From NCBI GenBank assembly GCA_029254025.1, contig JAQWYK010000039.1, positions 62,001 to 126,000 on the forward strand: 64,000 bases of DNA, read 5' to 3'. The notes below the pieces were generated by a model. That model was not told the origin of the DNA and searched no databases. It saw only the letters and a list, made by a program, of their open reading frames with translations. This DNA is from Crocinitomicaceae bacterium (GTDB lineage Bacteria; Bacteroidota; Bacteroidia; Flavobacteriales_D; Crocinitomicaceae). The translations under genes were made by a program, and so were the position numbers. Shown here one piece after another: positions 1 to 64,000 of the stretch. The number at the start of each line of letters is the position of its first letter. Within the stretch, counting starts at the first letter, position 1.

Positions 1-1672
1 AAGCTGTTAAACTCACCGTGTAAAAACCTGGGGTTGTAAACAATACCTCCGGGTTTTGAGAGGCGCTTGTCGTTGCATTAGTATATTCCCACTCTACGGT
101 GTTCGTTCCTGGAGTAATTGTCCAAGACCAAGTATCAGGAACACCTGAAGTTAAATCGGTAAACTGGACTATTGTACCCTCTAGTACTGACGTTTGGTTC
201 GCCACAAAATCAGCAACAGGCAAAGCCGGAGCAGAACAAGGATCGTCAGAACCGTCAATGACTAAAGCCCCCGTATTCCCCGGATCTAGAAACGGCTTTA
301 ACTGTTCTGTAGTGGGTGCTCCGTTGGATTGCCAGTGATATGACATTTTACCATATTGATCTGGGTTATTTGGAGTTGTACAAAAAGAGGAGCCTCCTGT
401 TAATGTCCCCATAATTCTTCCATTGTTGCGGAATATTGGACTACCTGAAGAACCCCCTTCGGTTACTCCATGTCCGTTGGTTGTAGCCGTCCACGTAACT
501 CTCCAGTGAGATCCTGTTGCAGAGCCCCATTGAGTAGTAATAAGGTTTGACGAATAAGTTGAAATCTTTTTGATGTCTCCTGCTGGATGGTGAATACTCA
601 CCCCTTGACTAGAAGTGATATTATTTGCATCCCAACCATTCCATCTGGCATTGTATGATTTTAATGTATTTACTGTCGTCGCTTCATTCGCTGAAGAACC
701 AAGCTGAAGCAGTAAAAAGTCGGATCCTGAGGTTCCACCACCATCGTTTGAGTCAGATTTTTTTACACAGCCCGTAATCGTGGAAGTGGCGAGTGAGCCT
801 TGTGTCGCAGGGTTTGTACAGCCTGGAGCTTCATAGTTAAAATAAAAAACCCATTGATTAAAGTTAGCCGCAGAAGCACCGTCTCCACAGTGCAGCGCAG
901 TTAAAAAATACGGCTTACAATCCTGTGCTGTATTATTTACAAGAGAACCCGTACACCAACCTCCTGAACCACCAACAACAACGAAAATTCGCGCAACACC
1001 CCTGCTTTCGTCTAACCAGTTATCTCCCTCTGGAGAGCAATTTACATTCACTTCACACGGATCAGAATCTCCAAAATCTTTTTCTATCATTGGGTTACCT
1101 GATTCTCTATATACATAAAACACTTGGTCAATTGTTGCTTGAACTGACTGAATAGCATTTGCTGGTTCAGTGAATTCTAAGACGATTTCATCGCCATATA
1201 CCATTGGCAACATAAAACTGTTGTCCTCTCGGTTGTCCTGAGAGGAATAGCTTTTTGAAAAATGCCACTGCTCTGTATTGAACGCTCTAAAAGTAGCGCC
1301 TTGAGGTAAATGAAAGTTAGTGAACGATATGGCTAGCGCCTCCGCTCCTGAACTCTTCACCTTCATACGAAGCACTTTAGTTCCATCCGAGAGCGTTTTC
1401 CATGTGGCCATAGCGTTAATATCAGCAATTGATGTTACAGCCTCTGCAATTCTGAATAACTCACCATTGTGATCTCGAGAAATATCTTCGGTCATTAATG
1501 CCTGCACGTCAGGAGCAGGAACCGTCAAGCTCGGAACACCTTTCTTGACATCTACTTTTTCTACTACGTTTCCTGATTTGACCAAAGACAATACTTCAGT
1601 TTGGGAAACCGATAAGAACGCAGAGCTGAACAATACAGCACACGTCAACACTCTAATTGTGTAAAGTTTCAT
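1..1672 (-). CDS. Secreted trypsin-like serine protease with PKD domain (partial, C-terminus beyond window)
   Basis: The minus-strand frame is open from an ATG at 1672 to the window edge, giving about 557 residues and no stop. A signal peptide starts with MKLYTIRVLTCAVLF and is followed by a prodomain-like stretch. The peptidase domain shows the chymotrypsin-fold triad: His261 in FLTALHCGDG, Asp318 in SGSDFLLLQL and Ser409 in EGGSSGSPI. A PKD-type domain starts near residue 475 (FTDLTSGVPDTWSWT). The layout is that of lysyl-endopeptidase-like exoproteases of Bacteroidota. A type IX secretion C-terminal domain would lie outside the window, so the secretion route is inference. The gene is divergent from the response regulator at 1759. 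Cleavage specificity cannot be read. Confidence 0.9.
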   Translation of the reverse strand, partial: MKLYTIRVLTCAVLFSSAFLSVSQTEVLSLVKSGNVVEKVDVKKGVPSLTVPAPDVQALMTEDISRDHNGELFRIAEAVTSIADINAMATWKTLSDGTKVLRMKVKSSGAEALAISFTNFHLPQGATFRAFNTEQWHFSKSYSSQDNREDNSFMLPMVYGDEIVLEFTEPANAIQSVQATIDQVFYVYRESGNPMIEKDFGDSDPCEVNVNCSPEGDNWLDESRGVARIFVVVGGSGGWCTGSLVNNTAQDCKPYFLTALHCGDGASAANFNQWVFYFNYEAPGCTNPATQGSLATSTITGCVKKSDSNDGGGTSGSDFLLLQLGSSANEATTVNTLKSYNARWNGWDANNITSSQGVSIHHPAGDIKKISTYSSNLITTQWGSATGSHWRVTWTATTNGHGVTEGGSSGSPIFRNNGRIMGTLTGGSSFCTTPNNPDQYGKMSYHWQSNGAPTTEQLKPFLDPGNTGALVIDGSDDPCSAPALPVADFVANQTSVLEGTIVQFTDLTSGVPDTWSWTITPGTNTVEWEYTNATTSASQNPEVLFTTPGFYTVSLTA

Positions 1673-1746
1673 AGGATATTTTATTATTTTAGCGCTACAA
1701 AGCTATTATTTTCCAACAGAAAACCTAATTCTCCAATGAAATTTCT

Positions 1747-1754
1747 CATTTTTG
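1747..1754 (+). promoter_or_regulatory. -7 box variant CATTTTTG ahead of the response regulator
   Basis: CATTTTTG matches the Bacteroidota -7 consensus TAnnTTTG in seven of eight positions and sits exactly 4 bases before the ATG at 1759. The same 4-base spacing is seen at several exact boxes in this window, which supports the call and suggests a leaderless transcript. Confidence 0.45.
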
Positions 1755-1758
1755 CGCC

Positions 1759-2445
1759 ATGTATAACATTCTATTGATTGAGGATGAGGAGACGCTCAAT
1801 GAGGTGGTTACGATGAACCTTCAGTTGGAGGGTTATCGGATTGAGCAGGTTTATAAAGGTTCTGACGCGCTGAGCTACCGAGATAAACTAGATAATTTTG
1901 ACCTCGTTATTCTCGATGTGATGTTGCCCGATATCAGCGGTTGGGAACTGTGTGAAAAATTTAAAGAAAAATCAACTACACCTATTCTGTTCGTGTCGGC
2001 TAAAGGAACCTCATCGGATAAAATAAAAGGACTCAAACTTGGGGCTGACGACTATTTAGCCAAGCCCTTCGACTTAGAAGAATTATTACTCCGTGTTCAA
2101 GTACTTGTTAACAGAAAAGGCGCGTTTGGTAAAAAACCGACTACTCTATTAATTGGAAATAAAGAAGTGAATTTGTCTACCTATGAAGTTACACAGGGAA
2201 AAAATGTTCTTGCGACACTATCAAAACGAGAGGTAGATCTCTTAGAATTATTTTTCGAACATGAAGGAGAAGTTCTTTCAAGAGATACTATTTTAGACAT
2301 TGTCTGGGGAGTCGATAAATACCCTACTACCCGTACAATTGACAATTACATTCTCCAATTTCGAAAACTATTCGAACACGACGCTCGGGCGCCGAAATAC
2401 TTTCATTCTATTCGCGGAGTTGGCTACAAGTTTTCGCTACGTTAG
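1759..2445 (+). CDS. OmpR/PhoB-family response regulator
   Basis: A 228-residue two-domain regulator. The receiver domain (about 1-118) begins ILLIEDEE and has the phosphoacceptor Asp53 in VILDVMLPD, the signalling Ser in ILFVSAK and the conserved Lys in YLAKPF. The C-terminal winged helix (about 130-228) ends with the typical TIDNYILQFRKL and IRGVGYKF blocks that bind DNA. No histidine kinase lies next to it, so its partner and signal are unknown. It is divergent from the protease gene and followed by a strong inverted repeat (2455-2491) that likely ends its transcript. Confidence 0.93.
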   Translation: MYNILLIEDEETLNEVVTMNLQLEGYRIEQVYKGSDALSYRDKLDNFDLVILDVMLPDISGWELCEKFKEKSTTPILFVSAKGTSSDKIKGLKLGADDYLAKPFDLEELLLRVQVLVNRKGAFGKKPTTLLIGNKEVNLSTYEVTQGKNVLATLSKREVDLLELFFEHEGEVLSRDTILDIVWGVDKYPTTRTIDNYILQFRKLFEHDARAPKYFHSIRGVGYKFSLR

Positions 2446-2454
2446 AAATTCTAA

Positions 2455-2491
2455 TTTTTGAGTTCTGAACTCGGCACTCTGAACTCAAAAA
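2455..2491 (+). terminator. Hairpin terminator, 11-bp perfect stem
   Basis: TTTTTGAGTTC (2455-2465) and GAACTCAAAAA (2481-2491) are perfect reverse complements around a 15-base loop. The A and T runs at both outer ends fit a Rho-independent terminator working in either direction. It lies just after the response regulator stop. Confidence 0.65.
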
Positions 2492-2499
2492 CTATTCCC

Positions 2500-2507
2500 T
2501 ATCTTTG
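2500..2507 (+). promoter_or_regulatory. -7 box TATCTTTG for dCMP deaminase operon
   Basis: Exact match to TAnnTTTG, ending 8 bases before the ATG at 2516. No TTG is found at the expected upstream distance. The position argues that translation starts at 2516 and not at the GTG at 2510. Confidence 0.6.
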
Positions 2508-2515
2508 CTGTGATT

Positions 2516-2947
2516 ATGAATAAAGCAAAACAATTACGATACGACACGGCATATTTGAGAATGGCAAAAAGCTGGGCTAAACTTTCCCACTGCCAACGAA
2601 AACAAGTTGGTGCACTCATTGTACGAGACGACATGATTATCTCTGATGGTTATAATGGCACTCCTTCTGGCTTTGACAATTGTTGCGAAAATGATTTAGG
2701 CGAAACACATTGGTATGTATTACATGCTGAAGCAAACGCTATTTTAAAAGTCGCTAAATCGACAAATAACGCAAAGGGGGCAACGCTTTTTTTAACACTT
2801 TCACCCTGCAAGGACTGTAGTAAATTAATTTTGCAAGCCGGTATTATTCGGGTTGTTTTTATACAGTTGTACAAGGATGACTCAGGGGTAAGGTTTTTAG
2901 AAGCCGCGGGCATTGAGGTTGAACAAATTGAAACTATTGATGAATAA
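2516..2947 (+). CDS. comEB: dCMP deaminase family protein (ComEB-like)
   Basis: A 143-residue zinc-dependent nucleotide deaminase that would convert dCMP to dUMP for dTTP synthesis. The zinc site is complete: His70 and catalytic Glu72 in LHAEANAI, and Cys98 and Cys101 in LSPCKDC. Length and motif spacing fit the ComEB/dCMP deaminase family. I chose the ATG at 2516 because a -7 box ends at 2507, which leaves no room for an upstream leader. The 3' end overlaps the next gene's ATG (2940) by 8 bases, so the two are probably co-translated. Confidence 0.9.
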   Translation: MNKAKQLRYDTAYLRMAKSWAKLSHCQRKQVGALIVRDDMIISDGYNGTPSGFDNCCENDLGETHWYVLHAEANAILKVAKSTNNAKGATLFLTLSPCKDCSKLILQAGIIRVVFIQLYKDDSGVRFLEAAGIEVEQIETIDE

Positions 2948-4526
2948 TAATTCGCTTAAATTAATTGCTCCTTTCGCTTTTGGTGTTGTGCTGATTGTAG
3001 GAATACTCATGGGTCGGTCACTTTCTGCGCCATATACTCCTTCTGGAATCCAGGGTGCGCAAGAGAATATGCAAAAATTTCAAGACATCTTGAATATTTT
3101 GGATGAACAATATGTTGATTCAATTGACAGAGAGCAGTTGTTTGAGCAGACTATTTCTGAAATGCTTCATCGGTTAGACCCACATTCAAATTACATCGCG
3201 GCAAAAGACTTACAAGCGATGACCGAGTCAATCAATGGACAATTTGGAGGGGTTGGGGTGCGTTTCACGATAATCCGGGACACCCTAAACATTACGAATG
3301 TAATTGAGGGCTCTCCCTCCTATTTTTCAGGCATTCAAATGTTTGACCAAATTATCGAGGTAGACGGAGAATCTATTGCTAATGTCCAGCTCACAAATAC
3401 TCGGGTTCAAGAATTATTAAAGGGGCTCGAAGGTACTACTGTTAATGTGACTCTTCTCCGAAACGGGAAACAATTAAAGAAAACCATTACACGTGGCACT
3501 GTTCCTATTAAGTCGGTTATCGCTGCATTTATGATAACCAATGATATTGGCTACATTCGCTTAAGCCAGTTCAGTGTTGTCTCTGACCAAGAGTTTTTTG
3601 AAGCGGCCTTATTTTTAAAATCAAAAGGGATGGAAAAACTCATCTTCGACTTGCGCTATAATGGCGGTGGAGTGATGAGCTCTGCAGTAAATATTGCAGA
3701 TGCCTTTCTAGAGCCTGGCCTTAGAATAGTTTCTACAAAAGGAAAAAGTCAATCTGAAGAAACGCTATACTCACTAAAACAGCCGTTTTTAGGAGATGTT
3801 GAATTAGCTGTTCTTATTAATGGAAGTTCGGCGTCAGCAAGTGAAATCGTTGCTGGGGCTATACAGGATAATGACAGAGGAATAGTTGTTGGACGTCGCT
3901 CGTTTGGCAAAGGTCTCGTGCAACAAGATATTAACTTAAAGGACGGAAGCAACTTGCGTTTAACAATCTCCCGTTATTACACACCAACTGGAAGAAGCAT
4001 TCAACGCCCATATTCAGGAGATTATGAAGAATATGTAATGGAGGAATATAATCGTTACGAGTCTGGGGAGCTATATGAAATGGATACAACACTTTTTGCG
4101 GACTCACTTAAGTACACAACACCTGGAGGAAGAACTGTATATGGCGGAGGAGGAATCATGCCGGATGTATTTGTTCCAATTGATACGGTGGGCGCCACAA
4201 TGGCATTGCGTAAGTTCCAATACTCTACAGTAATTAGCGATTTCGCTTACGATTATGTGCGCTCCAACGGCTTAGCGTTTCCCAACTTTCAGGAGTTCTC
4301 TGTAAGGTTTATTGTTTCCGATGAACTATTGGATCAGTTTCTTGAATATGCTTTAGACGGTTATGAAATCACTATAGATGTGCGTGATTTAGCGAAAAGC
4401 AAATCAGCCTTGCGTACAGAAATTAAAGCAGAAATTGCACGACAAATATGGTTAGAAGATGGTTCGTTATTTATACGGAACAAGTCAGACAAAGAAGTAT
4501 TAAGAGCGATTGAGGTGTTGAAATAA
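2940..4526 (+). CDS. C-terminal processing peptidase, S41 family (CtpA-like)
   Basis: About 528 residues. An N-terminal membrane anchor (LIAPFAFGVVLIVGILMG) is followed by a helical region, a PDZ domain around residues 75-165 (FGGVGVRF ... GLEGTTVNV), and a tail-specific protease core with the catalytic Ser in NGSSASASEI and the catalytic Lys in SFGKGLVQ. It should act on the periplasmic face of the inner membrane and trim proteins from their C-termini. The ATG at 2940 overlaps the comEB stop; an upstream in-frame TTG at 2913 would lie deep in comEB and is less likely. Confidence 0.93.
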   Translation: MNNNSLKLIAPFAFGVVLIVGILMGRSLSAPYTPSGIQGAQENMQKFQDILNILDEQYVDSIDREQLFEQTISEMLHRLDPHSNYIAAKDLQAMTESINGQFGGVGVRFTIIRDTLNITNVIEGSPSYFSGIQMFDQIIEVDGESIANVQLTNTRVQELLKGLEGTTVNVTLLRNGKQLKKTITRGTVPIKSVIAAFMITNDIGYIRLSQFSVVSDQEFFEAALFLKSKGMEKLIFDLRYNGGGVMSSAVNIADAFLEPGLRIVSTKGKSQSEETLYSLKQPFLGDVELAVLINGSSASASEIVAGAIQDNDRGIVVGRRSFGKGLVQQDINLKDGSNLRLTISRYYTPTGRSIQRPYSGDYEEYVMEEYNRYESGELYEMDTTLFADSLKYTTPGGRTVYGGGGIMPDVFVPIDTVGATMALRKFQYSTVISDFAYDYVRSNGLAFPNFQEFSVRFIVSDELLDQFLEYALDGYEITIDVRDLAKSKSALRTEIKAEIARQIWLEDGSLFIRNKSDKEVLRAIEVLK

Positions 4527-4603
4527 TTTGCTGAATTGAAAATGGGGTCTTCACTGGAAATTGTGCGTACTAAAAACGAACACACTTCACTAGAAATAGA
4601 AAA

Positions 4604-5272
4604 TTAATTTTTAGAGATTAAGCGTTCCACGTCCTCCATTAACTCATTAACCTCCGAAATGCTCGTTCCATCATAATATCCACGAATACGAAGCTCTTGG
4701 TCAACCAATACAAAATTATTCGTGTGAATAAAGTCAGATCCCGCATCTCCCAAATTCATAGCTTCTGCTGGTTTTAGAACAAAGAATGATTTTCTAGCTA
4801 AACCATACAACTCTTCTTTTGAACCTGTAAGAAAATGCCATTGCTGTTTTTCCGCGCCATACTTTTCAGCATATTCGTATAATACTTGTACAGTATCATA
4901 ATCTGGATTTACTGTGAAGCTTAAGATTTTCACCTCTTCGTTTCCCCGAAAGCGCTCTTGAACACGCGTCATTTGCTCTGTCATTTTTGGACAAATCGTG
5001 CCACAGGTCGTGAAAAAATATTCGGCTACGAAGACTTTTCCTTTTACTTGCTCTAATGTTATGGTTGCACCGTATTGGTTTAACAAAGAAAAATCACCAA
5101 TCCGATGCCCCATTCCTACCTGTAACAGTTCTGGGTCGACCATTTCTTTCTTGACATCTCTTGGTTGAATTACTGGAAGAGTTTTTACAGATTGTTGATC
5201 CAAAGTCATTACGTACGCAACAACAATCGCAGAAACTACTAGCACAAAAAACAATAGAATACGATACTTCAT
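4604..5272 (-). CDS. SCO1/SenC family copper-binding thioredoxin-fold protein
   Basis: A 222-residue membrane-anchored protein. One N-terminal transmembrane helix (about 4-22) is followed by a thioredoxin-like domain with the copper-binding CxxxC at Cys90/Cys94 (TTCGTICPKM) and a conserved His near residue 180 in DFIHTNNF. SCO proteins help load copper into the CuA site of cytochrome c oxidase. The ATG at 5272 is preferred over an upstream in-frame codon at 5320 because a perfect -7 box lies at 5277-5284, only 4 bases before it. No cytochrome oxidase genes are nearby. Confidence 0.92.
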   Translation of the reverse strand: MKYRILLFFVLVVSAIVVAYVMTLDQQSVKTLPVIQPRDVKKEMVDPELLQVGMGHRIGDFSLLNQYGATITLEQVKGKVFVAEYFFTTCGTICPKMTEQMTRVQERFRGNEEVKILSFTVNPDYDTVQVLYEYAEKYGAEKQQWHFLTGSKEELYGLARKSFFVLKPAEAMNLGDAGSDFIHTNNFVLVDQELRIRGYYDGTSISEVNELMEDVERLISKN

Positions 5273-5276
5273 AGTG

Positions 5277-5284
5277 CAAAAATA
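5277..5284 (-). promoter_or_regulatory. -7 box TATTTTTG of the SCO1-like gene
   Basis: Exact TAnnTTTG on the minus strand with a 4-base spacer (CACT) to the ATG. With the usual distance from the -7 box to the transcription start this predicts a leaderless mRNA. Confidence 0.6.
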
Positions 5285-5344
5285 CGAATTCAAACTACGA
5301 CTGTATATAGCAAAAAGCACAAATGTAAAGAACAGTGCTCGTCT

Positions 5345-6232
5345 TTACCACTGCGGACAAGTACCACAATTATTCGTCGGTCGAACATACACTAAAAACC
5401 CAAGTGCAATTTCTGGAGAAAAATAACCCATGGTTTGTGATGCTGTAGCATTTCCCACTTGGTCAAGTTGAATATTACCTTGTTTTAACATTCCCCCTGA
5501 GAACATTGTTTGAAGGAACAGTCGGTGGAAAAAGTCTGCGCGTAAGCCAAGGTGACCAGATATTCCAAATCCAGAGGCGCTAGATGTTTGTGTGTTCGTT
5601 AGATTGTCGTATGTAAAAATAGCGTTACTCAATACTAATCCAACTCCAACACCCGTGTTTATACTCAAAACAAAATCAGCTTTCCTAGAGCTCATCAAGT
5701 CTTGTGTATACAGAACTCCTGTTCGTAAATAGTTCATTCCTGATTCTTGACGATAGAAAATATTAGAACGATCAATCTGTGTCTCTTGGTTTTCATAAAC
5801 ACCATTCCATTCGCTATGATTTCCAGGGTCAAATGCTCCACTCAAAGAAACCGTTTGATTGTTCGTCATGAAGTAATTCAATCGGTCTACTCCAAAAGTA
5901 ATCGCCCACTTTGGCTTGATGTAATAGCCCATTTGGACATTAAATTGAAATGTCTCAAACCCGTCGGAACCCAAGTAGTAAGTGATGGAACCGTCATTCA
6001 CATTATCCGTTCCCGAGACATTCTCCATTGAAAAATTATAGATGGGTGAAACAAATTCCATGGTGGATGTCGAGTAAGTACTTCGGTTGTATCCAAAATA
6101 CATGAAAAAAGTGCCTTGTCCTGATATGTTTACTTTTTTCTTGCGCTGCGCCAACGCAGGAGAACAAAAAACGCTGATCACAAGTAAAAAAAGGAGAGTC
6201 TTAGACATCATCTTTATGTGTTTGTTACGCAT
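5345..6232 (-). CDS. Putative outer-membrane beta-barrel protein, unknown function
   Basis: A 295-residue secreted protein. The signal peptide (MSKTLLFLLVISVFCSPALA, from about residue 9) is followed by alternating short hydrophobic and polar stretches rich in Tyr, Phe, Gly and Asn (GTFFMYFGYNRS, VQMGYYIKPKWAITFG, HLGLRADFFHRLF), typical of outer-membrane barrels. The end is NNCGTCPQW, not the common terminal Phe. I do not recognise a named family. The start could be the ATG at 6232 or one of the two at 6211/6208, directly ahead of the signal peptide. Confidence 0.75.
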   Translation of the reverse strand: MRNKHIKMMSKTLLFLLVISVFCSPALAQRKKKVNISGQGTFFMYFGYNRSTYSTSTMEFVSPIYNFSMENVSGTDNVNDGSITYYLGSDGFETFQFNVQMGYYIKPKWAITFGVDRLNYFMTNNQTVSLSGAFDPGNHSEWNGVYENQETQIDRSNIFYRQESGMNYLRTGVLYTQDLMSSRKADFVLSINTGVGVGLVLSNAIFTYDNLTNTQTSSASGFGISGHLGLRADFFHRLFLQTMFSGGMLKQGNIQLDQVGNATASQTMGYFSPEIALGFLVYVRPTNNCGTCPQW

Positions 6233-6401
6233 AACGCTGAAAAGAAAGTTAAAGTTACGAAAAGTCCTTAATTACTACATATCCTATACTTTAACGTGGA
6301 AGCCGAGGATAATATCGAAACCGCAAAAAGGAACAATAATCAGCTTGATTTGTTAACAATATCAAAACAACAGTAGGCAATTCAGAAGACGTTTTATTCC
6401 T

Positions 6402-6409
6402 TACATTTG
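6402..6409 (+). promoter_or_regulatory. -7 box TACATTTG ahead of ispG
   Basis: Exact TAnnTTTG ending 20 bases before the ispG ATG. No TTG was found at 17-23 bases upstream. Confidence 0.5.
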
Positions 6410-6429
6410 TTAAAGTCAAGCAGAAAAAA

Positions 6430-8343
6430 ATGAGTTATTGCAACAACCTTTTCAAAAGAGAGCGATTTGAGACGCTAGATGTTACCATTGGGAAACTAAA
6501 GCTCGGTGGAAACAACCCTATTCGTGTTCAATCGATGACAACAACAGATACTATGGACACCCAAAAGTCTGTAGAACAATCTATTCGCATGATTGATGCC
6601 GGATGCGAATTGGTTCGCTTAACCGCCCCTTCCATCAGAGAAGCTGAGAACTTAGGGAAGATTCGCGAAGAACTTACCGAACGAGGCTATGACGCACCAC
6701 TTGTTGCTGATATTCATTTTACACCCAACGCCGCAGAAGTAGCTGCTCGTAAGGTAGAAAAAGTACGTGTAAACCCAGGTAATTATGCCGACAAGAAAAA
6801 GTTTGAAGAAATTGATTATACGGATGAAAGCTACCAAGCCGAACTTGAGCGGATTGAAGAAAAATTTACACCTCTCGTTTTACTTTGTAAAGCCGAAGGA
6901 ACAGCGATGCGAATTGGGACCAATCACGGATCTCTTTCAGATCGGATTTTAAGCCGCTATGGTGATACCCCAGAAGGAATGGTGGAGTCAGCCATGGAGT
7001 TTTTGCGCATATGTAGAAAACATGATTTTCACGAGTTGGTAATATCGATGAAGGCCAGTAACACCCTTGTTATGGTGCAAGCTTACAGATTGTTGGTGGC
7101 AGAAATGAAAAAATCTGGAATGAATTACCCCTTGCATTTGGGCGTAACTGAAGCGGGTGATGGAGAAGACGGACGTATTAAATCAGCAGTTGGTATTGGG
7201 GCTTTATTAGAAGATGGTTTAGGAGATACAGTGCGTGTTTCGCTCACGGAAGAACCAGAAGCAGAAATACCCGTTGCACAAAAGCTCATTCATCAATTTG
7301 ACGGCGTCGCTGACTATACCGTAGCCCCTTTTGACGAAGAACTTCCGTATTCCCCATACGCCTATATTCGTCGAGAAACCCATCCTGTATTAAACGTAGG
7401 GGATAAATCCGCTCCTATCGTCTTTGCTGATTTGAGTGAGACAGAAACGATCAAGGCTTCAAACTTTTTTGGGTTTGGTTACAATTACTCCACCACGTTA
7501 GATAAGTGGAATACACAAGATTTAGCCGCTGATTACGTATATATTGGTGACCAAAGCATCAATTTTGAGGTTCCCGGTTTAGTAGGAGTGGCTGCTAATT
7601 TTACTACCTGGGAAAAAGTATATCAAAACAAGAAACACTTTTATCCATTTTATAATGAGCTTCCTGCTGAAGGATTTGCTCATTCTCAGTTAAACTTCTT
7701 GGCGTGGGATGCAACAAACCTTAAAATTGACAAATTGGGCAACTTACAAAACGTCGTGCTCGTTTTGAACGTTCCTGTTCACGGATATGTGCAGTATGCG
7801 CGGCGCTTCTTTATAGCGCTACAACAAAAGAATATTACTATTCCTGTTGTATTACGTCACGCTACAATGACAGAAGACCAAGAGTCGTTTCAATTGCAGC
7901 AATCTACAAAAATGGGTGCTTTATTTATTGATGGGTTCGGAGACGGGCTTTGGTTAACTTCTTCAAAGCGCATTCCGCTTCAGCTAATCAACACGACAAG
8001 CTTTGGTATACTCCAAGCCACCCGAACAAGGATTTCAAAAACAGAATACATCTCTTGCCCTTCATGTGGAAGAACATTGTTTGATCTTCAAGAAACAACC
8101 GCCAAGATAAGAAAACACACGGCTCACCTCAAAGGAGTGAAGATCGGAATCATGGGTTGCATCGTAAACGGTCCTGGAGAAATGGCAGATGCAGATTATG
8201 GATATGTAGGAACCCGACCTGGTCATATTCACCTATACAAAGAAAAAACGGTTGTTCGCAAAAACGTACCCGAAGAGGACGCGGTGGATGCGTTGGTTGA
8301 TTTGATAAAAGAATACGGAGATTGGGTTGAACTTAAAGAGTAA
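6430..8343 (+). CDS. ispG: (E)-4-hydroxy-3-methylbut-2-enyl-diphosphate synthase, long form
   Basis: A 637-residue enzyme of the methylerythritol phosphate route to isoprenoids; it reductively opens the cyclic diphosphate MEcPP to HMBPP. The N-terminal TIM barrel starts with IRVQSMTTTDTMD. The C-terminal iron-sulfur domain has CPSCGRTLFDL and GIMGCIVNGPGEM, supplying the three cluster cysteines and the conserved Glu. The protein is far longer than the roughly 370-residue enterobacterial enzyme because of a middle insertion (about 275-530), the form known from plants, Chlamydia and Bacteroidota. Its product feeds the carotenoid genes at 11.5-14.4 kb, though the two loci are not linked. Confidence 0.96.
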   Translation: MSYCNNLFKRERFETLDVTIGKLKLGGNNPIRVQSMTTTDTMDTQKSVEQSIRMIDAGCELVRLTAPSIREAENLGKIREELTERGYDAPLVADIHFTPNAAEVAARKVEKVRVNPGNYADKKKFEEIDYTDESYQAELERIEEKFTPLVLLCKAEGTAMRIGTNHGSLSDRILSRYGDTPEGMVESAMEFLRICRKHDFHELVISMKASNTLVMVQAYRLLVAEMKKSGMNYPLHLGVTEAGDGEDGRIKSAVGIGALLEDGLGDTVRVSLTEEPEAEIPVAQKLIHQFDGVADYTVAPFDEELPYSPYAYIRRETHPVLNVGDKSAPIVFADLSETETIKASNFFGFGYNYSTTLDKWNTQDLAADYVYIGDQSINFEVPGLVGVAANFTTWEKVYQNKKHFYPFYNELPAEGFAHSQLNFLAWDATNLKIDKLGNLQNVVLVLNVPVHGYVQYARRFFIALQQKNITIPVVLRHATMTEDQESFQLQQSTKMGALFIDGFGDGLWLTSSKRIPLQLINTTSFGILQATRTRISKTEYISCPSCGRTLFDLQETTAKIRKHTAHLKGVKIGIMGCIVNGPGEMADADYGYVGTRPGHIHLYKEKTVVRKNVPEEDAVDALVDLIKEYGDWVELKE

Positions 8344-8368
8344 AAGGGTGAGTAGGTGAGGTAATCAA

Positions 8369-8824
8369 TTAAAGTTTTTCAATTATCTCTAATGCCTTTT
8401 TTACATGTCTTTTTACATCTATTTGGGAGTTAAAAACACCCCTCACCGTTCCTTCACTATCTATAACATAAGTTACCCTTCCCGGTATTAGTCCAAACAA
8501 ATTTGTGGGAACACCAAACCGCTTTCTCAACTTATTGTTGATGTCCGCCAACAGCGTGAATGGCAAATTATGCTTTTTTGCAAATTTCTTGTGTTGCTCT
8601 AATGAATCTCCTGAAACTCCTACCACTTCGGCGCCCAACTCTAGTAAATCTTCATAAGCATCACGAAATGAACAGGCCTGCGCAGTGCAGCCGGGAGAAT
8701 CGTCTTTGGGGTAAAAGTAGAGAACTAATGCTTTTTTATTAAAGAACTCTTTACTTGCTCTCAACCTCCCTTCTTGATCATTCAACTCAAAGGTAGGACA
8801 ATTATCTCCTGTTTTTATTGGCAT
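8369..8824 (-). CDS. bcp: Peroxiredoxin, BCP/PrxQ type
   Basis: A 151-residue thiol peroxidase. The peroxidatic Cys46 and the resolving Cys51 lie in SPGCTAQACSFRD, the spacing of atypical two-Cys PrxQ/BCP enzymes, and the resolving cysteine is present. It detoxifies hydrogen peroxide and alkyl hydroperoxides with thioredoxin. It is convergent with ispG, 25 bases away. I see no clear -7 box in the 135 bases upstream. Confidence 0.94.
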   Translation of the reverse strand: MPIKTGDNCPTFELNDQEGRLRASKEFFNKKALVLYFYPKDDSPGCTAQACSFRDAYEDLLELGAEVVGVSGDSLEQHKKFAKKHNLPFTLLADINNKLRKRFGVPTNLFGLIPGRVTYVIDSEGTVRGVFNSQIDVKRHVKKALEIIEKL

Positions 8825-8959
8825 AATACTCTCTTTATTAATAAGAACACCTATTCGACACTATTGTTTTGCGACAAACATACACATCTACTTTACGATT
8901 GCTGATGAATGTCATTTTTTAAGCAGTAACCCGATACTAACTTCATACAAAAATAGTTT

Positions 8960-9186
8960 ATGGAAAAACATGATTTACACCACGAATTGCCAGAATTTGA
9001 AAAAATTCACGCATTAATAATTAGTTACAACCACTTTCGAAAGCTATTTGATAACTATAACGAGTTGAATCACAAAGTCCGCGGTGTTGAAACTACAGGT
9101 GTGTTCTCTCAGATGATGAGTTGAATGAAATGCGCGCAAAACGTCTTGCTTTGACAGATGAATTGTATGGGATGCTAAAGGATTAA
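8960..9186 (+). pseudogene. DUF465/YdcH-like small protein, frameshifted
   Basis: The ATG at 8960 opens MEKHDLHHELPEFEKIHAL, the hallmark start of the DUF465 (YdcH) family of small coiled-coil proteins. The frame ends at TGA 9122-9124 after 54 codons. The missing tail lies in another frame: from about 9102 it reads VLSDDELNEMRAKR and goes on to TYR-GLY-MET-LEU-LYS-ASP and TAA at 9184-9186. The two parts join as one intact about 75-residue protein if a single base is restored near 9100-9105. This is a recent one-base deletion or a sequencing error. The 3' end touches the convergent photolyase gene. Confidence 0.8.
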
Positions 9187-10487
9187 TCACTCAGCGCCTT
9201 TTTATACGTATCGATTGCTTTTTGTCGAGCGGACTTATGCTCAACAATAGGTTGGGGATAGGATTTCGTTCCATATTCCGGAACCCATTTTTTTATGTAC
9301 TTTAACTCCTTATCGAACTTTTCTTGTTGACTATGGGGATTAAACACTCTAAAATAAGGCTGCGCATCTACGCCAGAAGAAGCTGCCCATTGCCAACCAC
9401 CTACATTGCTTGCGAGTTCAAAATCTGATAACTTTTCTGCAAAGTATGCCTCTCCCCAACGCCAGTCAATTAATAGGTGTTTGGTGAGGAAACTTGCAAC
9501 AATCATCCGTACACGATTGTGCATAAAGCCCGTTTCATTCAATTCTCTCATTCCGGCATCAACAATCGGATAACCTGTTTTTCCTTGACACCACGCCTTA
9601 AAATGGGACTCATTGTTTTCCCAAGGAATTGCATCGTATTGTAATTTGAAAGATTGAGAAATAGTATGAGGAAAATGATAAATAATCATTTGATAAAAAT
9701 CTCTCCAAATTAGTTCGTTGAGGTATTTTTCGTTTTTGTATGCCTGCTGAGCTAAGTCTCGGATAGAAATTGTACCAAAGCGAAGGTGCACACTCATTCT
9801 AGTTGTTCCTTTTATACTTGGAATATCTCTGGTGGTGTGATAAGATTGAATGATTTCTTCTTTCACCTTCCTATGGGGAAATTCGACACATTGCTTATCT
9901 TCAAAACCCATGTCGGCGAGTGAAAACAGGGGAGAAATATCTGCGGTTTTTCGAAGATTTCCTATGTGTTTTTCAACCGGATAGGGCTTCAAATAAAATG
10001 GGGTAATTAAAGATTTCCACTTATTAGCATAAGGCGTAAACACTTTGTAAGGCTCTCCGTCGTCTTTCAGCACTTCGTTCTTTTCAAAAATCACATGGTC
10101 TTTCGCTCCCAAAAACTCAATGTTCTCGTGTTGAAGTAATTCAAAAACTGCCTTGTCACGCTCTAAGGCATAAGGCTCATAATCTCGATTTGTAACAACG
10201 CAAGTCACTTTGAGAGACTTAATCATTTTTTGAAATACCTCTTCTGGCTTGCCATGGTAGACCCATAAATCAGCTCCGTGATGTGCATATTCCTTCTTTA
10301 ATCTTCCAATTTCTTGGTGAATAAATAATACCCGTTGATCCTTCTTCGGGAGCTCATCGAGGATTGTTGTATCAAAAATAAAAACAGGTTGTACCTCCGT
10401 TCCCAGCTGAAGTGCCTTATAGAGCCCTGCATTGTCCTCAATGCGTAAATCTCTTCGGTGCCAAAATAAAACCATCTTAAATTTCAA
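9183..10487 (-). CDS. phrB: Deoxyribodipyrimidine photolyase (cryptochrome/photolyase family)
   Basis: A 434-residue flavoenzyme that splits UV-induced pyrimidine dimers with blue light. It begins with the family signature LFWHRRDLRIEDN (antenna-binding Rossmann domain) and has the FAD-binding half with LIWRDFYQMI, KTGYPIVDAGMREL and SDFELASNVGGWQWAASSG. It is last in the minus-strand block behind the carotenoid genes and fits a light-protection role. The ATG at 10487 overlaps the flavin reductase gene by 11 bases; a second ATG at 10475, right after that gene's stop, is an equally good start. Confidence 0.95.
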   Translation of the reverse strand: MKFKMVLFWHRRDLRIEDNAGLYKALQLGTEVQPVFIFDTTILDELPKKDQRVLFIHQEIGRLKKEYAHHGADLWVYHGKPEEVFQKMIKSLKVTCVVTNRDYEPYALERDKAVFELLQHENIEFLGAKDHVIFEKNEVLKDDGEPYKVFTPYANKWKSLITPFYLKPYPVEKHIGNLRKTADISPLFSLADMGFEDKQCVEFPHRKVKEEIIQSYHTTRDIPSIKGTTRMSVHLRFGTISIRDLAQQAYKNEKYLNELIWRDFYQMIIYHFPHTISQSFKLQYDAIPWENNESHFKAWCQGKTGYPIVDAGMRELNETGFMHNRVRMIVASFLTKHLLIDWRWGEAYFAEKLSDFELASNVGGWQWAASSGVDAQPYFRVFNPHSQQEKFDKELKYIKKWVPEYGTKSYPQPIVEHKSARQKAIDTYKKALSD

Positions 10488-11106
10488 TTATTGGTTCGTC
10501 TGGTTTGGCATAGGAGTACCTTGCGATTTTTTCGGTGGATAAATACGTATCTAGTCCACTAATTCCGACTGTTCCCGTCTCATATACCGCTAAGTGACCA
10601 TCTGTTTTATAAATCGCACTCGGAAAGTAAATTTCTAGTACTTTTCCTACTACTAACTCTGTATCATTCATAGGAATTGGAATCACCTCCACTAATTCCA
10701 TGGCTATTTTGATGTTTGATTCTTTCACAAAAGGAGCATAAAAATCATTGAGCCATTCTGGCGTAAGACCCGTTTCTTCAAATTCCGATTTTTCTCTGGG
10801 ATAACGTGCAGATGTTTTATGTGCCGGGTAGGTTATGGCGCTATTTATGGAATTGATGGTGTACTTTTTTGTTGAAATTATATTTTCAAAAGTGTGACGC
10901 TCTACTCCCCGCGGCCGCTGAATATATCCAATAAGTGCTGGATTTGAACCCAAGTGAACAACAGAACTCACAACTGACAGGTTGGTGTTACACTCTTTAT
11001 TTCTTGTTCCTATTAGGTTCGCGCTCTTCACCCCAGTTATTGAGTTAATCAAGTTCGCGCGGTGCCTTTTTTCTAATTGGCGAATATCCTCTAGCGTCAA
11101 ATGCAT
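10477..11106 (-). CDS. Flavin reductase-like (FMN-binding split barrel) protein
   Basis: A 209-residue protein of the flavin reductase-like/DIM6-NTAB family, seen from ANLINSITGVKSANLIGT, the core HLGSNPALIGYIQRP and the RHTFENI block that contacts FMN. Members bind FMN non-covalently and reduce flavins or shield them. The ATG at 11106 is taken because the longer reading begins inside the upstream gene. It lies between the PTPS-like gene and the photolyase in one minus-strand run. A link to reduced-flavin supply for the photolyase is only inference. Confidence 0.8.
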   Translation of the reverse strand: MHLTLEDIRQLEKRHRANLINSITGVKSANLIGTRNKECNTNLSVVSSVVHLGSNPALIGYIQRPRGVERHTFENIISTKKYTINSINSAITYPAHKTSARYPREKSEFEETGLTPEWLNDFYAPFVKESNIKIAMELVEVIPIPMNDTELVVGKVLEIYFPSAIYKTDGHLAVYETGTVGISGLDTYLSTEKIARYSYAKPDEPIIEI

Positions 11107-11119
11107 GATGGTTGTCTTA

Positions 11120-11527
11120 CTAATAGTCTTCAGTATATTCAACAAAATTATTTTGTGTTTCGTAGAGGCGTATAATCATTTTATAGTTCGGAAGACGCAA
11201 CTTTAGTTTTCTAAAAATAACTAGCGCAATATTTTCTGCTGTAGGGTTCAAATCATAGAAATCGGGAACGTCCAAATTTAAGTTGCGATGGTCAAACGGG
11301 TCTTCCACCTCTTCTTTAATAATCTCTTTTAAAACACCTAAATCAATAACGTAGCCCGTATCTGGATCAACCTCACCTTCCAGCCAAGTTTCAAGGGTAT
11401 AGTTGTGACCATGGTAATTTGGTGAATTACACTTTCCGAACACTTCTTGATTCTTTTCATCTGACCAATTTTTGTTAAGTAAGCGATGCGCTGAATTAAA
11501 CGTTGTTCTGCGGCAAACTTTCATCAT
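11120..11527 (-). CDS. 6-pyruvoyl-tetrahydropterin synthase / QueD family protein
   Basis: A 135-residue T-fold enzyme. Zinc-binding histidines are in FNSAHRL and YHGHNY, and the catalytic Cys is in FGKCNSPNYHG. QueD makes 6-carboxy-tetrahydropterin for queuosine; animal-type PTPS makes pyruvoyl-tetrahydropterin. Sequence alone does not decide between them, and no other queuosine genes are here. Two ATGs in tandem (11527, 11524) overlap the idi stop as ATGATGA, so translation is coupled. Flavobacterial carotenoid clusters often carry this gene; a pterin chromophore for the photolyase is speculation. Confidence 0.88.
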   Translation of the reverse strand: MMKVCRRTTFNSAHRLLNKNWSDEKNQEVFGKCNSPNYHGHNYTLETWLEGEVDPDTGYVIDLGVLKEIIKEEVEDPFDHRNLNLDVPDFYDLNPTAENIALVIFRKLKLRLPNYKMIIRLYETQNNFVEYTEDY

Positions 11528-12042
11528 AATTTCTTTTTTAAATCTGCGCCAAAACGGTGCATTATTTCATGAAACCAAAAAGTGAACTGTTCCGGATTGT
11601 TTTTCATTTCGAGTTCTAATTCTTGAAGGTCGATATATTTCCAATCGGCGACCTCGTTGGGATTTGGAGCAGGTTGATCATTAAACTTACCTATTAACAC
11701 ATGATCCAATTCATGTTCAAAGAGTCCATTATCAAATTCTACGTAATAAACAAATGAACCAATGGATTGAACAGGTACAACAAATCCCATTTCTTCTTGC
11801 AACCTGCGCGTAGCCGCTTGTTCATTTGTCTCACCTACACGCTGATGAGAGCAGCAGGTATTCGTCCACAAACCCGCGCAATGATACTTTTCATGCGCCC
11901 TTTGGTGAATCAACAACTCTCCCTTATCATTAAAAATGAGTACGGAGAAAGCACGATGTAACAATCCCTGCTCATGTGCAGCAATCTTTTCAAGTTTTCC
12001 AATTTGCTCGTCGAGAGAATTGACTAAGATAACCTCCTCCAT
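11524..12042 (-). CDS. idi: Isopentenyl-diphosphate delta-isomerase, type I
   Basis: A 172-residue Nudix-fold isomerase that interconverts IPP and DMAPP. Visible signatures are GLWTNTCCSHQRVGE (metal site and catalytic Cys) and the Nudix-like block ATRRLQEEMGF, with the second catalytic region around FEHELDHVLIG. It supplies C5 units to the carotenoid genes just upstream; the gap to crtB is 2 bases. Confidence 0.95.
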   Translation of the reverse strand: MEEVILVNSLDEQIGKLEKIAAHEQGLLHRAFSVLIFNDKGELLIHQRAHEKYHCAGLWTNTCCSHQRVGETNEQAATRRLQEEMGFVVPVQSIGSFVYYVEFDNGLFEHELDHVLIGKFNDQPAPNPNEVADWKYIDLQELELEMKNNPEQFTFWFHEIMHRFGADLKKKL

Positions 12043-12044
12043 TT

Positions 12045-12881
12045 CTACACCATATTTAGACTGTGTCGTAAATAGGAAGAAACAAATAGTCTGTATTTTT
12101 TATTGTCAGGAATTCGGACACGCTCATTCAAAATAACATAAGCAGGCGTGTCCTTAATTTTTTTGAAGAGTTTATAGTAATAAATATATGCCATATATAC
12201 ACCAAAACGAGCGTCTTTAGGAAGCTGTTTTATACCTTCGTAACCCGCGTAAAAATCCTTTTCTATATCCGCCTCTATCTCTTTCTTCACCGAGTCATTA
12301 AATTCTTCCATATTAACTCCTGGAAAATACGTTCGACCTAACGCATGAAAATCTGCTTTTAAATCCCTTAGAAAATTAATCTTTTGAAATGCCGAGCCTA
12401 ACTTCATTGCGGATGGTTTCAATTTTTGATATGTTACATCGTCTCCTCTCACAAAAACTTTAAGACACATCAACCCCACAACCTCTGCAGAACCTAAGAT
12501 ATATTCTTCGTACATTTCTTGTGTATACTTTGATTTGTCGAGATCCATTTCCATACTTTTCAAGAAGGTATCAATCAGCTCCATGGGAATTTGATACTTA
12601 TTTACAGTTTCTTGAAATGCATTTAAAATAGGATTTAACGAAATCCCTCGCTCTATAGCTTTATGTGTATCTCGAATAAATTCCTTCAGGAGAAGTTCTT
12701 TGCCGTGTTCGTGAAAAGAGTCAACAATTTCATCTGCAAAACGAACAAAACCATAAATATTATATATCGGTTTATGCAGGTCTTTACTCAAGAACTTTAT
12801 CCCCAAAGAAAAACTTGTACTGTAGACTTGAGTTGTCATTTTACTCATGTCATAAGACAGATTATCAAATATTGATTTCAT
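12045..12881 (-). CDS. crtB: Phytoene synthase
   Basis: A 278-residue squalene/phytoene synthase family enzyme. It condenses two geranylgeranyl diphosphates to phytoene. The two Asp-rich diphosphate-binding motifs are visible: FADEIVDSFHEH near residue 50 and FLRDLKADFHALGRTYFP near 170. It lies 12 bases after crtI in the same minus-strand operon. No cyclase, ketolase or hydroxylase gene is in the window, so the end product is not defined here. Confidence 0.95.
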   Translation of the reverse strand: MKSIFDNLSYDMSKMTTQVYSTSFSLGIKFLSKDLHKPIYNIYGFVRFADEIVDSFHEHGKELLLKEFIRDTHKAIERGISLNPILNAFQETVNKYQIPMELIDTFLKSMEMDLDKSKYTQEMYEEYILGSAEVVGLMCLKVFVRGDDVTYQKLKPSAMKLGSAFQKINFLRDLKADFHALGRTYFPGVNMEEFNDSVKKEIEADIEKDFYAGYEGIKQLPKDARFGVYMAYIYYYKLFKKIKDTPAYVILNERVRIPDNKKYRLFVSSYLRHSLNMV

Positions 12882-12893
12882 AGTTTAGTTCTT

Positions 12894-14369
12894 TTAATTT
12901 TCTATCGCTTTCAACACCTCTTTCGCCACAACTTCACCAGAAATAATACTTGGTGGAACACCTGGTCCTGGTGTTGTAAGTTGGCCAGTATAAAACATGT
13001 TATTTAGCTTTTTGTTCTTTAATTTTGGTTTTAAAAATGCTGTCTGACGCAATGTATTTGCCAATCCATAGGCATTTCCTTTGTATGCGTGATAATCATT
13101 TTTAAAGTCAGTAAGACAATAGCTTCTTTTATATACGACGTTTGAACGAATCTCAGTTCCTGCTTTTTGTTCTAATCGTTCCAGAATAATATTATAATAT
13201 TTCTCTCGCAACTCTTCTGTATCATTAAGATTTGGTGCAAGAGGAATTAGTAAAAAAATGTTTTCCATTCCTTCTGGCGCCACAGAATCATCTGTTTTCG
13301 AAGGACAACATGCGTAAAACAACGGTTTTGACGGCCATTGTGGTTGTTTATATATTTCTACTGCATGTTGTTGAAAGTTCTCATCAAAGAATAAATTATG
13401 ATGAAGTAAGTTATCTACGCGCTTATTTACTCCAAGATAAAAAAGTAAAGAAGATGGCGCCATTAATCGGCTGTCCCAGTAATCTTTCGTATAATTTGAA
13501 TTACCTTTAAGTAGTAATTGGTCTGTGTGTTCATAATCTGCTCCAGAAACAACAAAATCACTTACCAATTTTTCACCAGCCAAGGTATTTGTATTAATTA
13601 CTGTTCTGTTTTCGATATCAAAACCGCTCACTTCTTGGTCCGTAATTATTTTTACCCCCTGTTCTAGTGCGATTTGTTCGAATGCTTCGATAATTTTGTG
13701 CATTCCCCCCATTGGATACCAAGTGCCGAGTTCAATATCGGCATAATTCATGAGTGAATACAGCGCAGGAGTGTCTTTAGGCATCGCTCCCAAGAATAAT
13801 ACAGGAAACTCCAGCAATTCTATGATTTTTGGATGTTTAAAATATTTTCGAATATATTTTGAGAATGAAGAAAAAAGATGCATTTTAAACGCTCCTGTTG
13901 CGATTCTTATGTCTGCAAACTCGGTAAGCTTAAGACTTGGTTTGTGAACAAGATCGTTGATACCAACATCATATTTAAACGCTGCCTCTTTAAGAAATTT
14001 ATCTAGTTTGAGGCTACTCCCATGCTCCATTTTTTCAAACCAGGCCTTGAACTCATCCAAATCTGAAGGAACATCGTCTTGTGTATTATCTTTCCAGAAA
14101 ACACGGTAGCTTGGAGACAGGCGTTTCAATTCATAAAAGTCAGAAGCAGTATGGTCGAATTGATTGTAGAATCGCTCAAACACATCTGGCATCCAATACC
14201 AACTTGGACCCATGTCAAACATAAAGCCATCTACAGAAAATTTTCGTGCACGGCCTCCAATAGTGCTGTTCTTTTCAAGCACTGTAACATCGTGTCCGGC
14301 TTTTGCTAAAAAACTAGCACAAGAGAGGCCTGCAACACCGGAACCAATAACTGTTATTTTTTTCTTCAT
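12894..14369 (-). CDS. crtI: Phytoene desaturase (CrtI type)
   Basis: A 491-residue FAD enzyme that desaturates phytoene towards lycopene. The N-terminal dinucleotide-binding motif is VIGSGVAGLSCASFLAKAG followed by VTVLEKNSTIGGRA, and the C-terminal family block TGQLTTPGPGVPPSIISGE is clear. The start codon overlaps the sigma-factor stop by one base (TAATG), so both are translated from one message. Confidence 0.96.
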   Translation of the reverse strand: MKKKITVIGSGVAGLSCASFLAKAGHDVTVLEKNSTIGGRARKFSVDGFMFDMGPSWYWMPDVFERFYNQFDHTASDFYELKRLSPSYRVFWKDNTQDDVPSDLDEFKAWFEKMEHGSSLKLDKFLKEAAFKYDVGINDLVHKPSLKLTEFADIRIATGAFKMHLFSSFSKYIRKYFKHPKIIELLEFPVLFLGAMPKDTPALYSLMNYADIELGTWYPMGGMHKIIEAFEQIALEQGVKIITDQEVSGFDIENRTVINTNTLAGEKLVSDFVVSGADYEHTDQLLLKGNSNYTKDYWDSRLMAPSSLLFYLGVNKRVDNLLHHNLFFDENFQQHAVEIYKQPQWPSKPLFYACCPSKTDDSVAPEGMENIFLLIPLAPNLNDTEELREKYYNIILERLEQKAGTEIRSNVVYKRSYCLTDFKNDYHAYKGNAYGLANTLRQTAFLKPKLKNKKLNNMFYTGQLTTPGPGVPPSIISGEVVAKEVLKAIEN

Positions 14370-14881
14370 TAATTGTTTGTATATCGATATTCTGGCAACA
14401 AGTCCATCAACTTCTTCCGCGCAATGAATATACGACTTTTTACGGTACCAATAGGAATATCCAGCTTTTCAGCTATTTCTTTGTACTTATATCCTAAGTA
14501 GTGCATTTCAAACGGCTCTTTGTACTCGTCCGGGAGTGTATTGAATTTCGCTTGAATCTCTTGATTCGCAATATGATTCTCCGGAGAATTACGCTCTTCT
14601 GTATTTCCATTGAGCAGGTATAAATCTGTAGAGTTGTCGAAAATGGTTCCTGACTTTACCTTTCTTCTATACTGATTAATAAAAATGTTTTTCATGATTG
14701 TAAACACCCAGGCTTTGAAATTCGTCTTCGGCGTATAATAATCTTTGTAGCGAATAGCCTTTAACATTGTCTCCTGTGTTAAATCTCTAGCGTCTTCCAC
14801 ATTCTTGGTATAATTCATTGCGAAAGCCAAAAGGTATGATTCCAATGAAGTGAGCGTATTATTAAATTCTACTGTTGACAT
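14369..14881 (-). CDS. ECF-type RNA polymerase sigma factor
   Basis: A 170-residue sigma-70 family protein with only regions 2 and 4: DARDLTQETMLKAIRYK (2.2-2.3), FKAWVFTIMKNIFINQYRR (2.4) and YKYKEIAEKLDIPIGTVKSR (region 4 helix-turn-helix). It leads the crtI-crtB-idi run. No anti-sigma factor gene adjoins it, so control is probably by transcription, perhaps by the MerR-type regulator upstream. The start is the ATG at 14881; the only longer reading begins at a TTG at 14908. Confidence 0.93.
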   Translation of the reverse strand: MSTVEFNNTLTSLESYLLAFAMNYTKNVEDARDLTQETMLKAIRYKDYYTPKTNFKAWVFTIMKNIFINQYRRKVKSGTIFDNSTDLYLLNGNTEERNSPENHIANQEIQAKFNTLPDEYKEPFEMHYLGYKYKEIAEKLDIPIGTVKSRIFIARKKLMDLLPEYRYTNN

Positions 14882-15036
14882 GTTTTTTTGTTTAATTGTT
14901 TTAACCAAACATTAAACACAATCGTGCCAATTAAGGTTTTTTACAAAAAAACATGTATTGAATTGATTATTAAGTTTTTATGTTTTTATCACTTGCGTAT
15001 ACAACGTGTTTTTGAAACTATTGATGTGTGTTAAAT

Positions 15037-15048
15037 ACACAGCTGTGT
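15037..15048. promoter_or_regulatory. Candidate operator: 12-bp perfect palindrome ACACAGCTGTGT
   Basis: ACACAGCTGTGT is a perfect palindrome in the gap between the MerR-type regulator and the sigma-crt operon, about 160 bases ahead of the sigma start. It is embedded in further TGTGT/ACACA half-sites (15025-15065). A binding site for the adjacent MerR/B12-type regulator is a reasonable guess, but nothing in the sequence proves it. Confidence 0.35.
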
Positions 15049-15057
15049 GTGTTTTTT

Positions 15058-15912
15058 CTACACAAAAAGTGTTCTAACATATTCAACTTGAACGGTAATG
15101 TGCACATTTTCTAATATTGTTTTTGCTTGTCCTCCACCCAAATAAACAGGATGAGTTGTTTTATTGATAAAACGAATCATCTCTTTTTGAGCTTTATCGT
15201 CAAGTGGTGATATCAACGATATAACAAACGCTGTTAGGTTGGTTTTGTCCCCTATCAATTCTAGTTTGTCTAAAGGAAGGCTTTGGCCTAAGTAGATTGT
15301 TTGGTGGCCCTTCTCTATTAACAAATAATTGTAAAACAATAGGCTCAACTCATGCCAGTCTCCCTCTCTACAAAACAGAACATACGTCTTCTCAGGCTGA
15401 ATTGGGACAACTAGTTTCGACGTTTCCACAATTAAGATTTCCCGAATTAAATTCGAAACAAAATGTTCTTGCGCAGGGGTAATCGAGCCAACCAACCACA
15501 TTACCCCGATACGGTCTAAAAAAGGTAAAATATAATTCAAATAACATGCGCGCATGCCTTCTTTTAAGATAATTGATTGCAATATTCGGCGTATAAGCAC
15601 GCCATCAAGCTCTATTAGGCCACCAATAAGCAGACTTAATACTGCGCTCTCGCTTTCCTTAGCAAAACTTACATCCCTCACTTGTTCTTTTAGCTCTGCA
15701 AATGACATTTGAGCAATCTTGGAAATTTTTATTCCATTTTGATTGAGAATAGAGATATTCAACAAATGCATAAGGTCTGCTTCTGAATAAGTTCTGATTT
15801 TTGATACTGTGCGGTCAGGGACAAGTATTCTATAACGCTTCTCCCAAATACGAATCGTGTGCGCCTTTATACCTGTTAAAGCTTCCACATCCTTAATCTT
15901 ATAATCTGCCAT
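15058..15912 (-). CDS. MerR-family regulator with cobalamin-binding-like domain (CarH/LitR-like photoreceptor candidate)
   Basis: A 284-residue protein. Residues 5-75 form a MerR winged helix (IKDVEALTGIKAHTIRIWEKRY). Residues 85-165 look like the helical cap, with W139 and E149-H150 in exactly the W-x9-EH spacing of CarH photoreceptors. Residues 175-280 form a B12-domain-like Rossmann fold with D185-W186-H187-E-L-S (DxHxxS where families usually have Gly) and IYLGQSLP. CarH binds adenosylcobalamin, represses carotenoid genes in the dark and lets go in light. Position beside crt genes and a photolyase fits. The residue after W139 is Leu, not the His that follows it in the Thermus protein. ATG at 15912 chosen over a TTG at 15918. 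Confidence 0.85.
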   Translation of the reverse strand: MADYKIKDVEALTGIKAHTIRIWEKRYRILVPDRTVSKIRTYSEADLMHLLNISILNQNGIKISKIAQMSFAELKEQVRDVSFAKESESAVLSLLIGGLIELDGVLIRRILQSIILKEGMRACYLNYILPFLDRIGVMWLVGSITPAQEHFVSNLIREILIVETSKLVVPIQPEKTYVLFCREGDWHELSLLFYNYLLIEKGHQTIYLGQSLPLDKLELIGDKTNLTAFVISLISPLDDKAQKEMIRFINKTTHPVYLGGGQAKTILENVHITVQVEYVRTLFV

Positions 15913-16048
15913 GCTCAAAGAACAACAATTAATATGTTTTGTTTGGTAAATGTAGCTTTAATTATAGTGGTTTAATTCTCCTTTACAAGGATAAAACTTT
16001 TGTCTTGCTTCAATTATTAAAAAATTTTCTACTTTCGTTAATTATCGC

Positions 16049-16056
16049 TAAATTTC
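16049..16056 (+). promoter_or_regulatory. -7 box variant TAAATTTC
   Basis: TAAATTTC differs from TAnnTTTG only in its last base and lies 5 bases before the lipoprotein ATG at 16062. The spacing matches other close boxes in this window. Confidence 0.4.
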
Positions 16057-16061
16057 GAGTT

Positions 16062-16658
16062 ATGAAACTGTTTTATCCTATTGTTGTTTTCAGCCTTTCT
16101 GGGTTACTATTTACATCTTGTTCAGGAGAAGAAAAAGACCCTAATGCATTTGAGGTGATTTATGAGGAAGAACTAGATGAGTTAGATGAGTTTGACGCTT
16201 TTGGTTTAAAAGCGTATGGTATTAACGCAATGATTTACCTCCCAGACGAAACAGCAGACATTGGTGCCGCAGCAGAGCCTAAAGTAGAGCATGAGCCAGA
16301 TGGTTTTAAGTGGGACCTTCATGTAGGTCAAAATTTTCATATGCGCATAGATGATTGGGGAGACGAAGAGATGGTTTCATTTCATAAAGAAGAACTCCAA
16401 GACTTTTCCTCTATGTATAAGGTTGAGTTCTTGGAGGAGTCTGAAAACTTTCTCTACTACAAGAAAACCCTTAAGGTTGACGGCTCAAAAGATGCTGGTA
16501 AAAATGTTGGAGTAGAACACGTTTCTTTTCATTGCTTCGGTCAACATACAATTGGAGGAATCAATTATGTGTTTAGAACAAATGACAGTGGTCATCCAAA
16601 GCCAATTACCGAGTACATGGCAAAATCTATTAAAAGTGTAAAAGAAATTGTAGACTAA
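16062..16658 (+). CDS. Lipoprotein of unknown function
   Basis: A 198-residue protein with a lipoprotein signal: MKLFYPIVVFSLSGLLFTSC, with the acylated Cys about residue 20 followed by SGEEKD, an acidic tail of the sort that sends Bacteroidota lipoproteins outward. The mature part is acidic (a run of Glu/Asp around residues 28-42) with alternating strands such as VGQNFHMRIDDW and FLYYKKTLKVDG. I do not recognise a family. The ATG at 16062 is chosen because the longer reading from 15939 puts about 40 non-secretory residues ahead of a perfect signal peptide. It is convergent with the next gene, one base apart. Confidence 0.82.
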   Translation: MKLFYPIVVFSLSGLLFTSCSGEEKDPNAFEVIYEEELDELDEFDAFGLKAYGINAMIYLPDETADIGAAAEPKVEHEPDGFKWDLHVGQNFHMRIDDWGDEEMVSFHKEELQDFSSMYKVEFLEESENFLYYKKTLKVDGSKDAGKNVGVEHVSFHCFGQHTIGGINYVFRTNDSGHPKPITEYMAKSIKSVKEIVD

Positions 16659-16659
16659 T

Positions 16660-17919
16660 CTACTCTTTTTCTGTTTCGTTTTCACGGAAAGCTGAAGGAA
16701 GAAGGGCGGGAACAATTTTTAATATGAGCGGCAACAGCAATGCACCTCCAGGCAACATAAAAATAGCGAGTGCGGGCATTGATTTAATAATATCCTTAAA
16801 CTGATTACTCACCTTTTCTTTTTCCTCAATTGACAACTCTTTGTGAAGCGACTTTTTTACTAAAAAGACGAGTTCCTTACTCTCTTTCAATTCTTCCACT
16901 AGTTTGTCTGTGTTTCTACCCAAAATTTTTATCCATCGTGAAGAAAAACTAGCATATAGTTTGTCATATGAACTATTTTCTTGCAAAAACGCCACCTTAT
17001 GGTTATTCGCAATCACAAATGATTGAATCAGTCCAATAGATGTATTTAATTCGTTTTCTGAAAAACCAAGCAATTTGTTAAGCTCCTGTAAAAAATCAAG
17101 CTCAACATGGATAACTTCAAGATCAGAAAAAATAGTAAGTACTGCAACATCCAAAAGATACTCTCGTAACAGCACGGGGGCGCCTTGGGGAATCAGGCCT
17201 GCTAATTCTTCAATTGTACTCAAATTAACGCGTGCTTGCTTGACATCATTTTTTTTCGGCTCGGGTATTTGGGCTGATGCGAGAAACACATCTAAAATCG
17301 TTTGTTCTTGTTTATCAATCTCACCGTCAATTTTAGAGGCCTGAACAATAACACGAAGCACGGTTTCTGCGTAACGTTGATAGTGTGTTTCTGGCTTCTC
17401 TCCAAGGTTCAAAAACTCATGAAACGCAATCACATCTAGATAAACCATGCTATTACATAAATAATTTACCCAAAACTTAGAGGAATAAACTTTACGAATA
17501 TGTACTCTTTTTGCAAGAATTGTTTCGACCTTGGCGAACGGTGGGTCTTTTACAAAAAACTTAAGCACATTTAACACAGAGCCAGAGTTGTAGTGTTCAT
17601 AAAACCCTAATAATGTTTCTAAAAAAGCGTCTTTACAAAACGGTTTTTCTTTTTGTTGAATCAAGTAGTCATACAATAAGTGCTCAAACAATAGAACCGT
17701 GAGCTTTTCATCAATTGTCCATTTAGATGTATCCCCTCTATAAAACAACAGTTCTGATGGGTAACCAAAAACAATCCCTGTTTGAAAACTTAATGCGTGG
17801 ATAAGCTCGGTTAATGAAACCTTTTGAGCTGTCGAAACATCCAACATTAAATCTTCTCCACCCATAAGTTCGAGGTACTTCGGAATCCAATTTTTTGAGC
17901 CTGGGTTTAATTGATTCAT
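16660..17919 (-). CDS. TerB-like / LETM1-like protein (LETM1-related family)
   Basis: A 419-residue protein. The middle (about 185-260) resembles a TerB domain: VIVQASKIDGEIDKQEQTIL carries the acidic DGEI pattern. The C-terminus (about 365-410) has KSMPALAIFMLPGGALLLP followed by LILKIVPALLPSAF, close to the membrane segment of LETM1 proteins and to the Bacteroidota family called LETM1-related biofilm-associated protein. The N-terminal 180 residues are not recognised. One membrane segment near the C-terminus would hold the soluble part in the cytoplasm. Role unknown; a link to ion balance or biofilm is only from family naming. Confidence 0.7.
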   Translation of the reverse strand: MNQLNPGSKNWIPKYLELMGGEDLMLDVSTAQKVSLTELIHALSFQTGIVFGYPSELLFYRGDTSKWTIDEKLTVLLFEHLLYDYLIQQKEKPFCKDAFLETLLGFYEHYNSGSVLNVLKFFVKDPPFAKVETILAKRVHIRKVYSSKFWVNYLCNSMVYLDVIAFHEFLNLGEKPETHYQRYAETVLRVIVQASKIDGEIDKQEQTILDVFLASAQIPEPKKNDVKQARVNLSTIEELAGLIPQGAPVLLREYLLDVAVLTIFSDLEVIHVELDFLQELNKLLGFSENELNTSIGLIQSFVIANNHKVAFLQENSSYDKLYASFSSRWIKILGRNTDKLVEELKESKELVFLVKKSLHKELSIEEKEKVSNQFKDIIKSMPALAIFMLPGGALLLPLILKIVPALLPSAFRENETEKE

Positions 17920-17943
17920 ATGATTACACCTGCTTTAAATCGG

Positions 17944-17951
17944 CAAAAATA
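17944..17951 (-). promoter_or_regulatory. -7 box TATTTTTG upstream of the LETM1-like gene
   Basis: Exact TAnnTTTG on the minus strand, 24 bases before the ATG at 17919. Confidence 0.5.
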
Positions 17952-18005
17952 AAGCATTTACCTCAGTTAGCAATTTATCGAGCACTTCGATTGAAACTAT
18001 CTTCG

Positions 18006-18013
18006 TAAATTTG
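18006..18013 (+). promoter_or_regulatory. -7 box TAAATTTG
   Basis: Exact TAnnTTTG with a 5-base spacer to the ATG at 18019; a leaderless start is predicted. Confidence 0.55.
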
Positions 18014-18018
18014 AAGTC

Positions 18019-18852
18019 ATGAACCCTCAGCGGAAACTTTATCTGTTCTTCCTACTTTGTTCTCTTTCGTCCCATCCGCAAGAGGGGCTGGTTGCTCTCC
18101 TACCACAAGAGTTAAAAGAGTCCTCTGGGTTAATTGCTTTAGACACGCTGTTTCTCTCTATCAATGATTCAGGCAACTCACCAACCATCTATGTGTTTGA
18201 TCAAAAAGGGGTTGTGCTCAATAAATGTATAGTTGCGAACGCATTGAATATAGATTGGGAAGCGCTCACGCTAGGAGAAAATAAAACCGTGTATGTTGGC
18301 GATTTTGGAAATAATAAAAATGACCGAAGAGATTTAATCATTTATAAGGTTAACTTGGCTGATGTTTTGGCCTCATCAACAGTAAATGCAGAAAAAATCA
18401 CATTTGAATACCACGATCAAACGAGCTTTCCTCCTGAAAAGGAAAATTTCAACTTCGATGCCGAAGGGATGGTTTGTCATGGAGATAGTTTGTTTGTATT
18501 CATAAAAAATCGATCCAACCCTTATACTGGAATTGTAAATATTTATGTGGTTCCAAACTCGCCAGGCCATCACTCAGCAAAATTATATTCATCTATTTCG
18601 CTCCCAAATAATACTTGGTTTGAAAACAGTGTAACAGACGTCTGTATCAATATGGGTTCAATTTATATTCTTACATATCGTTATATCTATGTTTTCCACT
18701 CATTGAACACTCCAGTATTATTAGACACGATTGAATTTACAGGCGTAAGCCAAAAGGAAGGAATCTCCTACCGAAATGGTGCGCTTTACATTACTGACGA
18801 AAAAACCTTTCTTGGTGCAGCTCGGCTTTACCAAATTAATTATCCTAAATGA
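18019..18852 (+). CDS. Secreted beta-propeller-like protein, unknown function
   Basis: A 277-residue protein with an N-terminal signal peptide (KLYLFFLLCSLSS) and repeated propeller-like strands: TLFLSINDSGNSPTIYVFD, DWEALTLGENKTVYVGDFG, EGMVCHGDSLFVFIK and KEGISYRNGALYITDE. Similar proteins are common and uncharacterised in Bacteroidota. The NDSGN and GDFGNN loops may bind metal, but that is a guess. The stop overlaps the start of the HAD phosphatase (ATGA), so the two are probably translated together. Confidence 0.8.
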   Translation: MNPQRKLYLFFLLCSLSSHPQEGLVALLPQELKESSGLIALDTLFLSINDSGNSPTIYVFDQKGVVLNKCIVANALNIDWEALTLGENKTVYVGDFGNNKNDRRDLIIYKVNLADVLASSTVNAEKITFEYHDQTSFPPEKENFNFDAEGMVCHGDSLFVFIKNRSNPYTGIVNIYVVPNSPGHHSAKLYSSISLPNNTWFENSVTDVCINMGSIYILTYRYIYVFHSLNTPVLLDTIEFTGVSQKEGISYRNGALYITDEKTFLGAARLYQINYPK

Positions 18853-19508
18853 TATTAAACGGAACCCCTATTCACGCCGTAATCTTTGATATGGACGGTG
18901 TATTAATTGATTCTGAGCCCTTGTGGAAAATAGCTGAAGTAGCAGCATTTGCTACTGCAGGAATTCAAATTACTGCAACGGAGCTAGAACAAACCGTTGG
19001 ACTACGTATTGATGAGGTGGTAGGGTTTTGGTGTCAACAAAAAGGAGAAAACTCTAAGTTGAAAGAGAAAATTATTTCGGGCATAATGTCGGAAATGGTG
19101 CGATTAATTTTTGAAAAAGGAGAGCCTCTTTCTGGGGTTTATGAGGCTCTTGACTTTTTTAAGGCCGCTGGGGTCAAAATTGGTTTGGCCACCTCTTCTT
19201 ATAAGGTTTTATTAAATGCTACTCTTAAAAAATTAGAGATTAGTCACTTTTTTAATGTGGCCCTCTCTGCGGAAAACCTTCCATACGGAAAGCCGCACCC
19301 TGAAGTATACTTACAAACTGCTAAAGCTTTAAATGTATCACCCCAAAACTGTTTAGTCATTGAAGATTCTCTTAACGGTGTTATTTCTGGAAAATCCGCT
19401 AAAATGGCTGTTGTTGCTGTTCCAGAAAATAGTCATTCAATGAACGAAAAACTGATTCTGGCAGATTATATAATTAGTGACTTAACCGAATTATTCGAGT
19501 TGTTTTAA
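18849..19508 (+). CDS. HAD-superfamily sugar-phosphate phosphatase (HxpB/YniC-like)
   Basis: A 219-residue haloacid-dehalogenase hydrolase. Motif I is FDMDGVLIDSEPLW with nucleophile Asp and acid/base Asp, motif II is LATSSYK, and motif III/IV are PYGKPHPEVYL and CLVIEDSLNGV. The GLRIDEVVGFW segment matches the hexitol/2-deoxyglucose-6-phosphate phosphatase HxpB closely. The likely role is removal of phosphate from sugar phosphates. The ATG overlaps the upstream stop by 4 bases. Confidence 0.88.
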   Translation: MILNGTPIHAVIFDMDGVLIDSEPLWKIAEVAAFATAGIQITATELEQTVGLRIDEVVGFWCQQKGENSKLKEKIISGIMSEMVRLIFEKGEPLSGVYEALDFFKAAGVKIGLATSSYKVLLNATLKKLEISHFFNVALSAENLPYGKPHPEVYLQTAKALNVSPQNCLVIEDSLNGVISGKSAKMAVVAVPENSHSMNEKLILADYIISDLTELFELF

Positions 19509-19512
19509 CTTA

Positions 19513-19965
19513 TTACTTTCCGAATATTTCTTCCACTTTTCTAAATCTATAATCAAAAATCTCTTCTAGTTTCCTTTTCACAAGAATGGGGTGCGCTATT
19601 TTACCCAGAACCCCGAAAGGAATCTCGTAAGAGACAATGTCCGTCATCTCGACCCCTCCTTCTACCTCCTTAAAGTGATGTTCATGATGCCAAATTTTGT
19701 ATGGTCCCTTTCTTTGTTCGTCTACAAAAAACTCTTTGTCGTGTACATATTTAATTTCAGTGACCCACTTCATTGGAATACCTAATAAGGGTTTTACAAT
19801 ATACTCAATCATCAATCCCTCATACATTTTTTCAGGGACATCGACTAAAACATCAAACCCCATATAATCAGGGGTAATTACTTTTAAGTTTTTCGGAGAG
19901 GAAAAAAAATCCCAACACGTTTGAAGGTCTGTTTTTACAAATTGAGTGCGTTTGAGTTGATACAT
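19513..19965 (-). CDS. SRPBCC-family ligand-binding protein
   Basis: A 150-residue START/Bet v1-like fold protein: VKTDLQTCWDFFSSPKNLK at the N-terminus, ITPDYMGF, KWVTEIKYVHD and FREVE-type strands, with MTDIVSYEIPFGVLGKIAHP towards the C-terminus. Family members carry hydrophobic ligands or act in cell-division inhibitor-like proteins; this one's ligand is unknown. The ATG at 19965 is preferred over a TTG at 20010. It is convergent with the HAD gene, 4 bases apart. Confidence 0.82.
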   Translation of the reverse strand: MYQLKRTQFVKTDLQTCWDFFSSPKNLKVITPDYMGFDVLVDVPEKMYEGLMIEYIVKPLLGIPMKWVTEIKYVHDKEFFVDEQRKGPYKIWHHEHHFKEVEGGVEMTDIVSYEIPFGVLGKIAHPILVKRKLEEIFDYRFRKVEEIFGK

Positions 19966-20053
19966 GCCTATATTTTTAATAAAAACAGCTAAGGCATCAC
20001 TTTGTTTCAAAAAGAAGGAGTGAGGTGGTTCAAAATACGTTTTTCTAGTTTTT

Positions 20054-20905
20054 TCAACCTATCTTGATCCAATAAGACCCACCATGGCGCTCAATGTTCT
20101 GAGTGTTCTGGTGCTTCCAAAAACCCTCTATAACCCCAATTAATTCGTTCTTTTGACTTACGTGGTATGCGGGAAAAATTGTTTGATAACGCTCGGGGTT
20201 CGCCAAAATGAATGCCGCCAAAACATATTGTTCATTATAAAAACGATCACACATGAATTGCGGGTAATCGAAGGGAAGATAGATGTCGTGAATATGAACC
20301 AATACTCCTTTTTTTAATCTTGGCAATAGCTCTAAAAAACAAACTGTTGCGTCAGAGTTTGGAAAAACACGATGTGAATTATCGATGAATAAAACATCAT
20401 TCTCTTCCAACTCATTAATTATGAATGAATAATCCTTAATCTTTTCGATGGGCTCACGGTGTACTTCATCAGATAAATGATCTATTTCTGCACGTGGAAA
20501 CGGGTCTACTGAAATTACTTGTGTAGAAAGCCCCTGCTCATGTATTGCTTTTCTTACTACTTTGGTTGAATTACCTGATCCAATTTCAATGTAACGCTTG
20601 GGTTTATGTTCTGCGGTAATTCCATAGATAGCCATTATATCCAGCCCTGGAAGAAAATTGTTCTCCCAATATGGATCGTTTTCATTCGTTTTATTCTTTT
20701 TAATTACTTGTAAAAACCCGTAGTAACTCTTAAACCTCTCTAAATAATCTTTATATACTCCGTTATTCGCAGAAATAATCTGATACAGACCTTCATGAGG
20801 AGGTAGACCGTGCCCATAACGAGGAACCATATTCACCTTGTACTCCATATGAAGGGTTTGGTGTTTTCCTGATAAAAATCTGTAAATGTTTTTTAGTTTC
20901 TCCAT
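20054..20905 (-). CDS. Class I SAM-dependent methyltransferase-like protein
   Basis: A 283-residue protein with a methyltransferase core in its middle: motif I RYIEIGSGNSTKVVRKA (SAM loop E-I-G-S-G), acidic motif II VISVDPFP, and NDVLFIDNSHRVF then VLVHIHDIYLPFDYP, the pattern of the Methyltransf_24 group. The Asp-His pairs may bind metal. The substrate is unknown. The N-terminal 90 residues are unassigned. Confidence 0.8.
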   Translation of the reverse strand: MEKLKNIYRFLSGKHQTLHMEYKVNMVPRYGHGLPPHEGLYQIISANNGVYKDYLERFKSYYGFLQVIKKNKTNENDPYWENNFLPGLDIMAIYGITAEHKPKRYIEIGSGNSTKVVRKAIHEQGLSTQVISVDPFPRAEIDHLSDEVHREPIEKIKDYSFIINELEENDVLFIDNSHRVFPNSDATVCFLELLPRLKKGVLVHIHDIYLPFDYPQFMCDRFYNEQYVLAAFILANPERYQTIFPAYHVSQKNELIGVIEGFWKHQNTQNIERHGGSYWIKIG

Positions 20906-20967
20906 GTTATGGACCGTTGAAAATTTTAATCTGCGTTAAAAGTAACCCTTCCTGATAGAACACGTAA

Positions 20968-20997
20968 TTGAACTCATAGATTTTTTTAGTATTTTTG
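20968..20997 (+). promoter_or_regulatory. Bacteroidota promoter TTG-N19-TATTTTTG
   Basis: TTG at 20968-20970, 19 bases, then TATTTTTG at 20990-20997; the box ends 9 bases before the ATG at 21007. Both elements and the spacing fit the Bacteroidota housekeeping consensus. Confidence 0.65.
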
Positions 20998-21006
20998 TTT
21001 TAATAA

Positions 21007-22071
21007 ATGAAGATAGAGGAGCTCATAGGGGATTTATTGTTGCGCACTAATTGTGTGGTTATTCCAGATTTTGGTGGCTTTATATCTAATACCAAGCCAG
21101 CTTACATTGATTATTCAAAAAGGGTAGTACGCCCTCCTACTAAATCGGTAACTTTCAACCGTCATTTGACGAATAACGATGGGTTACTAGTGAGTGAATA
21201 CGCGCGGTTAAAACAGCTAGATTATTTAGCTTCTTCAGCTGATATTGCTCGTTTCGTTTCAATAACAAAAGGAAAGCTAACAAAAGGAAAACGCATTACC
21301 TTCGAAAAGGTTGGGTACTTATATAGAGACACAGGCGGCAACTTATGTTTTGAGCAAGATCGGTTCTTCAATCTCTTAATGGAAGCCTACGGAATGGGGA
21401 GTGTTCAATTTGTGCCCGCCAATTCCATAACATCCGTTTCTGAGCCTAGCACTAAAATAGAAAGTGCACAAAACACCCCTGTAACACCGATTGTTCCAAT
21501 AAAAAAGAATAATCAATTCAATCGAATTGCAAAATATGCAGCAGCAGCTGCTTTATTACCTGTTGTCTTTTATAGTTTTTGGATTCCCTCCCACACTGAT
21601 GTTTTAAAATCTGGTGTCTTGTATACAGAAGATTTTAACCCTTTAAAAACAGGTGGGGAAGCTATATACTTGAAAAAAGAGGTAGCGGATATTTCAATCA
21701 ATCGCGTTGAAAACGAAGTAGACTCTTTTGGTTCGCTTGTTAGCTCACTTCCCGAAAGCGTTTCAGTAATTTCTTTTGAGTTAAACGAAGACACATTTAT
21801 CCCTGTAAGGGTTCGAAAAGAAACCCCGTCAACACCAACAAGTTCAAACAAATCTGGATACCACTTAATTGTGGGGTGTTTTGGTGAAAAATCTAATGCT
21901 GAGAATTTAGTGAATGTGCTTAATGAAAGAGGTCTTCAAGCACAAATCATAGACGTCCACAATGGATTACATCGTGTTTCTGCTCAACAAGGAGGGTCGA
22001 AAAATGAATTGTTCGAGGCTCGCGAAACCCTGAACAACATGGGGTATTCTTCTTGGTTCTTAAAGAGGTAG
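21007..22071 (+). CDS. HU-CCDC81 / SPOR domain protein
   Basis: A 354-residue protein. The N-terminal part (1-130) matches the HU-CCDC81 double domain of Bacteroidota (IPDFGGFISNTKPAYID, FNRHLTNNDGLL, ITFEKVGYLYRD). One transmembrane helix lies near 178-196 (YAAAAALLPVVFYSFWI). The C-terminal 75 residues are a SPOR domain (YHLIVGCFGEKSNAENLVN), which binds denuded peptidoglycan at the division site. The protein would place the HU-like part in the cytoplasm and SPOR in the periplasm. A link between nucleoid and cell wall is inference from the layout. Confidence 0.88.
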   Translation: MKIEELIGDLLLRTNCVVIPDFGGFISNTKPAYIDYSKRVVRPPTKSVTFNRHLTNNDGLLVSEYARLKQLDYLASSADIARFVSITKGKLTKGKRITFEKVGYLYRDTGGNLCFEQDRFFNLLMEAYGMGSVQFVPANSITSVSEPSTKIESAQNTPVTPIVPIKKNNQFNRIAKYAAAAALLPVVFYSFWIPSHTDVLKSGVLYTEDFNPLKTGGEAIYLKKEVADISINRVENEVDSFGSLVSSLPESVSVISFELNEDTFIPVRVRKETPSTPTSSNKSGYHLIVGCFGEKSNAENLVNVLNERGLQAQIIDVHNGLHRVSAQQGGSKNELFEARETLNNMGYSSWFLKR

Positions 22072-22126
22072 TTCCTTTTCCTCTATTCCATCGATTTTGT
22101 TATATTGCCTAATAAACAAAAAATAA

Positions 22127-22468
22127 ATGGCCATGACGACTATTCAACAATTACTTACCACCGCAGAAGAAGAAGTAATGCTAAAACTTTGGGAACTAAA
22201 AAAAGCGGCTATTGTGGAATTGATTCCTTTGTATTCTTCACCTCGCCCCGCATATAATACAGTGTCTACTTTTATTCGTATATTGGAAAAAAAAGGTGTT
22301 GTTGGTCATGAAAAAAAAGGAAGAGGCTTTATATATTTTCCCTTAATTACTAAAGAAGAGTACCGCAAATATTTACTTGAACGACTACTTATTAACTACT
22401 ATAAAAATGAAACGCGGGCTATTAACTCTGAGATAAACCAAATGAAGAAACTAGACCAGCTTTTATAA
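22127..22468 (+). CDS. BlaI/MecI/CopY-family transcriptional repressor
   Basis: A 113-residue winged-helix protein: EEEVMLKLWELKKAAIVEL, then the recognition region RPAYNTVSTFIRILEKKGVV and the wing HEKKGRGFIYFPLI, then a dimerisation helix. BlaI-type repressors are usually paired with a BlaR1-like membrane protease; none is adjacent here, so the signal is unknown. Start may be the ATG at 22127 or 22133. Confidence 0.88.
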   Translation: MAMTTIQQLLTTAEEEVMLKLWELKKAAIVELIPLYSSPRPAYNTVSTFIRILEKKGVVGHEKKGRGFIYFPLITKEEYRKYLLERLLINYYKNETRAINSEINQMKKLDQLL

Positions 22469-22576
22469 AATTCACGTAAGCAGCCAATCAACCAACAAAT
22501 TTATTCACCCTGTCATCACTGATTAAATTAAATAGTAAAAGATCCCTCAAATTATGTTCGACCGTTTTTAATGTAA

Positions 22577-23020
22577 TTATCTACATCTTATTTTATTGAC
22601 GCGGGTTGCATGACGACCTCCTTCAAAAGTCGTGTTTAAAAACGCTTCCACCATTTGGATTGCTAAGATTGCGTCTACAAAACGGGCAGGCAGAGCAATA
22701 ATATTCGCATCATTATGTTGTCTTGCCAACATGGCAATCTCTTTATTCCAACATAAAGCACTTCTTATCCCTTGATGTTTGTTGACCGTCATATTAATTC
22801 CATTACCACTTCCACAAATGACAATTCCCAAAACTTCTGGGGTGTTTTCCACGTGCTGAGCGACAGGGTGCCCATGATCAGGATAATCAATACTATCTTC
22901 TGAATATGTGCCATAATCTTTAAAACTATACCCTTGGTCTGATAAATAGTTAATAATTCTATTCTTCAACTCATATCCTGCATGGTCCGCTCCAATGGGA
23001 ATTATTATTGATTTATCCAT
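22577..23020 (-). CDS. rpiB: Ribose-5-phosphate isomerase B
   Basis: A 147-residue RpiB/LacAB family enzyme that interconverts ribose-5-phosphate and ribulose-5-phosphate. It has GADHAGYELKNRI (phosphate site), DYPDHGHPVAQHV, the catalytic Cys in VICGSGNGINMTVNKHQGI and the HNDANIIALPAR block. It is transcribed from a box in the palindrome at 23023-23046, away from the AT-rich gap. Confidence 0.95.
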   Translation of the reverse strand: MDKSIIIPIGADHAGYELKNRIINYLSDQGYSFKDYGTYSEDSIDYPDHGHPVAQHVENTPEVLGIVICGSGNGINMTVNKHQGIRSALCWNKEIAMLARQHNDANIIALPARFVDAILAIQMVEAFLNTTFEGGRHATRVNKIRCR

Positions 23021-23022
23021 AA

Positions 23023-23046
23023 TATTTTTGTTTTAAAACAAAAATA
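23023..23046. repeat. 24-bp perfect palindrome with two facing -7 boxes
   Basis: The 24 bases are a perfect palindrome, reading TATTTTTG at 23023-23030 on the plus strand and the same octamer on the minus strand at 23039-23046. The minus-strand copy is placed 18 bases before the rpiB ATG and is a good -7 box. The plus-strand copy would read into the AT-rich gap. A dyad of this length may also bind a dimeric regulator. Confidence 0.55.
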
Positions 23047-23717
23047 GCCTTATTAACATTCCGTTTTACTTTTACACATTGCGAGTTATTTACAATTTAT
23101 GAACTCCTTATTTATAAGACTTATTCAACATATATTATACACATGTAATACTACTAAATTGTTAATAGCTGTGAATTAATAATAATAAGTTTTACTTGTA
23201 TAAATCAATAATAATTAAATGCAGATTTGTTTTCCTAATAAACTAGGAGAAGTTGTTGATTTTTGTAATTACTTATCGCCTATTTTTACACGATAATTAA
23301 AACAACTTATATATCTAATTTATAAACAATACTATATTCCATCATTTTTGTGAATAACAACATAAAAACCTTATAACGAAAACATTAATTAAGTATTGAT
23401 TGTTATTAACTTATCTATTATTCATTATAAATCATAAATACAAGGTTGAATGCTTTTTTTAATACACATTATTAACACCTTAATAGTAATAATAAATAGT
23501 TTTAATTATAAATTCTTTTTTATTATATTATAAAAAATGACCTTTTCTTTTGATTGTAAATAGAAAAAAATAAAGAGTTAGTTTTGATATCTTAATGCAA
23601 CATAATTCAAGCGAAAATAATTTTATCATGTAAATTTTCATCGAAAAGATTATTAGTTTCAAATTATAAATAGTTGATTATTACATTATTTATTGCTTTT
23701 TAGCAAAAAAAATACAT
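23047..23717. other. Very AT-rich intergenic region; candidate replication origin
   Basis: No credible gene. In the 660 bases 23041-23700 I counted 129 G+C (about 20%). Two sequences match the DnaA-box pattern TTATnCACA: TTATACACA at 23135-23143 and its reverse-strand form TGTGAATAA at 23349-23357. Two more differ by one base (23070-23078 TTTTACACA; TGTGAATTA near 23170). Gene orientation switches around this region, and parS-like sites lie 8-11 kb to the right. It could instead be a long leader or regulatory region of the LytTR gene. No dnaA gene is visible. Confidence 0.4.
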
Positions 23718-24470
23718 ATGTCAAAAACAAAAGTGTTAGTTATTGAGGACGAATCGATTGTATCGAAAGATATTCAACACAGTTTGAAACGTCTTGGTTA
23801 TGTAGTTTGTGGTGCTGCTTCTACTGGTGAAAAAGCCATTGTGTTAGCCGAAGATGAAAAACCAGATATTGTTTTGATGGATATTATGTTGAAAGGTGAA
23901 ATGAATGGTGTAGAGGCTGCAGAAATAGTAAGAAGAGAACATAAAATTCCTGTAATATTTTTGACTGCTTATGCTGATGAATCAACGTTAAACAAAGCTA
24001 AGATAACTGAACCATATGGCTACATCATAAAACCATTTAAAGAAATTGACCTTCACACGTCTATTGAGATGGCGTTATATAAACACAAGAAAGAACAAGA
24101 AGTGGAAAAAGAAAGGGGTTTGTTTTATTCATTGGTTGAAGGTAGAGATACCAATGAATTTATTTTTGTAAAGGCAAATTCGAAACTTGTGAAGCTAAAT
24201 TTAAAAGACATCTATTTCATTGAAGCTTTAAAGGACTATGTAGTTATTAACACGAATGAAAAACGATATACTATTCATTCTACAATGAAAGATATTGAAC
24301 GAAAGTTAGGGGTTGAACAATTTATTCGAGTACACCGATCATTTATAGTTCGTTTAGATAAAATAGCGTCTATAGAATACCCAAATCTGCAACTGGAAAA
24401 AGACAAAAAATTAATTCCAATTGGAGGATCTTATAAAGATGATTTGGTTACAAAGATTAATTTGATTTAA
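23718..24470 (+). CDS. LytTR-family response regulator
   Basis: A 250-residue regulator. The receiver domain (1-120) has VLVIEDESIV, phosphoacceptor Asp in IVLMDIMLKGEMNG and the signalling Lys in YIIKPFKEID. The C-terminal LytTR DNA-binding domain (150-250) has IFVKANSKLVKLNLKDIYFI, then VHRSFIVRLDKI. LytTR regulators often control cell-envelope genes, and an M23 peptidase gene follows 12 bases later. No sensor kinase is adjacent. Confidence 0.93.
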   Translation: MSKTKVLVIEDESIVSKDIQHSLKRLGYVVCGAASTGEKAIVLAEDEKPDIVLMDIMLKGEMNGVEAAEIVRREHKIPVIFLTAYADESTLNKAKITEPYGYIIKPFKEIDLHTSIEMALYKHKKEQEVEKERGLFYSLVEGRDTNEFIFVKANSKLVKLNLKDIYFIEALKDYVVINTNEKRYTIHSTMKDIERKLGVEQFIRVHRSFIVRLDKIASIEYPNLQLEKDKKLIPIGGSYKDDLVTKINLI

Positions 24471-24482
24471 AGAAAATTAGAG

Positions 24483-25166
24483 TTGCATAACCTAATTAAG
24501 AGTTTAACGAAAGAATTTACTTCCGTACTTGGATTAGATGCCTATGCGGATGATTTTTTACCCCTAGATTTATCGGTTCATAATGAAGTATTGAAAGCAT
24601 CCCTTCATGCGTATTCCACATCCCAAGATTGGGAAGAATATATTCATCATTTATTTGTAAAATCAGGTAAAAAAGTAGCGTATGGTGGATATTTAGAACA
24701 TCGTTTCTTATATGAACGTAGTGCATATTTTACAAAAATAGAACCTACTAAAGTAAGAAATATACATTTAGGGTTAGACTTATGGAGTCCTTCACATACC
24801 CCTGTTATTGCTCCTTTGGATGGTATAATCCATAGTTTTCAAAATAATTTAAATTATGGAGATTATGGACCTACAATAATTTTAGAACATCTCGTTAATG
24901 AGCGGTCTTTTTACACATTATATGGTCATTTAACGGAGGATAGTATTCAAAATAAGTGTGTAGGTGACAAAATTCAGAAAGGAGAAGTATTTGCCGCGTT
25001 AGGTGATGCATCCGTTAACGGTGATTATGCTCCTCATTTACATTTTCAACTGATTTGTGATATTGGCGATTATAAAGGAGATTATCCTGGTGTTAGTTCT
25101 TTAATAGATATTACTTATTTTGAACAGAACTGTCCTGATCCTAATTTACTACTGAAAATTTATTAA
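24483..25166 (+). CDS. M23-family metallopeptidase (LytM-like), TTG start
   Basis: About 227 residues. The peptidase domain has a full zinc site: HLGLDLWSP (His and Asp ligands), TLYGHLT, and APHLHFQL (catalytic and ligand His). Such enzymes cut peptidoglycan cross-bridges. There is no visible signal peptide or membrane anchor, which is odd for a wall enzyme; the N-terminal 90 residues are unassigned. The only start in range is a TTG at 24483. Base composition is as AT-rich as the flanking gaps. It follows the LytTR gene and is probably co-transcribed. Confidence 0.85.
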   Translation: MHNLIKSLTKEFTSVLGLDAYADDFLPLDLSVHNEVLKASLHAYSTSQDWEEYIHHLFVKSGKKVAYGGYLEHRFLYERSAYFTKIEPTKVRNIHLGLDLWSPSHTPVIAPLDGIIHSFQNNLNYGDYGPTIILEHLVNERSFYTLYGHLTEDSIQNKCVGDKIQKGEVFAALGDASVNGDYAPHLHFQLICDIGDYKGDYPGVSSLIDITYFEQNCPDPNLLLKIY

Positions 25167-25568
25167 TAGTATAATAATAAGTTAAATAAGTGTTCCAACG
25201 GATTAAATAAACGTACTTATCCGAGAACTGGACAACCTCAGCTATAAACAAAAAAATAGTTGGAATAAAGCAAAATATACTGGTAAAATATAACTATCGA
25301 TCGCCTAAATATTCCAACGGTCAACTAACAATCGATGGAAGAGAATATGGTTACAAACACTACCTTTAAATATAACTACTCAACCCTTGTTAATCATAAA
25401 TTATGTTATTTAATTGTTTTTCGCACGATAAAAAAGAACAAAAAGAGACACTATGAAAAAGAGAGGGTAAATTCATATGAGCATCTGGTACAGGTGTAGT
25501 ATAGCTAAATTCTATCAAATAATGAGTTTACAATATAATACAGGGTAAATAGTGGGGTAAAAAAGTAA
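25167..25568. other. 402-base intergenic stretch, no intact gene
   Basis: I see no open frame of useful length. One short frame near 25299-25370 reads SPKYSNGQLTIDGREYGYK, which looks like coding sequence but is cut by stops on both sides. The 9-base word TTCCAACGG occurs at 25193-25201 and 25312-25320. It may hold remnants of a lost gene. Confidence 0.3.
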
Positions 25569-25605
25569 AAACCCTCTCTAACTATTTCATAATCAGAGAG
25601 GGTTT
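25569..25605 (-). terminator. Rho-independent terminator after tRNA-Cys
   Basis: AAACCCTCTCT (25569-25579) and AGAGAGGGTTT (25595-25605) form a perfect 11-bp stem with a 15-base loop, immediately 3' of the tRNA on the minus strand. Confidence 0.75.
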
Positions 25606-25606
25606 G

Positions 25607-25677
25607 AGGTTTCGAGCGGATTCGAACCGCTGTACACGGTTTTGCAGACCGTTGCCTAGCCACTCGGCCACGAAACC
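25607..25677 (-). tRNA. tRNA-Cys (GCA)
   Basis: The minus strand folds into a cloverleaf of 71 bases. Acceptor arm GGTTTCG pairs with CGAAACC, the anticodon stem ACGGT/ACCGT encloses the loop CTGCAAA with anticodon GCA, and the T-arm has GGTTCGAATCC. The discriminator base is U, as expected for tRNA-Cys. CCA is not encoded. Confidence 0.95.
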
Positions 25678-25732
25678 ATTTTTTAAGTGGAGGACGAAGT
25701 TACAAAAAAAAGTAATTCGTTTTCTTTAATAA

Positions 25733-26092
25733 TCAAAAAACTTCGTGTATGGAAATAGCTACATTATGTACATTCCCATCAATAGGTGGACTTAATTTGA
25801 TAACCTTAATTGTAGCTTCCTGTATTCCTATTACTTCTTTTCTAAACCGTTGAAGTATACGAAAACCGACATGTTCAATCAATTTTGAACGAATAGCCAT
25901 CTCTTCTTTCACTATTTTATTGATAGCTACATAATCTACTGTGTCTCGTAAATCATCTGTCTTAAATGAAGCAGAGAAATCAGTTTTAAGTAAGACATCA
26001 ACAGTATAATGTCCTCCAATTTTTTCTTCTTCATCCATACAGCCATGGTGCGCGTAAACATTTATACCATTAACTTCTATTAAGTTCGTCAT
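25733..26092 (-). CDS. folB: Dihydroneopterin aldolase
   Basis: A 119-residue T-fold enzyme of folate synthesis that cleaves dihydroneopterin to hydroxymethyl-dihydropterin and glycolaldehyde. The start INVYAHHGCMDEEEKIGGHY carries the family core, DTVDYVAINKIV the substrate-binding Tyr, and LIEHVGFRIL the conserved Glu. It follows gltX by 3 bases and is likely in its operon. Confidence 0.93.
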   Translation of the reverse strand: MTNLIEVNGINVYAHHGCMDEEEKIGGHYTVDVLLKTDFSASFKTDDLRDTVDYVAINKIVKEEMAIRSKLIEHVGFRILQRFRKEVIGIQEATIKVIKLSPPIDGNVHNVAISIHEVF

Positions 26093-26095
26093 GAA

Positions 26096-27619
26096 TCACA
26101 CCGTTAAGGAAGAAATAGTAAGTAACCCATTTTTCATGCGTGTTACAGTTTCTTCTTTTCCTAATAACTCAGCTATTTCAAACATACTTGGTCCCATACC
26201 CTTTCCTGTTGTTAATAATCGAAATAAGGGCAAAACAGCACCTATACCTAATCCTAATTTTTCGAGGTAGCTTTTGAAAGAATGTTCAATAGTAGGTGCT
26301 GTGAAATTTTCTATTTGTTGAAGTTCATTTAGCCATCCTTGCATGATTTGTTCAGAATTATCCTTCCATTTTTTACGAATAGTTGTTTCATCATATTCGC
26401 TTGGAGTTTTAAAAAAATAATCGCCTTCAGTTAGGATATCTTGGACAAATGTAGCGCGTTCTTTCATCAACTGGCAAACACGTGAAAGGTATGCATCACT
26501 TTTATCTGTGGAAAAAAGACTTTTTAATTCAGAAGCCAGCTCATCGTTTGCTGTCGCGCGGAGATATTGTTGTTGAAACCATTTGGTTTTTTCGGCGTCG
26601 AATTTAGCGCCAGCCTTACTAACTCTATTAAGTGTGAAAATCTCTACCAATTCTTCTAAAGAAAAAATCTCTTCATTGGTTCCAGGATTCCATCCAAGTA
26701 ATGCCAGCATATTAATAAAAGCTCCAGGGTGATAACCCTTCTCTCTGTATCCTGAATAAAGTTCACCTTCTGCTGTTGTCCAATTCGTAGGGAAAACAGG
26801 GAACCCTAAGCGATCACCATCACGTTTAGATAATTTCCCATTACCATCTGGACGAAGTAATAAAGGAAGATGAGCAAATTGAGGGGCTTCCCAACCAAAA
26901 GCGTCATAAAGCAATACATGTAGGGGGGCTGAAGGCAACCACTCCTCACCACGGATAACATGAGAAATCTGCATAGTGTGGTCATCCACTATATTGGCTA
27001 AATGGTATGTAGGCATTCCATCGCTCTTAAATAATACTTTGTCATCTAAATTATTGGTGTTTACCACAACCCATCCACGAACAACATCCTCAAAACGCGT
27101 ATCTTCGTTTCTAGGCATTTTAAACCGAATAACATATGGATCACCATTTGCAATTCGTTTTTCTACTTCATCTGCAGGGAGTGTTAATGAATTTTTCATA
27201 GACATCCGTGTTACTGAATTATATTGCCAGTTCGGCATTTTTATCAGTTTCGCTTGCTCACGCATGTGATCCAATTCTTCTCCTGTATCAAAAGCATAAT
27301 ACGCCTTATCATTAGACACTAATTGTTCAGCATAAGGTTTATACATCGCCTGTCTTTGAGATTGAACGTAAGGTCCAAAACCACCTCCGATGCGAGGCCC
27401 CTCATCAGGTGTTATTCCGCACCACGATAATGCGTCTAATATATAATCTTGGGCACCTTCAACGAAGCGAGTTTGATCAGTGTCTTCTATGCGAAGAATA
27501 AACGTACCTTTATTTCTTTTAGCAAACAGGTAATTGTATAATGCTGTTCTTATACCGCCCATGTGCAGCGGGCCTGTTGGAGAAGGAGCAAACCTAACGC
27601 GTACTGGTTTTTCAGACAT
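26096..27619 (-). CDS. gltX: Glutamyl-tRNA synthetase
   Basis: About 507 residues, class I synthetase charging tRNA-Glu. The HIGH-type motif is in FAPSPTGPLHMGGIRTALYN and the KMSKS-type motif is NGKLSKRDGD. Glutamyl-tRNA is also the substrate of HemA (60.9 kb). The ATG at 27619 is chosen because a perfect -7 box lies at 27636-27643; a longer reading from 27655 would contain the promoter. Confidence 0.97.
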   Translation of the reverse strand: MSEKPVRVRFAPSPTGPLHMGGIRTALYNYLFAKRNKGTFILRIEDTDQTRFVEGAQDYILDALSWCGITPDEGPRIGGGFGPYVQSQRQAMYKPYAEQLVSNDKAYYAFDTGEELDHMREQAKLIKMPNWQYNSVTRMSMKNSLTLPADEVEKRIANGDPYVIRFKMPRNEDTRFEDVVRGWVVVNTNNLDDKVLFKSDGMPTYHLANIVDDHTMQISHVIRGEEWLPSAPLHVLLYDAFGWEAPQFAHLPLLLRPDGNGKLSKRDGDRLGFPVFPTNWTTAEGELYSGYREKGYHPGAFINMLALLGWNPGTNEEIFSLEELVEIFTLNRVSKAGAKFDAEKTKWFQQQYLRATANDELASELKSLFSTDKSDAYLSRVCQLMKERATFVQDILTEGDYFFKTPSEYDETTIRKKWKDNSEQIMQGWLNELQQIENFTAPTIEHSFKSYLEKLGLGIGAVLPLFRLLTTGKGMGPSMFEIAELLGKEETVTRMKNGLLTISSLTV

Positions 27620-27635
27620 AATAGAAAATTTGGTG

Positions 27636-27643
27636 CAAAGATA
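27636..27643 (-). promoter_or_regulatory. -7 box TATCTTTG of gltX-folB
   Basis: Exact TAnnTTTG on the minus strand, 16 bases before the gltX ATG. No TTG lies at the usual upstream spacing. Confidence 0.6.
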
Positions 27644-27877
27644 ATGAAAAGACAATACTAAGGTGTGACTTTAAGACTGTAAGACAACGTCTCTTTTTAT
27701 TGGCTTTAATTGAGTTTATGGCATATATTAACCATCACAGGAAAATTGTGGTGTTGTTTCATAGCATTGGTTCTTATGTCACACGAACTTAGTAAAGATA
27801 AAAGATTAACATCTTTTTACTTAACTTTATTAGGGCAATTCATAACTTTAGCAGGTTTTGGACGTTTGTATATAAGA

Positions 27878-30800
27878 ATGGGAAGAATTGATGATTTATT
27901 GAATCAAGTGGATGCTTTCATTAGAAAGTACTACAAAAATCAAATGTTACGAGGAGCTGTTCTTTTTGTATTGATTTTTGCGGTTTCCTATTTGGTGGTA
28001 GTTGGGCTTGAATTTGTGGGACGATTTGATTCTTCTGTACGTTTTACTTTGTTACTCTTTTTTCTTATCATCAATGGATATGTGTTTTCGAAATACATCG
28101 TTTTTCCGCTAGCTAAGTTGTTTTCGTTTGGAAGGAGGATTAATCGATATCAAGCAGCAGAAATTATCGGACGATTTTTCCCAGACATAAATGATCGGTT
28201 ATTGAATACACTGCAGCTGAATGATGCTGCTGCAATGCAAGCCGGTAACTTAGAATTAATTCAAGCAAGTGTTTCGCAGAATGCTAAAAAATTAACTTCT
28301 TTTTCTTTCACAAAGGCGGTTGATTATAAAGAAAATAAGAAGTATGCTAAGTTTTTTATTCCCTTAGTAGGGGTTATTATTGTTATAGCTGTTTTTGCAC
28401 CAGCCCTATTCAAAGAAGGAACGACACGACTGGTGAACTATAATGAACTTTACCCCGAATTAGCGCCATTTCAATTTACCATACTAAATATGGAGGAAAC
28501 TTTAGAGGAGGGAGAAATGTATATAGTGGAAGTGCAACTTACAGCTGATGAACAAGGAAGTATACCGAGTCGATTATTTATTGAAAGCAATGAGGGGAAA
28601 TTCATGATGCAACAAACAGCGAAAAACAAGTTTCAATATATTTTCCAAAAAGTAAATAAATCCCTAGAGTTTCAATTTTTGGGAAATGGATATTATTCGG
28701 ATAAATATGAAGTTGACGTTGTTGGAAGAACAAGTTTAGGAAAGTTAACCGCTACATTGTCCTACCCGTCTTATTTGGAACAAAGTGAAGAAATAGTTGA
28801 AAACGTAGGTGATTTAATAGTGCCTGAAGGAACACAAGTTGAATGGTCTGGAGTAAGCAAGAATGCAAAACTTATTTCTGTGATATTCTCTGATTCAACT
28901 TATAAATACACACGTGATGGTTTTAAAGTGAGTCGCCGATTTTTAAAAAATGATCAGATGGAGGTTAGACTAGATAATAAGTTTATCCCAAAAACAGACA
29001 CGTTATTGCATAGAATTCAAGTGATAAAAGATCAATACCCTTCTATACAAATTACTGAGAGAATGGATTCATTAACTACGGGTATGCGTTACTTTTCTGG
29101 TGAATCTCGAGATGATTATGGTTTGAAAGCAGTAATGTTTCACTACGAATTAACAAATAATAATTTGGTGAAGTTGGAGAAAAACATTGCAGTTCCTGGA
29201 ATCACCGGAAATAAATCGCCTGTATCACTGAGTTTTGATATTTCTAAGTTGCCATTAGGGCTTGAGGATGAGGTTGTTTATTATTTTATGGTGTATGATA
29301 ACGACGGCGTTAATGGATCCAAGTCTTCTAAGTCAGCTACATTTAGATACAAGGTTCCTACGGCTCAAGAGTTGTTTGAGAAAAGGAAAGAAGACAAGGA
29401 GAGCTCTAAAGAAGAGTTGAATGAATTATTGAATGAAGCGACAGAGTTTAATGAACGTATCGATCGATTGAAAAAGGATGTATTGAATTCTAAAAACAGT
29501 GGGTGGAAAGAAAGTCAACAACTGGAGCAATTAAAAGAACAGCGTTCTTCCTTGGAGAAACGAATGGAGCAGCTGAAAGAGAAAATGACTAAGTCGTTCG
29601 AAGAAAAAAATAATTTGAGTCCTGCAGAGGAAAGGTTATTGAAAAAACAGGAACTCTTAGAGGACTTGATGGACGACATAATGGATAAAGAATTAGAGGA
29701 CTTACTCAAGCAGTTAGAGGATTTAATGAATAATCAAGAGAAAGAGGGTGTACAAGATGTTTTTGAGGAAATGGAGCTTTCTGCTGAAGACATGGAGCGT
29801 CAACTAGATAGAACAATGGAAATGCTCAAAAAAATGGATGTGGAGGAGCGGATTGAAGATATTCAGAAAGGCCTGGATAAACTTGCGGAGGAGCAACAAG
29901 AACTGAAGAAGGAGTTAGAGCAGAAGGGAGATAAAGATAGAATAAGTAAAGAACAAGAAAGATTAAAAGAGGAGTTTAACAGACTAGAAGAAGAATTAGA
30001 AGAGGTTTTAGAGAAAAATGACGAGTTGAAGAGGCCATTGGATTTAGATGAGCTTAAGGAGGACAGAAAAGAGGTGAATGAAAAAATGAGTGAAGCTGAA
30101 GAAAATTTAGAAAAGAAGAAAGATAAAAAGGCTGGCGATGCTCAAAAGGCTTCATCTGAGAAAATGAAGGAAATGTCTGATAAGATGGAGGCAATGACAG
30201 CCAAAAGCCAGCAACAACAAAAAGGGGAGGATATAGAGTCGTTAAAGCGCTTGTTAAAAGCATTGATGGGCCTTAGCTTTTCGCAGGAGGACGTAATGGA
30301 TAACTTTGAACAGACGTCTGTTTTAAGCCCTTCTTGGGGGGGGTATGGCCGTGAACAGCGCAATATAATGGATAACACCAAACCGGTTGAGGATAGTTTG
30401 CGCGCGTTAGCAGATAGAGTACCAAAAATATCGAAGTTTGTGAATACAGAATTATCCACGATTAATTTAAATTACAATAGCTTACCTGATGATTTGGATG
30501 AACGCAGAAAGCGTGAGCTCGGAGTTAAACAGCAATATGTAATGACCTCTTTTAATAATTTAGCGTTGTTTCTGAACGAATCACTAGAGGAGATGCAAAG
30601 GGAAATGCAGAGTATGATGGCTGGTAGTGGTTCATGTGATAAACCTGGTGGAAAAGGTAAGGGGAATAGTGGGGAAATGGATGGGTTGAAGGAGATGTTG
30701 AAGAAACAATTGGGAGAAATGGAAAAAGGTTCAAACCCTGGAGGAGAAAAACCAGGCGAACAACCTGGGTCGAAGCCAGGAGAGAAATCTGGTGGAATGC

Positions 30801-31231
30801 TTCCCTTGGGCGCTAAAGAAGCGGCTCAAATGGCTGCACAACAGAGTGAGATTCGTCGAAAACTAGAAGAACTAAAGAAGGATTTAAACAAGGATGGTAA
30901 AGGAACCGGAAATCAGTTAAATGAATTATTGAAGGAGCTAGAAGAGCAAGAGGAGAGTCTAATTAATAAGGAGTGGAACAAAGAGCTTATTTCGCGTCAA
31001 AAGGAAATAATTACAAAGTTATTGGAAAGCGAAAAGGCACTAGAAGAAAGAGGCTTTGAAGAAGATAGGGAAAGTAAATCAGGAAAAGATGAAAATTTTA
31101 GTAACCAAATAGAATTTCTTGAGTATAAGAAACGAAAAGAAAAACAAATTGAGCTTTTGAGAACGCTTGATCCGACATTTAATAAGTATTATCGCGAGAA
31201 GGCGAATGATTTTTATAATCGTATTTATTAA
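27878..31231 (+). CDS. DUF4175-family membrane protein, giant coiled-coil
   Basis: About 1117 residues from the ATG at 27878. Two N-terminal membrane helices (LFVLIFAVSYLVVVGLEFVG and FTLLLFFLIINGYVF) are followed by one near residue 165 (FFIPLVGVIIVIAVFAPALF), a beta-rich periplasmic region, then a very long charged coiled coil (about 505-820) of Glu/Lys/Leu repeats and a Gly/Pro/Lys-rich stretch near 930-1000. This is the DUF4175 layout of Bacteroidota; function unknown. In-frame starts further upstream (TTG 27710, ATG 27776) exist, but the family begins close to the FIRKYYKNQ block. It heads a cluster with ybeY and mnmG. Confidence 0.85.
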   Translation: MGRIDDLLNQVDAFIRKYYKNQMLRGAVLFVLIFAVSYLVVVGLEFVGRFDSSVRFTLLLFFLIINGYVFSKYIVFPLAKLFSFGRRINRYQAAEIIGRFFPDINDRLLNTLQLNDAAAMQAGNLELIQASVSQNAKKLTSFSFTKAVDYKENKKYAKFFIPLVGVIIVIAVFAPALFKEGTTRLVNYNELYPELAPFQFTILNMEETLEEGEMYIVEVQLTADEQGSIPSRLFIESNEGKFMMQQTAKNKFQYIFQKVNKSLEFQFLGNGYYSDKYEVDVVGRTSLGKLTATLSYPSYLEQSEEIVENVGDLIVPEGTQVEWSGVSKNAKLISVIFSDSTYKYTRDGFKVSRRFLKNDQMEVRLDNKFIPKTDTLLHRIQVIKDQYPSIQITERMDSLTTGMRYFSGESRDDYGLKAVMFHYELTNNNLVKLEKNIAVPGITGNKSPVSLSFDISKLPLGLEDEVVYYFMVYDNDGVNGSKSSKSATFRYKVPTAQELFEKRKEDKESSKEELNELLNEATEFNERIDRLKKDVLNSKNSGWKESQQLEQLKEQRSSLEKRMEQLKEKMTKSFEEKNNLSPAEERLLKKQELLEDLMDDIMDKELEDLLKQLEDLMNNQEKEGVQDVFEEMELSAEDMERQLDRTMEMLKKMDVEERIEDIQKGLDKLAEEQQELKKELEQKGDKDRISKEQERLKEEFNRLEEELEEVLEKNDELKRPLDLDELKEDRKEVNEKMSEAEENLEKKKDKKAGDAQKASSEKMKEMSDKMEAMTAKSQQQQKGEDIESLKRLLKALMGLSFSQEDVMDNFEQTSVLSPSWGGYGREQRNIMDNTKPVEDSLRALADRVPKISKFVNTELSTINLNYNSLPDDLDERRKRELGVKQQYVMTSFNNLALFLNESLEEMQREMQSMMAGSGSCDKPGGKGKGNSGEMDGLKEMLKKQLGEMEKGSNPGGEKPGEQPGSKPGEKSGGMLPLGAKEAAQMAAQQSEIRRKLEELKKDLNKDGKGTGNQLNELLKELEEQEESLINKEWNKELISRQKEIITKLLESEKALEERGFEEDRESKSGKDENFSNQIEFLEYKKRKEKQIELLRTLDPTFNKYYREKANDFYNRIY

Positions 31232-31262
31232 AGCTAATCATGGCTCCTAAATGAGGTGTAGA

Positions 31263-31679
31263 ATGAACACAAATTTTAAAGTTATAGAGGCAATTTCTTT
31301 CCCGTCGGATGTGAATGAATTAACGAAAGCCGAATCTCTAGTTGATAAAATTTGTCAATTACTTGCGGTGAACGAAGATTATTATGGAAACGTTTTAGTT
31401 GCGGTAACTGAAGCAGTTAATAATGCGATTAAACATGGAAACAAAAACGATAAAAAGAAATTAGTAAGTATAGAGGTGAGCGACGCCCAGAGTGAGTTCA
31501 GTATACAAGTTAAGGACGAAGGAGGAGGGTTTGATTTCAATGATTTGCCAGATCCCACCTCACCCGAAAATATTGAGAAGGAAAATGGACGCGGTATATT
31601 CTTGATGAAGTCGTTAGCAGATAAAGTAGAGTTCCAGGATAATGGTCGTGATGTTGTTCTAACATTTAGCAAGGGATGA
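31263..31679 (+). CDS. RsbW-like HATPase domain protein (anti-sigma/serine kinase family)
   Basis: A 138-residue GHKL ATPase of the RsbW/SpoIIAB type. The N box is VTEAVNNAIKHGNK, the G1 box is VKDEGGGFDF and the G2 box is NGRGIFLMKSLAD. Family members phosphorylate anti-anti-sigma proteins or hold sigma factors. Neither partner is adjacent. An alternative ATG four codons upstream (31251) is possible. One base separates it from ybeY. Confidence 0.85.
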   Translation: MNTNFKVIEAISFPSDVNELTKAESLVDKICQLLAVNEDYYGNVLVAVTEAVNNAIKHGNKNDKKKLVSIEVSDAQSEFSIQVKDEGGGFDFNDLPDPTSPENIEKENGRGIFLMKSLADKVEFQDNGRDVVLTFSKG

Positions 31680-31680
31680 A

Positions 31681-32088
31681 ATGGTTGATATTGAATATAT
31701 AGAAGAAGTTCCGGGTCTCGATCCGGATTTTTTTTTGGATTGGTTAAGTAAAGTTGTTAATGAAGAGCAGAAGCTGTTGGGCGACGTTATACTTGTGTTG
31801 GGGGATGATGAATGGCTCCGTAGTTTTAATGTTAAGTATTTGAATCATGATTATTATACAGACATTATTACGTTTGATTATTCAACGAATGATTTAGTTA
31901 GTGGGGATTTGCTAATAAGTGTGGAACGGGTTAATGAGAATGCGGTTTTGAACGGTGTGACCTTTAAGGATGAATTAAACAGAGTTGTTGTTCACGGCGT
32001 TTTACATTTATGTGGATATGTTGATAAATCACCGAGTGAGTCTAATCAAATGACACAAAAGGAGAATTATTACTTAAGCCTGTTGTAA
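31681..32088 (+). CDS. ybeY: Endoribonuclease YbeY
   Basis: A 135-residue metal-dependent RNase for 16S rRNA 3'-end maturation and ribosome quality control. The metal site normally reads HxxxHxxxxxH; here it is HGVLHLCGYVD, with His105, His109 and Asp115 in the third position. From memory, Asp at this place occurs in other Bacteroidota YbeY proteins, so it need not mean loss of function. The gene precedes mnmG by 29 bases that contain a parS-like site. Confidence 0.9.
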   Translation: MVDIEYIEEVPGLDPDFFLDWLSKVVNEEQKLLGDVILVLGDDEWLRSFNVKYLNHDYYTDIITFDYSTNDLVSGDLLISVERVNENAVLNGVTFKDELNRVVVHGVLHLCGYVDKSPSESNQMTQKENYYLSLL

Positions 32089-32091
32089 ATT

Positions 32092-32107
32092 TGTTCCACG
32101 TGAAACC
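32092..32107. promoter_or_regulatory. parS-like site 1 (TGTTCCACGTGAAACC)
   Basis: Matches the parS consensus TGTTnCACGTGAAACA at 15 of 16 positions (the last base differs). It lies in the ybeY-mnmG gap. ParB proteins load at such sites near replication origins. Confidence 0.8.
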
Positions 32108-32117
32108 TTAGAAATAT

Positions 32118-33980
32118 ATGTTAAAAGAGTATGATGTTATAGTTGTTGGTGCTGGTCACGCTGGCTGTGAGGCGGCTAATGCAGCAGGCAAATTGGGCGC
32201 TAACGTGTTGTTGATTACAATGAACATGAACACCATAGCTCAGATGAGTTGTAACCCAGCTATGGGGGGGGTTGCGAAAGGCCAAATTATTCGTGAAATA
32301 GATGCCTTAGGTGGTGGCTCTGGTGTCGTGAGCGATTTAAGCGCGATTCAATTCCGTATGCTTAATAGAAGTAAGGGCCCAGCTATGTGGTCGCCGCGAA
32401 CACAGAATGACAGAATGCGCTTCGCCGAAGAGTGGAGGCTTTTATTAGAGCGCAATCAAAACGTAGATTTTTGGCAGGATATGTCTGTTGGAGTGATCGT
32501 AAGATCAGGAAAGGCAATTGGGGTCCGTACGAGTATGGGAACTGAGGTTTTTGGTAAATCTGTGGTTTTAACTAGTGGTACTTTTCTAAACGGTTTGATC
32601 CATTTAGGAGAGAAACAGTATGGAGGAGGAAGGGCTGGAGAAAGAGCGTCACATGGAATAACAGAATGTTTAGTGGATTTAGGTTTTGAGGTTGGCCGAA
32701 TGAAAACAGGAACTCCGCCTCGCGTTGATGGTCGTTCCTTAGATTATACGAAGATGGAAGAACAACCTGGTGACGATGCACCAGAGAAGTTTTCCTTCCG
32801 AGATACAAAACCCTTGTCAAAACAAAGAGCGTGTCATATTACCTATACTAATCCGAGTACACATGAACTTTTAAAAGAGGGCTTTGATAGAAGCCCTATG
32901 TTTAACGGCGCTATACAATCAATTGGCCCTCGATATTGCCCTTCCATAGAAGACAAGATTAATCGTTTTGCAGAGCGTGACCGACATCAAATTTTTGTAG
33001 AACCAGAAGGGTGGAATACTATTGAAATTTATGTAAATGGTTTTAGTACAAGCTTGCCTGAAGACGTGCAGTATCGTGCGATGTGTACAATACCTGGCTT
33101 CGAAAATGTTAAAATGTTTAGACCGGGTTACGCAATCGAATACGACTATTTCCCCCCTACTCAGTTGAAACACACATTAGAAACAAAAATAGTTGAAGGT
33201 CTTTATTTTGCTGGCCAGATTAACGGTACAACGGGATATGAAGAAGCGGCCTGTCAAGGTTTAATGGCTGGGATTAATGCAGCTCGGAAAGTAGCGAAAA
33301 AGGATCCTTTTGTTTTGTCCCGAAGCGATGCATATATAGGCGTTTTAATTGATGATTTAATTACAAAGGGTACTGAAGAGCCTTATAGGATGTTTACTTC
33401 TCGAGCGGAATATAGGATATTACTTCGTCAAGACAATGCAGACTTAAGATTAACGCCAATAGCTCATAGCATAGGTATGGTAAATGATTTCGAGCTCCAA
33501 CGTGTACATCAGAAACAAGAAGGAACGGATAAGATTAAGCGTTTCCTTTCGAAGACGGGTGTAACGCCTGAAGAGGCTAATTCTAAATTGGAAGAATTAA
33601 GCTCCTCTCCAATAAAGCAACAAGTGAAATTAGATAGTTTGATTACACGACCGCATGTTACTATGAATGTTTTGAAAGCGATGTCGAAAGAGGCAAATAA
33701 GTTTCTTGAGGAATATGATTCTTCAGTGGTGGAACAAGCTGAAATTCAGTTAAAATACGAAGGTTATATTAATAGAGAGCAAGAGGTAGCGGACAAACTG
33801 AATAGACTAGACAGTGTTACTATACCGAGTGGTTTAGATTATACAAAGCTTGGATCTTTAAGTTCTGAGGCCATTCAAAAGTTGACTTCTATTCGACCTG
33901 AGAATATCGGCCAGGCTTCTCGTATAAGTGGAGTGAGTCCTAGTGATATTAATGTCTTATTGATATATTTGGGCCGTTAG
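32118..33980 (+). CDS. mnmG: tRNA uridine-5-carboxymethylaminomethyl modification enzyme MnmG (GidA)
   Basis: A 620-residue FAD protein that with MnmE modifies U34 in tRNAs. It begins with the FAD motif [20 protein letters not shown] and has [42 protein letters not shown], and [20 protein letters not shown]. It is full length. Its two ends carry parS-like sequences, one in the leader gap and one over its stop codon. The gene is often found near bacterial replication origins. Confidence 0.97.
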
Positions 33981-33994
33981 TTTCACGTGAAACA
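33979..33994. promoter_or_regulatory. parS-like site 2 (AGTTTCACGTGAAACA)
   Basis: Contains the perfect 14-bp palindrome GTTTCACGTGAAAC at 33980-33993 and matches TGTTnCACGTGAAACA at 15 of 16 positions. It starts inside the mnmG stop codon TAG. Confidence 0.85.
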
Positions 33995-34002
33995 TCCAAT
34001 CA

Positions 34003-34875
34003 ATGAATAAACTATCAGAGTGCCCCGTTTGTTTACATGCGACCTATATTCCATTCATGGAGGTGGTGGATCACATGATAACAAAAGAGCAGTTTTCTAT
34101 CGTATCCTGTGAACAGTGTGGTTTTCATTTTACGAATCCAATCCCAACGAAAGAAAGAATTGGGGCTTATTATAAAGGTGATGAATATGTATCCCATTCT
34201 TCTTCATCAAAGGGGTTAATTAACCGTTTATATGGTTTAGTGAGGAAGCGTACACTACAACAGAAGGCGTCTTGGGTGAAGAGGCATGCTTCAGGTCTGG
34301 AGCTGTTAGATGTGGGGTGTGGAACAGGTCATTTTTTAAATGCTGCTAAGGCAAGTGGTTATTCCATCACGGGTATTGAACCCGATCAAGATGCGCGGGC
34401 TTTTGCACTAAAGGAGAATAATATTGATGCTTTGGGTCAAGAAGTTCTCTACGAATTGCGTGAGCAATCTTTTGATATTATTACTATGTGGCATGTTCTA
34501 GAGCATGTGTATGACTTGCGGAAAGATGTAGAGCAATTGACGAAACTTTTGAAGTTGGGAGGAACCATTTTTATCGCAGTACCAAATATGGGCTCATATG
34601 ATGCCCAGTATTACAAGTCTCTTTGGGCTGCTTATGATGTGCCGAGACACTTGTATCATTTCCAAGAAAAAGATATAAGATCATTGTTTAATGATTTTGA
34701 TTTTGACGTCGTTGAGGTATTACCAATGAAGTACGATGCTTTTTATGTATCAATGCTTTCTGAAAAATACAAAAAGGGAAGTTTAATGAATGCATTAAAA
34801 ATTGGGCTCAAATCAAACCGTTTGGCAAAAAAGTTTGGTTATTCGAGTCAAGTCTACGTTTTGAAAGGTAAATAA
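34003..34875 (+). CDS. Class I SAM methyltransferase with N-terminal zinc-ribbon-like motif
   Basis: A 290-residue protein. The N-terminus has two cysteine pairs, CPVC near residue 8 and CEQC near residue 44, forming a likely zinc knuckle. The methyltransferase core starts at LLDVGCGTGHFL (SAM loop) and runs through GIEPDQDARAFA, FDIITMWHVLEHVYD and GGTIFIAVPN, the Methyltransf_23 pattern. The substrate is unknown. It follows mnmG by 22 bases in the same direction. Confidence 0.87.
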   Translation: MNKLSECPVCLHATYIPFMEVVDHMITKEQFSIVSCEQCGFHFTNPIPTKERIGAYYKGDEYVSHSSSSKGLINRLYGLVRKRTLQQKASWVKRHASGLELLDVGCGTGHFLNAAKASGYSITGIEPDQDARAFALKENNIDALGQEVLYELREQSFDIITMWHVLEHVYDLRKDVEQLTKLLKLGGTIFIAVPNMGSYDAQYYKSLWAAYDVPRHLYHFQEKDIRSLFNDFDFDVVEVLPMKYDAFYVSMLSEKYKKGSLMNALKIGLKSNRLAKKFGYSSQVYVLKGK

Positions 34876-34991
34876 GCAAATAAACCCCTCAAATTTCAAC
34901 GATAATCTAGTGGCGAAGGGAAACACCTTAATGAGCGCGAGAAAGCGGGCTAAAACAAGTTAATTATTTAACAAAAAACAAGTTAAATTAA

Positions 34992-35402
34992 CTAATCTAT
35001 AATTTTTAGTTTACCTGTCCGCTCATCATAAGTTAATTGATGAACCTTAGTCGGTTGGATAGCACTTCTCTCCACGAGTTCATCTGTAAGTCGATACTCG
35101 ACGAAATTATCCTGATACAATGCCTTAGGAACCGATGTCAAATCGATGACATAGTTAGATTGGAAGTACCCATCCTTAGAAATGATTAGTTTGTATTTAA
35201 ATCCTGGTGCAAGATAAAAGCAGAGTTTCTTTTTTTTACTTACCAGCTGAAAGCTTATATCTTCTTCACACGAAACAGATATCAAAAAAGGCTTAAGTGT
35301 ACGATTGTTATGTTGTGTCTTAATAGAAAGTTTAAGAAATTTTTCTTGACTGCTTGCGAGGTATGTGCTGATCACGAACAAGAAAAAGAGTATCCATCGC
35401 AT
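34992..35402 (-). CDS. Secreted protein of unknown function
   Basis: A 136-residue protein with a signal peptide (MRWILFFLFVISTYLASSQ). The remainder looks like a single beta-sandwich, with KLCFYLAPGFKYKLIISKDG recalling carboxypeptidase-regulatory-like domains. No catalytic motif and no lipobox. A near -7 box TAACTTTA (35407-35414, minus strand) lies 4 bases before the ATG. No family can be named. Confidence 0.7.
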   Translation of the reverse strand: MRWILFFLFVISTYLASSQEKFLKLSIKTQHNNRTLKPFLISVSCEEDISFQLVSKKKKLCFYLAPGFKYKLIISKDGYFQSNYVIDLTSVPKALYQDNFVEYRLTDELVERSAIQPTKVHQLTYDERTGKLKIID

Positions 35403-35475
35403 GATGTAAAGTTAATGCTATCCAATTTATTAAACACATTTATTGATTACTTTTACAAAGCTTTAACAAATAATC

Positions 35476-36918
35476 ATGGAGAAGATTCAGAACTATATAA
35501 ATGGTGTGTTTTTAGCGCCGAAGAAGAATGTTTATTTTGACAATATCGAACCAGCGACAGGTAAAGCATATTGCCAAATTCCTAATTCTGATGATGCGGA
35601 CGTAGAACTTGCTGTAAATTCGGCAAAAGAGGCCTTTCCTTCTTGGAGCGGAATGTCCAATGAATTAAGGAGTGATTGGATGATGAAGTTGGCGGAAGGT
35701 ATTGAAGCTAGAATGGATGAGTTTGTTTCGGCAGAAAGCCGAGATAATGGCAAGCCAATTAAGTTAGCCGCTCACATCGATATTCCAAGAGCTGTTTCGA
35801 ATTTCAAATTCTTTGCTACCGGGATTGTCCATTATTCTTCTGAGTCACATCTGATGCATGGAGTCGGGGTGAATTATACATTGAGAAAGCCCATTGGAGT
35901 TGTTGGTTGTATTTCCCCGTGGAACTTACCGCTTTACCTGTTTTCTTGGAAGATCGCACCAGCAATGGCTGCTGGAAACTGTGTTGTGGCGAAACCTTCT
36001 GAAGTAACACCATATACCGCCTATATTTTATGTAAAGTGATGGAGGAAATTAATTTTCCAAAAGGGGTTTTAAATATTGTACACGGTTACGGCCAAAATG
36101 CTGGGGATGCGATTGTTCGGCACCCATTGACAAAAGCGATATCTTTTACAGGTGGCACAACAACGGGTAAAGCAATAGCGAGCATTGCCGCTCCGATGTT
36201 TAAAAAACTGTCTTTAGAGTTAGGTGGTAAAAACCCAAACATCATTTTTGATGATTGTGATTTTGATGAAATGTTAAGCACAACCATGCGTTCTAGTTTT
36301 GCTAATCAGGGACAGATATGTTTATGTGGTTCGCGGATATTTGTTCAACGTGGGATTTATGAAAAATTTAAAACAGCGTTTGTTGAGAAGGTGAGAAAAG
36401 CAAACGTTTCTTTCCCTACAGACCCTGAGGCCCATTTGGGTGCGGTAGTTTCTCGACCACACATGGAGAAAGTATTAAGTTATATTGAGCTAGCGAAAGA
36501 AGAAGGAGGCATTGTTTTAGCTGGAGGCCATCAGGTATTCTTAGATGCTCCATATAATAATGGCTTCTACATCGCACCAACAGTAATAGAAGGGTTGGAT
36601 TATATGTGTCGCACGAACCAAGAAGAGATTTTTGGCCCTGTAGTAACGTTAACACCTTTTGATTCAGAAGAGGACGCACTGCGCATGGCTAATTCAACAG
36701 AATATGGGTTAAGCGCCACAATTTGGACGAGAGACTTGCAACGTGCTCATAGAATGGCTGATCAAGTGCAAGCGGGTATCGTATGGCTAAATTCTTGGCT
36801 TGTTCGCGACTTAAGAACCCCCTTTGGAGGTGTTAAATCATCTGGCGTTGGAAGAGAGGGAGGATGGGAAGCACTTCGCTTTTTTACAGAAGCAAAAAAT
36901 GTTTTTGTTAAATATTAG
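35476..36918 (+). CDS. Aldehyde dehydrogenase, 2-aminomuconic/2-hydroxymuconic semialdehyde type
   Basis: A 480-residue NAD-dependent aldehyde dehydrogenase. Signatures are VGCISPWNLPLYLFSWKIAP, the nucleotide-binding FTGGTTTGKAIA, catalytic Glu in LELGGKNPNI and catalytic Cys in NQGQICLCGSRI. The sequence resembles the ALDH8/2-aminomuconate-semialdehyde group. A tryptophan 2,3-dioxygenase gene lies 340 bases downstream on the same strand, so a role in kynurenine-pathway breakdown of tryptophan is likely, although other steps are not in the window. Confidence 0.9.
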   Translation: MEKIQNYINGVFLAPKKNVYFDNIEPATGKAYCQIPNSDDADVELAVNSAKEAFPSWSGMSNELRSDWMMKLAEGIEARMDEFVSAESRDNGKPIKLAAHIDIPRAVSNFKFFATGIVHYSSESHLMHGVGVNYTLRKPIGVVGCISPWNLPLYLFSWKIAPAMAAGNCVVAKPSEVTPYTAYILCKVMEEINFPKGVLNIVHGYGQNAGDAIVRHPLTKAISFTGGTTTGKAIASIAAPMFKKLSLELGGKNPNIIFDDCDFDEMLSTTMRSSFANQGQICLCGSRIFVQRGIYEKFKTAFVEKVRKANVSFPTDPEAHLGAVVSRPHMEKVLSYIELAKEEGGIVLAGGHQVFLDAPYNNGFYIAPTVIEGLDYMCRTNQEEIFGPVVTLTPFDSEEDALRMANSTEYGLSATIWTRDLQRAHRMADQVQAGIVWLNSWLVRDLRTPFGGVKSSGVGREGGWEALRFFTEAKNVFVKY

Positions 36919-36939
36919 AATGCCAACGTGTTAAACAAA

Positions 36940-36967
36940 AAAAGACGACCACGTATGATCGTCTTTT
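36940..36967. terminator. Bidirectional terminator between aldehyde dehydrogenase and tRNA-Leu
   Basis: AAAAGACGA (36940-36948) and TCGTCTTTT (36959-36967) form a perfect 9-bp stem with A/T runs on the outer ends. It can end the plus-strand dehydrogenase transcript and the minus-strand tRNA transcript. Confidence 0.7.
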
Positions 36968-36968
36968 G

Positions 36969-37050
36969 TACCCGGGGCCGGAATCGAACCGGCACGCCCG
37001 AAGGCACAGGATTTTGAATCCAGCGCGTCTACCAGTTCCGCCACCCGGGC
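36969..37050 (-). tRNA. tRNA-Leu (CAA)
   Basis: An 82-base class II tRNA on the minus strand. It starts GCCCGGGTGGCGGAACTGG, has the anticodon loop TTCAAAA (anticodon CAA), a variable arm around TGCCTTCGGGCG, and T-arm CCGGTTCGATTCCGG. The discriminator is A and CCA is not encoded. The anticodon stem CTGGA/TCCTG has one T-T mismatch at its second pair. Confidence 0.95.
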
Positions 37051-37067
37051 ATTAGGAATTGGGTCCG

Positions 37068-37096
37068 CAAATTTAAACAAATAATTTCCCCTACAA
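37068..37096 (-). promoter_or_regulatory. tRNA-Leu promoter TTG-N18-TAAATTTG
   Basis: On the minus strand, TTG (37094-37096) is followed after 18 bases by TAAATTTG (37068-37075), 17 bases ahead of the mature tRNA 5' end. Both elements match the Bacteroidota consensus. Confidence 0.75.
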
Positions 37097-37208
37097 CGTC
37101 AAGCGGCAAATATTTTTTTAGCTAAAGCCCCATCAAGAAAGATAAAACTTAAAGCTTAATTTTCGTTTTAGACAATAAAAGTGAAATTTTTAACTTTTCA
37201 AACACCAA

Positions 37209-37240
37209 TTGTTTTAAAAATCGGAATTTAACTACATTTG
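37209..37240 (+). promoter_or_regulatory. Promoter TTG-N21-TACATTTG of tryptophan dioxygenase
   Basis: TTG at 37209-37211, 21 bases, TACATTTG at 37233-37240. The box ends 16 bases before the ATG at 37257. So this gene has its own promoter and is not merely read through from the dehydrogenase. Confidence 0.7.
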
Positions 37241-37256
37241 TTCCAAAGCGATACAC

Positions 37257-38261
37257 ATGAAAAGAACTTCAGAAATCGAGAAAAAGCTGGATGAGTTGCT
37301 CGAAAAATATGAATTAATCGGGCAATCTACAGAAAGCTACTTAGAAGGCTTATTGTATTCAAATCCCTTAGGTTATTGGGATTACATTCAAACAGAAGCG
37401 CTATTGAGTTTACAGTGTCCAAGGACTGATTTTCCTGATGAGCTGATTTTTATTATGTACCATCAAGTTACGGAGTTATACTTTAAATTGTCTCTACATG
37501 AATTGGAACAAATTGCGTATAATGGTAAAAACATATCAAAAGCAGGACAGGACTTAGGATGGCTTGAAGAGTTAGATTCTGGATATTTTGAGCGCAGGTT
37601 AAAACGTGTAAACGCTTATTTTGAGGCCTTGACGAAGTCATTTGATATTATGGTTCAAGGAATGGAGCCGGAACAATTTCTAAAGTTCAGAATGGCGTTG
37701 TTGCCAGCAAGCGGTTTTCAAAGCGCCCAATATCGAATGATAGAAATATGTTCGACTGACTTAATAAACATTGTTTCTTTATCTAAACGTAAAGAACTTC
37801 AAGGTGCTACAATTGAACACCAATTTGAGCACATATATTGGAAGGAAGGTGCTACTGAATTGGCCTCTGGAAAAAAGACACTCACACTAAAAGAATTTGA
37901 GCGTAAATATACTGATCAACTTTTGGGATTGGCTAAGCGGTTCGAAAACCGAAATATGTGGCAAAAATTCGTTGAGTTGAATGAAAAAGGTCTGGTCACT
38001 GAAGAATTGAAAAACGAATTGCGCCAACTTGATGTAAATGTGAATATAAATTGGCCTCTAGTACACTATAAATCAGCAGTTCGCTACTTATCTTCTGATA
38101 AAAAGGACGATGATACAGCTGCCACAGGTGGAACAAACTGGCAAAAATACTTACCTCCCAGGTTTCAGAAACGAATATTCTTCCCAACTTTATGGTCTGA
38201 AAAAGAAAAAGAAGAGTGGGGAAAATCATGGGTAGACGATGTAAAAAAGAGTTTGGGTTAA
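37257..38261 (+). CDS. kynA: Tryptophan 2,3-dioxygenase
   Basis: A 334-residue heme enzyme that opens the indole ring of tryptophan to N-formylkynurenine. Family blocks are FIMYHQVTELYFKLSLHEL (distal pocket His), RMALLPASGFQSAQYRMIEI, EHIYWKEGA, and LVHYKSAVRYL with the likely heme-ligand His, then TGGTNWQKYLPP. It has its own promoter. Together with the aldehyde dehydrogenase it marks tryptophan breakdown. The last 34 bases overlap the start of the M23 lipoprotein gene in another frame. Confidence 0.93.
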   Translation: MKRTSEIEKKLDELLEKYELIGQSTESYLEGLLYSNPLGYWDYIQTEALLSLQCPRTDFPDELIFIMYHQVTELYFKLSLHELEQIAYNGKNISKAGQDLGWLEELDSGYFERRLKRVNAYFEALTKSFDIMVQGMEPEQFLKFRMALLPASGFQSAQYRMIEICSTDLINIVSLSKRKELQGATIEHQFEHIYWKEGATELASGKKTLTLKEFERKYTDQLLGLAKRFENRNMWQKFVELNEKGLVTEELKNELRQLDVNVNINWPLVHYKSAVRYLSSDKKDDDTAATGGTNWQKYLPPRFQKRIFFPTLWSEKEKEEWGKSWVDDVKKSLG

Positions 38262-39541
38262 GACAACTTCGATACTTAACGTTGGGTCTTGTTTGCTCTT
38301 TGTTTAGTCTGTTGAATTCTTGTACGAATGATGTAACTCCAGTCGATAAAGGAATGCCCAGTGAAAATAAGGAGGTCGAAAAGGTAGCCGACTCCATATT
38401 TGGGTTCTCAAAAAAGGATGTTGAAATTTATTTTGATACCATCCAAGAAGGATGGACGTTGAGTCACATGCTACTTCCCCACAATGTCTCTCAGTTTCAA
38501 GTTAATTTGTCTGATGTAAAAATGAAAGACTCCACAGTGGGCTTGAATTATGTGGTCGCTGGAAAGCCTTACGCGGTGGTTTATGTTCTCGGAGACACCT
38601 CCAAAATAGCGCGCTATGTGGTGTACGAGCCAGATGTATATTCATATGTTACATTTGATTATTCAACAGACTCTGTGGTGGTGACCAAAACAAAAAAGGC
38701 TGTGCATGTTCAGGAGCGAATTATTTCAGGGGAAATTATTAAAAATTCGAACCTATCCGTGGAGATAAACAAGCAAGTAGATACCTATGCATTAACAGCA
38801 GCACTAGCCGATGGTATTGAAAGCATCTATGCATGGAGTATAGACTTTTTTAAGCTTCAAGAAGGAGATAAATTTATTGTTGTTTACGAAGAAAAAACAA
38901 TCGATGGTGTTGCTCACGGGGTTGGTGACATTAAACACACCTGGTTTGAACATAGTGGATCAGGTAAGTATGCGTTTTTATACACAACGGATTCATCCGC
39001 CAATATGAAGGGGTATTATGATGAGCAAGCACGTGAAATGAAGCGTCCGTTTTTAATGTCTCCCGTAAAGTTTGCGCGCATGACCTCTGCTTATAATTTG
39101 AATCGGATACACCCTATATACAAGCAAAAACGCGCGCATCTTGGCACAGATTACGCGGCACCAACAGGCACACCAATACTTGCGACAGCGGATGGAACGG
39201 TAATTAAAGCTTCACGTAGTGGTGGAAACGGTATTTATGTAAAACTCCGTCACAACTCAGTTTACGAAACACAATATCTTCATATGAGTAAACATGGAGA
39301 AGGTATTCGCGAGGGAGTGCGTGTTAGGCAAGGACAAGTGATTGGTTATGTGGGATCAACAGGCGCGGCAACAGGTCCACATGTCTGCTACCGGTTCTGG
39401 AAAAACGGAAAGCAAGTTGACCATCGGGCTGAAAAATTTCCAAATTCAGAACCGATGAAGAAGGAGTTGATACCTGATTATTTGAAATATATTGAAACGC
39501 CAAAAAAGAAACTAGACGACTTAATTTCTAATTTTAACTAG
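38228..39541 (+). CDS. M23-family peptidase lipoprotein with HxC in place of HxH
   Basis: About 437 residues. A lipobox is seen in FSLLNSC near residue 31. A long N-terminal region (40-290) of OapA/LysM-like strands precedes the M23 domain, which has RAHLGTDYAAPTGTPI (His and Asp ligands), YLHMSKHGEG, and TGPHVCYRFW. In most M23 enzymes the last motif is HxH; here the zinc ligand His is replaced by Cys. Cys can bind zinc, so activity is not excluded. It would sit in the periplasmic face of a membrane and act on peptidoglycan. ATG 38228 chosen over GTG 38216. Confidence 0.87.
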   Translation: MGRRCKKEFGLRQLRYLTLGLVCSLFSLLNSCTNDVTPVDKGMPSENKEVEKVADSIFGFSKKDVEIYFDTIQEGWTLSHMLLPHNVSQFQVNLSDVKMKDSTVGLNYVVAGKPYAVVYVLGDTSKIARYVVYEPDVYSYVTFDYSTDSVVVTKTKKAVHVQERIISGEIIKNSNLSVEINKQVDTYALTAALADGIESIYAWSIDFFKLQEGDKFIVVYEEKTIDGVAHGVGDIKHTWFEHSGSGKYAFLYTTDSSANMKGYYDEQAREMKRPFLMSPVKFARMTSAYNLNRIHPIYKQKRAHLGTDYAAPTGTPILATADGTVIKASRSGGNGIYVKLRHNSVYETQYLHMSKHGEGIREGVRVRQGQVIGYVGSTGAATGPHVCYRFWKNGKQVDHRAEKFPNSEPMKKELIPDYLKYIETPKKKLDDLISNFN

Positions 39542-39544
39542 TTT

Positions 39545-41479
39545 TTACCGCCCTTTGTTCCGTTTGTTTTTCTCTCTTTCTCTTCGCTCGGAAAGCCATT
39601 TAGGAATTGGCTTACTTCCGGCTGAGGATGTTGGGTTTGTCTGACGCCCCTCGTCTAATAATTTAGGAATCAACTCTGGTCGTTTTGCTTTTTTCAATTG
39701 TGCCCGAATCCAGTTTTGATTTTCTTTCTTATACCAAAAAAAGAAGCGGTGTTGGTTTTGTTTTTGTTCACGTGTTTTGGCGGTATAAACAGGTTTTAAA
39801 GTGTAAGGATGAACACCTGCATAATAAATAACCGTAGCCACCGTCATTGGGGTTGGTGTAAAGTCTTGGACTTGTTCTAGTTGAAACCCCATGTCTTTCG
39901 TTTCTGCAGCTAAATTAGCCATGTCCTGCTCTTCACACCCTGGATGTGAGGAAATAAAATAGGGAATCAATTGTTGCTTTAACCCGTGTTTTGCTTGGAT
40001 TTTATCGTACTTTTCCTTGAACGAATGGAAATGTTTGAATGAAGGTTTGCGCATTATTCGCAAGGTGTCGTCACTGGTGTGTTCAGGGGCAACTTTTAAG
40101 CGACCACTAACGTGGCGGGTAACCACTTGTTCAATATATTCATCGTGATTTCCGTCTTCATTATTTTTATTAAATTCATCCACCAATAAGTCATAGCGAA
40201 TTCCAGATCCAACAAACGCTTTTTTCACTTTAGGATTGGCATCAATTTTACGATAGAGCTGCGTCATATCGCTATGATTGGTATCCAAATTACTGCATAT
40301 AACGGGGTGAATACAGCTTGGGCTAGTACACTTGGCACAAATGGCTTCGTCTTTCCCCTTCATTCTGTACATGTTCGCTGAAGGCCCCCCGATGTCGGAA
40401 ATGTACCCGCGGAAGTCTGGATCTTGCGTTACTTGCTCAACTTCCCTCAAAATAGAAGCTTCGCTTCGAGAGGCGATAAACTTTCCTTGATGTGCAGATA
40501 TTGTGCAAAAACTGCAACCCCCAAAACACCCACGATGTGTGTTGACAGAGAACTTAATCATATCGAAAGCAGGAATTGCCCCTCTTTTTTTGTACTTGGG
40601 GTGAGGCATCCGGGTGTATGTCAAGTCGAACGATTGATCTATTTCTCCTTCCTCCATTGTTTTATAAGGAGGATTAATAACAAGTGTATAGCTACCAATC
40701 TTCTGAGTAATCCGATTGGCTTGCCATTTATTCGACTCAACTTCTACAATTTTAAAGTTAGCCGCATATTTCAACTTGTCTTCTAAACATGCTTCATGGG
40801 AAGCAAGTTCAACGGTTTTCCAGTTTTTATTTTTCGGCAACTCCTCTGTTTTTGGCTGAAGAAATGATGTTTGTTTAATTGTTTTTAACGATTCAAATGG
40901 CACCCCTTTTTTTAATAGCTGGAGAATCTCTCGAAGTGGTTGGTCGCCCATCCCATACACAAGCATGTCTGCCTTTGAGTCAACAAGTATAGACGGCATT
41001 AACTGGTCACTCCAATAATCATAATGGGTAACACGACGTAATGAGGCCTCTATTCCTCCTATTAAAACAGGAACATCAGGATACAGTTCTTTTAATATTT
41101 TGGCGTAGGTAATCGTTGCATAATCTGGTCGAAACCCCGCTTCTCCTCCTGGAGTATATGCATCTGTTGACCGAAGCCGTTTATTCGCCGTATAATGGTT
41201 CACCATAGAATCCATGCACCCAGCAGTAACGCCAAAGAAGTAATTAGGCTTTCCAAATTTCTTGAAATCACGCAAATCGTCTTTCCAATTAGGTTGAGCA
41301 ACAATTGCTACGCGAAACCCCTCATCCTCTATGATACGGCCGATCACAGCTGTTCCAAAAGACGGGTGGTCAACATAAGCATCCCCGGAAATTAACACAA
41401 CGTCAATATCCTCCCAACCGCGCTTCTCGACTTCTTTCATTGTCAGCGGTAACCAATCTGTTATAGGCCTCAATTCCAT
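39545..41479 (-). CDS. YgiQ-family radical SAM protein
   Basis: A 644-residue protein. The radical SAM cluster motif is CFGGCSFC (CxxxCxxC) in HRGCFGGCSFCTISAHQG, preceded by an N-terminal cobalamin-like Rossmann part (VDVVLISGDAYVDHPSFG, VLIGGIEASLRRVTHYDYW) and followed by the UPF0313 block. The C-terminal tail is rich in Lys and Arg. The reaction is not known for the family. It is convergent with the M23 gene, 4 bases apart. Confidence 0.93.
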   Translation of the reverse strand: MELRPITDWLPLTMKEVEKRGWEDIDVVLISGDAYVDHPSFGTAVIGRIIEDEGFRVAIVAQPNWKDDLRDFKKFGKPNYFFGVTAGCMDSMVNHYTANKRLRSTDAYTPGGEAGFRPDYATITYAKILKELYPDVPVLIGGIEASLRRVTHYDYWSDQLMPSILVDSKADMLVYGMGDQPLREILQLLKKGVPFESLKTIKQTSFLQPKTEELPKNKNWKTVELASHEACLEDKLKYAANFKIVEVESNKWQANRITQKIGSYTLVINPPYKTMEEGEIDQSFDLTYTRMPHPKYKKRGAIPAFDMIKFSVNTHRGCFGGCSFCTISAHQGKFIASRSEASILREVEQVTQDPDFRGYISDIGGPSANMYRMKGKDEAICAKCTSPSCIHPVICSNLDTNHSDMTQLYRKIDANPKVKKAFVGSGIRYDLLVDEFNKNNEDGNHDEYIEQVVTRHVSGRLKVAPEHTSDDTLRIMRKPSFKHFHSFKEKYDKIQAKHGLKQQLIPYFISSHPGCEEQDMANLAAETKDMGFQLEQVQDFTPTPMTVATVIYYAGVHPYTLKPVYTAKTREQKQNQHRFFFWYKKENQNWIRAQLKKAKRPELIPKLLDEGRQTNPTSSAGSKPIPKWLSERREREKNKRNKGR

Positions 41480-41483
41480 AGTG

Positions 41484-41513
41484 CAAAGTTACATTAAAGG
41501 TTTGAGGTTGCAA
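41484..41513 (-). promoter_or_regulatory. Promoter TTG-N19-TAACTTTG of the ygiQ-like gene
   Basis: Minus-strand TTG (41511-41513), 19 bases, TAACTTTG (41484-41491), then the 4-base spacer CACT to the ATG at 41479. This is the clearest case of a two-element promoter placed directly on a start codon. Confidence 0.75.
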
Positions 41514-41599
41514 AAACCAAAATGTATTGAGAAGGACAGTGGTGTTAAGAGAATATATTTTTTACCTTTACTTCATATGTCAATCACAAAGTAGAACCA

Positions 41600-41782
41600 A
41601 TGAAAATCAAATTCGCAGGAGCAGCAAAAACAGTTACACGAATTAAATGCCTTGTTGAATTATGGGATACTAAAAAGGTTTTACTTGATTGCGGAGTGTG
41701 TCAAGGTCTTGGAAAGCAGACCTATGGGCTGAATGACAACGATGTTGTTATTCCTGAGCGCGGTGAATGTTTTGAGCTATAA
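41600..41782 (+). pseudogene. N-terminal remnant of an MBL-fold RNA-processing exonuclease
   Basis: Sixty codons, ending in a TAA that overlaps the next ATG (TAATG). The start MKIKFAGAAKTVT and LLDCGVCQGLGK match the first 45 residues of beta-CASP/YSH1-like metallo-beta-lactamase nucleases (usual pattern GAAGTVTGS ... LLDCGLYQG). The metal-binding HxHxDH and everything after it are missing. The remaining sequence has drifted (KTVTRI for GTVTGS). This is most likely a decayed stump; a new short protein coupled to the downstream lipoprotein is a less likely reading. Confidence 0.7.
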
Positions 41783-42780
41783 TGAAAAGAGTTGGTGTCA
41801 TATTTTTATCTTGTGTTTTTTGGGTTTCTTGCTCGCATGAAGTAACTCAGGAAGTTGAGAAAGAGCAGATTGAATTTATAGAGGAAGAAATAATTCATCC
41901 CTTGACTTTTTCTGAACCAAACCTATTTAATGTTAGTTTCCCTAATTGGTTTAATCCAACAATGGTTGCTGAAAAAGCAATTGATTCAGTATACTTAGAT
42001 GTGTATTTGTTGGACTGGAAATCAGATTCGACGTTTAAAAAAGAGTTGGATTATTCTTTCGCCTATAATTTTACGAGTGAGGGCTGTGTGAAGAAGGTAC
42101 AATTCATGGACTATTATGAGTTGGCTCAAATATTAAAAGTTTCTTTTCTTTATCCTACTCCACCGGACTCTCTCGGGTACTCTTTACCTAGGATTGAAAA
42201 GGTGAAGAGTACACTTGTGGGTAAGAAGGGCGCACAACTTTTTCGAACGGCATTCGATTTACAGCGGTTTGATCGTTTAGAGTTCAAAGTGGGGCCAACT
42301 GGATCTTTGAATTTTGTGAATACAACATCTATAGAAAAAGAAATGCATATTTATATTTCCAACGCTGAAAATCAAAACATTCTGTTTGTGGACAAACTTG
42401 AAACAAACAAAGAAGATGTTTTTTATTACGGGTTACCACTGCAATACGAAAAGGCGTTTGGTTTAACAGATTTAGTAAATGAAGATGTTCTTGCTGAATT
42501 TAAGTTTTATGAAAACACCACCTTTCCCAGTAGAGATAAACGAAGTGAACAGGGGCTGAACCTAAAGGGAACATATATTTATAGTCCAAAGGGATTGTGG
42601 TTGGCAAAAACCGATAGTGTTTTTACGTCAACAGGAGATTTTGTAAAATTGCTTTCAACGGAAATGGTACGTTCGGATAGAGGCCTTCTGTCAGAGGTTA
42701 GGTTCTTAATTGGTGCAACACCGAAGTGCATGCGGCTAAATAAAATAATTGAAGTTAACTATGTCTTTCGTAAAGATTAA
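41782..42780 (+). CDS. Lipoprotein of unknown function
   Basis: A 332-residue protein with a lipoprotein signal (MKRVGVIFLSCVFWVSC, acylated Cys at 17), then an acidic linker (EVTQEVEKEQIEFIEEE). The body has alternating strands, for example DSVYLDVYLLDWKSD and MHIYISNAENQNILFVD. No family recognised. Its ATG shares a base with the stop of the upstream fragment. The next gene, a polytopic membrane protein, starts 5 bases later, so both may be one unit. Confidence 0.75.
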   Translation: MKRVGVIFLSCVFWVSCSHEVTQEVEKEQIEFIEEEIIHPLTFSEPNLFNVSFPNWFNPTMVAEKAIDSVYLDVYLLDWKSDSTFKKELDYSFAYNFTSEGCVKKVQFMDYYELAQILKVSFLYPTPPDSLGYSLPRIEKVKSTLVGKKGAQLFRTAFDLQRFDRLEFKVGPTGSLNFVNTTSIEKEMHIYISNAENQNILFVDKLETNKEDVFYYGLPLQYEKAFGLTDLVNEDVLAEFKFYENTTFPSRDKRSEQGLNLKGTYIYSPKGLWLAKTDSVFTSTGDFVKLLSTEMVRSDRGLLSEVRFLIGATPKCMRLNKIIEVNYVFRKD

Positions 42781-42785
42781 GTAGG

Positions 42786-44348
42786 TTGAGGGTTCAAGGG
42801 ATATATTTTGTTGTAACGCTAGTTACTGGGTTGGTTGTTCAACTTGTTCCATACATAGGCTGGCAATTGGAATATTTGCCTGGGGATTTAGGGGACACGC
42901 GGTTTAATTTATTTATACTCGAACATGGTAAACAATATTTTTTTGGGGAGGTTGATAATTATTGGAGCGCGGGGTTTATGTACCCAGAACCAGAGGTTAT
43001 TTCTTTATCAGACAATCTACTAGGGACAGTACCGATTTATGCAGTGTTTCGGTTATTTGGCGCATCAATATTTACCAGTTTTCAACTTTGGGCGGTTGTG
43101 TTGGCCGTGCTCAATTTTAGTAGTGCATATGCGTTGTTGCAGAAACTCTTGAAAAACCCTTTGGCTGCGGCTCTTGGAGCTTATGTTTTCGCTTTTTCAG
43201 TAGGTTTAGCAGCTCAGATGAACCATGCTCAAATGTATCCACGTTTTGCTATTCCGCTATCATTGTTGTTTTTGATAATCTGGTTGGAGAAAAAAACGTG
43301 GCGGTATTTTATGTTGTCGCTTTCCCTTGTCGTTTACCAGTTTTACTGTGGCATTTACCTTGGGTTTATGCTCGTAATTCCTTTTGCGGTCGTAGGAATA
43401 AATTATGGTTGGAAAGAGCGAAAAGCACTGGTTGCAGCTCTTCAGCCTCCCCGACAAATGATGTTATATGCGTTTGCTATTGTGGTAAACGTTGTTGGGT
43501 TATTGGTTTTGTTTCTTCCTTATATACGCAGGGCTAGAACAAGCGCTTTGTTTGATTATTCTCAGATAGTAGGGTCCTTACCGACACCAATGAGTTATGT
43601 TTCTGCGCCTCCCGGAACGTTAGCCCATGAATATTTGGTTTCCACAACTAGCCACTACTCTGCCTTTTGGGACCATTGGATTTTTCCTGGATGGCTTGCG
43701 TTGGGCGCCTTTGTATTTGTTGCAGTGCGCCTTTTTGTAAGGAGAACTTATTTTCAATGGACACCACCAAACCGTAGTTTTGTGATTGCCGGTGTTATTA
43801 CTTGGTTTGTTTTTCTTCGATGGGGAGAGGCATCACTATATTATTTTGTTCAATTGTTTCCCGGGTTTTCCGCTATGCGTTCATTGACCCGAATTATTAA
43901 CATTGAACTCCTTTTCTTTGGTCTTTCTTTGGGCGTATTGGTTGTAATGCTGATACAAAAAACAACTGTCAAATGGAGACCCTATGCTTTTCTATTCTTT
44001 TTAACCCTCTTGGTGTTGGATAATTATGTTAATCCTGAGTCGGTGCTGAGAACTTCAAAATCGGTGTTTATTGAGCGTCACAATGAAATGATGGCAAAAC
44101 TTGAGCATCTTTCTAAGGAGGAGGTTGTTTCTTATGAACCTATAGAAATACATGAACCGATTGCTCACATACAATTAGATGTAATGCTTGCCGCACAAGC
44201 GTTAAAGTTGAAGTCTGTAAATGGTTATTCTGGATCCGCCCCGCTAGGTTTTCATAGGTATTGGGTTCAACCAAATGAGGAAAATAGACTGTTCTATTTT
44301 GAACGGTTTGAACGGTACAAGTTGAAAGAGGTAGTTGTTATTCAGTAA
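42786..44348 (+). CDS. Polytopic membrane protein, GT-C/YfhO-like, TTG start
   Basis: A 520-residue protein with about 10-11 hydrophobic helices (for example FVVTLVTGLVVQLVPYIGW, LLFLIIWLEKK, FLFFLTLLVLDNYV). An acidic first loop (YLPGDLGDTRFN) near residue 30 and a short soluble C-terminus (about 425-520, with VNGYSGSAPLGFHRYW) recall lipid-linked-sugar glycosyltransferases of the GT-C/YfhO kind. Activity is not proven. The only good start is a TTG at 42786. The glycosyltransferases that follow support a role in surface glycans. Confidence 0.72.
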   Translation: MRVQGIYFVVTLVTGLVVQLVPYIGWQLEYLPGDLGDTRFNLFILEHGKQYFFGEVDNYWSAGFMYPEPEVISLSDNLLGTVPIYAVFRLFGASIFTSFQLWAVVLAVLNFSSAYALLQKLLKNPLAAALGAYVFAFSVGLAAQMNHAQMYPRFAIPLSLLFLIIWLEKKTWRYFMLSLSLVVYQFYCGIYLGFMLVIPFAVVGINYGWKERKALVAALQPPRQMMLYAFAIVVNVVGLLVLFLPYIRRARTSALFDYSQIVGSLPTPMSYVSAPPGTLAHEYLVSTTSHYSAFWDHWIFPGWLALGAFVFVAVRLFVRRTYFQWTPPNRSFVIAGVITWFVFLRWGEASLYYFVQLFPGFSAMRSLTRIINIELLFFGLSLGVLVVMLIQKTTVKWRPYAFLFFLTLLVLDNYVNPESVLRTSKSVFIERHNEMMAKLEHLSKEEVVSYEPIEIHEPIAHIQLDVMLAAQALKLKSVNGYSGSAPLGFHRYWVQPNEENRLFYFERFERYKLKEVVVIQ

Positions 44349-44358
44349 ACGAACTCAA

Positions 44359-45441
44359 TTACTTCAATAAAGAAATAATTATTTCTTTTTCTTGTTCCCA
44401 ATTGAGTGCTTGATGGGCCATCTTACAATTCTGAGAGAGCCGTAATAACTCGTGTTCATCAGATAGCATTTCCTGAAGAGTTACAGCGATGTTGTGCGGA
44501 GTAATTGACTCTATAGTTTTTCCTAGACCATATTGGTTTACGAGCTTCATTGTTTCAGGAAGTGCGGATACTAAAATAGGAATGCCATTTTTGATATAAT
44601 CAAAGATCTTATTTGGTAGTGAGTAATGATAACTCATGGAATCACCTTTTTCTAAACTTACACCTATGGTTGCCGTTTGAGTTAGCGCATCTAATTGCTC
44701 GAAGGGTACTTTTCCAAGAAGTTGAACTTTTTCGGATAGTTCGTTTACCAAAACAAGCCGTTCAACCTCCTGAAACACATCGCCATCTCCAATAATCATC
44801 AGTTTTGCATGGTCGATATGCTTCATCGCGAGCACTAACTCTTCTAATCCACGATTCATATTAACAGCCCCTTGATAGAGAATAATTTTGTTTACTAATG
44901 CTAGCGAGTGCTGCACATCCTTTCTTAAAGGCAAATTGCGTAAAACGTGAACGTGTACACCATACTTCTCGGAATAATGCGCTGCAATCGGCTCGCTTAC
45001 TGTAAACACGGTCCTTAACTTTGGAAATATGGTACGTTCAACTCTTGTCCAAAAGCTCTTCACAAAAGGACGCTTCGACAGCTCTGGAACTTCCGTAAAA
45101 AGTTCATGTGAATCATAAACTAAGTGGGTTTTTTTAACTTTTGAATACATAAACCCTGCACATAGTGTATCCAAATCTACGGACCAAACTAGGTCGAACC
45201 GACGAAATAATAAAAACCAATAAAGGCGGATATTGTGGTTCGCATAGAACAAAAAACCCTTGTTAAAGAGCAGTTGAAAGCGCTTTGTTCTATACGTTCG
45301 CTCTAGTGGCACACTGTTTTTCAAGCGTCTTCCAACTAATAAAACATCATATCCCAGCTCTTGGAGCGTAAGCGCAACCTTGTGGACGCGTTGATCTGTT
45401 GACAAGTCGTTGGTAACAGTTATTATGGCTCTCTTAGACAA
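44359..45441 (-). CDS. Family 4-like glycosyltransferase
   Basis: A 360-residue GT-B enzyme. The N-terminal acceptor domain begins IITVTNDLSTDQRVHK and has VWSVDLDTLCAG and LVYDSHELFTEVPEL. The donor-binding domain has ILYQGAVNMNRGLEELVLA, LMIIGDGD and the sugar-nucleotide Glu region SYHYSLPNKIFDYIKNGIP. It likely adds a sugar to a surface glycan. The start is a TTG at 45441, as no ATG lies near the conserved beginning. Confidence 0.88.
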   Translation of the reverse strand: MSKRAIITVTNDLSTDQRVHKVALTLQELGYDVLLVGRRLKNSVPLERTYRTKRFQLLFNKGFLFYANHNIRLYWFLLFRRFDLVWSVDLDTLCAGFMYSKVKKTHLVYDSHELFTEVPELSKRPFVKSFWTRVERTIFPKLRTVFTVSEPIAAHYSEKYGVHVHVLRNLPLRKDVQHSLALVNKIILYQGAVNMNRGLEELVLAMKHIDHAKLMIIGDGDVFQEVERLVLVNELSEKVQLLGKVPFEQLDALTQTATIGVSLEKGDSMSYHYSLPNKIFDYIKNGIPILVSALPETMKLVNQYGLGKTIESITPHNIAVTLQEMLSDEHELLRLSQNCKMAHQALNWEQEKEIIISLLK

Positions 45442-45543
45442 AATAGTTTAAAATAATGTACTTTTGATATGAGGTGCTAATTTACATGGAAATTCTTAGT
45501 GCACGCAAAATAGTATTTAGAGAATTGGACAAGTAGTGCATAA

Positions 45544-46461
45544 ATGCAAGTAGTTCAACAAAAAAGAAATAAAACAAAAGAGGCTGTGAGCGGAAACCTG
45601 AAGGTGCAACACATCAAACGAACTCAGCTCGATGAGAAAAAGTGGGATGCGTGTATTCAAACATCGTCCTTTCCAACATTATATGCGCTTGCTTGGTACT
45701 TGGATAATGTCTCCCCTAACTGGGAAGCATTAATTATAGGCGATTACGATTATGTTTTTCCCTTAACGGTTAAGCGGAAATTAAAAACCATTAAATATAT
45801 TGGAGCTCCTCCTTTTTGTCAACAACTAGGAGTGTTTGGAAACGACCCTATTACGCAAGAGATTATCGATCTGTTTTTAGGTGCTATTCCCTCTTTTTAT
45901 GTACGGCAGGATATTGCACTAAATCACAGCAATCCTTTTCATGAAGGATGTTCGCTACGCGATAATTTTGTAGTGTATGCGACACAAGATTTTAAGGCGG
46001 GATATTCCAGTCAAACAAAACGAAATTTAAAAACTGCTTCAAAATATCCACTATCAATTGACTGGAATATAGATTTTCTTTCTGTTATCGATTTGTTCGT
46101 TGCGAATAAGGGAAGGGAAATAGATACGATAGATTACAGTCTGTTAAAAGATGTTTGTGGAGTTGCCTTGAATAAATCAGTACTTCATTCTGTAGGTGTA
46201 AAATTAGATGGAGTGTTGGTGTCGGGCGCACTATTTGTTGAATTTCAACAACGCTGGTATATGATTATGTTGGCGAGTTCCAAAAAAGGGAAAGAGAGCC
46301 TAGCGTCTACGATCATAATAGACGAGGTGATTCAAAAATTAATACCAAAACAATTTGCTTTAGACTTTGAAGGGTCTAGTATTCCTTCATTAGCCCGATT
46401 TTATAGTGGTTTTGGTGCCAAAAACGAACCGTATCAAATGTTCACGAACCGAATTTTTTAA
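45544..46461 (+). CDS. FemAB/GNAT-like acyltransferase
   Basis: A 305-residue protein of the GNAT-fold group related to FemAB/peptidoglycan bridge enzymes. Key parts are KRKLKTIKYIGAPPFCQQLG, FKAGYSSQTKRNLKTASKYP, GVLVSGALFVEF and the C-terminal LDFEGSSIPSLARFYSGFGA. It may move an acyl or aminoacyl group onto a surface polymer. The substrate is unknown. The position between glycosyltransferase genes fits polysaccharide decoration. Confidence 0.78.
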   Translation: MQVVQQKRNKTKEAVSGNLKVQHIKRTQLDEKKWDACIQTSSFPTLYALAWYLDNVSPNWEALIIGDYDYVFPLTVKRKLKTIKYIGAPPFCQQLGVFGNDPITQEIIDLFLGAIPSFYVRQDIALNHSNPFHEGCSLRDNFVVYATQDFKAGYSSQTKRNLKTASKYPLSIDWNIDFLSVIDLFVANKGREIDTIDYSLLKDVCGVALNKSVLHSVGVKLDGVLVSGALFVEFQQRWYMIMLASSKKGKESLASTIIIDEVIQKLIPKQFALDFEGSSIPSLARFYSGFGAKNEPYQMFTNRIF

Positions 46462-46470
46462 AACACTACA

Positions 46471-47394
46471 ATGCTTGCGATTTGTATACCGGTGTATAAT
46501 TTTGATGTTAATCCTCTGATCAACGCGTTGGTAACAGAGATTTCTTCATTTCAAATTCCGTGCGAAATCGTTGTTATTGATGATTGTTCGAATGCGAAAT
46601 TTCGTTCTATGAATGCGCCCATCGAGCAGCACGTAAAGTATGTAGAACTTTCTAAAAATGTCGGCCGTGCAAAAATTAGAAATTTGTTTTTGGATCACAC
46701 AGAGCAAGAGCAGTTGCTCTTTTTAGACGGAGATTCATTGATTATTTCTTCCGCGTTTTTGCGCACTTATTTAGATGCATTAAGTCCAAGCCTTCCGGTG
46801 ATATGTGGAGGTCGGACGTATCCAGAGGAGCGTCCTTCAAGACGACAGTTACTTCGTTGGAAATATGGAATTCAGCGAGAGTTTAAGTCAGCAATTCAAA
46901 GGTCACATTATCCAAACGAGTCGTTTATGACGAACAATTTTCTGATTAATCGTGAATTACTCGAGAATATTCGATTTGATGAGCGCCTTACAGATTACGG
47001 TCATGAAGACACTTTGTTTGGAATTGAATTGATGCGAGCAGGAATTACCATAAAACATATAGAAAATCCAATATTAAATGGTGATATCGAAACAAATGAG
47101 TTGTTTTTATCCAAGACTGAACGAGCGGTTGAAAACTTGGTGTTGTTAATGCATCACTATGAGTTTCCTGCTGAATTAGAAAAAGAGGTCCTACTATTAA
47201 GGACTGCGAAAAAACTGAAATCGTTGAGTGGGTTGATCTATTGGTTGCACAAGCTAACGGCCCCGGTGTTCTTGTTTTTTCTTAAGAGAGGCGTTGTTAG
47301 CTTAGCCTGTTTCTCTTTTTATAAGCTGGGATATTTTACGATCAAAAACAAGAATTTCATCTCAATACCGGTTGGAAGGGCCGAAATTCATTGA
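46471..47394 (+). CDS. Family 2 glycosyltransferase
   Basis: A 307-residue GT-A enzyme. It starts AICIPVYNFDVNPLINAL, with IVVIDDCSNAKFR (nucleotide site), VGRAKIRNLFLDHT, the metal motif LLFLDGDSLI and TDYGHEDTLFGIELMRAG (catalytic ED). The C-terminal tail has hydrophobic stretches (IYWLHKLTAPVFLFFLKRG) that may hold it to the membrane. The gene follows the FemAB-like gene by 9 bases. Confidence 0.9.
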   Translation: MLAICIPVYNFDVNPLINALVTEISSFQIPCEIVVIDDCSNAKFRSMNAPIEQHVKYVELSKNVGRAKIRNLFLDHTEQEQLLFLDGDSLIISSAFLRTYLDALSPSLPVICGGRTYPEERPSRRQLLRWKYGIQREFKSAIQRSHYPNESFMTNNFLINRELLENIRFDERLTDYGHEDTLFGIELMRAGITIKHIENPILNGDIETNELFLSKTERAVENLVLLMHHYEFPAELEKEVLLLRTAKKLKSLSGLIYWLHKLTAPVFLFFLKRGVVSLACFSFYKLGYFTIKNKNFISIPVGRAEIH

Positions 47395-47720
47395 ACATTT
47401 GAGCCCTTTTCCTGAGCAATGATATAGGCAAGTAGATTCATAACAATGATAGAGACGTTTATCAATACTGATAAAACGGCCATGTTTAAAATCTATTTTA
47501 AAGGAGAAACCGCTAAAAGCAATGATAAGGCCCTCATGGTAGTAATCACAACAACGATTAACAGCCAAGTATGATTAATTGCGCCGTATCCGACAGTCAG
47601 GCCGCCAAGACATCCAACAACTAACAATACCGTACTGATTATAGTATAACGGGTCTCTTCAAGGTTTCCATTGAACATCTTGTCCCAAAAACCATTTTGT
47701 GTAATTATTTCATTAGACAT
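47388..47720 (-). pseudogene. Small membrane protein interrupted by in-frame TAG
   Basis: From the ATG at 47720 the frame codes 75 residues with two membrane helices (TIISTVLLVVGCLGGLTVG; WLLIVVVITTMRALSLLLA), then TAG at 47493-47495. The same frame continues with ILNMAVLSVLINVSIIVMNL and AYIIAQEKGSNVQ to TGA at 47388-47390, adding a third helix. Without the TAG the product is about 110 residues. TAG is one base from TGG (Trp). It may be a nonsense mutation, a sequencing error, or two genes (75 and 31 residues). Family not recognised. Confidence 0.65.
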
Positions 47721-47849
47721 TACTTACTTTTTAATGTGTTCAACAAATAGAGTAAGACTGAACCAATTAAAAATGACAAAACACAGGATTACAAGCTGAT
47801 ATTTGTCAGTTTACTAATTAGCTGTTCAAAAGGAGTTGATTTTAACTAC

Positions 47850-47878
47850 TTGTTTTTATTGTGTTTACATTAACTTTG
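47850..47878 (+). promoter_or_regulatory. Promoter TTG-N18-TAACTTTG
   Basis: TTG at 47850-47852, 18 bases, TAACTTTG at 47871-47878, 21 bases before the ATG at 47900. Both elements match the Bacteroidota consensus. Confidence 0.7.
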
Positions 47879-47899
47879 TACAACATTACTAACAAGTAG

Positions 47900-48295
47900 A
47901 TGACGATGTTGAAGGAAGTTGAGGTGCCATCGGCAAAAATATCCATTAGAGAAGATGGTGTTATGCACGTGCACATTAAGGTGAGCTCTTCATTTGAAAT
48001 GGAAAACTCGAAAGAAATTTTTGAGGCACGAGAGTCTATCTCCGAAGGAAGGAAATACCCTATTTTATACACTTCTGAATACAGGTTTTTAACACCTTCA
48101 AAGGAGGTGAAAGAATATATTTCATCTAGGCCTAGAACAGGACTTGTACTTGCGGATGGATTTGTTATTCGGAGTTTTTCACAACGATTGGCGGCCAAAA
48201 TTTATTTAAAACTAAATAAACCTGAAGTGCCAACGGGTTTTTTCTCTACGGAGGAGGAAGCTATAGAGTGGCTAAAGGGGTTTGTTCAGAAATAG
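47900..48295 (+). CDS. STAS/SEC14-like small protein (DUF7793-like)
   Basis: A 131-residue cytoplasmic protein: KISIREDGVMHVHI, FEMENSKEIFEARE, RKYPILYTSEYRFLTPS and GFFSTEEEAIEWLKGF. The strand-helix pattern and the last block are seen in STAS/SEC14-like proteins that Bacteroidota carry in several copies. No kinase partner adjoins. The function is unknown. It has a strong own promoter and is convergent with holB. Confidence 0.72.
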   Translation: MTMLKEVEVPSAKISIREDGVMHVHIKVSSSFEMENSKEIFEARESISEGRKYPILYTSEYRFLTPSKEVKEYISSRPRTGLVLADGFVIRSFSQRLAAKIYLKLNKPEVPTGFFSTEEEAIEWLKGFVQK

Positions 48296-48301
48296 GAATG
48301 G

Positions 48302-49420
48302 CTAAGCACGATGAATATAACGCATAACCTCAAACGTAATATTTGTGAATAACAATTTCGAATGGGCGTTACGCAGGACACTATAATGGGCGTCATCAAA
48401 TAACTTCATAAACGGAAGAACATTATTTCCAGAAATAAATCGCGCAAACTTTTCTAAGAAAGCTTTTTCCTCTGCAGATGCACGTACCAATTGATTGTCG
48501 GTATAGTTTTTCATAATGCTTTGACGCACCATATAGAGGCCGTATTCCAGAAAGTGTTTTTGTTGTTCACGCCCCTTTTCTGACATGTGTGCTGCCCAGT
48601 CTAGCATAGGTATCACGTCCTTTTTGTAACACACACGCATTAATTGAATGAAATCTTCTCTGTTTTCATTATTTTCTCCCGCAGCACGCAACATTTCATT
48701 CGCTTGATTGACATCACCATTTGCTCGCGAAACAATACTTTGAATCACATCGGTCGACTGAACACCTTGGTTTTTAATGAACTCCGAAAGCGAGTCGTCC
48801 GTAAGAGGGCGTGTTTTTAGAAGTTGTGTTCGACTCAAAATGGTAGGCATCATTGATGCTTGGTTTTCTACCAAAAGAATGAATAATGTTTTTGCCGGGG
48901 GCTCTTCGATTATTTTCAAGAGTTTATTCGCGCAAGCATCATTCATTGTGTCTGCCATCCAAATAATACTCACTTTATAACCGCCTTCATAGGATTTGAG
49001 GGAAAGCTTTTTTATGATCTCTTGACTTTGAAACTTAGAGATGATCGGATTTCTTCCTTTTTCATCAGAGGCTTCAATCCAATTATTTATTGTCAGATAA
49101 GGGCTTTTAACAATCTGTTCTTTCCAAAGAGGGAATTGAGGATCAGAGGTGTTGGAAAGCTTTTGAACTGTGGGAAATGTAAAGTGTAGGTCAGGATGTT
49201 GTAAATCACGAATTTTATTGCATGAGGGACAGGTTCCACAGCTGTCTTCAGCGGTCCGAGCGTTACAAAATAAGTATTGAACGAAAGCCAAGGCGAGCGG
49301 AAGACTTCCAAACCCCATTTTCCCCAAAAACAACTGGGCGTGACTAATACGATCGTTTTGAACGTCTTTAATCAACTGCTGCTTCTGACTTTCTAGCCCT
49401 ATTACGTCTTTGAACTGCAC
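48302..49420 (-). CDS. holB: DNA polymerase III subunit delta-prime, GTG start
   Basis: A 372-residue clamp-loader AAA+ protein. It has SHAQLFLGKMGFGSLPLALA (degenerate Walker A), the zinc ribbon CGTCPSC with a further Cys, WMADTMNDACANKLLKIIEE, and sensor region TILSRTQLLKTRPL (SRC-like SRT). The start is a GTG at 49420, 4 bases after a perfect -7 box. It is divergent from hemW. Confidence 0.93.
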   Translation of the reverse strand: MQFKDVIGLESQKQQLIKDVQNDRISHAQLFLGKMGFGSLPLALAFVQYLFCNARTAEDSCGTCPSCNKIRDLQHPDLHFTFPTVQKLSNTSDPQFPLWKEQIVKSPYLTINNWIEASDEKGRNPIISKFQSQEIIKKLSLKSYEGGYKVSIIWMADTMNDACANKLLKIIEEPPAKTLFILLVENQASMMPTILSRTQLLKTRPLTDDSLSEFIKNQGVQSTDVIQSIVSRANGDVNQANEMLRAAGENNENREDFIQLMRVCYKKDVIPMLDWAAHMSEKGREQQKHFLEYGLYMVRQSIMKNYTDNQLVRASAEEKAFLEKFARFISGNNVLPFMKLFDDAHYSVLRNAHSKLLFTNITFEVMRYIHRA

Positions 49421-49424
49421 GATT

Positions 49425-49432
49425 CAAAAGTA
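49425..49432 (-). promoter_or_regulatory. -7 box TACTTTTG of holB
   Basis: Exact TAnnTTTG on the minus strand with a 4-base spacer (AATC) to the GTG start. A TTG lies 16 bases upstream of the box (49449-49451), one base short of the usual range. Confidence 0.6.
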
Positions 49433-49485
49433 CAAAAAAAACACTCCACAAGGATGTGGTGTCGTCTTTTGTCTCAAAGTCTTAA

Positions 49486-49493
49486 TATCTTTG
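49486..49493 (+). promoter_or_regulatory. -7 box TATCTTTG of hemW
   Basis: Exact TAnnTTTG with a 4-base spacer (TAGA) to the hemW ATG at 49498. It faces away from the holB box 53 bases to the left. Confidence 0.6.
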
Positions 49494-49497
49494 TAGA

Positions 49498-50619
49498 ATG
49501 GCAGGATTCTATGTTCACATTCCTTTTTGTAAGAAAGCATGTACCTACTGTGATTTTCACTTTAGCACAACGTTTGAGGCTTACCGAGAGGAGCTTATAC
49601 TTGCGTTATTAAAAGAGATCGTTTCCAGGAAGGCCTATTTACAAGGAGAGGTGGTAGAGACTATTTATTTTGGAGGAGGAACTCCTTCACTCCTAACACA
49701 GGACGAAATAACTAGGATTATTGCAGCTATTCAAGCTAACTTTATTTGCGTGCCAGAGATGGAAGTTACGTTGGAGGCTAATCCAGACGATATTGAACAA
49801 AACATGCTAACCCAATGGAAAGCAGCAGGCATAAACCGTTTAAGTATCGGCGTCCAATCATTTGACGATAACGATTTAAAATGGATGAATCGCGCCCATA
49901 CTTCCGAGGAGTCAATTCGTAGTATTGAGCTTGCTAAACAACAGGGGTTTTTGGTAACTATTGATTTAATCTATGGACTACCAAATGTTTCGAACGAAGA
50001 ATGGATAATCAATTTGACAAAAGCAGTCGATTTAGGGCCTGATCATATCTCAGCGTATTGTTTAACCGTTGAGGAGAATACATTGCTTGACCTGTGGACG
50101 AAGAAAGGCAAAATAGCTCGGGTTCCAGAAGAGGAACAAGCCGAACAGTTTGATGTGTTACTTGATTATCTGGAAAACCAAGGATACGAGCAGTATGAGA
50201 TTTCGAATTTTGCACGCGACAATAAGTATGCAAAACACAATACAAACTATTGGAGAGGAAAGACATACATAGGTGTCGGTCCGTCCGCCCACTCATATAA
50301 TGGAGGAAAACGCGCGTGGAACGTTTCGAATAACCAACTGTACATAAAGGCATGGAAGTATGGAATCAGTTGCCTTGAAGAAGAAGTTTTAACCCAGCAA
50401 GATCGGTTTAATGAACTCCTTATGACAGGGTTGCGCACGAAGTGGGGGGTAGATTTAGTAGAGTTGGAAAGAATTCTGCCTCTAGAAAGTTCTTTTATGA
50501 CTTACATAGAAAAGGCAGTGATAAACGAGGAAATGATTCACGATAGTAATCAAATTATATTAACAAAAAATGGCCGTTTACGCGCAGATAAAATCGCGAG
50601 TGATCTTTTCGTTGTGTGA
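49498..50619 (+). CDS. hemW: HemW-like radical SAM protein (coproporphyrinogen oxidase-like)
   Basis: A 373-residue radical SAM protein. It starts AGFYVHIPFCKKACTYCDF with the CxxxCxxC cluster motif, then YFGGGTPSLL, LSIGVQSFDD and the C-terminal HemN-like block. HemW proteins lack the extra cysteine of HemN in this first motif and act as heme chaperones rather than oxidases; this sequence has the HemW form (CDF, not CxCxxC), so I prefer HemW. The stop is close to the box of the next gene. Confidence 0.92.
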   Translation: MAGFYVHIPFCKKACTYCDFHFSTTFEAYREELILALLKEIVSRKAYLQGEVVETIYFGGGTPSLLTQDEITRIIAAIQANFICVPEMEVTLEANPDDIEQNMLTQWKAAGINRLSIGVQSFDDNDLKWMNRAHTSEESIRSIELAKQQGFLVTIDLIYGLPNVSNEEWIINLTKAVDLGPDHISAYCLTVEENTLLDLWTKKGKIARVPEEEQAEQFDVLLDYLENQGYEQYEISNFARDNKYAKHNTNYWRGKTYIGVGPSAHSYNGGKRAWNVSNNQLYIKAWKYGISCLEEEVLTQQDRFNELLMTGLRTKWGVDLVELERILPLESSFMTYIEKAVINEEMIHDSNQIILTKNGRLRADKIASDLFVV

Positions 50620-50626
50620 ATATTTT

Positions 50627-50634
50627 TAACTTTG
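50627..50634 (+). promoter_or_regulatory. -7 box TAACTTTG
   Basis: Exact TAnnTTTG, 5 bases before the ATG at 50640. It shows that the downstream gene starts at this ATG rather than at the GTG overlapping the hemW stop. Confidence 0.6.
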
Positions 50635-50639
50635 TAAAC

Positions 50640-52766
50640 ATGGGGGCTAAGGGTGTTAAAAGGTTGTTTTTTGCGCTGTTGATGGGGTTCTTATTGTCTT
50701 ATACAGTTTGGGCGCAAGAACAGAATCCTTTTTCATCTTCGTTTGCTGATGTTGAGCTTCGAATAGATACCACAGTGTTTTCCTACTATAAAAACAAAAT
50801 TAAAGTTGGAGGGGAATATTATCTACCATTTGAGTTTTCAGATATTCGTGCAGTTGTAGAGATCCGATTATATCGGAAAGCAAACTCTCCTTCTGGCCTT
50901 CAACTATTGTCGAGCGGCGATTACTCGATTCTGGATTCATTGGAGCTTATCAATGGCAGATACTATCGGGGTCGAGTAAAGTTTTCTGATTTAACGAAAG
51001 CAGAGTTTGTTGGGATTAAAATGTCGACATCAGAGGGAACAACACTTTTCTTGCCGGTTTATCCCTACTCACAGACATATGCAAACATTTATCCTGGAGA
51101 GGGGGATTTGTTCACTGGGGAGGAAAAATCGTTTGAAGTAATTTCAAATCAAATCGACAACTTAGTTGTGGACGAAAGATGGAAAAAAGGTGAAGGCATG
51201 GAGTACCGCTTCATGAGGAGGGGTCCTCGACTTTATGTTGTTGTGTTACCTACACAGTCTGGAAAATTGTTATTCACATTAGAATTCAATCTTATTCGTC
51301 CAAATTTTACTAAGGGAAAACCGAGTTTTATTCTTCCAAAGCAAGAGGTTGAGTTAAATGCACGCGGCAGTCGATTGAGTTTTTTAAGGTTTGATGAGCG
51401 GGAAGTTATTTGGGAACGAAATCAAAAGGAAGGTGTTGAGGTACAGCTTGAAAACCATCGGTTTTTGCAATTAAACAAAACGTACCGGATAGAAAATAGT
51501 GATTCGCCTGGAGGCCCTCTTATCGGAGAATTATTTACGGCACGCCGGTTGACAAGTGATAAGGTCTTATGTATTTTAAGGCCCTTTAATTACCACAATC
51601 AGTCTGAAGGGTATTTGTACCTTAAAGACGGTGATGATTCTAAGTTTATCACCAACATCACGATCGTGCCCGAACCAAAAATTAATCGAATCAGTGTATT
51701 ACGTAAAGGTGGTACATGGGTGGAAAGTAATGTTTTGTTTCCTGGAGAAACAGTTGAAGTGCGATTAGAAGGAGAAAGCTTGAATAGAACAAGGTTTTAT
51801 TTTGAGGATTTGAAGGATGTGAGTACCGACACGATTTTACGGAATGAGAATGTTGTGCATTACAAACTGGAAGTGCCAATTTCTATAAAGAAAAAATCAA
51901 TTTCTATTTTTAATCAGCGCATCAATACGGGGAAAACGTTTGATATTCGAGAACACTTGCGCCCCAGGGAGCTGGATTTTGTAGTGATTGAATATGGAGG
52001 CACACCAATACGAGCGAATGAAGTTACGCAGCCAATATTAAAACGTGGAACAATAGGAAACATAAACCTTAGATTTGATGGCTACTTGATTGATGATGCA
52101 ACAGAGTTATACGGAAAACAATATTTAGAGGTAGAGGTGCGTGTAATTGATAGCAGAAATATACTTGTAGAGAAGCAGGTGATTGACAACATAGAAGTTT
52201 GCCCAGGGGACGGGTCTCCGAGGTACTTTATGTATGCGAACTCAAACGGCTGTATGAATGCGGTGGTGTCGATTAATGATGTTATTTCTAATAAAACGCA
52301 TACGTTGGATAATTGGTCAAAAATAGAATTGATCATTAAGCATAGGAAGGACTTTTACGGAGGAAAGGGGTATACAGAGCGTGTGGAAATCATTAAAGAA
52401 AAACTAGTCACGTTTGATGTTGACCTCTCCATTCCTGGAGGATTGCTCATTAAGAAAGTGGGTGTAGATGGCTTCCCTGGCCTGAGCGGAATTTCTCTCT
52501 CCATGTTGGCACAGTTTTCTTTTTATCAGAAAGGTGAAATCCAACGATTAAGGCCTTATAAAATAGGCGCAGGTTTTCTTGCTAAAAATGCATTTAATTT
52601 TAACCCTGATGCAGAACGCGACCTGGGAATAGTTATTCTTGGATCCGTTTACCCAACTCGAAAAGAACGCAGGTTTTCATTTCCGTTGTACGCTGGCTTT
52701 GGTTACTTCTTGAATGAAGACAAGTTTTTCTATTTAATCGGACCTGGTATTCGGATTAACTTGTAA
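50640..52766 (+). CDS. Large secreted envelope protein, unknown function
   Basis: About 708 residues with a signal peptide (KRLFFALLMGFLLSYTVWAQ). The mature part is beta-rich: repeated Ig-like strands in the first 570 residues (for example FSSSFADVELRIDTTVFSY, RVIDSRNILVEKQVIDNIEV), then a Gly/Phe/Tyr-rich end (FPLYAGFGYFLNEDKFFYLI, GPGIRINL) that looks like membrane barrel strands. It probably sits at the outer membrane. I recognise no named family. A BamA-like protein gene follows after a small lipoprotein gene. Confidence 0.75.
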   Translation: MGAKGVKRLFFALLMGFLLSYTVWAQEQNPFSSSFADVELRIDTTVFSYYKNKIKVGGEYYLPFEFSDIRAVVEIRLYRKANSPSGLQLLSSGDYSILDSLELINGRYYRGRVKFSDLTKAEFVGIKMSTSEGTTLFLPVYPYSQTYANIYPGEGDLFTGEEKSFEVISNQIDNLVVDERWKKGEGMEYRFMRRGPRLYVVVLPTQSGKLLFTLEFNLIRPNFTKGKPSFILPKQEVELNARGSRLSFLRFDEREVIWERNQKEGVEVQLENHRFLQLNKTYRIENSDSPGGPLIGELFTARRLTSDKVLCILRPFNYHNQSEGYLYLKDGDDSKFITNITIVPEPKINRISVLRKGGTWVESNVLFPGETVEVRLEGESLNRTRFYFEDLKDVSTDTILRNENVVHYKLEVPISIKKKSISIFNQRINTGKTFDIREHLRPRELDFVVIEYGGTPIRANEVTQPILKRGTIGNINLRFDGYLIDDATELYGKQYLEVEVRVIDSRNILVEKQVIDNIEVCPGDGSPRYFMYANSNGCMNAVVSINDVISNKTHTLDNWSKIELIIKHRKDFYGGKGYTERVEIIKEKLVTFDVDLSIPGGLLIKKVGVDGFPGLSGISLSMLAQFSFYQKGEIQRLRPYKIGAGFLAKNAFNFNPDAERDLGIVILGSVYPTRKERRFSFPLYAGFGYFLNEDKFFYLIGPGIRINL

Positions 52767-52790
52767 ACTATACGAGTTGTCACGAAACAG

Positions 52791-52815
52791 AAAAAGCCGC
52801 TCAAATATGGCGGCT
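52791..52815 (-). terminator. Terminator after the small lipoprotein gene
   Basis: On the minus strand AGCCGC pairs with GCGGCT across a 9-base loop (plus-strand arms 52795-52800 and 52810-52815), followed by a T run (the plus-strand AAAAA at 52791-52795). This fits a Rho-independent terminator. Confidence 0.65.
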
Positions 52816-52837
52816 AATACATTCATTAGAGAAAAAA

Positions 52838-52984
52838 CTAGTTCTTTTCTATAGTTTTATTATGGTCTGCGGTCACGAATTTATCACTCCCAAACGCCTC
52901 GCAATGCGCTTTTTTTGAACCACATGAAGCGATTACAGCTGTAAGTGATAGACCCAATAGTGCAAGCGCAAAAATCTTTTTCAT
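52838..52984 (-). CDS. Small 48-residue lipoprotein
   Basis: An ATG at 52984 opens a 48-residue protein ending at TAG 52838-52840. It has a lipoprotein signal, MKKIFALALLGLSLTAVIASC, ending in a lipobox Cys at 21, then a short charged mature peptide of 28 residues with one more Cys (KKAHCEAFGSD). A -7 box lies upstream and a terminator downstream, so it looks like a complete single-gene unit. No function can be assigned; similar tiny lipoproteins of Bacteroidota are mostly unstudied. Confidence 0.8.
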   Translation of the reverse strand: MKKIFALALLGLSLTAVIASCGSKKAHCEAFGSDKFVTADHNKTIEKN

Positions 52985-53021
52985 ACCGATAGAATTAATG
53001 TTTTTGTTTTTGTTTAGTGCC

Positions 53022-53029
53022 CAAATATA
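53022..53029 (-). promoter_or_regulatory. -7 box TATATTTG of the small lipoprotein gene
   Basis: Exact TAnnTTTG on the minus strand, 37 bases before the ATG at 52984. Confidence 0.55.
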
Positions 53030-53119
53030 GAGAAAATATAGGTTGTTTCGGTATTCATTTTCAATACTTCACTAAATTGCGCGTTTTAACTATGAATTTA
53101 AACGGCGTTCAACGTTGAT

Positions 53120-54814
53120 ATGCTACGATATACCCTCTTTTTTATTTGTTTGATTCCCTTTGTCTCGATTGGACAAAAAAAATTCCGATTGTCATTTTAT
53201 CAACAAAATGAAGAAGTATTGGCGCTCGAGAAAACAGTGTATTTCAAGTCAAAAAAAGAGCTCCTAAATTATACCAAAGATGTGCGCAACGAAAATCTGC
53301 GCAAGGGATATGTTTTGGCAAACATAGACTCGTTAGCTTGGAAAGATTCCATTTCTGCAAGCGCATACATGTATCGAGGACCGCAATTTGATCGTCTCAA
53401 AATTAGTGTGGCTGAACAGGATCGGTTTTTAATACGGAAGATACCAAGATTAAGCGAACGGTTTTTACGCAACGCATCTTTTTATCCTGCAGAAGTGGAA
53501 CGAGTGTTGTCAGAAGTGTTGAGTTTCCTCGAGAACAACGGTTTTCCTTACGCCAGTGTATGCCTGATATGGGACGGGGTTTACGCTTCTGAAAACCAAG
53601 CAGAATTAATAATTAAAAGGGGGCCAGAAGTTATCCTTACTAAAATCCACATCAAGGGAGAGGCTGAGGTTAGTGAGAAGTTTTTAACGAATCTTATAGC
53701 AATCAAGGAAGGTGATTATTTTAACCAAGAGCGGTTAGAAAGGATTTCGGCGCGCATCAAGCAAACATTGTTTTTAAATGAGATAAAACCACATGAATTG
53801 TTATTCACACCAGAGGGTTTTGAATTATTTTTGTACCTGAAAACGGCACCGGTGAGTTTGGTTAATGGGGTAGTTGGGTTACAGCCCAATAGTGTAACAG
53901 GAAAAAGTGTATTCACTGGAGATGTGCGATTGAGGCTACAAAATGTTTTAAAGCGGGGTGAATTGTTCGATGTAAACTGGAGAAGTTTGCAACCTCAGAC
54001 ACAAGACTTAAAAATCAAATTAAACTATCCCTTTCTATTAAACACACCTTTTGGAATTGATGGGGCATTCGATTTATACAAAAGGGACACCAATTTTCTA
54101 ACAACAGTAGGCAGAATTGGGGTGCAATATTTTCTTTCTGGAGGAAGCTATATAAAAGTTTTTTATGAAGGAGAAAACTCTAATTTACTTTCGGGTGCAC
54201 AGTCGAGTTCACTTGGGAACTTATCTAGTGTGTCCAGTAATCGATACGGACTAGGTTTTTTTCGTAGACAATTAGATTATTTACCCAATCCGTCGAAAGG
54301 GTTCTTTATAGAAGTGAATGGTTTGATAGGAGCTCGCACGAGCCGATTACCAGCTTCTGATAGTGTAACGAGCTCAACAACCTATGCGGCTAGGCTCGAT
54401 CTTGAATGGTTCGTTCCTTTAGCGAAAAGACACGTCCTTCGAATAACCAATAATACCCGAGCCTATTACGCGCCAGAAGTATTCACGAATGAATTAAATC
54501 GTTTTGGTGGACTTACAACCCAAAGAGGGTTTGATGAAGAAGAACTTTTTGCTTCTAAACGAAGCACATTTACAGTAGAGTACAGATTTTTAGTGGATAA
54601 AAACTCACATGCTTTTCTCTTCTATGATCAGTCCTTTTATGAAAACAGTGCCCAACAATATTATTTCGATAGCCCTTTTGGAACGGGCGCAGGATTTAGC
54701 TTTGGCACTAATATCGGCGTTTTCTCCATCTCTTATGGAATAGGAAAACAGTTTGACAACCCAATGTTATTAAGGGAAGGAAAGGTTCATTTTGGATATG
54801 TTTCATTTTTTTAA
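53120..54814 (+). CDS. Omp85/BamA-superfamily outer-membrane protein with POTRA domain
   Basis: A 564-residue protein with a signal peptide (YTLFFICLIPFVSIG). Residues about 140-240 show POTRA-like order (ILTKIHIKGEAEVSEKFLTN, FNQERLERISARIKQTLFLN). The rest has barrel strands with Gly and aromatic residues (FGIDGAFDLYKRDTNFLTT, FRRQLDYLPNPSKGFFIEV, GGLTTQRGFDEEELFASK) and ends in Phe (HFGYVSFF), the usual outer-membrane signal. It is shorter than BamA (about 800) and closer to TamA-like or surface-antigen forms. Function in secretion or outer-membrane assembly is likely. Confidence 0.87.
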   Translation: MLRYTLFFICLIPFVSIGQKKFRLSFYQQNEEVLALEKTVYFKSKKELLNYTKDVRNENLRKGYVLANIDSLAWKDSISASAYMYRGPQFDRLKISVAEQDRFLIRKIPRLSERFLRNASFYPAEVERVLSEVLSFLENNGFPYASVCLIWDGVYASENQAELIIKRGPEVILTKIHIKGEAEVSEKFLTNLIAIKEGDYFNQERLERISARIKQTLFLNEIKPHELLFTPEGFELFLYLKTAPVSLVNGVVGLQPNSVTGKSVFTGDVRLRLQNVLKRGELFDVNWRSLQPQTQDLKIKLNYPFLLNTPFGIDGAFDLYKRDTNFLTTVGRIGVQYFLSGGSYIKVFYEGENSNLLSGAQSSSLGNLSSVSSNRYGLGFFRRQLDYLPNPSKGFFIEVNGLIGARTSRLPASDSVTSSTTYAARLDLEWFVPLAKRHVLRITNNTRAYYAPEVFTNELNRFGGLTTQRGFDEEELFASKRSTFTVEYRFLVDKNSHAFLFYDQSFYENSAQQYYFDSPFGTGAGFSFGTNIGVFSISYGIGKQFDNPMLLREGKVHFGYVSFF

Positions 54815-54889
54815 GGTAAGACAGCCTGAAATGGTGAATAACTTTTGATTACTTCGAGGAAATAAAAGTTCATGAATAACAAGTTTCCC

Positions 54890-54897
54890 TAAATTTG
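54890..54897 (+). promoter_or_regulatory. -7 box TAAATTTG of tdk
   Basis: Exact TAnnTTTG ending 22 bases before the tdk ATG at 54920. No TTG at the usual spacing was seen. Confidence 0.5.
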
Positions 54898-54919
54898 AGG
54901 AGAATAATAAAAATAACAG

Positions 54920-55495
54920 ATGTTTTTAGAGCAATTTCCTCAAGACGGCAAGCCCCACGGTTGGATAGAAGTGATTTGTGGCTCTATGTTTTCTGGTAAA
55001 ACAGAAGAACTCATCCGGAGGTTGCGCCGCGCTGAATTTGCTAATCAGAAATTATTGCTTTTTAAACCAAAACTAGATAATCGATACGCAGAAGAACAGG
55101 TCATGAGCCACAATGGCTCTTCGTTTGAAGCTATACAGTTAGAAAAAGCGAATAACCTTTATGATTATTGGAGGAAAGAGAGGTTGGTTGCAATCGATGA
55201 GGTACAATTTTTTGATTCTGAAATTGTTCAAGTTGCCAGTGATTTAGCCAATAAGGGTGTACGTGTTATTTGTGCAGGATTAGATATGGATTTTAAGGGA
55301 GTTCCTTTTGGACCAATGCCCTTATTATTGTCCTGTGCGGAGTATGTGACAAAGGTTCATGCTATTTGTATGTCGTGTGGCGTTCCTGCCCAGTTTTCGC
55401 ATCGAAAAAAGAAAGACGACAACCAAGTAATGCTCGGAGCTAAAGATGAGTATGAGCCACTGTGTCGTGCGTGCTACAATAAAATTCAACATTGA
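54920..55495 (+). CDS. tdk: Thymidine kinase
   Basis: A 191-residue type II thymidine kinase for salvage of thymidine. The P-loop is ICGSMFSGKTEELIRRLRR, with VAIDEVQFFDSEIV (catalytic Glu region), ICAGLDMDFKG, and the zinc ribbon CMSCGVPAQFSHR ... PLCRACY. The stop overlaps the TTG start of murF-alr, so translation may be coupled. Confidence 0.95.
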   Translation: MFLEQFPQDGKPHGWIEVICGSMFSGKTEELIRRLRRAEFANQKLLLFKPKLDNRYAEEQVMSHNGSSFEAIQLEKANNLYDYWRKERLVAIDEVQFFDSEIVQVASDLANKGVRVICAGLDMDFKGVPFGPMPLLLSCAEYVTKVHAICMSCGVPAQFSHRKKKDDNQVMLGAKDEYEPLCRACYNKIQH

Positions 55496-57768
55496 AATTA
55501 GGATTGACACATAGCGAACTTTGCTCCTACGTGAATGGGCGGTTAGTACAAGAGGCGTCTGGAAATGTTGATATTGTTATCTATGACACAAGAAAAATAA
55601 CAACCACACGGGATGGTGTTTTTTTTGCATTTATAGGTCATCGCGACGGGCATGACTTTGTCCAAAAGGCATATGATAAAGGGGTGCGTTGTTTTGTGGT
55701 GAGTAAAGATGTAGATTTGCCTGAAGACACTTCGGTTATTTATGTTGAGAACACACTTTACGCATTTCAAGAATTGGCAAAAGAACACCGTAATCGTTTT
55801 ACGATGCCAGTGATTGCAATTACTGGAAGTCTCGGTAAAACAACAATTAAAGAGTGGCTGTATTATTTACTTAAAGATGACTTTAGAGTAGGCCGTACCC
55901 CAAAAAGTTATAACTCCCAACTTGGTGTCGCACAATCTCTACTCGAACTTAATGAACACCACGAAATTGCCCTGATTGAGGCAGATATTTCACACCCGAA
56001 TGAGATGGATCGGCTAGAGGAAATAATCTCGCCAACAATGGGTGTTTTTACTGGAATAGGAAAAAATTACGAACAAAACTTTCCTTCCAAAGAGCAACAT
56101 TTAGCGGAGCACCTGAAGTTATTTGCTCACACAAACTTCACTTTTATTTTAACGGAGTATCATTCACAATTTAGGAGAAATAAAATCAGCACGATTGAAA
56201 CGTCTGTTAACGAATGGAAAGATTTTGGAATTGAGCAACAAAATTTTTCAGATAATAGGTCTTTGTGTCTTAAAGCCGCCGAATTTTTGGGTGTTGAAAG
56301 CGCGAAATTGAAAGAACGAATTGCTCACTTGCCCATGTTATCAGGTAGACAAGAATTGTTTGAGGGCATTAATGGCAACCTCATTATTAACGATACGTAT
56401 AACATGGATTTGGACGCCTTAGAACAAGCATTGGAGTATCAGTTTTCTTCGAAAGAACGTGCACGAAAGATTGTTGTATTGGACCTTTCACATGTTGAAG
56501 AGGCGCGAAAATCGGAGATATTAGAGCTTGTAAGTAAATACGGGCCAGAGCGCGTTTTTCGGGTGGAGGACAATGTTCTTCCCCCTGAACTTATCGAAAT
56601 GAAAGACACTAGTATTTTGTTTAAAAGCTCCTTTCATTCAAATTTGAAAGTGTTAGTGCAGAAGTTTAAGAATCGTAAACATGAAACATGGGTGGAGTTC
56701 GACCTTAAGGCGATTCGAAGCAATTTGCGTCATTTACAATCACTTTTACCCAAAGGAACAAAAACACTTGTAATGGTGAAGGCTTCCTCTTACGGAACAG
56801 GGGATGTAAAAATACCTCATTTTTTACAAGAGCATGGTGCTGATTATTTAGGTGTTGCATACACTGATGAGGGTGCAACATTAAGGGAGAATGGTATCGA
56901 ACTCCCTATTCTTGTTATGAATAGTGAACCTAATGCATTTGAAGACACGATTCTTCATAGACTTGAGCCATCTATTCACGCATTAAGTCAACTTAAGGCG
57001 TTTGTTGAGGCGGTTGAACAACACGGATTGTCAAATTACCCAATTCACCTTGAAGTGGAGACAGGAATGCACCGATTGGGATTTGAAGAAAGCGATCTTA
57101 CTGAGCTATTAGGGTGTCTCGGCAAAACTGATGCGGTGCAAGTGGTGAGTGTATTTAGTCATCTGGCAGATGCGGATAATCCGGATGAAGAATATTCGCT
57201 CGGACAACTAGAAACGTTTGCAAGAATTAAGGAGCGAATGAAAGGTGAACTGCCCTGCTCAATGATGTTCCATATATTAAACTCTGAAGGGGCGTTGAAG
57301 TTTTCTAAAATTGCAGCCCACGATATGGTTCGCATCGGGATAGGCATATTTGGTTACACCTCTGGGGGCGATCAACTTCTTCCCTCGATGAAGTGGAAGA
57401 CCACAGTTTCTCAATTAAAGAATTTGACGCCGGGAGACACAATAGGTTATGGAAGAACATATACAGCGAATAAACCAATGACCATAGCAACGCTGCGAGT
57501 GGGCTATGCCGATGGTTTCAAGCGCTCGTTGAGTAACGGAGTGGGTCATGTTTATATTCATGGGGTTCAATGTCCAGTTGTAGGGAATGTCTGTATGGAT
57601 ATGACGATGGTGGATGTTACAAATATTGCGTGCAGCGTTAATGATGAAGTAGAGATTATTGGTGAGCACCAAACTATCCAAGAGTTTGCAGATTTCTTAA
57701 ATACTATTCCTTACGAAGTTATGACCAGTATTAACAAACGAGTTGCGAGAGTCTATATCAGAAGTTAA
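55492..57768 (+). CDS. Bifunctional MurF ligase / alanine racemase fusion
   Basis: A 758-residue fusion typical of Bacteroidota. The N-terminal MurF part (1-about 395) has the P-loop VIAITGSLGKTTIKEWL and NDTYNMDLDALEQAL and adds D-Ala-D-Ala to the UDP-MurNAc-tripeptide. The alanine racemase part (about 400-758) has the PLP Lys in VMVKASSYGTGDVKI, IGYGRTYTANKPM (catalytic Tyr region) and NVCMDMTMVDVT. The two activities are successive in the same route, one making D-Ala for the other. Start is the TTG at 55492, overlapping the tdk stop. Confidence 0.95.
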   Translation: MKLGLTHSELCSYVNGRLVQEASGNVDIVIYDTRKITTTRDGVFFAFIGHRDGHDFVQKAYDKGVRCFVVSKDVDLPEDTSVIYVENTLYAFQELAKEHRNRFTMPVIAITGSLGKTTIKEWLYYLLKDDFRVGRTPKSYNSQLGVAQSLLELNEHHEIALIEADISHPNEMDRLEEIISPTMGVFTGIGKNYEQNFPSKEQHLAEHLKLFAHTNFTFILTEYHSQFRRNKISTIETSVNEWKDFGIEQQNFSDNRSLCLKAAEFLGVESAKLKERIAHLPMLSGRQELFEGINGNLIINDTYNMDLDALEQALEYQFSSKERARKIVVLDLSHVEEARKSEILELVSKYGPERVFRVEDNVLPPELIEMKDTSILFKSSFHSNLKVLVQKFKNRKHETWVEFDLKAIRSNLRHLQSLLPKGTKTLVMVKASSYGTGDVKIPHFLQEHGADYLGVAYTDEGATLRENGIELPILVMNSEPNAFEDTILHRLEPSIHALSQLKAFVEAVEQHGLSNYPIHLEVETGMHRLGFEESDLTELLGCLGKTDAVQVVSVFSHLADADNPDEEYSLGQLETFARIKERMKGELPCSMMFHILNSEGALKFSKIAAHDMVRIGIGIFGYTSGGDQLLPSMKWKTTVSQLKNLTPGDTIGYGRTYTANKPMTIATLRVGYADGFKRSLSNGVGHVYIHGVQCPVVGNVCMDMTMVDVTNIACSVNDEVEIIGEHQTIQEFADFLNTIPYEVMTSINKRVARVYIRS

Positions 57769-57798
57769 ACGTAAACAGTTACGATTTTCTGAAATATA

Positions 57799-59508
57799 CT
57801 ACTTGGGACTAAAAGATGTTCCAGAACTCTTGCCTTCAATTACACGCATACCATTTTTATACAGCTCTTCTTTAACTAGTTTACCACGGTTATCATAGAC
57901 CTTAACCGCCCCGTGTTGAAGTCCATCTTTGTAATTAATTTCGCTAATGATTTTATTTCCCTTAAATGTATAGGAAGTAGTTGGCCCATCTAACTTACCT
58001 GCCTTATACGATGTTATCATGGCTGGAGCTTTGCCACCAGGATGATAAGCGGTCCAGGCGCCTTCCTTTTCATCATTTTTGTAGTTGCCTTCTAAAGTTT
58101 TTTGAAAATCTTTAGCAGAGTAAGAGATAAATTCCCCATGACGAACAGAAACCCGCTTGTCACGGTCCTTCAGTGGTCCGTAATCTATTTTGGACTTTTT
58201 CGTAATTACTTTATAATGTTCGATGTCCTTTAAACGACCATTATCGAAAAACTCCTGCCACTCACCTGTTTTTAAGCCCTTGTCGTAAGTCCCAGTTGTT
58301 TTTGTTTTACCATTGGAGTACTTAGACAACCAACCACCATCAAGTTGACCATCATTAAAAGTAGATTGGTTTTTCAATTGACCATTTTCCCAGTAGTTCT
58401 GCCAAACACCTTGCTCAAGATTGTCTTCATAATCTCCGTTCATCAGTAGGTTTCCATTCTCATACCACGTTTTCCAGTTGCCATTTTTCTTATCGTTTTC
58501 AAATATTCCTGCCTTGAACTTTGATCCATTTTCATAGAAATATTCCCACATTCCATCGCGCAGGCCATTTTTATAATGCGCTTTGTATGAAAGATCTCCA
58601 TTTGGAAAGTTGTATATCCAGTCGCCATATTGTAAATCATTTACAAAAGGGCCTTTCATATCAACTACACCAAATTTTGTGTACCATGTCCACACCCCTT
58701 TTTTTGATCCGTTTTCATACTGTCCCTCAACGTTAACCTGTTCGTTGTCGTAATAATAAAAATAGGGACCGTGTAACTTCCCGTCTTTATATACACTGGT
58801 TTTTTCTAGGTCCCCAGTGTAATAAAAGTATTTCCACTCCCCGTCTGGTAGATTGTTTTTAAATGCCCCTTTCAAAAGGAAATAACCATAAACAGACGCT
58901 TCTTCAAACGGGCCGTCTTTTAATCCGTTTTTATAGGTGTACCACTCTTTTAAATTTCCATTAGTGTAGTAGGTGGCAATCTCTCCTGTTCCATCTTTAA
59001 CTGTTTGAGTGTGAAGTGAGTCAGGAAGCCAAAACTGCCAAACAAAGGAAGTCCCGTCTACTACTTCTTCCACCATCTTTTCCTTGCCATTTCGGTAATA
59101 GTATTTCCAGGACCCTAGTGCCATTCCATCACTATAAAGACCTTCCTGAATTAATACGCCGGTTTCATCCCATTCTTTGTAAATACTGTCTTGAACATCT
59201 AACTTGAAGTATCCTATTGAATTTTTCTTCCCATTAGGGAAATAAATTACAACTTCTCCATGAAGCTGATTTTTATAATAGTTTCGTTCTTCTTGTAATT
59301 CTCCTTCAACGTCGTAAAAACGCCATTTTCCATGCCGCAACGTGGTTTCTCCTAAGTCATCAACATAGTAAAAACCGTCACTTTCTATTTGGGTTTTGTT
59401 AATATCGTAAAAATAAAACTGTCGTTTGGTAAGATTTCTTTTCTCAACCTGTTGACTATAAACTTGAAAAAGAGATAAAACAGCACTAATAATCAGTAAA
59501 TATTTCAT
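57799..59508 (-). CDS. Secreted YwqK/MORN-repeat protein
   Basis: A 569-residue protein with a signal peptide (KYLLIISAVLSLFQVYS) and then more than a dozen MORN_2-type repeats, each about 23 residues with the pattern NG-x-x-G-x-W-x-x-Y-x-x-NG (examples KNGNWKTWYENGNLLMNGDY, KTGEWQEFFDNGRLKDIEHY). Bacteroidota carry many such proteins, annotated as YwqK-family antitoxin proteins, but no toxin gene adjoins and a true antitoxin role is not supported here. It would be periplasmic or exported. Function unknown. Confidence 0.85.
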   Translation of the reverse strand: MKYLLIISAVLSLFQVYSQQVEKRNLTKRQFYFYDINKTQIESDGFYYVDDLGETTLRHGKWRFYDVEGELQEERNYYKNQLHGEVVIYFPNGKKNSIGYFKLDVQDSIYKEWDETGVLIQEGLYSDGMALGSWKYYYRNGKEKMVEEVVDGTSFVWQFWLPDSLHTQTVKDGTGEIATYYTNGNLKEWYTYKNGLKDGPFEEASVYGYFLLKGAFKNNLPDGEWKYFYYTGDLEKTSVYKDGKLHGPYFYYYDNEQVNVEGQYENGSKKGVWTWYTKFGVVDMKGPFVNDLQYGDWIYNFPNGDLSYKAHYKNGLRDGMWEYFYENGSKFKAGIFENDKKNGNWKTWYENGNLLMNGDYEDNLEQGVWQNYWENGQLKNQSTFNDGQLDGGWLSKYSNGKTKTTGTYDKGLKTGEWQEFFDNGRLKDIEHYKVITKKSKIDYGPLKDRDKRVSVRHGEFISYSAKDFQKTLEGNYKNDEKEGAWTAYHPGGKAPAMITSYKAGKLDGPTTSYTFKGNKIISEINYKDGLQHGAVKVYDNRGKLVKEELYKNGMRVIEGKSSGTSFSPK

Positions 59509-59576
59509 AAAATGGGAGGTAACTTTTGTTTAAGAAACGAAGATAATGAAGTTTCGTTACGGAATCTTTGCTAGGA

Positions 59577-60233
59577 TTAAGAATGTCTTAGCCAAATAAC
59601 GACGCTGTGGACAATTAAAAACACTCCAAAAGCCATTAAAACACTACCTGTAATATGGTTAAGCGAGCGTAAAACACCGGTTGTAATAAACGGACGTAAT
59701 TTTTTTGCCCCGATGATTTTGAGGACATCAATGCTAAAAAAAGTAAGCAAAATAACCCCAAGGTATATCACCATATTCCAACCCGTAAAATCTTCAAGAG
59801 TTTCTCCTTTTCCTGCCGTCATTACCGAGAACCAGTAAAAGACAACGAGTGGATTAGCAAAGTTCAAAACCAATCCTTTTATAAAGAGCATCCAATAGTC
59901 TCGGGAATAGAGTCCTTTTGTTTCCAATAGGTCTAATTTTGTTTCTTTGATTTTTTTGCGAAATGTAAAATAACCAAATGCAATGAATAAAAAACCGCCT
60001 ACAGCCTTTAACAATGAATTATTGTCTCCGTCAGCTAATTGGGAAACCTCCTTCAGGAAAACATACGCAATAATAATGTATACAACATCACTAACCAATA
60101 CTCCTGCGTCAAATGCTAATGCACTCTTGATTCCTTTGCGTATACTTGTTTCCAGTAGTACAAAAAAAGCAGGCCCGAGCATAATACTCAGAATCAACCC
60201 AATAACAACACCCTTAAGGATTAATTCAAACAC
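59577..60233 (-). CDS. LysE-family translocator
   Basis: A 218-residue membrane protein with six helices. The first is GVVIGLILSIMLGPAFFVLL, with the LysE-type GPAFFVLLETSIRKGI, and a later VLNFANPLVVFYWFSVM is the NP motif helix. LysE/RhtB proteins export amino acids. The substrate is not readable. The start is probably a GTG at 60233. No LysG-like regulator adjoins. Confidence 0.88.
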   Translation of the reverse strand: MFELILKGVVIGLILSIMLGPAFFVLLETSIRKGIKSALAFDAGVLVSDVVYIIIAYVFLKEVSQLADGDNNSLLKAVGGFLFIAFGYFTFRKKIKETKLDLLETKGLYSRDYWMLFIKGLVLNFANPLVVFYWFSVMTAGKGETLEDFTGWNMVIYLGVILLTFFSIDVLKIIGAKKLRPFITTGVLRSLNHITGSVLMAFGVFLIVHSVVIWLRHS

Positions 60234-60419
60234 AATATAATAGGACTAGTTCCTACAAAAATAATAAACCCAAGTTAACTTGTTTGTCTCCCCCATAAAT
60301 TATCAAGGAAAAAGCAAACAATTTTCACATTTGGACTGCGTTTATTTGAGTATTCCGACTAATTCAGAGGTGGCGGGGTTATAAACATTGTTTTTTGAAT
60401 TAATTTTTTCGCGAATCCG

Positions 60420-60448
60420 TTGTAAATCGATTCAAGGTATTAACTTTG
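60420..60448 (+). promoter_or_regulatory. Promoter TTG-N18-TAACTTTG
   Basis: TTG at 60420-60422, 18 bases, TAACTTTG at 60441-60448, 18 bases before the ATG at 60467. Both elements match the Bacteroidota consensus. Confidence 0.7.
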
Positions 60449-60466
60449 ACACGTAAAAATTTTGTC

Positions 60467-60826
60467 ATGAAAATAGGTGCTGCAAACAAACTCATTAACG
60501 CAATCATTGCGAAAGTTGAAAAAGAAGGGATTTTAGCCGATGGATTAATAGATGACCTCAAAGCGCTAAGAGAACTAGCACTGAAGGAGCAAGACCCGCT
60601 CGTTACAAAAGCTCTTCGCTTAACTTATGAGTACTTAACTGAGAACCAAGCATTCGATGTAGAGGCTCAGTATGAAGAAGATGAAGATGGCGGAGAGTAC
60701 CCGTTAGAAATCGATGACAAAGAAAATTTATTATATTTTATGAATTTGCTCTTGGATGCAGATCATAAAATTAACAGAGAGGAAATTAAAGATTACCGCT
60801 CAGCATTAAAAGAAGCTTTATATTAG
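60467..60826 (+). CDS. Conserved small protein of unknown function
   Basis: A 119-residue, mostly helical and acidic cytoplasmic protein: KLINAIIAKVEKEGILADGL, DDLKALRELALKEQDP, EAQYEEDEDGGEYPLEI and LLYFMNLLLDADHKINREEI. There is no signal peptide or known motif. The ATG at 60467 is used because an in-frame TTG at 60446 lies inside the -7 box and cannot start translation. It precedes hemA but has its own promoter. Confidence 0.75.
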   Translation: MKIGAANKLINAIIAKVEKEGILADGLIDDLKALRELALKEQDPLVTKALRLTYEYLTENQAFDVEAQYEEDEDGGEYPLEIDDKENLLYFMNLLLDADHKINREEIKDYRSALKEALY

Positions 60827-60906
60827 CCTTTTTATAACCATTCTAAATAAGAATTCTTGACAGTTTTATGACAAATAATCCCGTGTCTCACGCGATTTTT
60901 GTAATC

Positions 60907-60914
60907 TAAATTTG
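60907..60914 (+). promoter_or_regulatory. -7 box TAAATTTG of hemA
   Basis: Exact TAnnTTTG directly ahead of the TTG start codons at 60917 and 60920. The spacers are 2 and 5 bases; a 5-base spacer agrees with other genes here and favours 60920. Confidence 0.55.
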
Positions 60915-60916
60915 TA

Positions 60917-62146
60917 TTGTTGAGAAATATTCACGTTTTAGCATTTACACATCGACAACTTGAAGTTAGTCAGATTGGTTTGTTGCACATTGGTATGGAT
61001 AACCAGCAGGAAAGGCTCAGCAATTTAAAAATGAATTCTGACCTAGAGGAGCTCTTGTTTTTATCTACATGCAACCGCGTAGAGTTTATTTTCAAAACGG
61101 AACAAGAGGTAGATGAAAAGTTTATTCAAACTTTCATTACTAATCTATATCCTGATTTCCTTGAAGAAACGATTACCCTGTTTTGTCAAAACTATGAGTA
61201 TTACCAAGAAATCAACGCTGTCAAACATCTGCTCAAGGTGGCCTCTTCTGTGGACTCAATGGTAGTAGGAGAGCGCGAAATTATTACACAGGTAAGAAAA
61301 TCATTTGATAGCTGCAGAAAGTTTGGTTTAACAGGTGACAGCATACGTTTATTGATTCGTTTCGCGATTGAATCGGCAAAGCGTATTTATACCGAAACAA
61401 ATATTTCACAACGGGCTGTTTCGGTGGTTTCTCTAGCATATCAAACACTTGAGAACAAGAATATTCCGCTAGATGCGAGGGTGCTAGTCGTTGGTGCGGG
61501 AGTTACCAGCACGAATATGCTCCGTTTTTTAAAAGAACATGGCTATGTCAATTTTGTCGTATTTAACCGGTCAGTTGAAAAAGCGGATTCTTTAGCCGTT
61601 GATGTTGGCGGAAGGGGTTTTCCTCTGTCGGAGTTAAGGAACTATAAGGAGGGTTTTGATGTAATCATTACATGCACTGGTGCCGAAGAGGCTGTCATTA
61701 CACCAGAAATATACGAACAGTTGCTTCACGGAGACACTTCGGAGAAAACAGTTATTGATTTGGCAATTCCACATGACTTAGACCCTGTTATTCCGAATAT
61801 ACATGTTGTGGAGCACATATCGATTGATTATTTGCAAAACCTGTCCCGAAAGAACATCAAGGAACGGACGAAAGAAATAATTTATGTTGAGCACATCATT
61901 GCCGAAGCTGTGTTTGAATTTAAAAAAATGGCGAAACAACGCGCCGTTGAGGTGGCTATGCGAGAAGTTCCTGAAAAGGTAAAGGAGATTAAAGCAACAG
62001 CTTTAGAACAGGTTTTTGCTAAGGAGTTAGCTCAACTTGATGGAGAATCGAAAGAAACAGTAGAGAAAATTATCGATTACCTAGAAAAGAAATACATCAG
62101 TCTTCCCATGAAAATGGCAAAGGATATACTATTAAACGCACAATAA
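60917..62146 (+). CDS. hemA: Glutamyl-tRNA reductase
   Basis: A 409-residue enzyme that reduces Glu-tRNA to glutamate-1-semialdehyde, the first step of heme synthesis by the C5 route. The catalytic Cys lies in LFLSTCNRVEF; further blocks are VDSMVVGEREIITQVRKSF, VSVVSLAYQTL and the NADPH loop VLVVGAGVTSTNMLRFL. The start is non-ATG: TTG at 60917 or, more likely, TTG at 60920 just after the -7 box. It leads a hemA-hemC-hemD run. Confidence 0.95.
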   Translation: MLRNIHVLAFTHRQLEVSQIGLLHIGMDNQQERLSNLKMNSDLEELLFLSTCNRVEFIFKTEQEVDEKFIQTFITNLYPDFLEETITLFCQNYEYYQEINAVKHLLKVASSVDSMVVGEREIITQVRKSFDSCRKFGLTGDSIRLLIRFAIESAKRIYTETNISQRAVSVVSLAYQTLENKNIPLDARVLVVGAGVTSTNMLRFLKEHGYVNFVVFNRSVEKADSLAVDVGGRGFPLSELRNYKEGFDVIITCTGAEEAVITPEIYEQLLHGDTSEKTVIDLAIPHDLDPVIPNIHVVEHISIDYLQNLSRKNIKERTKEIIYVEHIIAEAVFEFKKMAKQRAVEVAMREVPEKVKEIKATALEQVFAKELAQLDGESKETVEKIIDYLEKKYISLPMKMAKDILLNAQ

Positions 62147-62147
62147 C

Positions 62148-63038
62148 ATGCAAAAAATTGTAATTGGTTCACGAGGTAGCGAGTTAGCGCTTTGGCAAGC
62201 TTATCACGTGAAAGCGCAATTAGAAACTCTTGGCTGTGAAGTGGAGTTGAAAATTATTAAAACACAAGGAGACATCATCCAACATTTGAGTTTCGATAAA
62301 ATGGAGGGGAAGGGATTCTTCACAAAAGAGATTGAGGCGGCATTGTTGGAAAAATCAATCGACTTAGCCGTTCACTCGCACAAGGACCTAGAAACGAATC
62401 CTCCTAAAGGACTTGTTGTTGCTGCGGTTTCTGAAAGGGAAGATCCCGCTGATTTGTTGTTGATTCGAAAAACGAGTATTGACCCGACTCAACTATGGGG
62501 ACTTAAATCCAAGGCAATATTAGGTACATCTTCAGCGCGAAGAAAGTCCCAAGTATTGCGTTATCGTCCAGATATTGAGTTGAAAGACTTACGAGGAAAT
62601 GTCCCTACGCGCATCCATAAACTTCGTGACAATAATTATGATGCTATATTACTAGCTAAGGCGGGTGTTACGAGGTTAAAAATTGATTTATCAGAGTTTG
62701 AAGTGGTAACGTTAAATCCGACGGAGTTTGTTCCTGCTCCTGCACAAGGTGTCTTAGGACTTCAAATTCGTGAAGAAGACGCTTCTTTAGCTAACATTTT
62801 GGATCAGTTGGATGATAAAGAAACAAGAGCACGCATCGCAATCGAGCGAAAAGTATTGAATCGCTTGGATGGTGGATGCCAGCTGCCTTTAGGTGTTTTT
62901 TGCCCAAACACGGAAGAAGCTTATGTCGCTTTTAGCAATGAATGGTCTGAACCAGCTTATTATAAACACTATACCCTTAAAGGAAATGATTTAGCTGATG
63001 ATATTTTGGCAGAGCTGCAGACTTTGAAACAGGCATGA
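62148..63038 (+). CDS. hemC: Porphobilinogen deaminase (hydroxymethylbilane synthase)
   Basis: A 296-residue enzyme that joins four porphobilinogens. It begins KIVIGSRGSELALWQAYHVK, has KGFFTKEIEAALLEKSIDLA, VHSHKDLET, LGTSSARRKSQVLRYRPDI, and the Cys that carries the dipyrromethane cofactor in RLDGGCQLPLGVFC. One base separates it from hemA, and the stop overlaps hemD. Confidence 0.96.
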   Translation: MQKIVIGSRGSELALWQAYHVKAQLETLGCEVELKIIKTQGDIIQHLSFDKMEGKGFFTKEIEAALLEKSIDLAVHSHKDLETNPPKGLVVAAVSEREDPADLLLIRKTSIDPTQLWGLKSKAILGTSSARRKSQVLRYRPDIELKDLRGNVPTRIHKLRDNNYDAILLAKAGVTRLKIDLSEFEVVTLNPTEFVPAPAQGVLGLQIREEDASLANILDQLDDKETRARIAIERKVLNRLDGGCQLPLGVFCPNTEEAYVAFSNEWSEPAYYKHYTLKGNDLADDILAELQTLKQA

Positions 63039-63691
63039 AAACGGTATTCATAAGTAGAACAGCTAATCTTAAAGGACCGCTACGTGCTTTTTGTGCTGCG
63101 AATCAGATTCAATTAATTGACCAATCGCTGCTTACGTTTAAAGGAGTTTGTCCAAACGAAAAACCGAGGGAGACTGATGTTGTCTTTTTCACCTCTCCAA
63201 GAAGTGTGCGCTTTTATTTTTCGTATTTCAAATATAAAAATGAGTTTTTAGCAACGATTGGAACATCCACTGCAAATGAGCTTCAAAAGCTTGGACTATC
63301 TGTTGATTTCACAGGAACAACTCCTTCTCATCCGGAGGTGGTTGCCCAAGAACTAAAGGTGTGGTTGGGAGAACGAACGGTACTTTTTCCACAATCACAT
63401 CGTTCTAACAGAACAATGCAAAAAGTGTTGAACCCTAATCAGTACCTTGATTTAGTAGTTTACGAAACGCATTTGGAGCCAGTAAAACTTGTTAATAAAC
63501 CTAATTATTTAGTTCTCACAAGCCCTTCGAATGCAGAGGCTTATATGCTTTCAAATAAATTGGAAAACGATCAGTTTGTGATGAGTTTCGGCACAACTAC
63601 TTCAACTTATTTGGAGGAAAATGGGGTAAAGAATCTTTGTTTAAGCGAACCAACGGAACGCGCTGTGGTTGACGCATTGAAAAAAATATAG
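63035..63691 (+). CDS. hemD: Uroporphyrinogen-III synthase
   Basis: A 218-residue protein that closes and inverts hydroxymethylbilane. The family is poorly conserved, but the two-domain pattern is visible: VVFFTSPRSVRFYFS, ATIGTSTANELQKLG, VVYETHLEP and LVLTSPSNAEAYM. The ATGA overlap with hemC and the gene order support the call. Confidence 0.88.
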   Translation: MKTVFISRTANLKGPLRAFCAANQIQLIDQSLLTFKGVCPNEKPRETDVVFFTSPRSVRFYFSYFKYKNEFLATIGTSTANELQKLGLSVDFTGTTPSHPEVVAQELKVWLGERTVLFPQSHRSNRTMQKVLNPNQYLDLVVYETHLEPVKLVNKPNYLVLTSPSNAEAYMLSNKLENDQFVMSFGTTTSTYLEENGVKNLCLSEPTERAVVDALKKI

Positions 63692-63731
63692 TTATTCTGC
63701 TCTAAAGAACGGAAACGCACAACAAAGATTC

Positions 63732-64000
63732 TTAATCTTCCTCTAAAACCTCTAATTCAATCACTTCTATACGGCGATCAGAAACTTCTCTAATAGTAAG
63801 GGTGTATTTTTCTAGTTGAACTACTGTTCCTGGCTCTGGAATAGATTCAGTATGATGGAGAATAAGCCCACCAAGCGTTTCATATTCTGTGGACTCTTCT
63901 AACTCCAATTCGTATTCTTCATTAAGATAGTCGATGTCTTGTCGCGCAGAAAACAAGTATTTAAACTCATTGATTTTCTCTTCAAGTAACGCGTCTTTGT
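63732..64000 (-). CDS. CorC/HlyC-type transporter-associated protein (partial, N-terminus beyond window)
   Basis: The minus-strand frame runs open from the right window edge to TAA at 63732-63734; no start codon in view. About 88 residues are visible. The C-terminal CorC_HlyC domain is clear: EYETLGGLILHHTESIPEPG, then KYTLTIREVSDRRIEVIEL. Full proteins have a CNNM membrane domain and CBS pair ahead of it. It may be a hemolysin-family protein or the gliding-associated GldE; the missing N-terminus is needed to tell. Confidence 0.8.
   Translation of the reverse strand, partial: KDALLEEKINEFKYLFSARQDIDYLNEEYELELEESTEYETLGGLILHHTESIPEPGTVVQLEKYTLTIREVSDRRIEVIELEVLEED

Follow-up and report, generated by a model that had tools for sequence, protein, structure and literature searches.

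The oriC of Escherichia coli lies in the gidA/mnmG–mioC region, away from dnaA, and combines DnaA boxes in both orientations with a flanking DNA unwinding element (DUE). The BUS of the Bacillus subtilis oriC comprises DnaA-boxes 6/7, DnaA-trios and an AT-rich DUE (PMC6669920; survey in PMC8287927), and experiments in that species provide the model for the loading of ATP-DnaA from a box onto the trio strand (PMC6669920). According to the BUS rules, a box with ≤2 mismatches to TTATCCACA is followed by a spacer of 0–16 bp and ≥3 trios of the form.A. (PMC8287927). As the authors of Ori-Finder have pointed out, oriC is not always close to dnaA (PMC10225481).

Here, we describe an AT-rich gap upstream of rpiB that, judged from its sequence, is very probably the chromosomal oriC of a Crocinitomicaceae-like bacterium and is predicted to be DnaA-dependent. 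An earlier sequence-only reading had proposed a replication origin at this place, a proposal now supported by a contig skew minimum in the gap, a conserved array of boxes and the skew minima of three relatives in the same gap. This is a known kind of origin, its modest novelty residing in an rpiB anchor without dnaA, a relaxed DnaA box and the spelling of the trios. No paper on a link between rpiB and oriC in this phylum was found in a literature search of incomplete coverage.

The window (the whole 64,000-bp stretch analysed, to which all coordinates refer unless stated otherwise) corresponds to positions 62001–126000 of contig C36 in a genome of 2.70 Mb and 50 contigs. Skew in this genome was read on C36 (273 kb), one contig of the 50, and in part on C41 and C47, while gene-strand counts over the contig were made on ORFs of ≥150 aa. 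Relatives were reached through homologues of rpiB at 80 named loci, among which Fluviicola, Brumimicrobium, Crocinitomix and Lishizhenia supplied the closest. Feature coordinates are collected in Table 1.

Table 1. Features of the candidate origin and its flanks (conservation: sequences with a box within 1 mismatch in an alignment of 16 sequences).
Feature	Coordinates	Strand	Conservation or remarks
Candidate oriC	23021..23717	none	AT-rich gap between divergent rpiB and LytTR response regulator; 697 bp, 19.2% G+C
rpiB (ribose-5-phosphate isomerase B)	22577..23020	-	PF02502; conserved flank of the candidate origin
LytTR response regulator	23718..24470	+	PF00072 + PF04397; other genes in its place in more distant relatives
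Predicted DnaA box TTATTAACA	23050..23058	+	13/16
Predicted DnaA box TTTTACACA (1 mismatch)	23070..23078	+	12/16
TTATTTACA, exact TTATNNACA	23086..23094	+	Position not conserved
Predicted DnaA box TTATACACA (sequence-only reading)	23135..23143	+	16/16
Predicted DnaA box CTATTAACA (1 mismatch)	23160..23168	-	10/16; weaker, control pattern 11/16 at 23164
Predicted DnaA box TAATTCACA (1 mismatch)	23170..23178	-	8/16
Predicted DnaA box TTATAAACA	23320..23328	+	11/16
Predicted DnaA box TTATTCACA (sequence-only reading)	23349..23357	-	15/16
Predicted DnaA box TTAATAACA (1 mismatch)	23401..23409	-	16/16, 12 exact
Upstream tandem DnaA box TAATACACA (1 mismatch)	23460..23468	+	Poorly conserved
Unwinding-module DnaA box TTATTAACA	23469..23477	+	Module conserved in relatives
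Five putative DnaA-trios	23480..23494	-	3'-AAT TAT CAT TAT TAT-5'; core conserved in 16 sequences
Predicted DNA unwinding element	23479..23540	none	Nearest-neighbour energies

The gap is gene-free and AT-rich, as the sequence-only reading had described it; the low G+C stands, with the reading's count (129 of 660 bases) off by two from the 131 of 660 obtained by script. Of all 600-bp stretches in the window, the one lowest in G+C lies in the gap; the longest stop-free stretch there is ≤49 codons, and a search for Rfam RNAs in the gap found none. About 1 kb from the candidate origin, positions 21007–22071 encode a protein that combines a SPOR domain with two domains of the HU-CCDC81 type.

Two TTATNCACA boxes had been reported in the gap; both are present, and they are the only matches to this motif between 9.6 and 38.9 kb. 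Strict TTATNCACA is nevertheless a poor guide, with 159 sites genome-wide versus 127 for a reversed control, and is missing from many homologous gaps. Motif-free k-mer enrichment over 32 homologous gaps returned mostly TGTNNATAA forms, that is, TTATNNACA, and the predicted DnaA box of this lineage is this sequence, relaxed at positions 5 and 6. Besides the two strict boxes, the gap holds four further exact TTATNNACA boxes that the earlier reading had missed. Across the 273-kb contig, the gap is the densest TTATNNACA cluster, and the top 700-bp windows all start at 22.45–23.3 kb.

About nine box positions are conserved among the 16 relatives' sequences, so that the array keeps its position as well as its content, as expected of an oriC; the boxes at 23160 and 23170 are to be held loosely, because two control columns also appear in the alignment. 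A second conserved block, at 23200–23300, reads ACTTGTTT...TTTGGTTTGGAATAAT...CAAG in the orientation of rpiB and occupies the same place in L004, L005, L006, L007, L009 and L011; its TTCCAAACCA element is exact in six gaps, and in the window the block is degraded. It does not correspond to a DnaA box, and another protein may bind it.

These observations bear on the possibility that the gap is a mere long divergent promoter region, AT-rich by neglect, with boxes that arose by chance or serve DnaA as a transcription regulator. The gap does sit between divergent genes, and AT-rich DNA raises the odds of meeting AT-rich 9-mers, but 750 bp of the gap region hold six exact copies of TTATNNACA versus 0.7 ± 0.8 when the same DNA is shuffled, a cluster above chance. 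Box positions are also conserved, the gap is retained where the gene opposite rpiB is replaced and skew minima coincide with the rpiB-upstream gap in four genomes, our own contig included. We consider a promoter region of this kind a very unlikely explanation.

The sequence-only reading also missed a module of box and five trios at 23469–23494, together with the unstable stretch that adjoins it. From 23460 to 23494, the order is TAATACACA, TTATTAACA, CC and TTA-ATA-GTA-ATA-ATA, with the trios read on the opposite strand. By nearest-neighbour energies, stability in the window is lowest in stretches beginning at 23492 (40 bp), 23479 (60 bp) and 23480 (100 bp), giving a predicted AT-rich DUE beside boxes, as is typical of an oriC. 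The layout agrees with the BUS rules: TTATTAACA has two mismatches, the spacer is 2 bp and there are five trios. The trios are spelled AAT TAT CAT TAT TAT, compared with the canonical 3'-GAT-5', and in CP034120.1, among other relatives, the run of trios opens with GAT.

Only one place in the 273-kb contig has an exact TTATNNACA box with five trios beginning no more than 16 bp after it, and the 23-base core, at ≤3 mismatches, occurs once in the whole genome. As a module pattern with fixed spacer proved too strict, a variable spacer was adopted for a blind search of 79 genomes, which yielded nine matches to the core versus two for the reversed control. The nine come from two families, and every one of them lies approximately 0.4–0.5 kb upstream of rpiB.

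By analogy with B. subtilis, BUS-type opening is likely at this origin. In this genome, the scheme builds on sequence layout, conservation, stability and skew; the filament, unwinding and helicase steps are carried over from B. subtilis. DnaA, supplied by a distant gene, would bind the loose TTATNNACA array, which spans approximately 430 bp. An ATP-DnaA filament would then grow from the box at 23469 onto the trios at 23480–23494, stretch the trio strand and open the unstable DNA that adjoins them, as far as about 23540; helicases would load there, and two forks would depart bidirectionally from the gap.

The cumulative GC-skew check proposed by the sequence-only reading gave a minimum for the whole 273-kb contig at 23547, within the gap, after which the curve climbs. 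The gene-strand bias that it described holds contig-wide, with 20 plus-strand and 42 minus-strand genes to the left of the gap and 70 and 56, respectively, to the right, and its hand counts (67 G/70 C in ispG, 90 G/57 C in mnmG) were reproduced exactly by script. At fourfold-degenerate third positions, skew rises across the gap from 0.033 to 0.220 in plus-strand genes and from −0.158 to 0.057 in minus-strand genes; since both sets shift alike, the signal follows replication and not gene direction alone. The same fourfold-site shift occurs across the homologous gap in CP034120.1. Placement of the gap at the skew minimum, as for an oriC, is to be read with two caveats, a near-tied dip about 4 kb rightward, near 28 kb, and one relative whose minimum lies 40 kb off. 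The second dip is almost as deep because skew is flat between the two. It is sharpened by a gene for a DUF4175 protein (27710–31231, 1173 aa) that has the strongest positive GC skew in the window (0.36).

Among the relatives, the complete, Fluviicola-like chromosome CP034120.1 showed a single skew V from 20 sampled stretches, and over 430 contiguous kb its minimum (4,108,324) falls inside the rpiB-upstream gap (4,108,189–4,108,852), which is also the densest DnaA-box cluster there. This record (L033) is titled Glaciecola amylolytica; its rpiB locus has the Fluviicola layout, so the organism name is probably wrong. In a contig of Flavobacterium endophyticum, sampled skew is mostly negative before the gap; beyond it, values are mixed or weakly positive, and the local 40-kb minimum lies at 1,548,414, in the 1,024-bp gap preceding rpiB (1,549,236). 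The complete chromosome G044, from the same order and another family, has a record that starts at the rpiB-upstream locus, and its sampled skew forms a clean V, up to 1.6 Mb and then back down, with the minimum at the ends of the record; its unwinding module occupies bases 443–465. In Brumimicrobium salinarum the signal is blurred, with the local minimum approximately 40 kb off the gap, and 20 sampled stretches of CP096136.1, a Flavobacterium MAG chromosome, showed no clean V, which counts neither way. In Flavobacterium paronense, the rpiB/gap locus appears at five contig places (L052, L058, L059, L060 and L062), including contigs of 15–20 kb; these copies are probably assembly duplicates.

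Two observations could favour an origin close to the gap but outside it, such as one near gltX (~27.7 kb) or beside mnmG (32–34 kb): the near-tied dip, and the assignment by Ori-Finder of an origin at mnmG to a Bizionia relative (PMC12843772). Such an origin is extremely unlikely: there is no box cluster at these places, the module of box and trios is unique in the contig and the skew minima of relatives lie in the rpiB gap itself.

An oriC in the rpiB gap lacks a common but not required trait, adjacency to dnaA and dnaN. The location of these genes, which the sequence-only reading had suggested checking, turned out to be elsewhere, dnaA on contig C47 and dnaN on C41; this is compatible with oriC, dnaA being far from the locus in relatives too. 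We give almost no credence to an origin at dnaA, as in many bacteria, with the gap as a secondary DnaA-titrating locus: a few TTATNNACA boxes do lie upstream of dnaA (C47:10.5–11.2 kb), where they would suit dnaA autoregulation, but dnaA of CP034120.1 (1.353 Mb) is nearer the skew maximum (sampled at ~1.6 Mb) than the minimum, in G044 a distance of 0.46 Mb separates dnaA, on the rising skew arm, from the origin, and none of the nine matches to box and trios is at dnaA. The domain IV signature of DnaA in this genome (G000:C47) is GGKDHATVLHA. In E. coli, the corresponding motif is DHTTV, and the looser box may be connected with the DHATV found here.

For a family where dnaA is a misleading landmark, the rpiB gap offers a precise, testable candidate origin, 697 bp long, in which the predicted unwinding core takes up 26 bp. 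Whether Flavobacteriales share an origin fixed at rpiB, away from dnaA, with a DnaA that reads relaxed TTATNNACA and non-canonical NAT trios, is a generalisation that we advance only tentatively and regard as somewhat doubtful. A core of box and trios upstream of rpiB could serve as a simple origin marker for draft genomes of the order, aiding growth-rate estimates from read depth and the correct rotation of assemblies.

Compared with known systems, the candidate origin resembles the B. subtilis BUS in its tandem DnaA boxes, short spacer and central-A trinucleotides followed by very unstable DNA, and the 11 bp from upstream box to first trio lie within the published 10–13 peak (PMC8287927). 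It differs in a box relaxed at positions 5–6, to which DnaA binding is predicted, in its site far from dnaA and in trios that are mainly AAT/TAT/CAT, GAT being limited to some relatives, where it opens the series; the looser box and the trio spelling would extend the BUS idea. Like the Bizionia/Algorimicrobium oriCs predicted for Bacteroidota with Ori-Finder/DoriC, it has been recognised by skew and DnaA boxes, but the marker named in that Flavobacteriaceae genome paper is mnmG (PMC12843772), whereas the fixed partner here is rpiB. With the E. coli oriC it shares distance from dnaA, boxes in both orientations, a flanking DUE and mnmG, here approximately 9 kb away; unlike E. coli, its neighbours are rpiB and a response regulator, and its boxes are looser.
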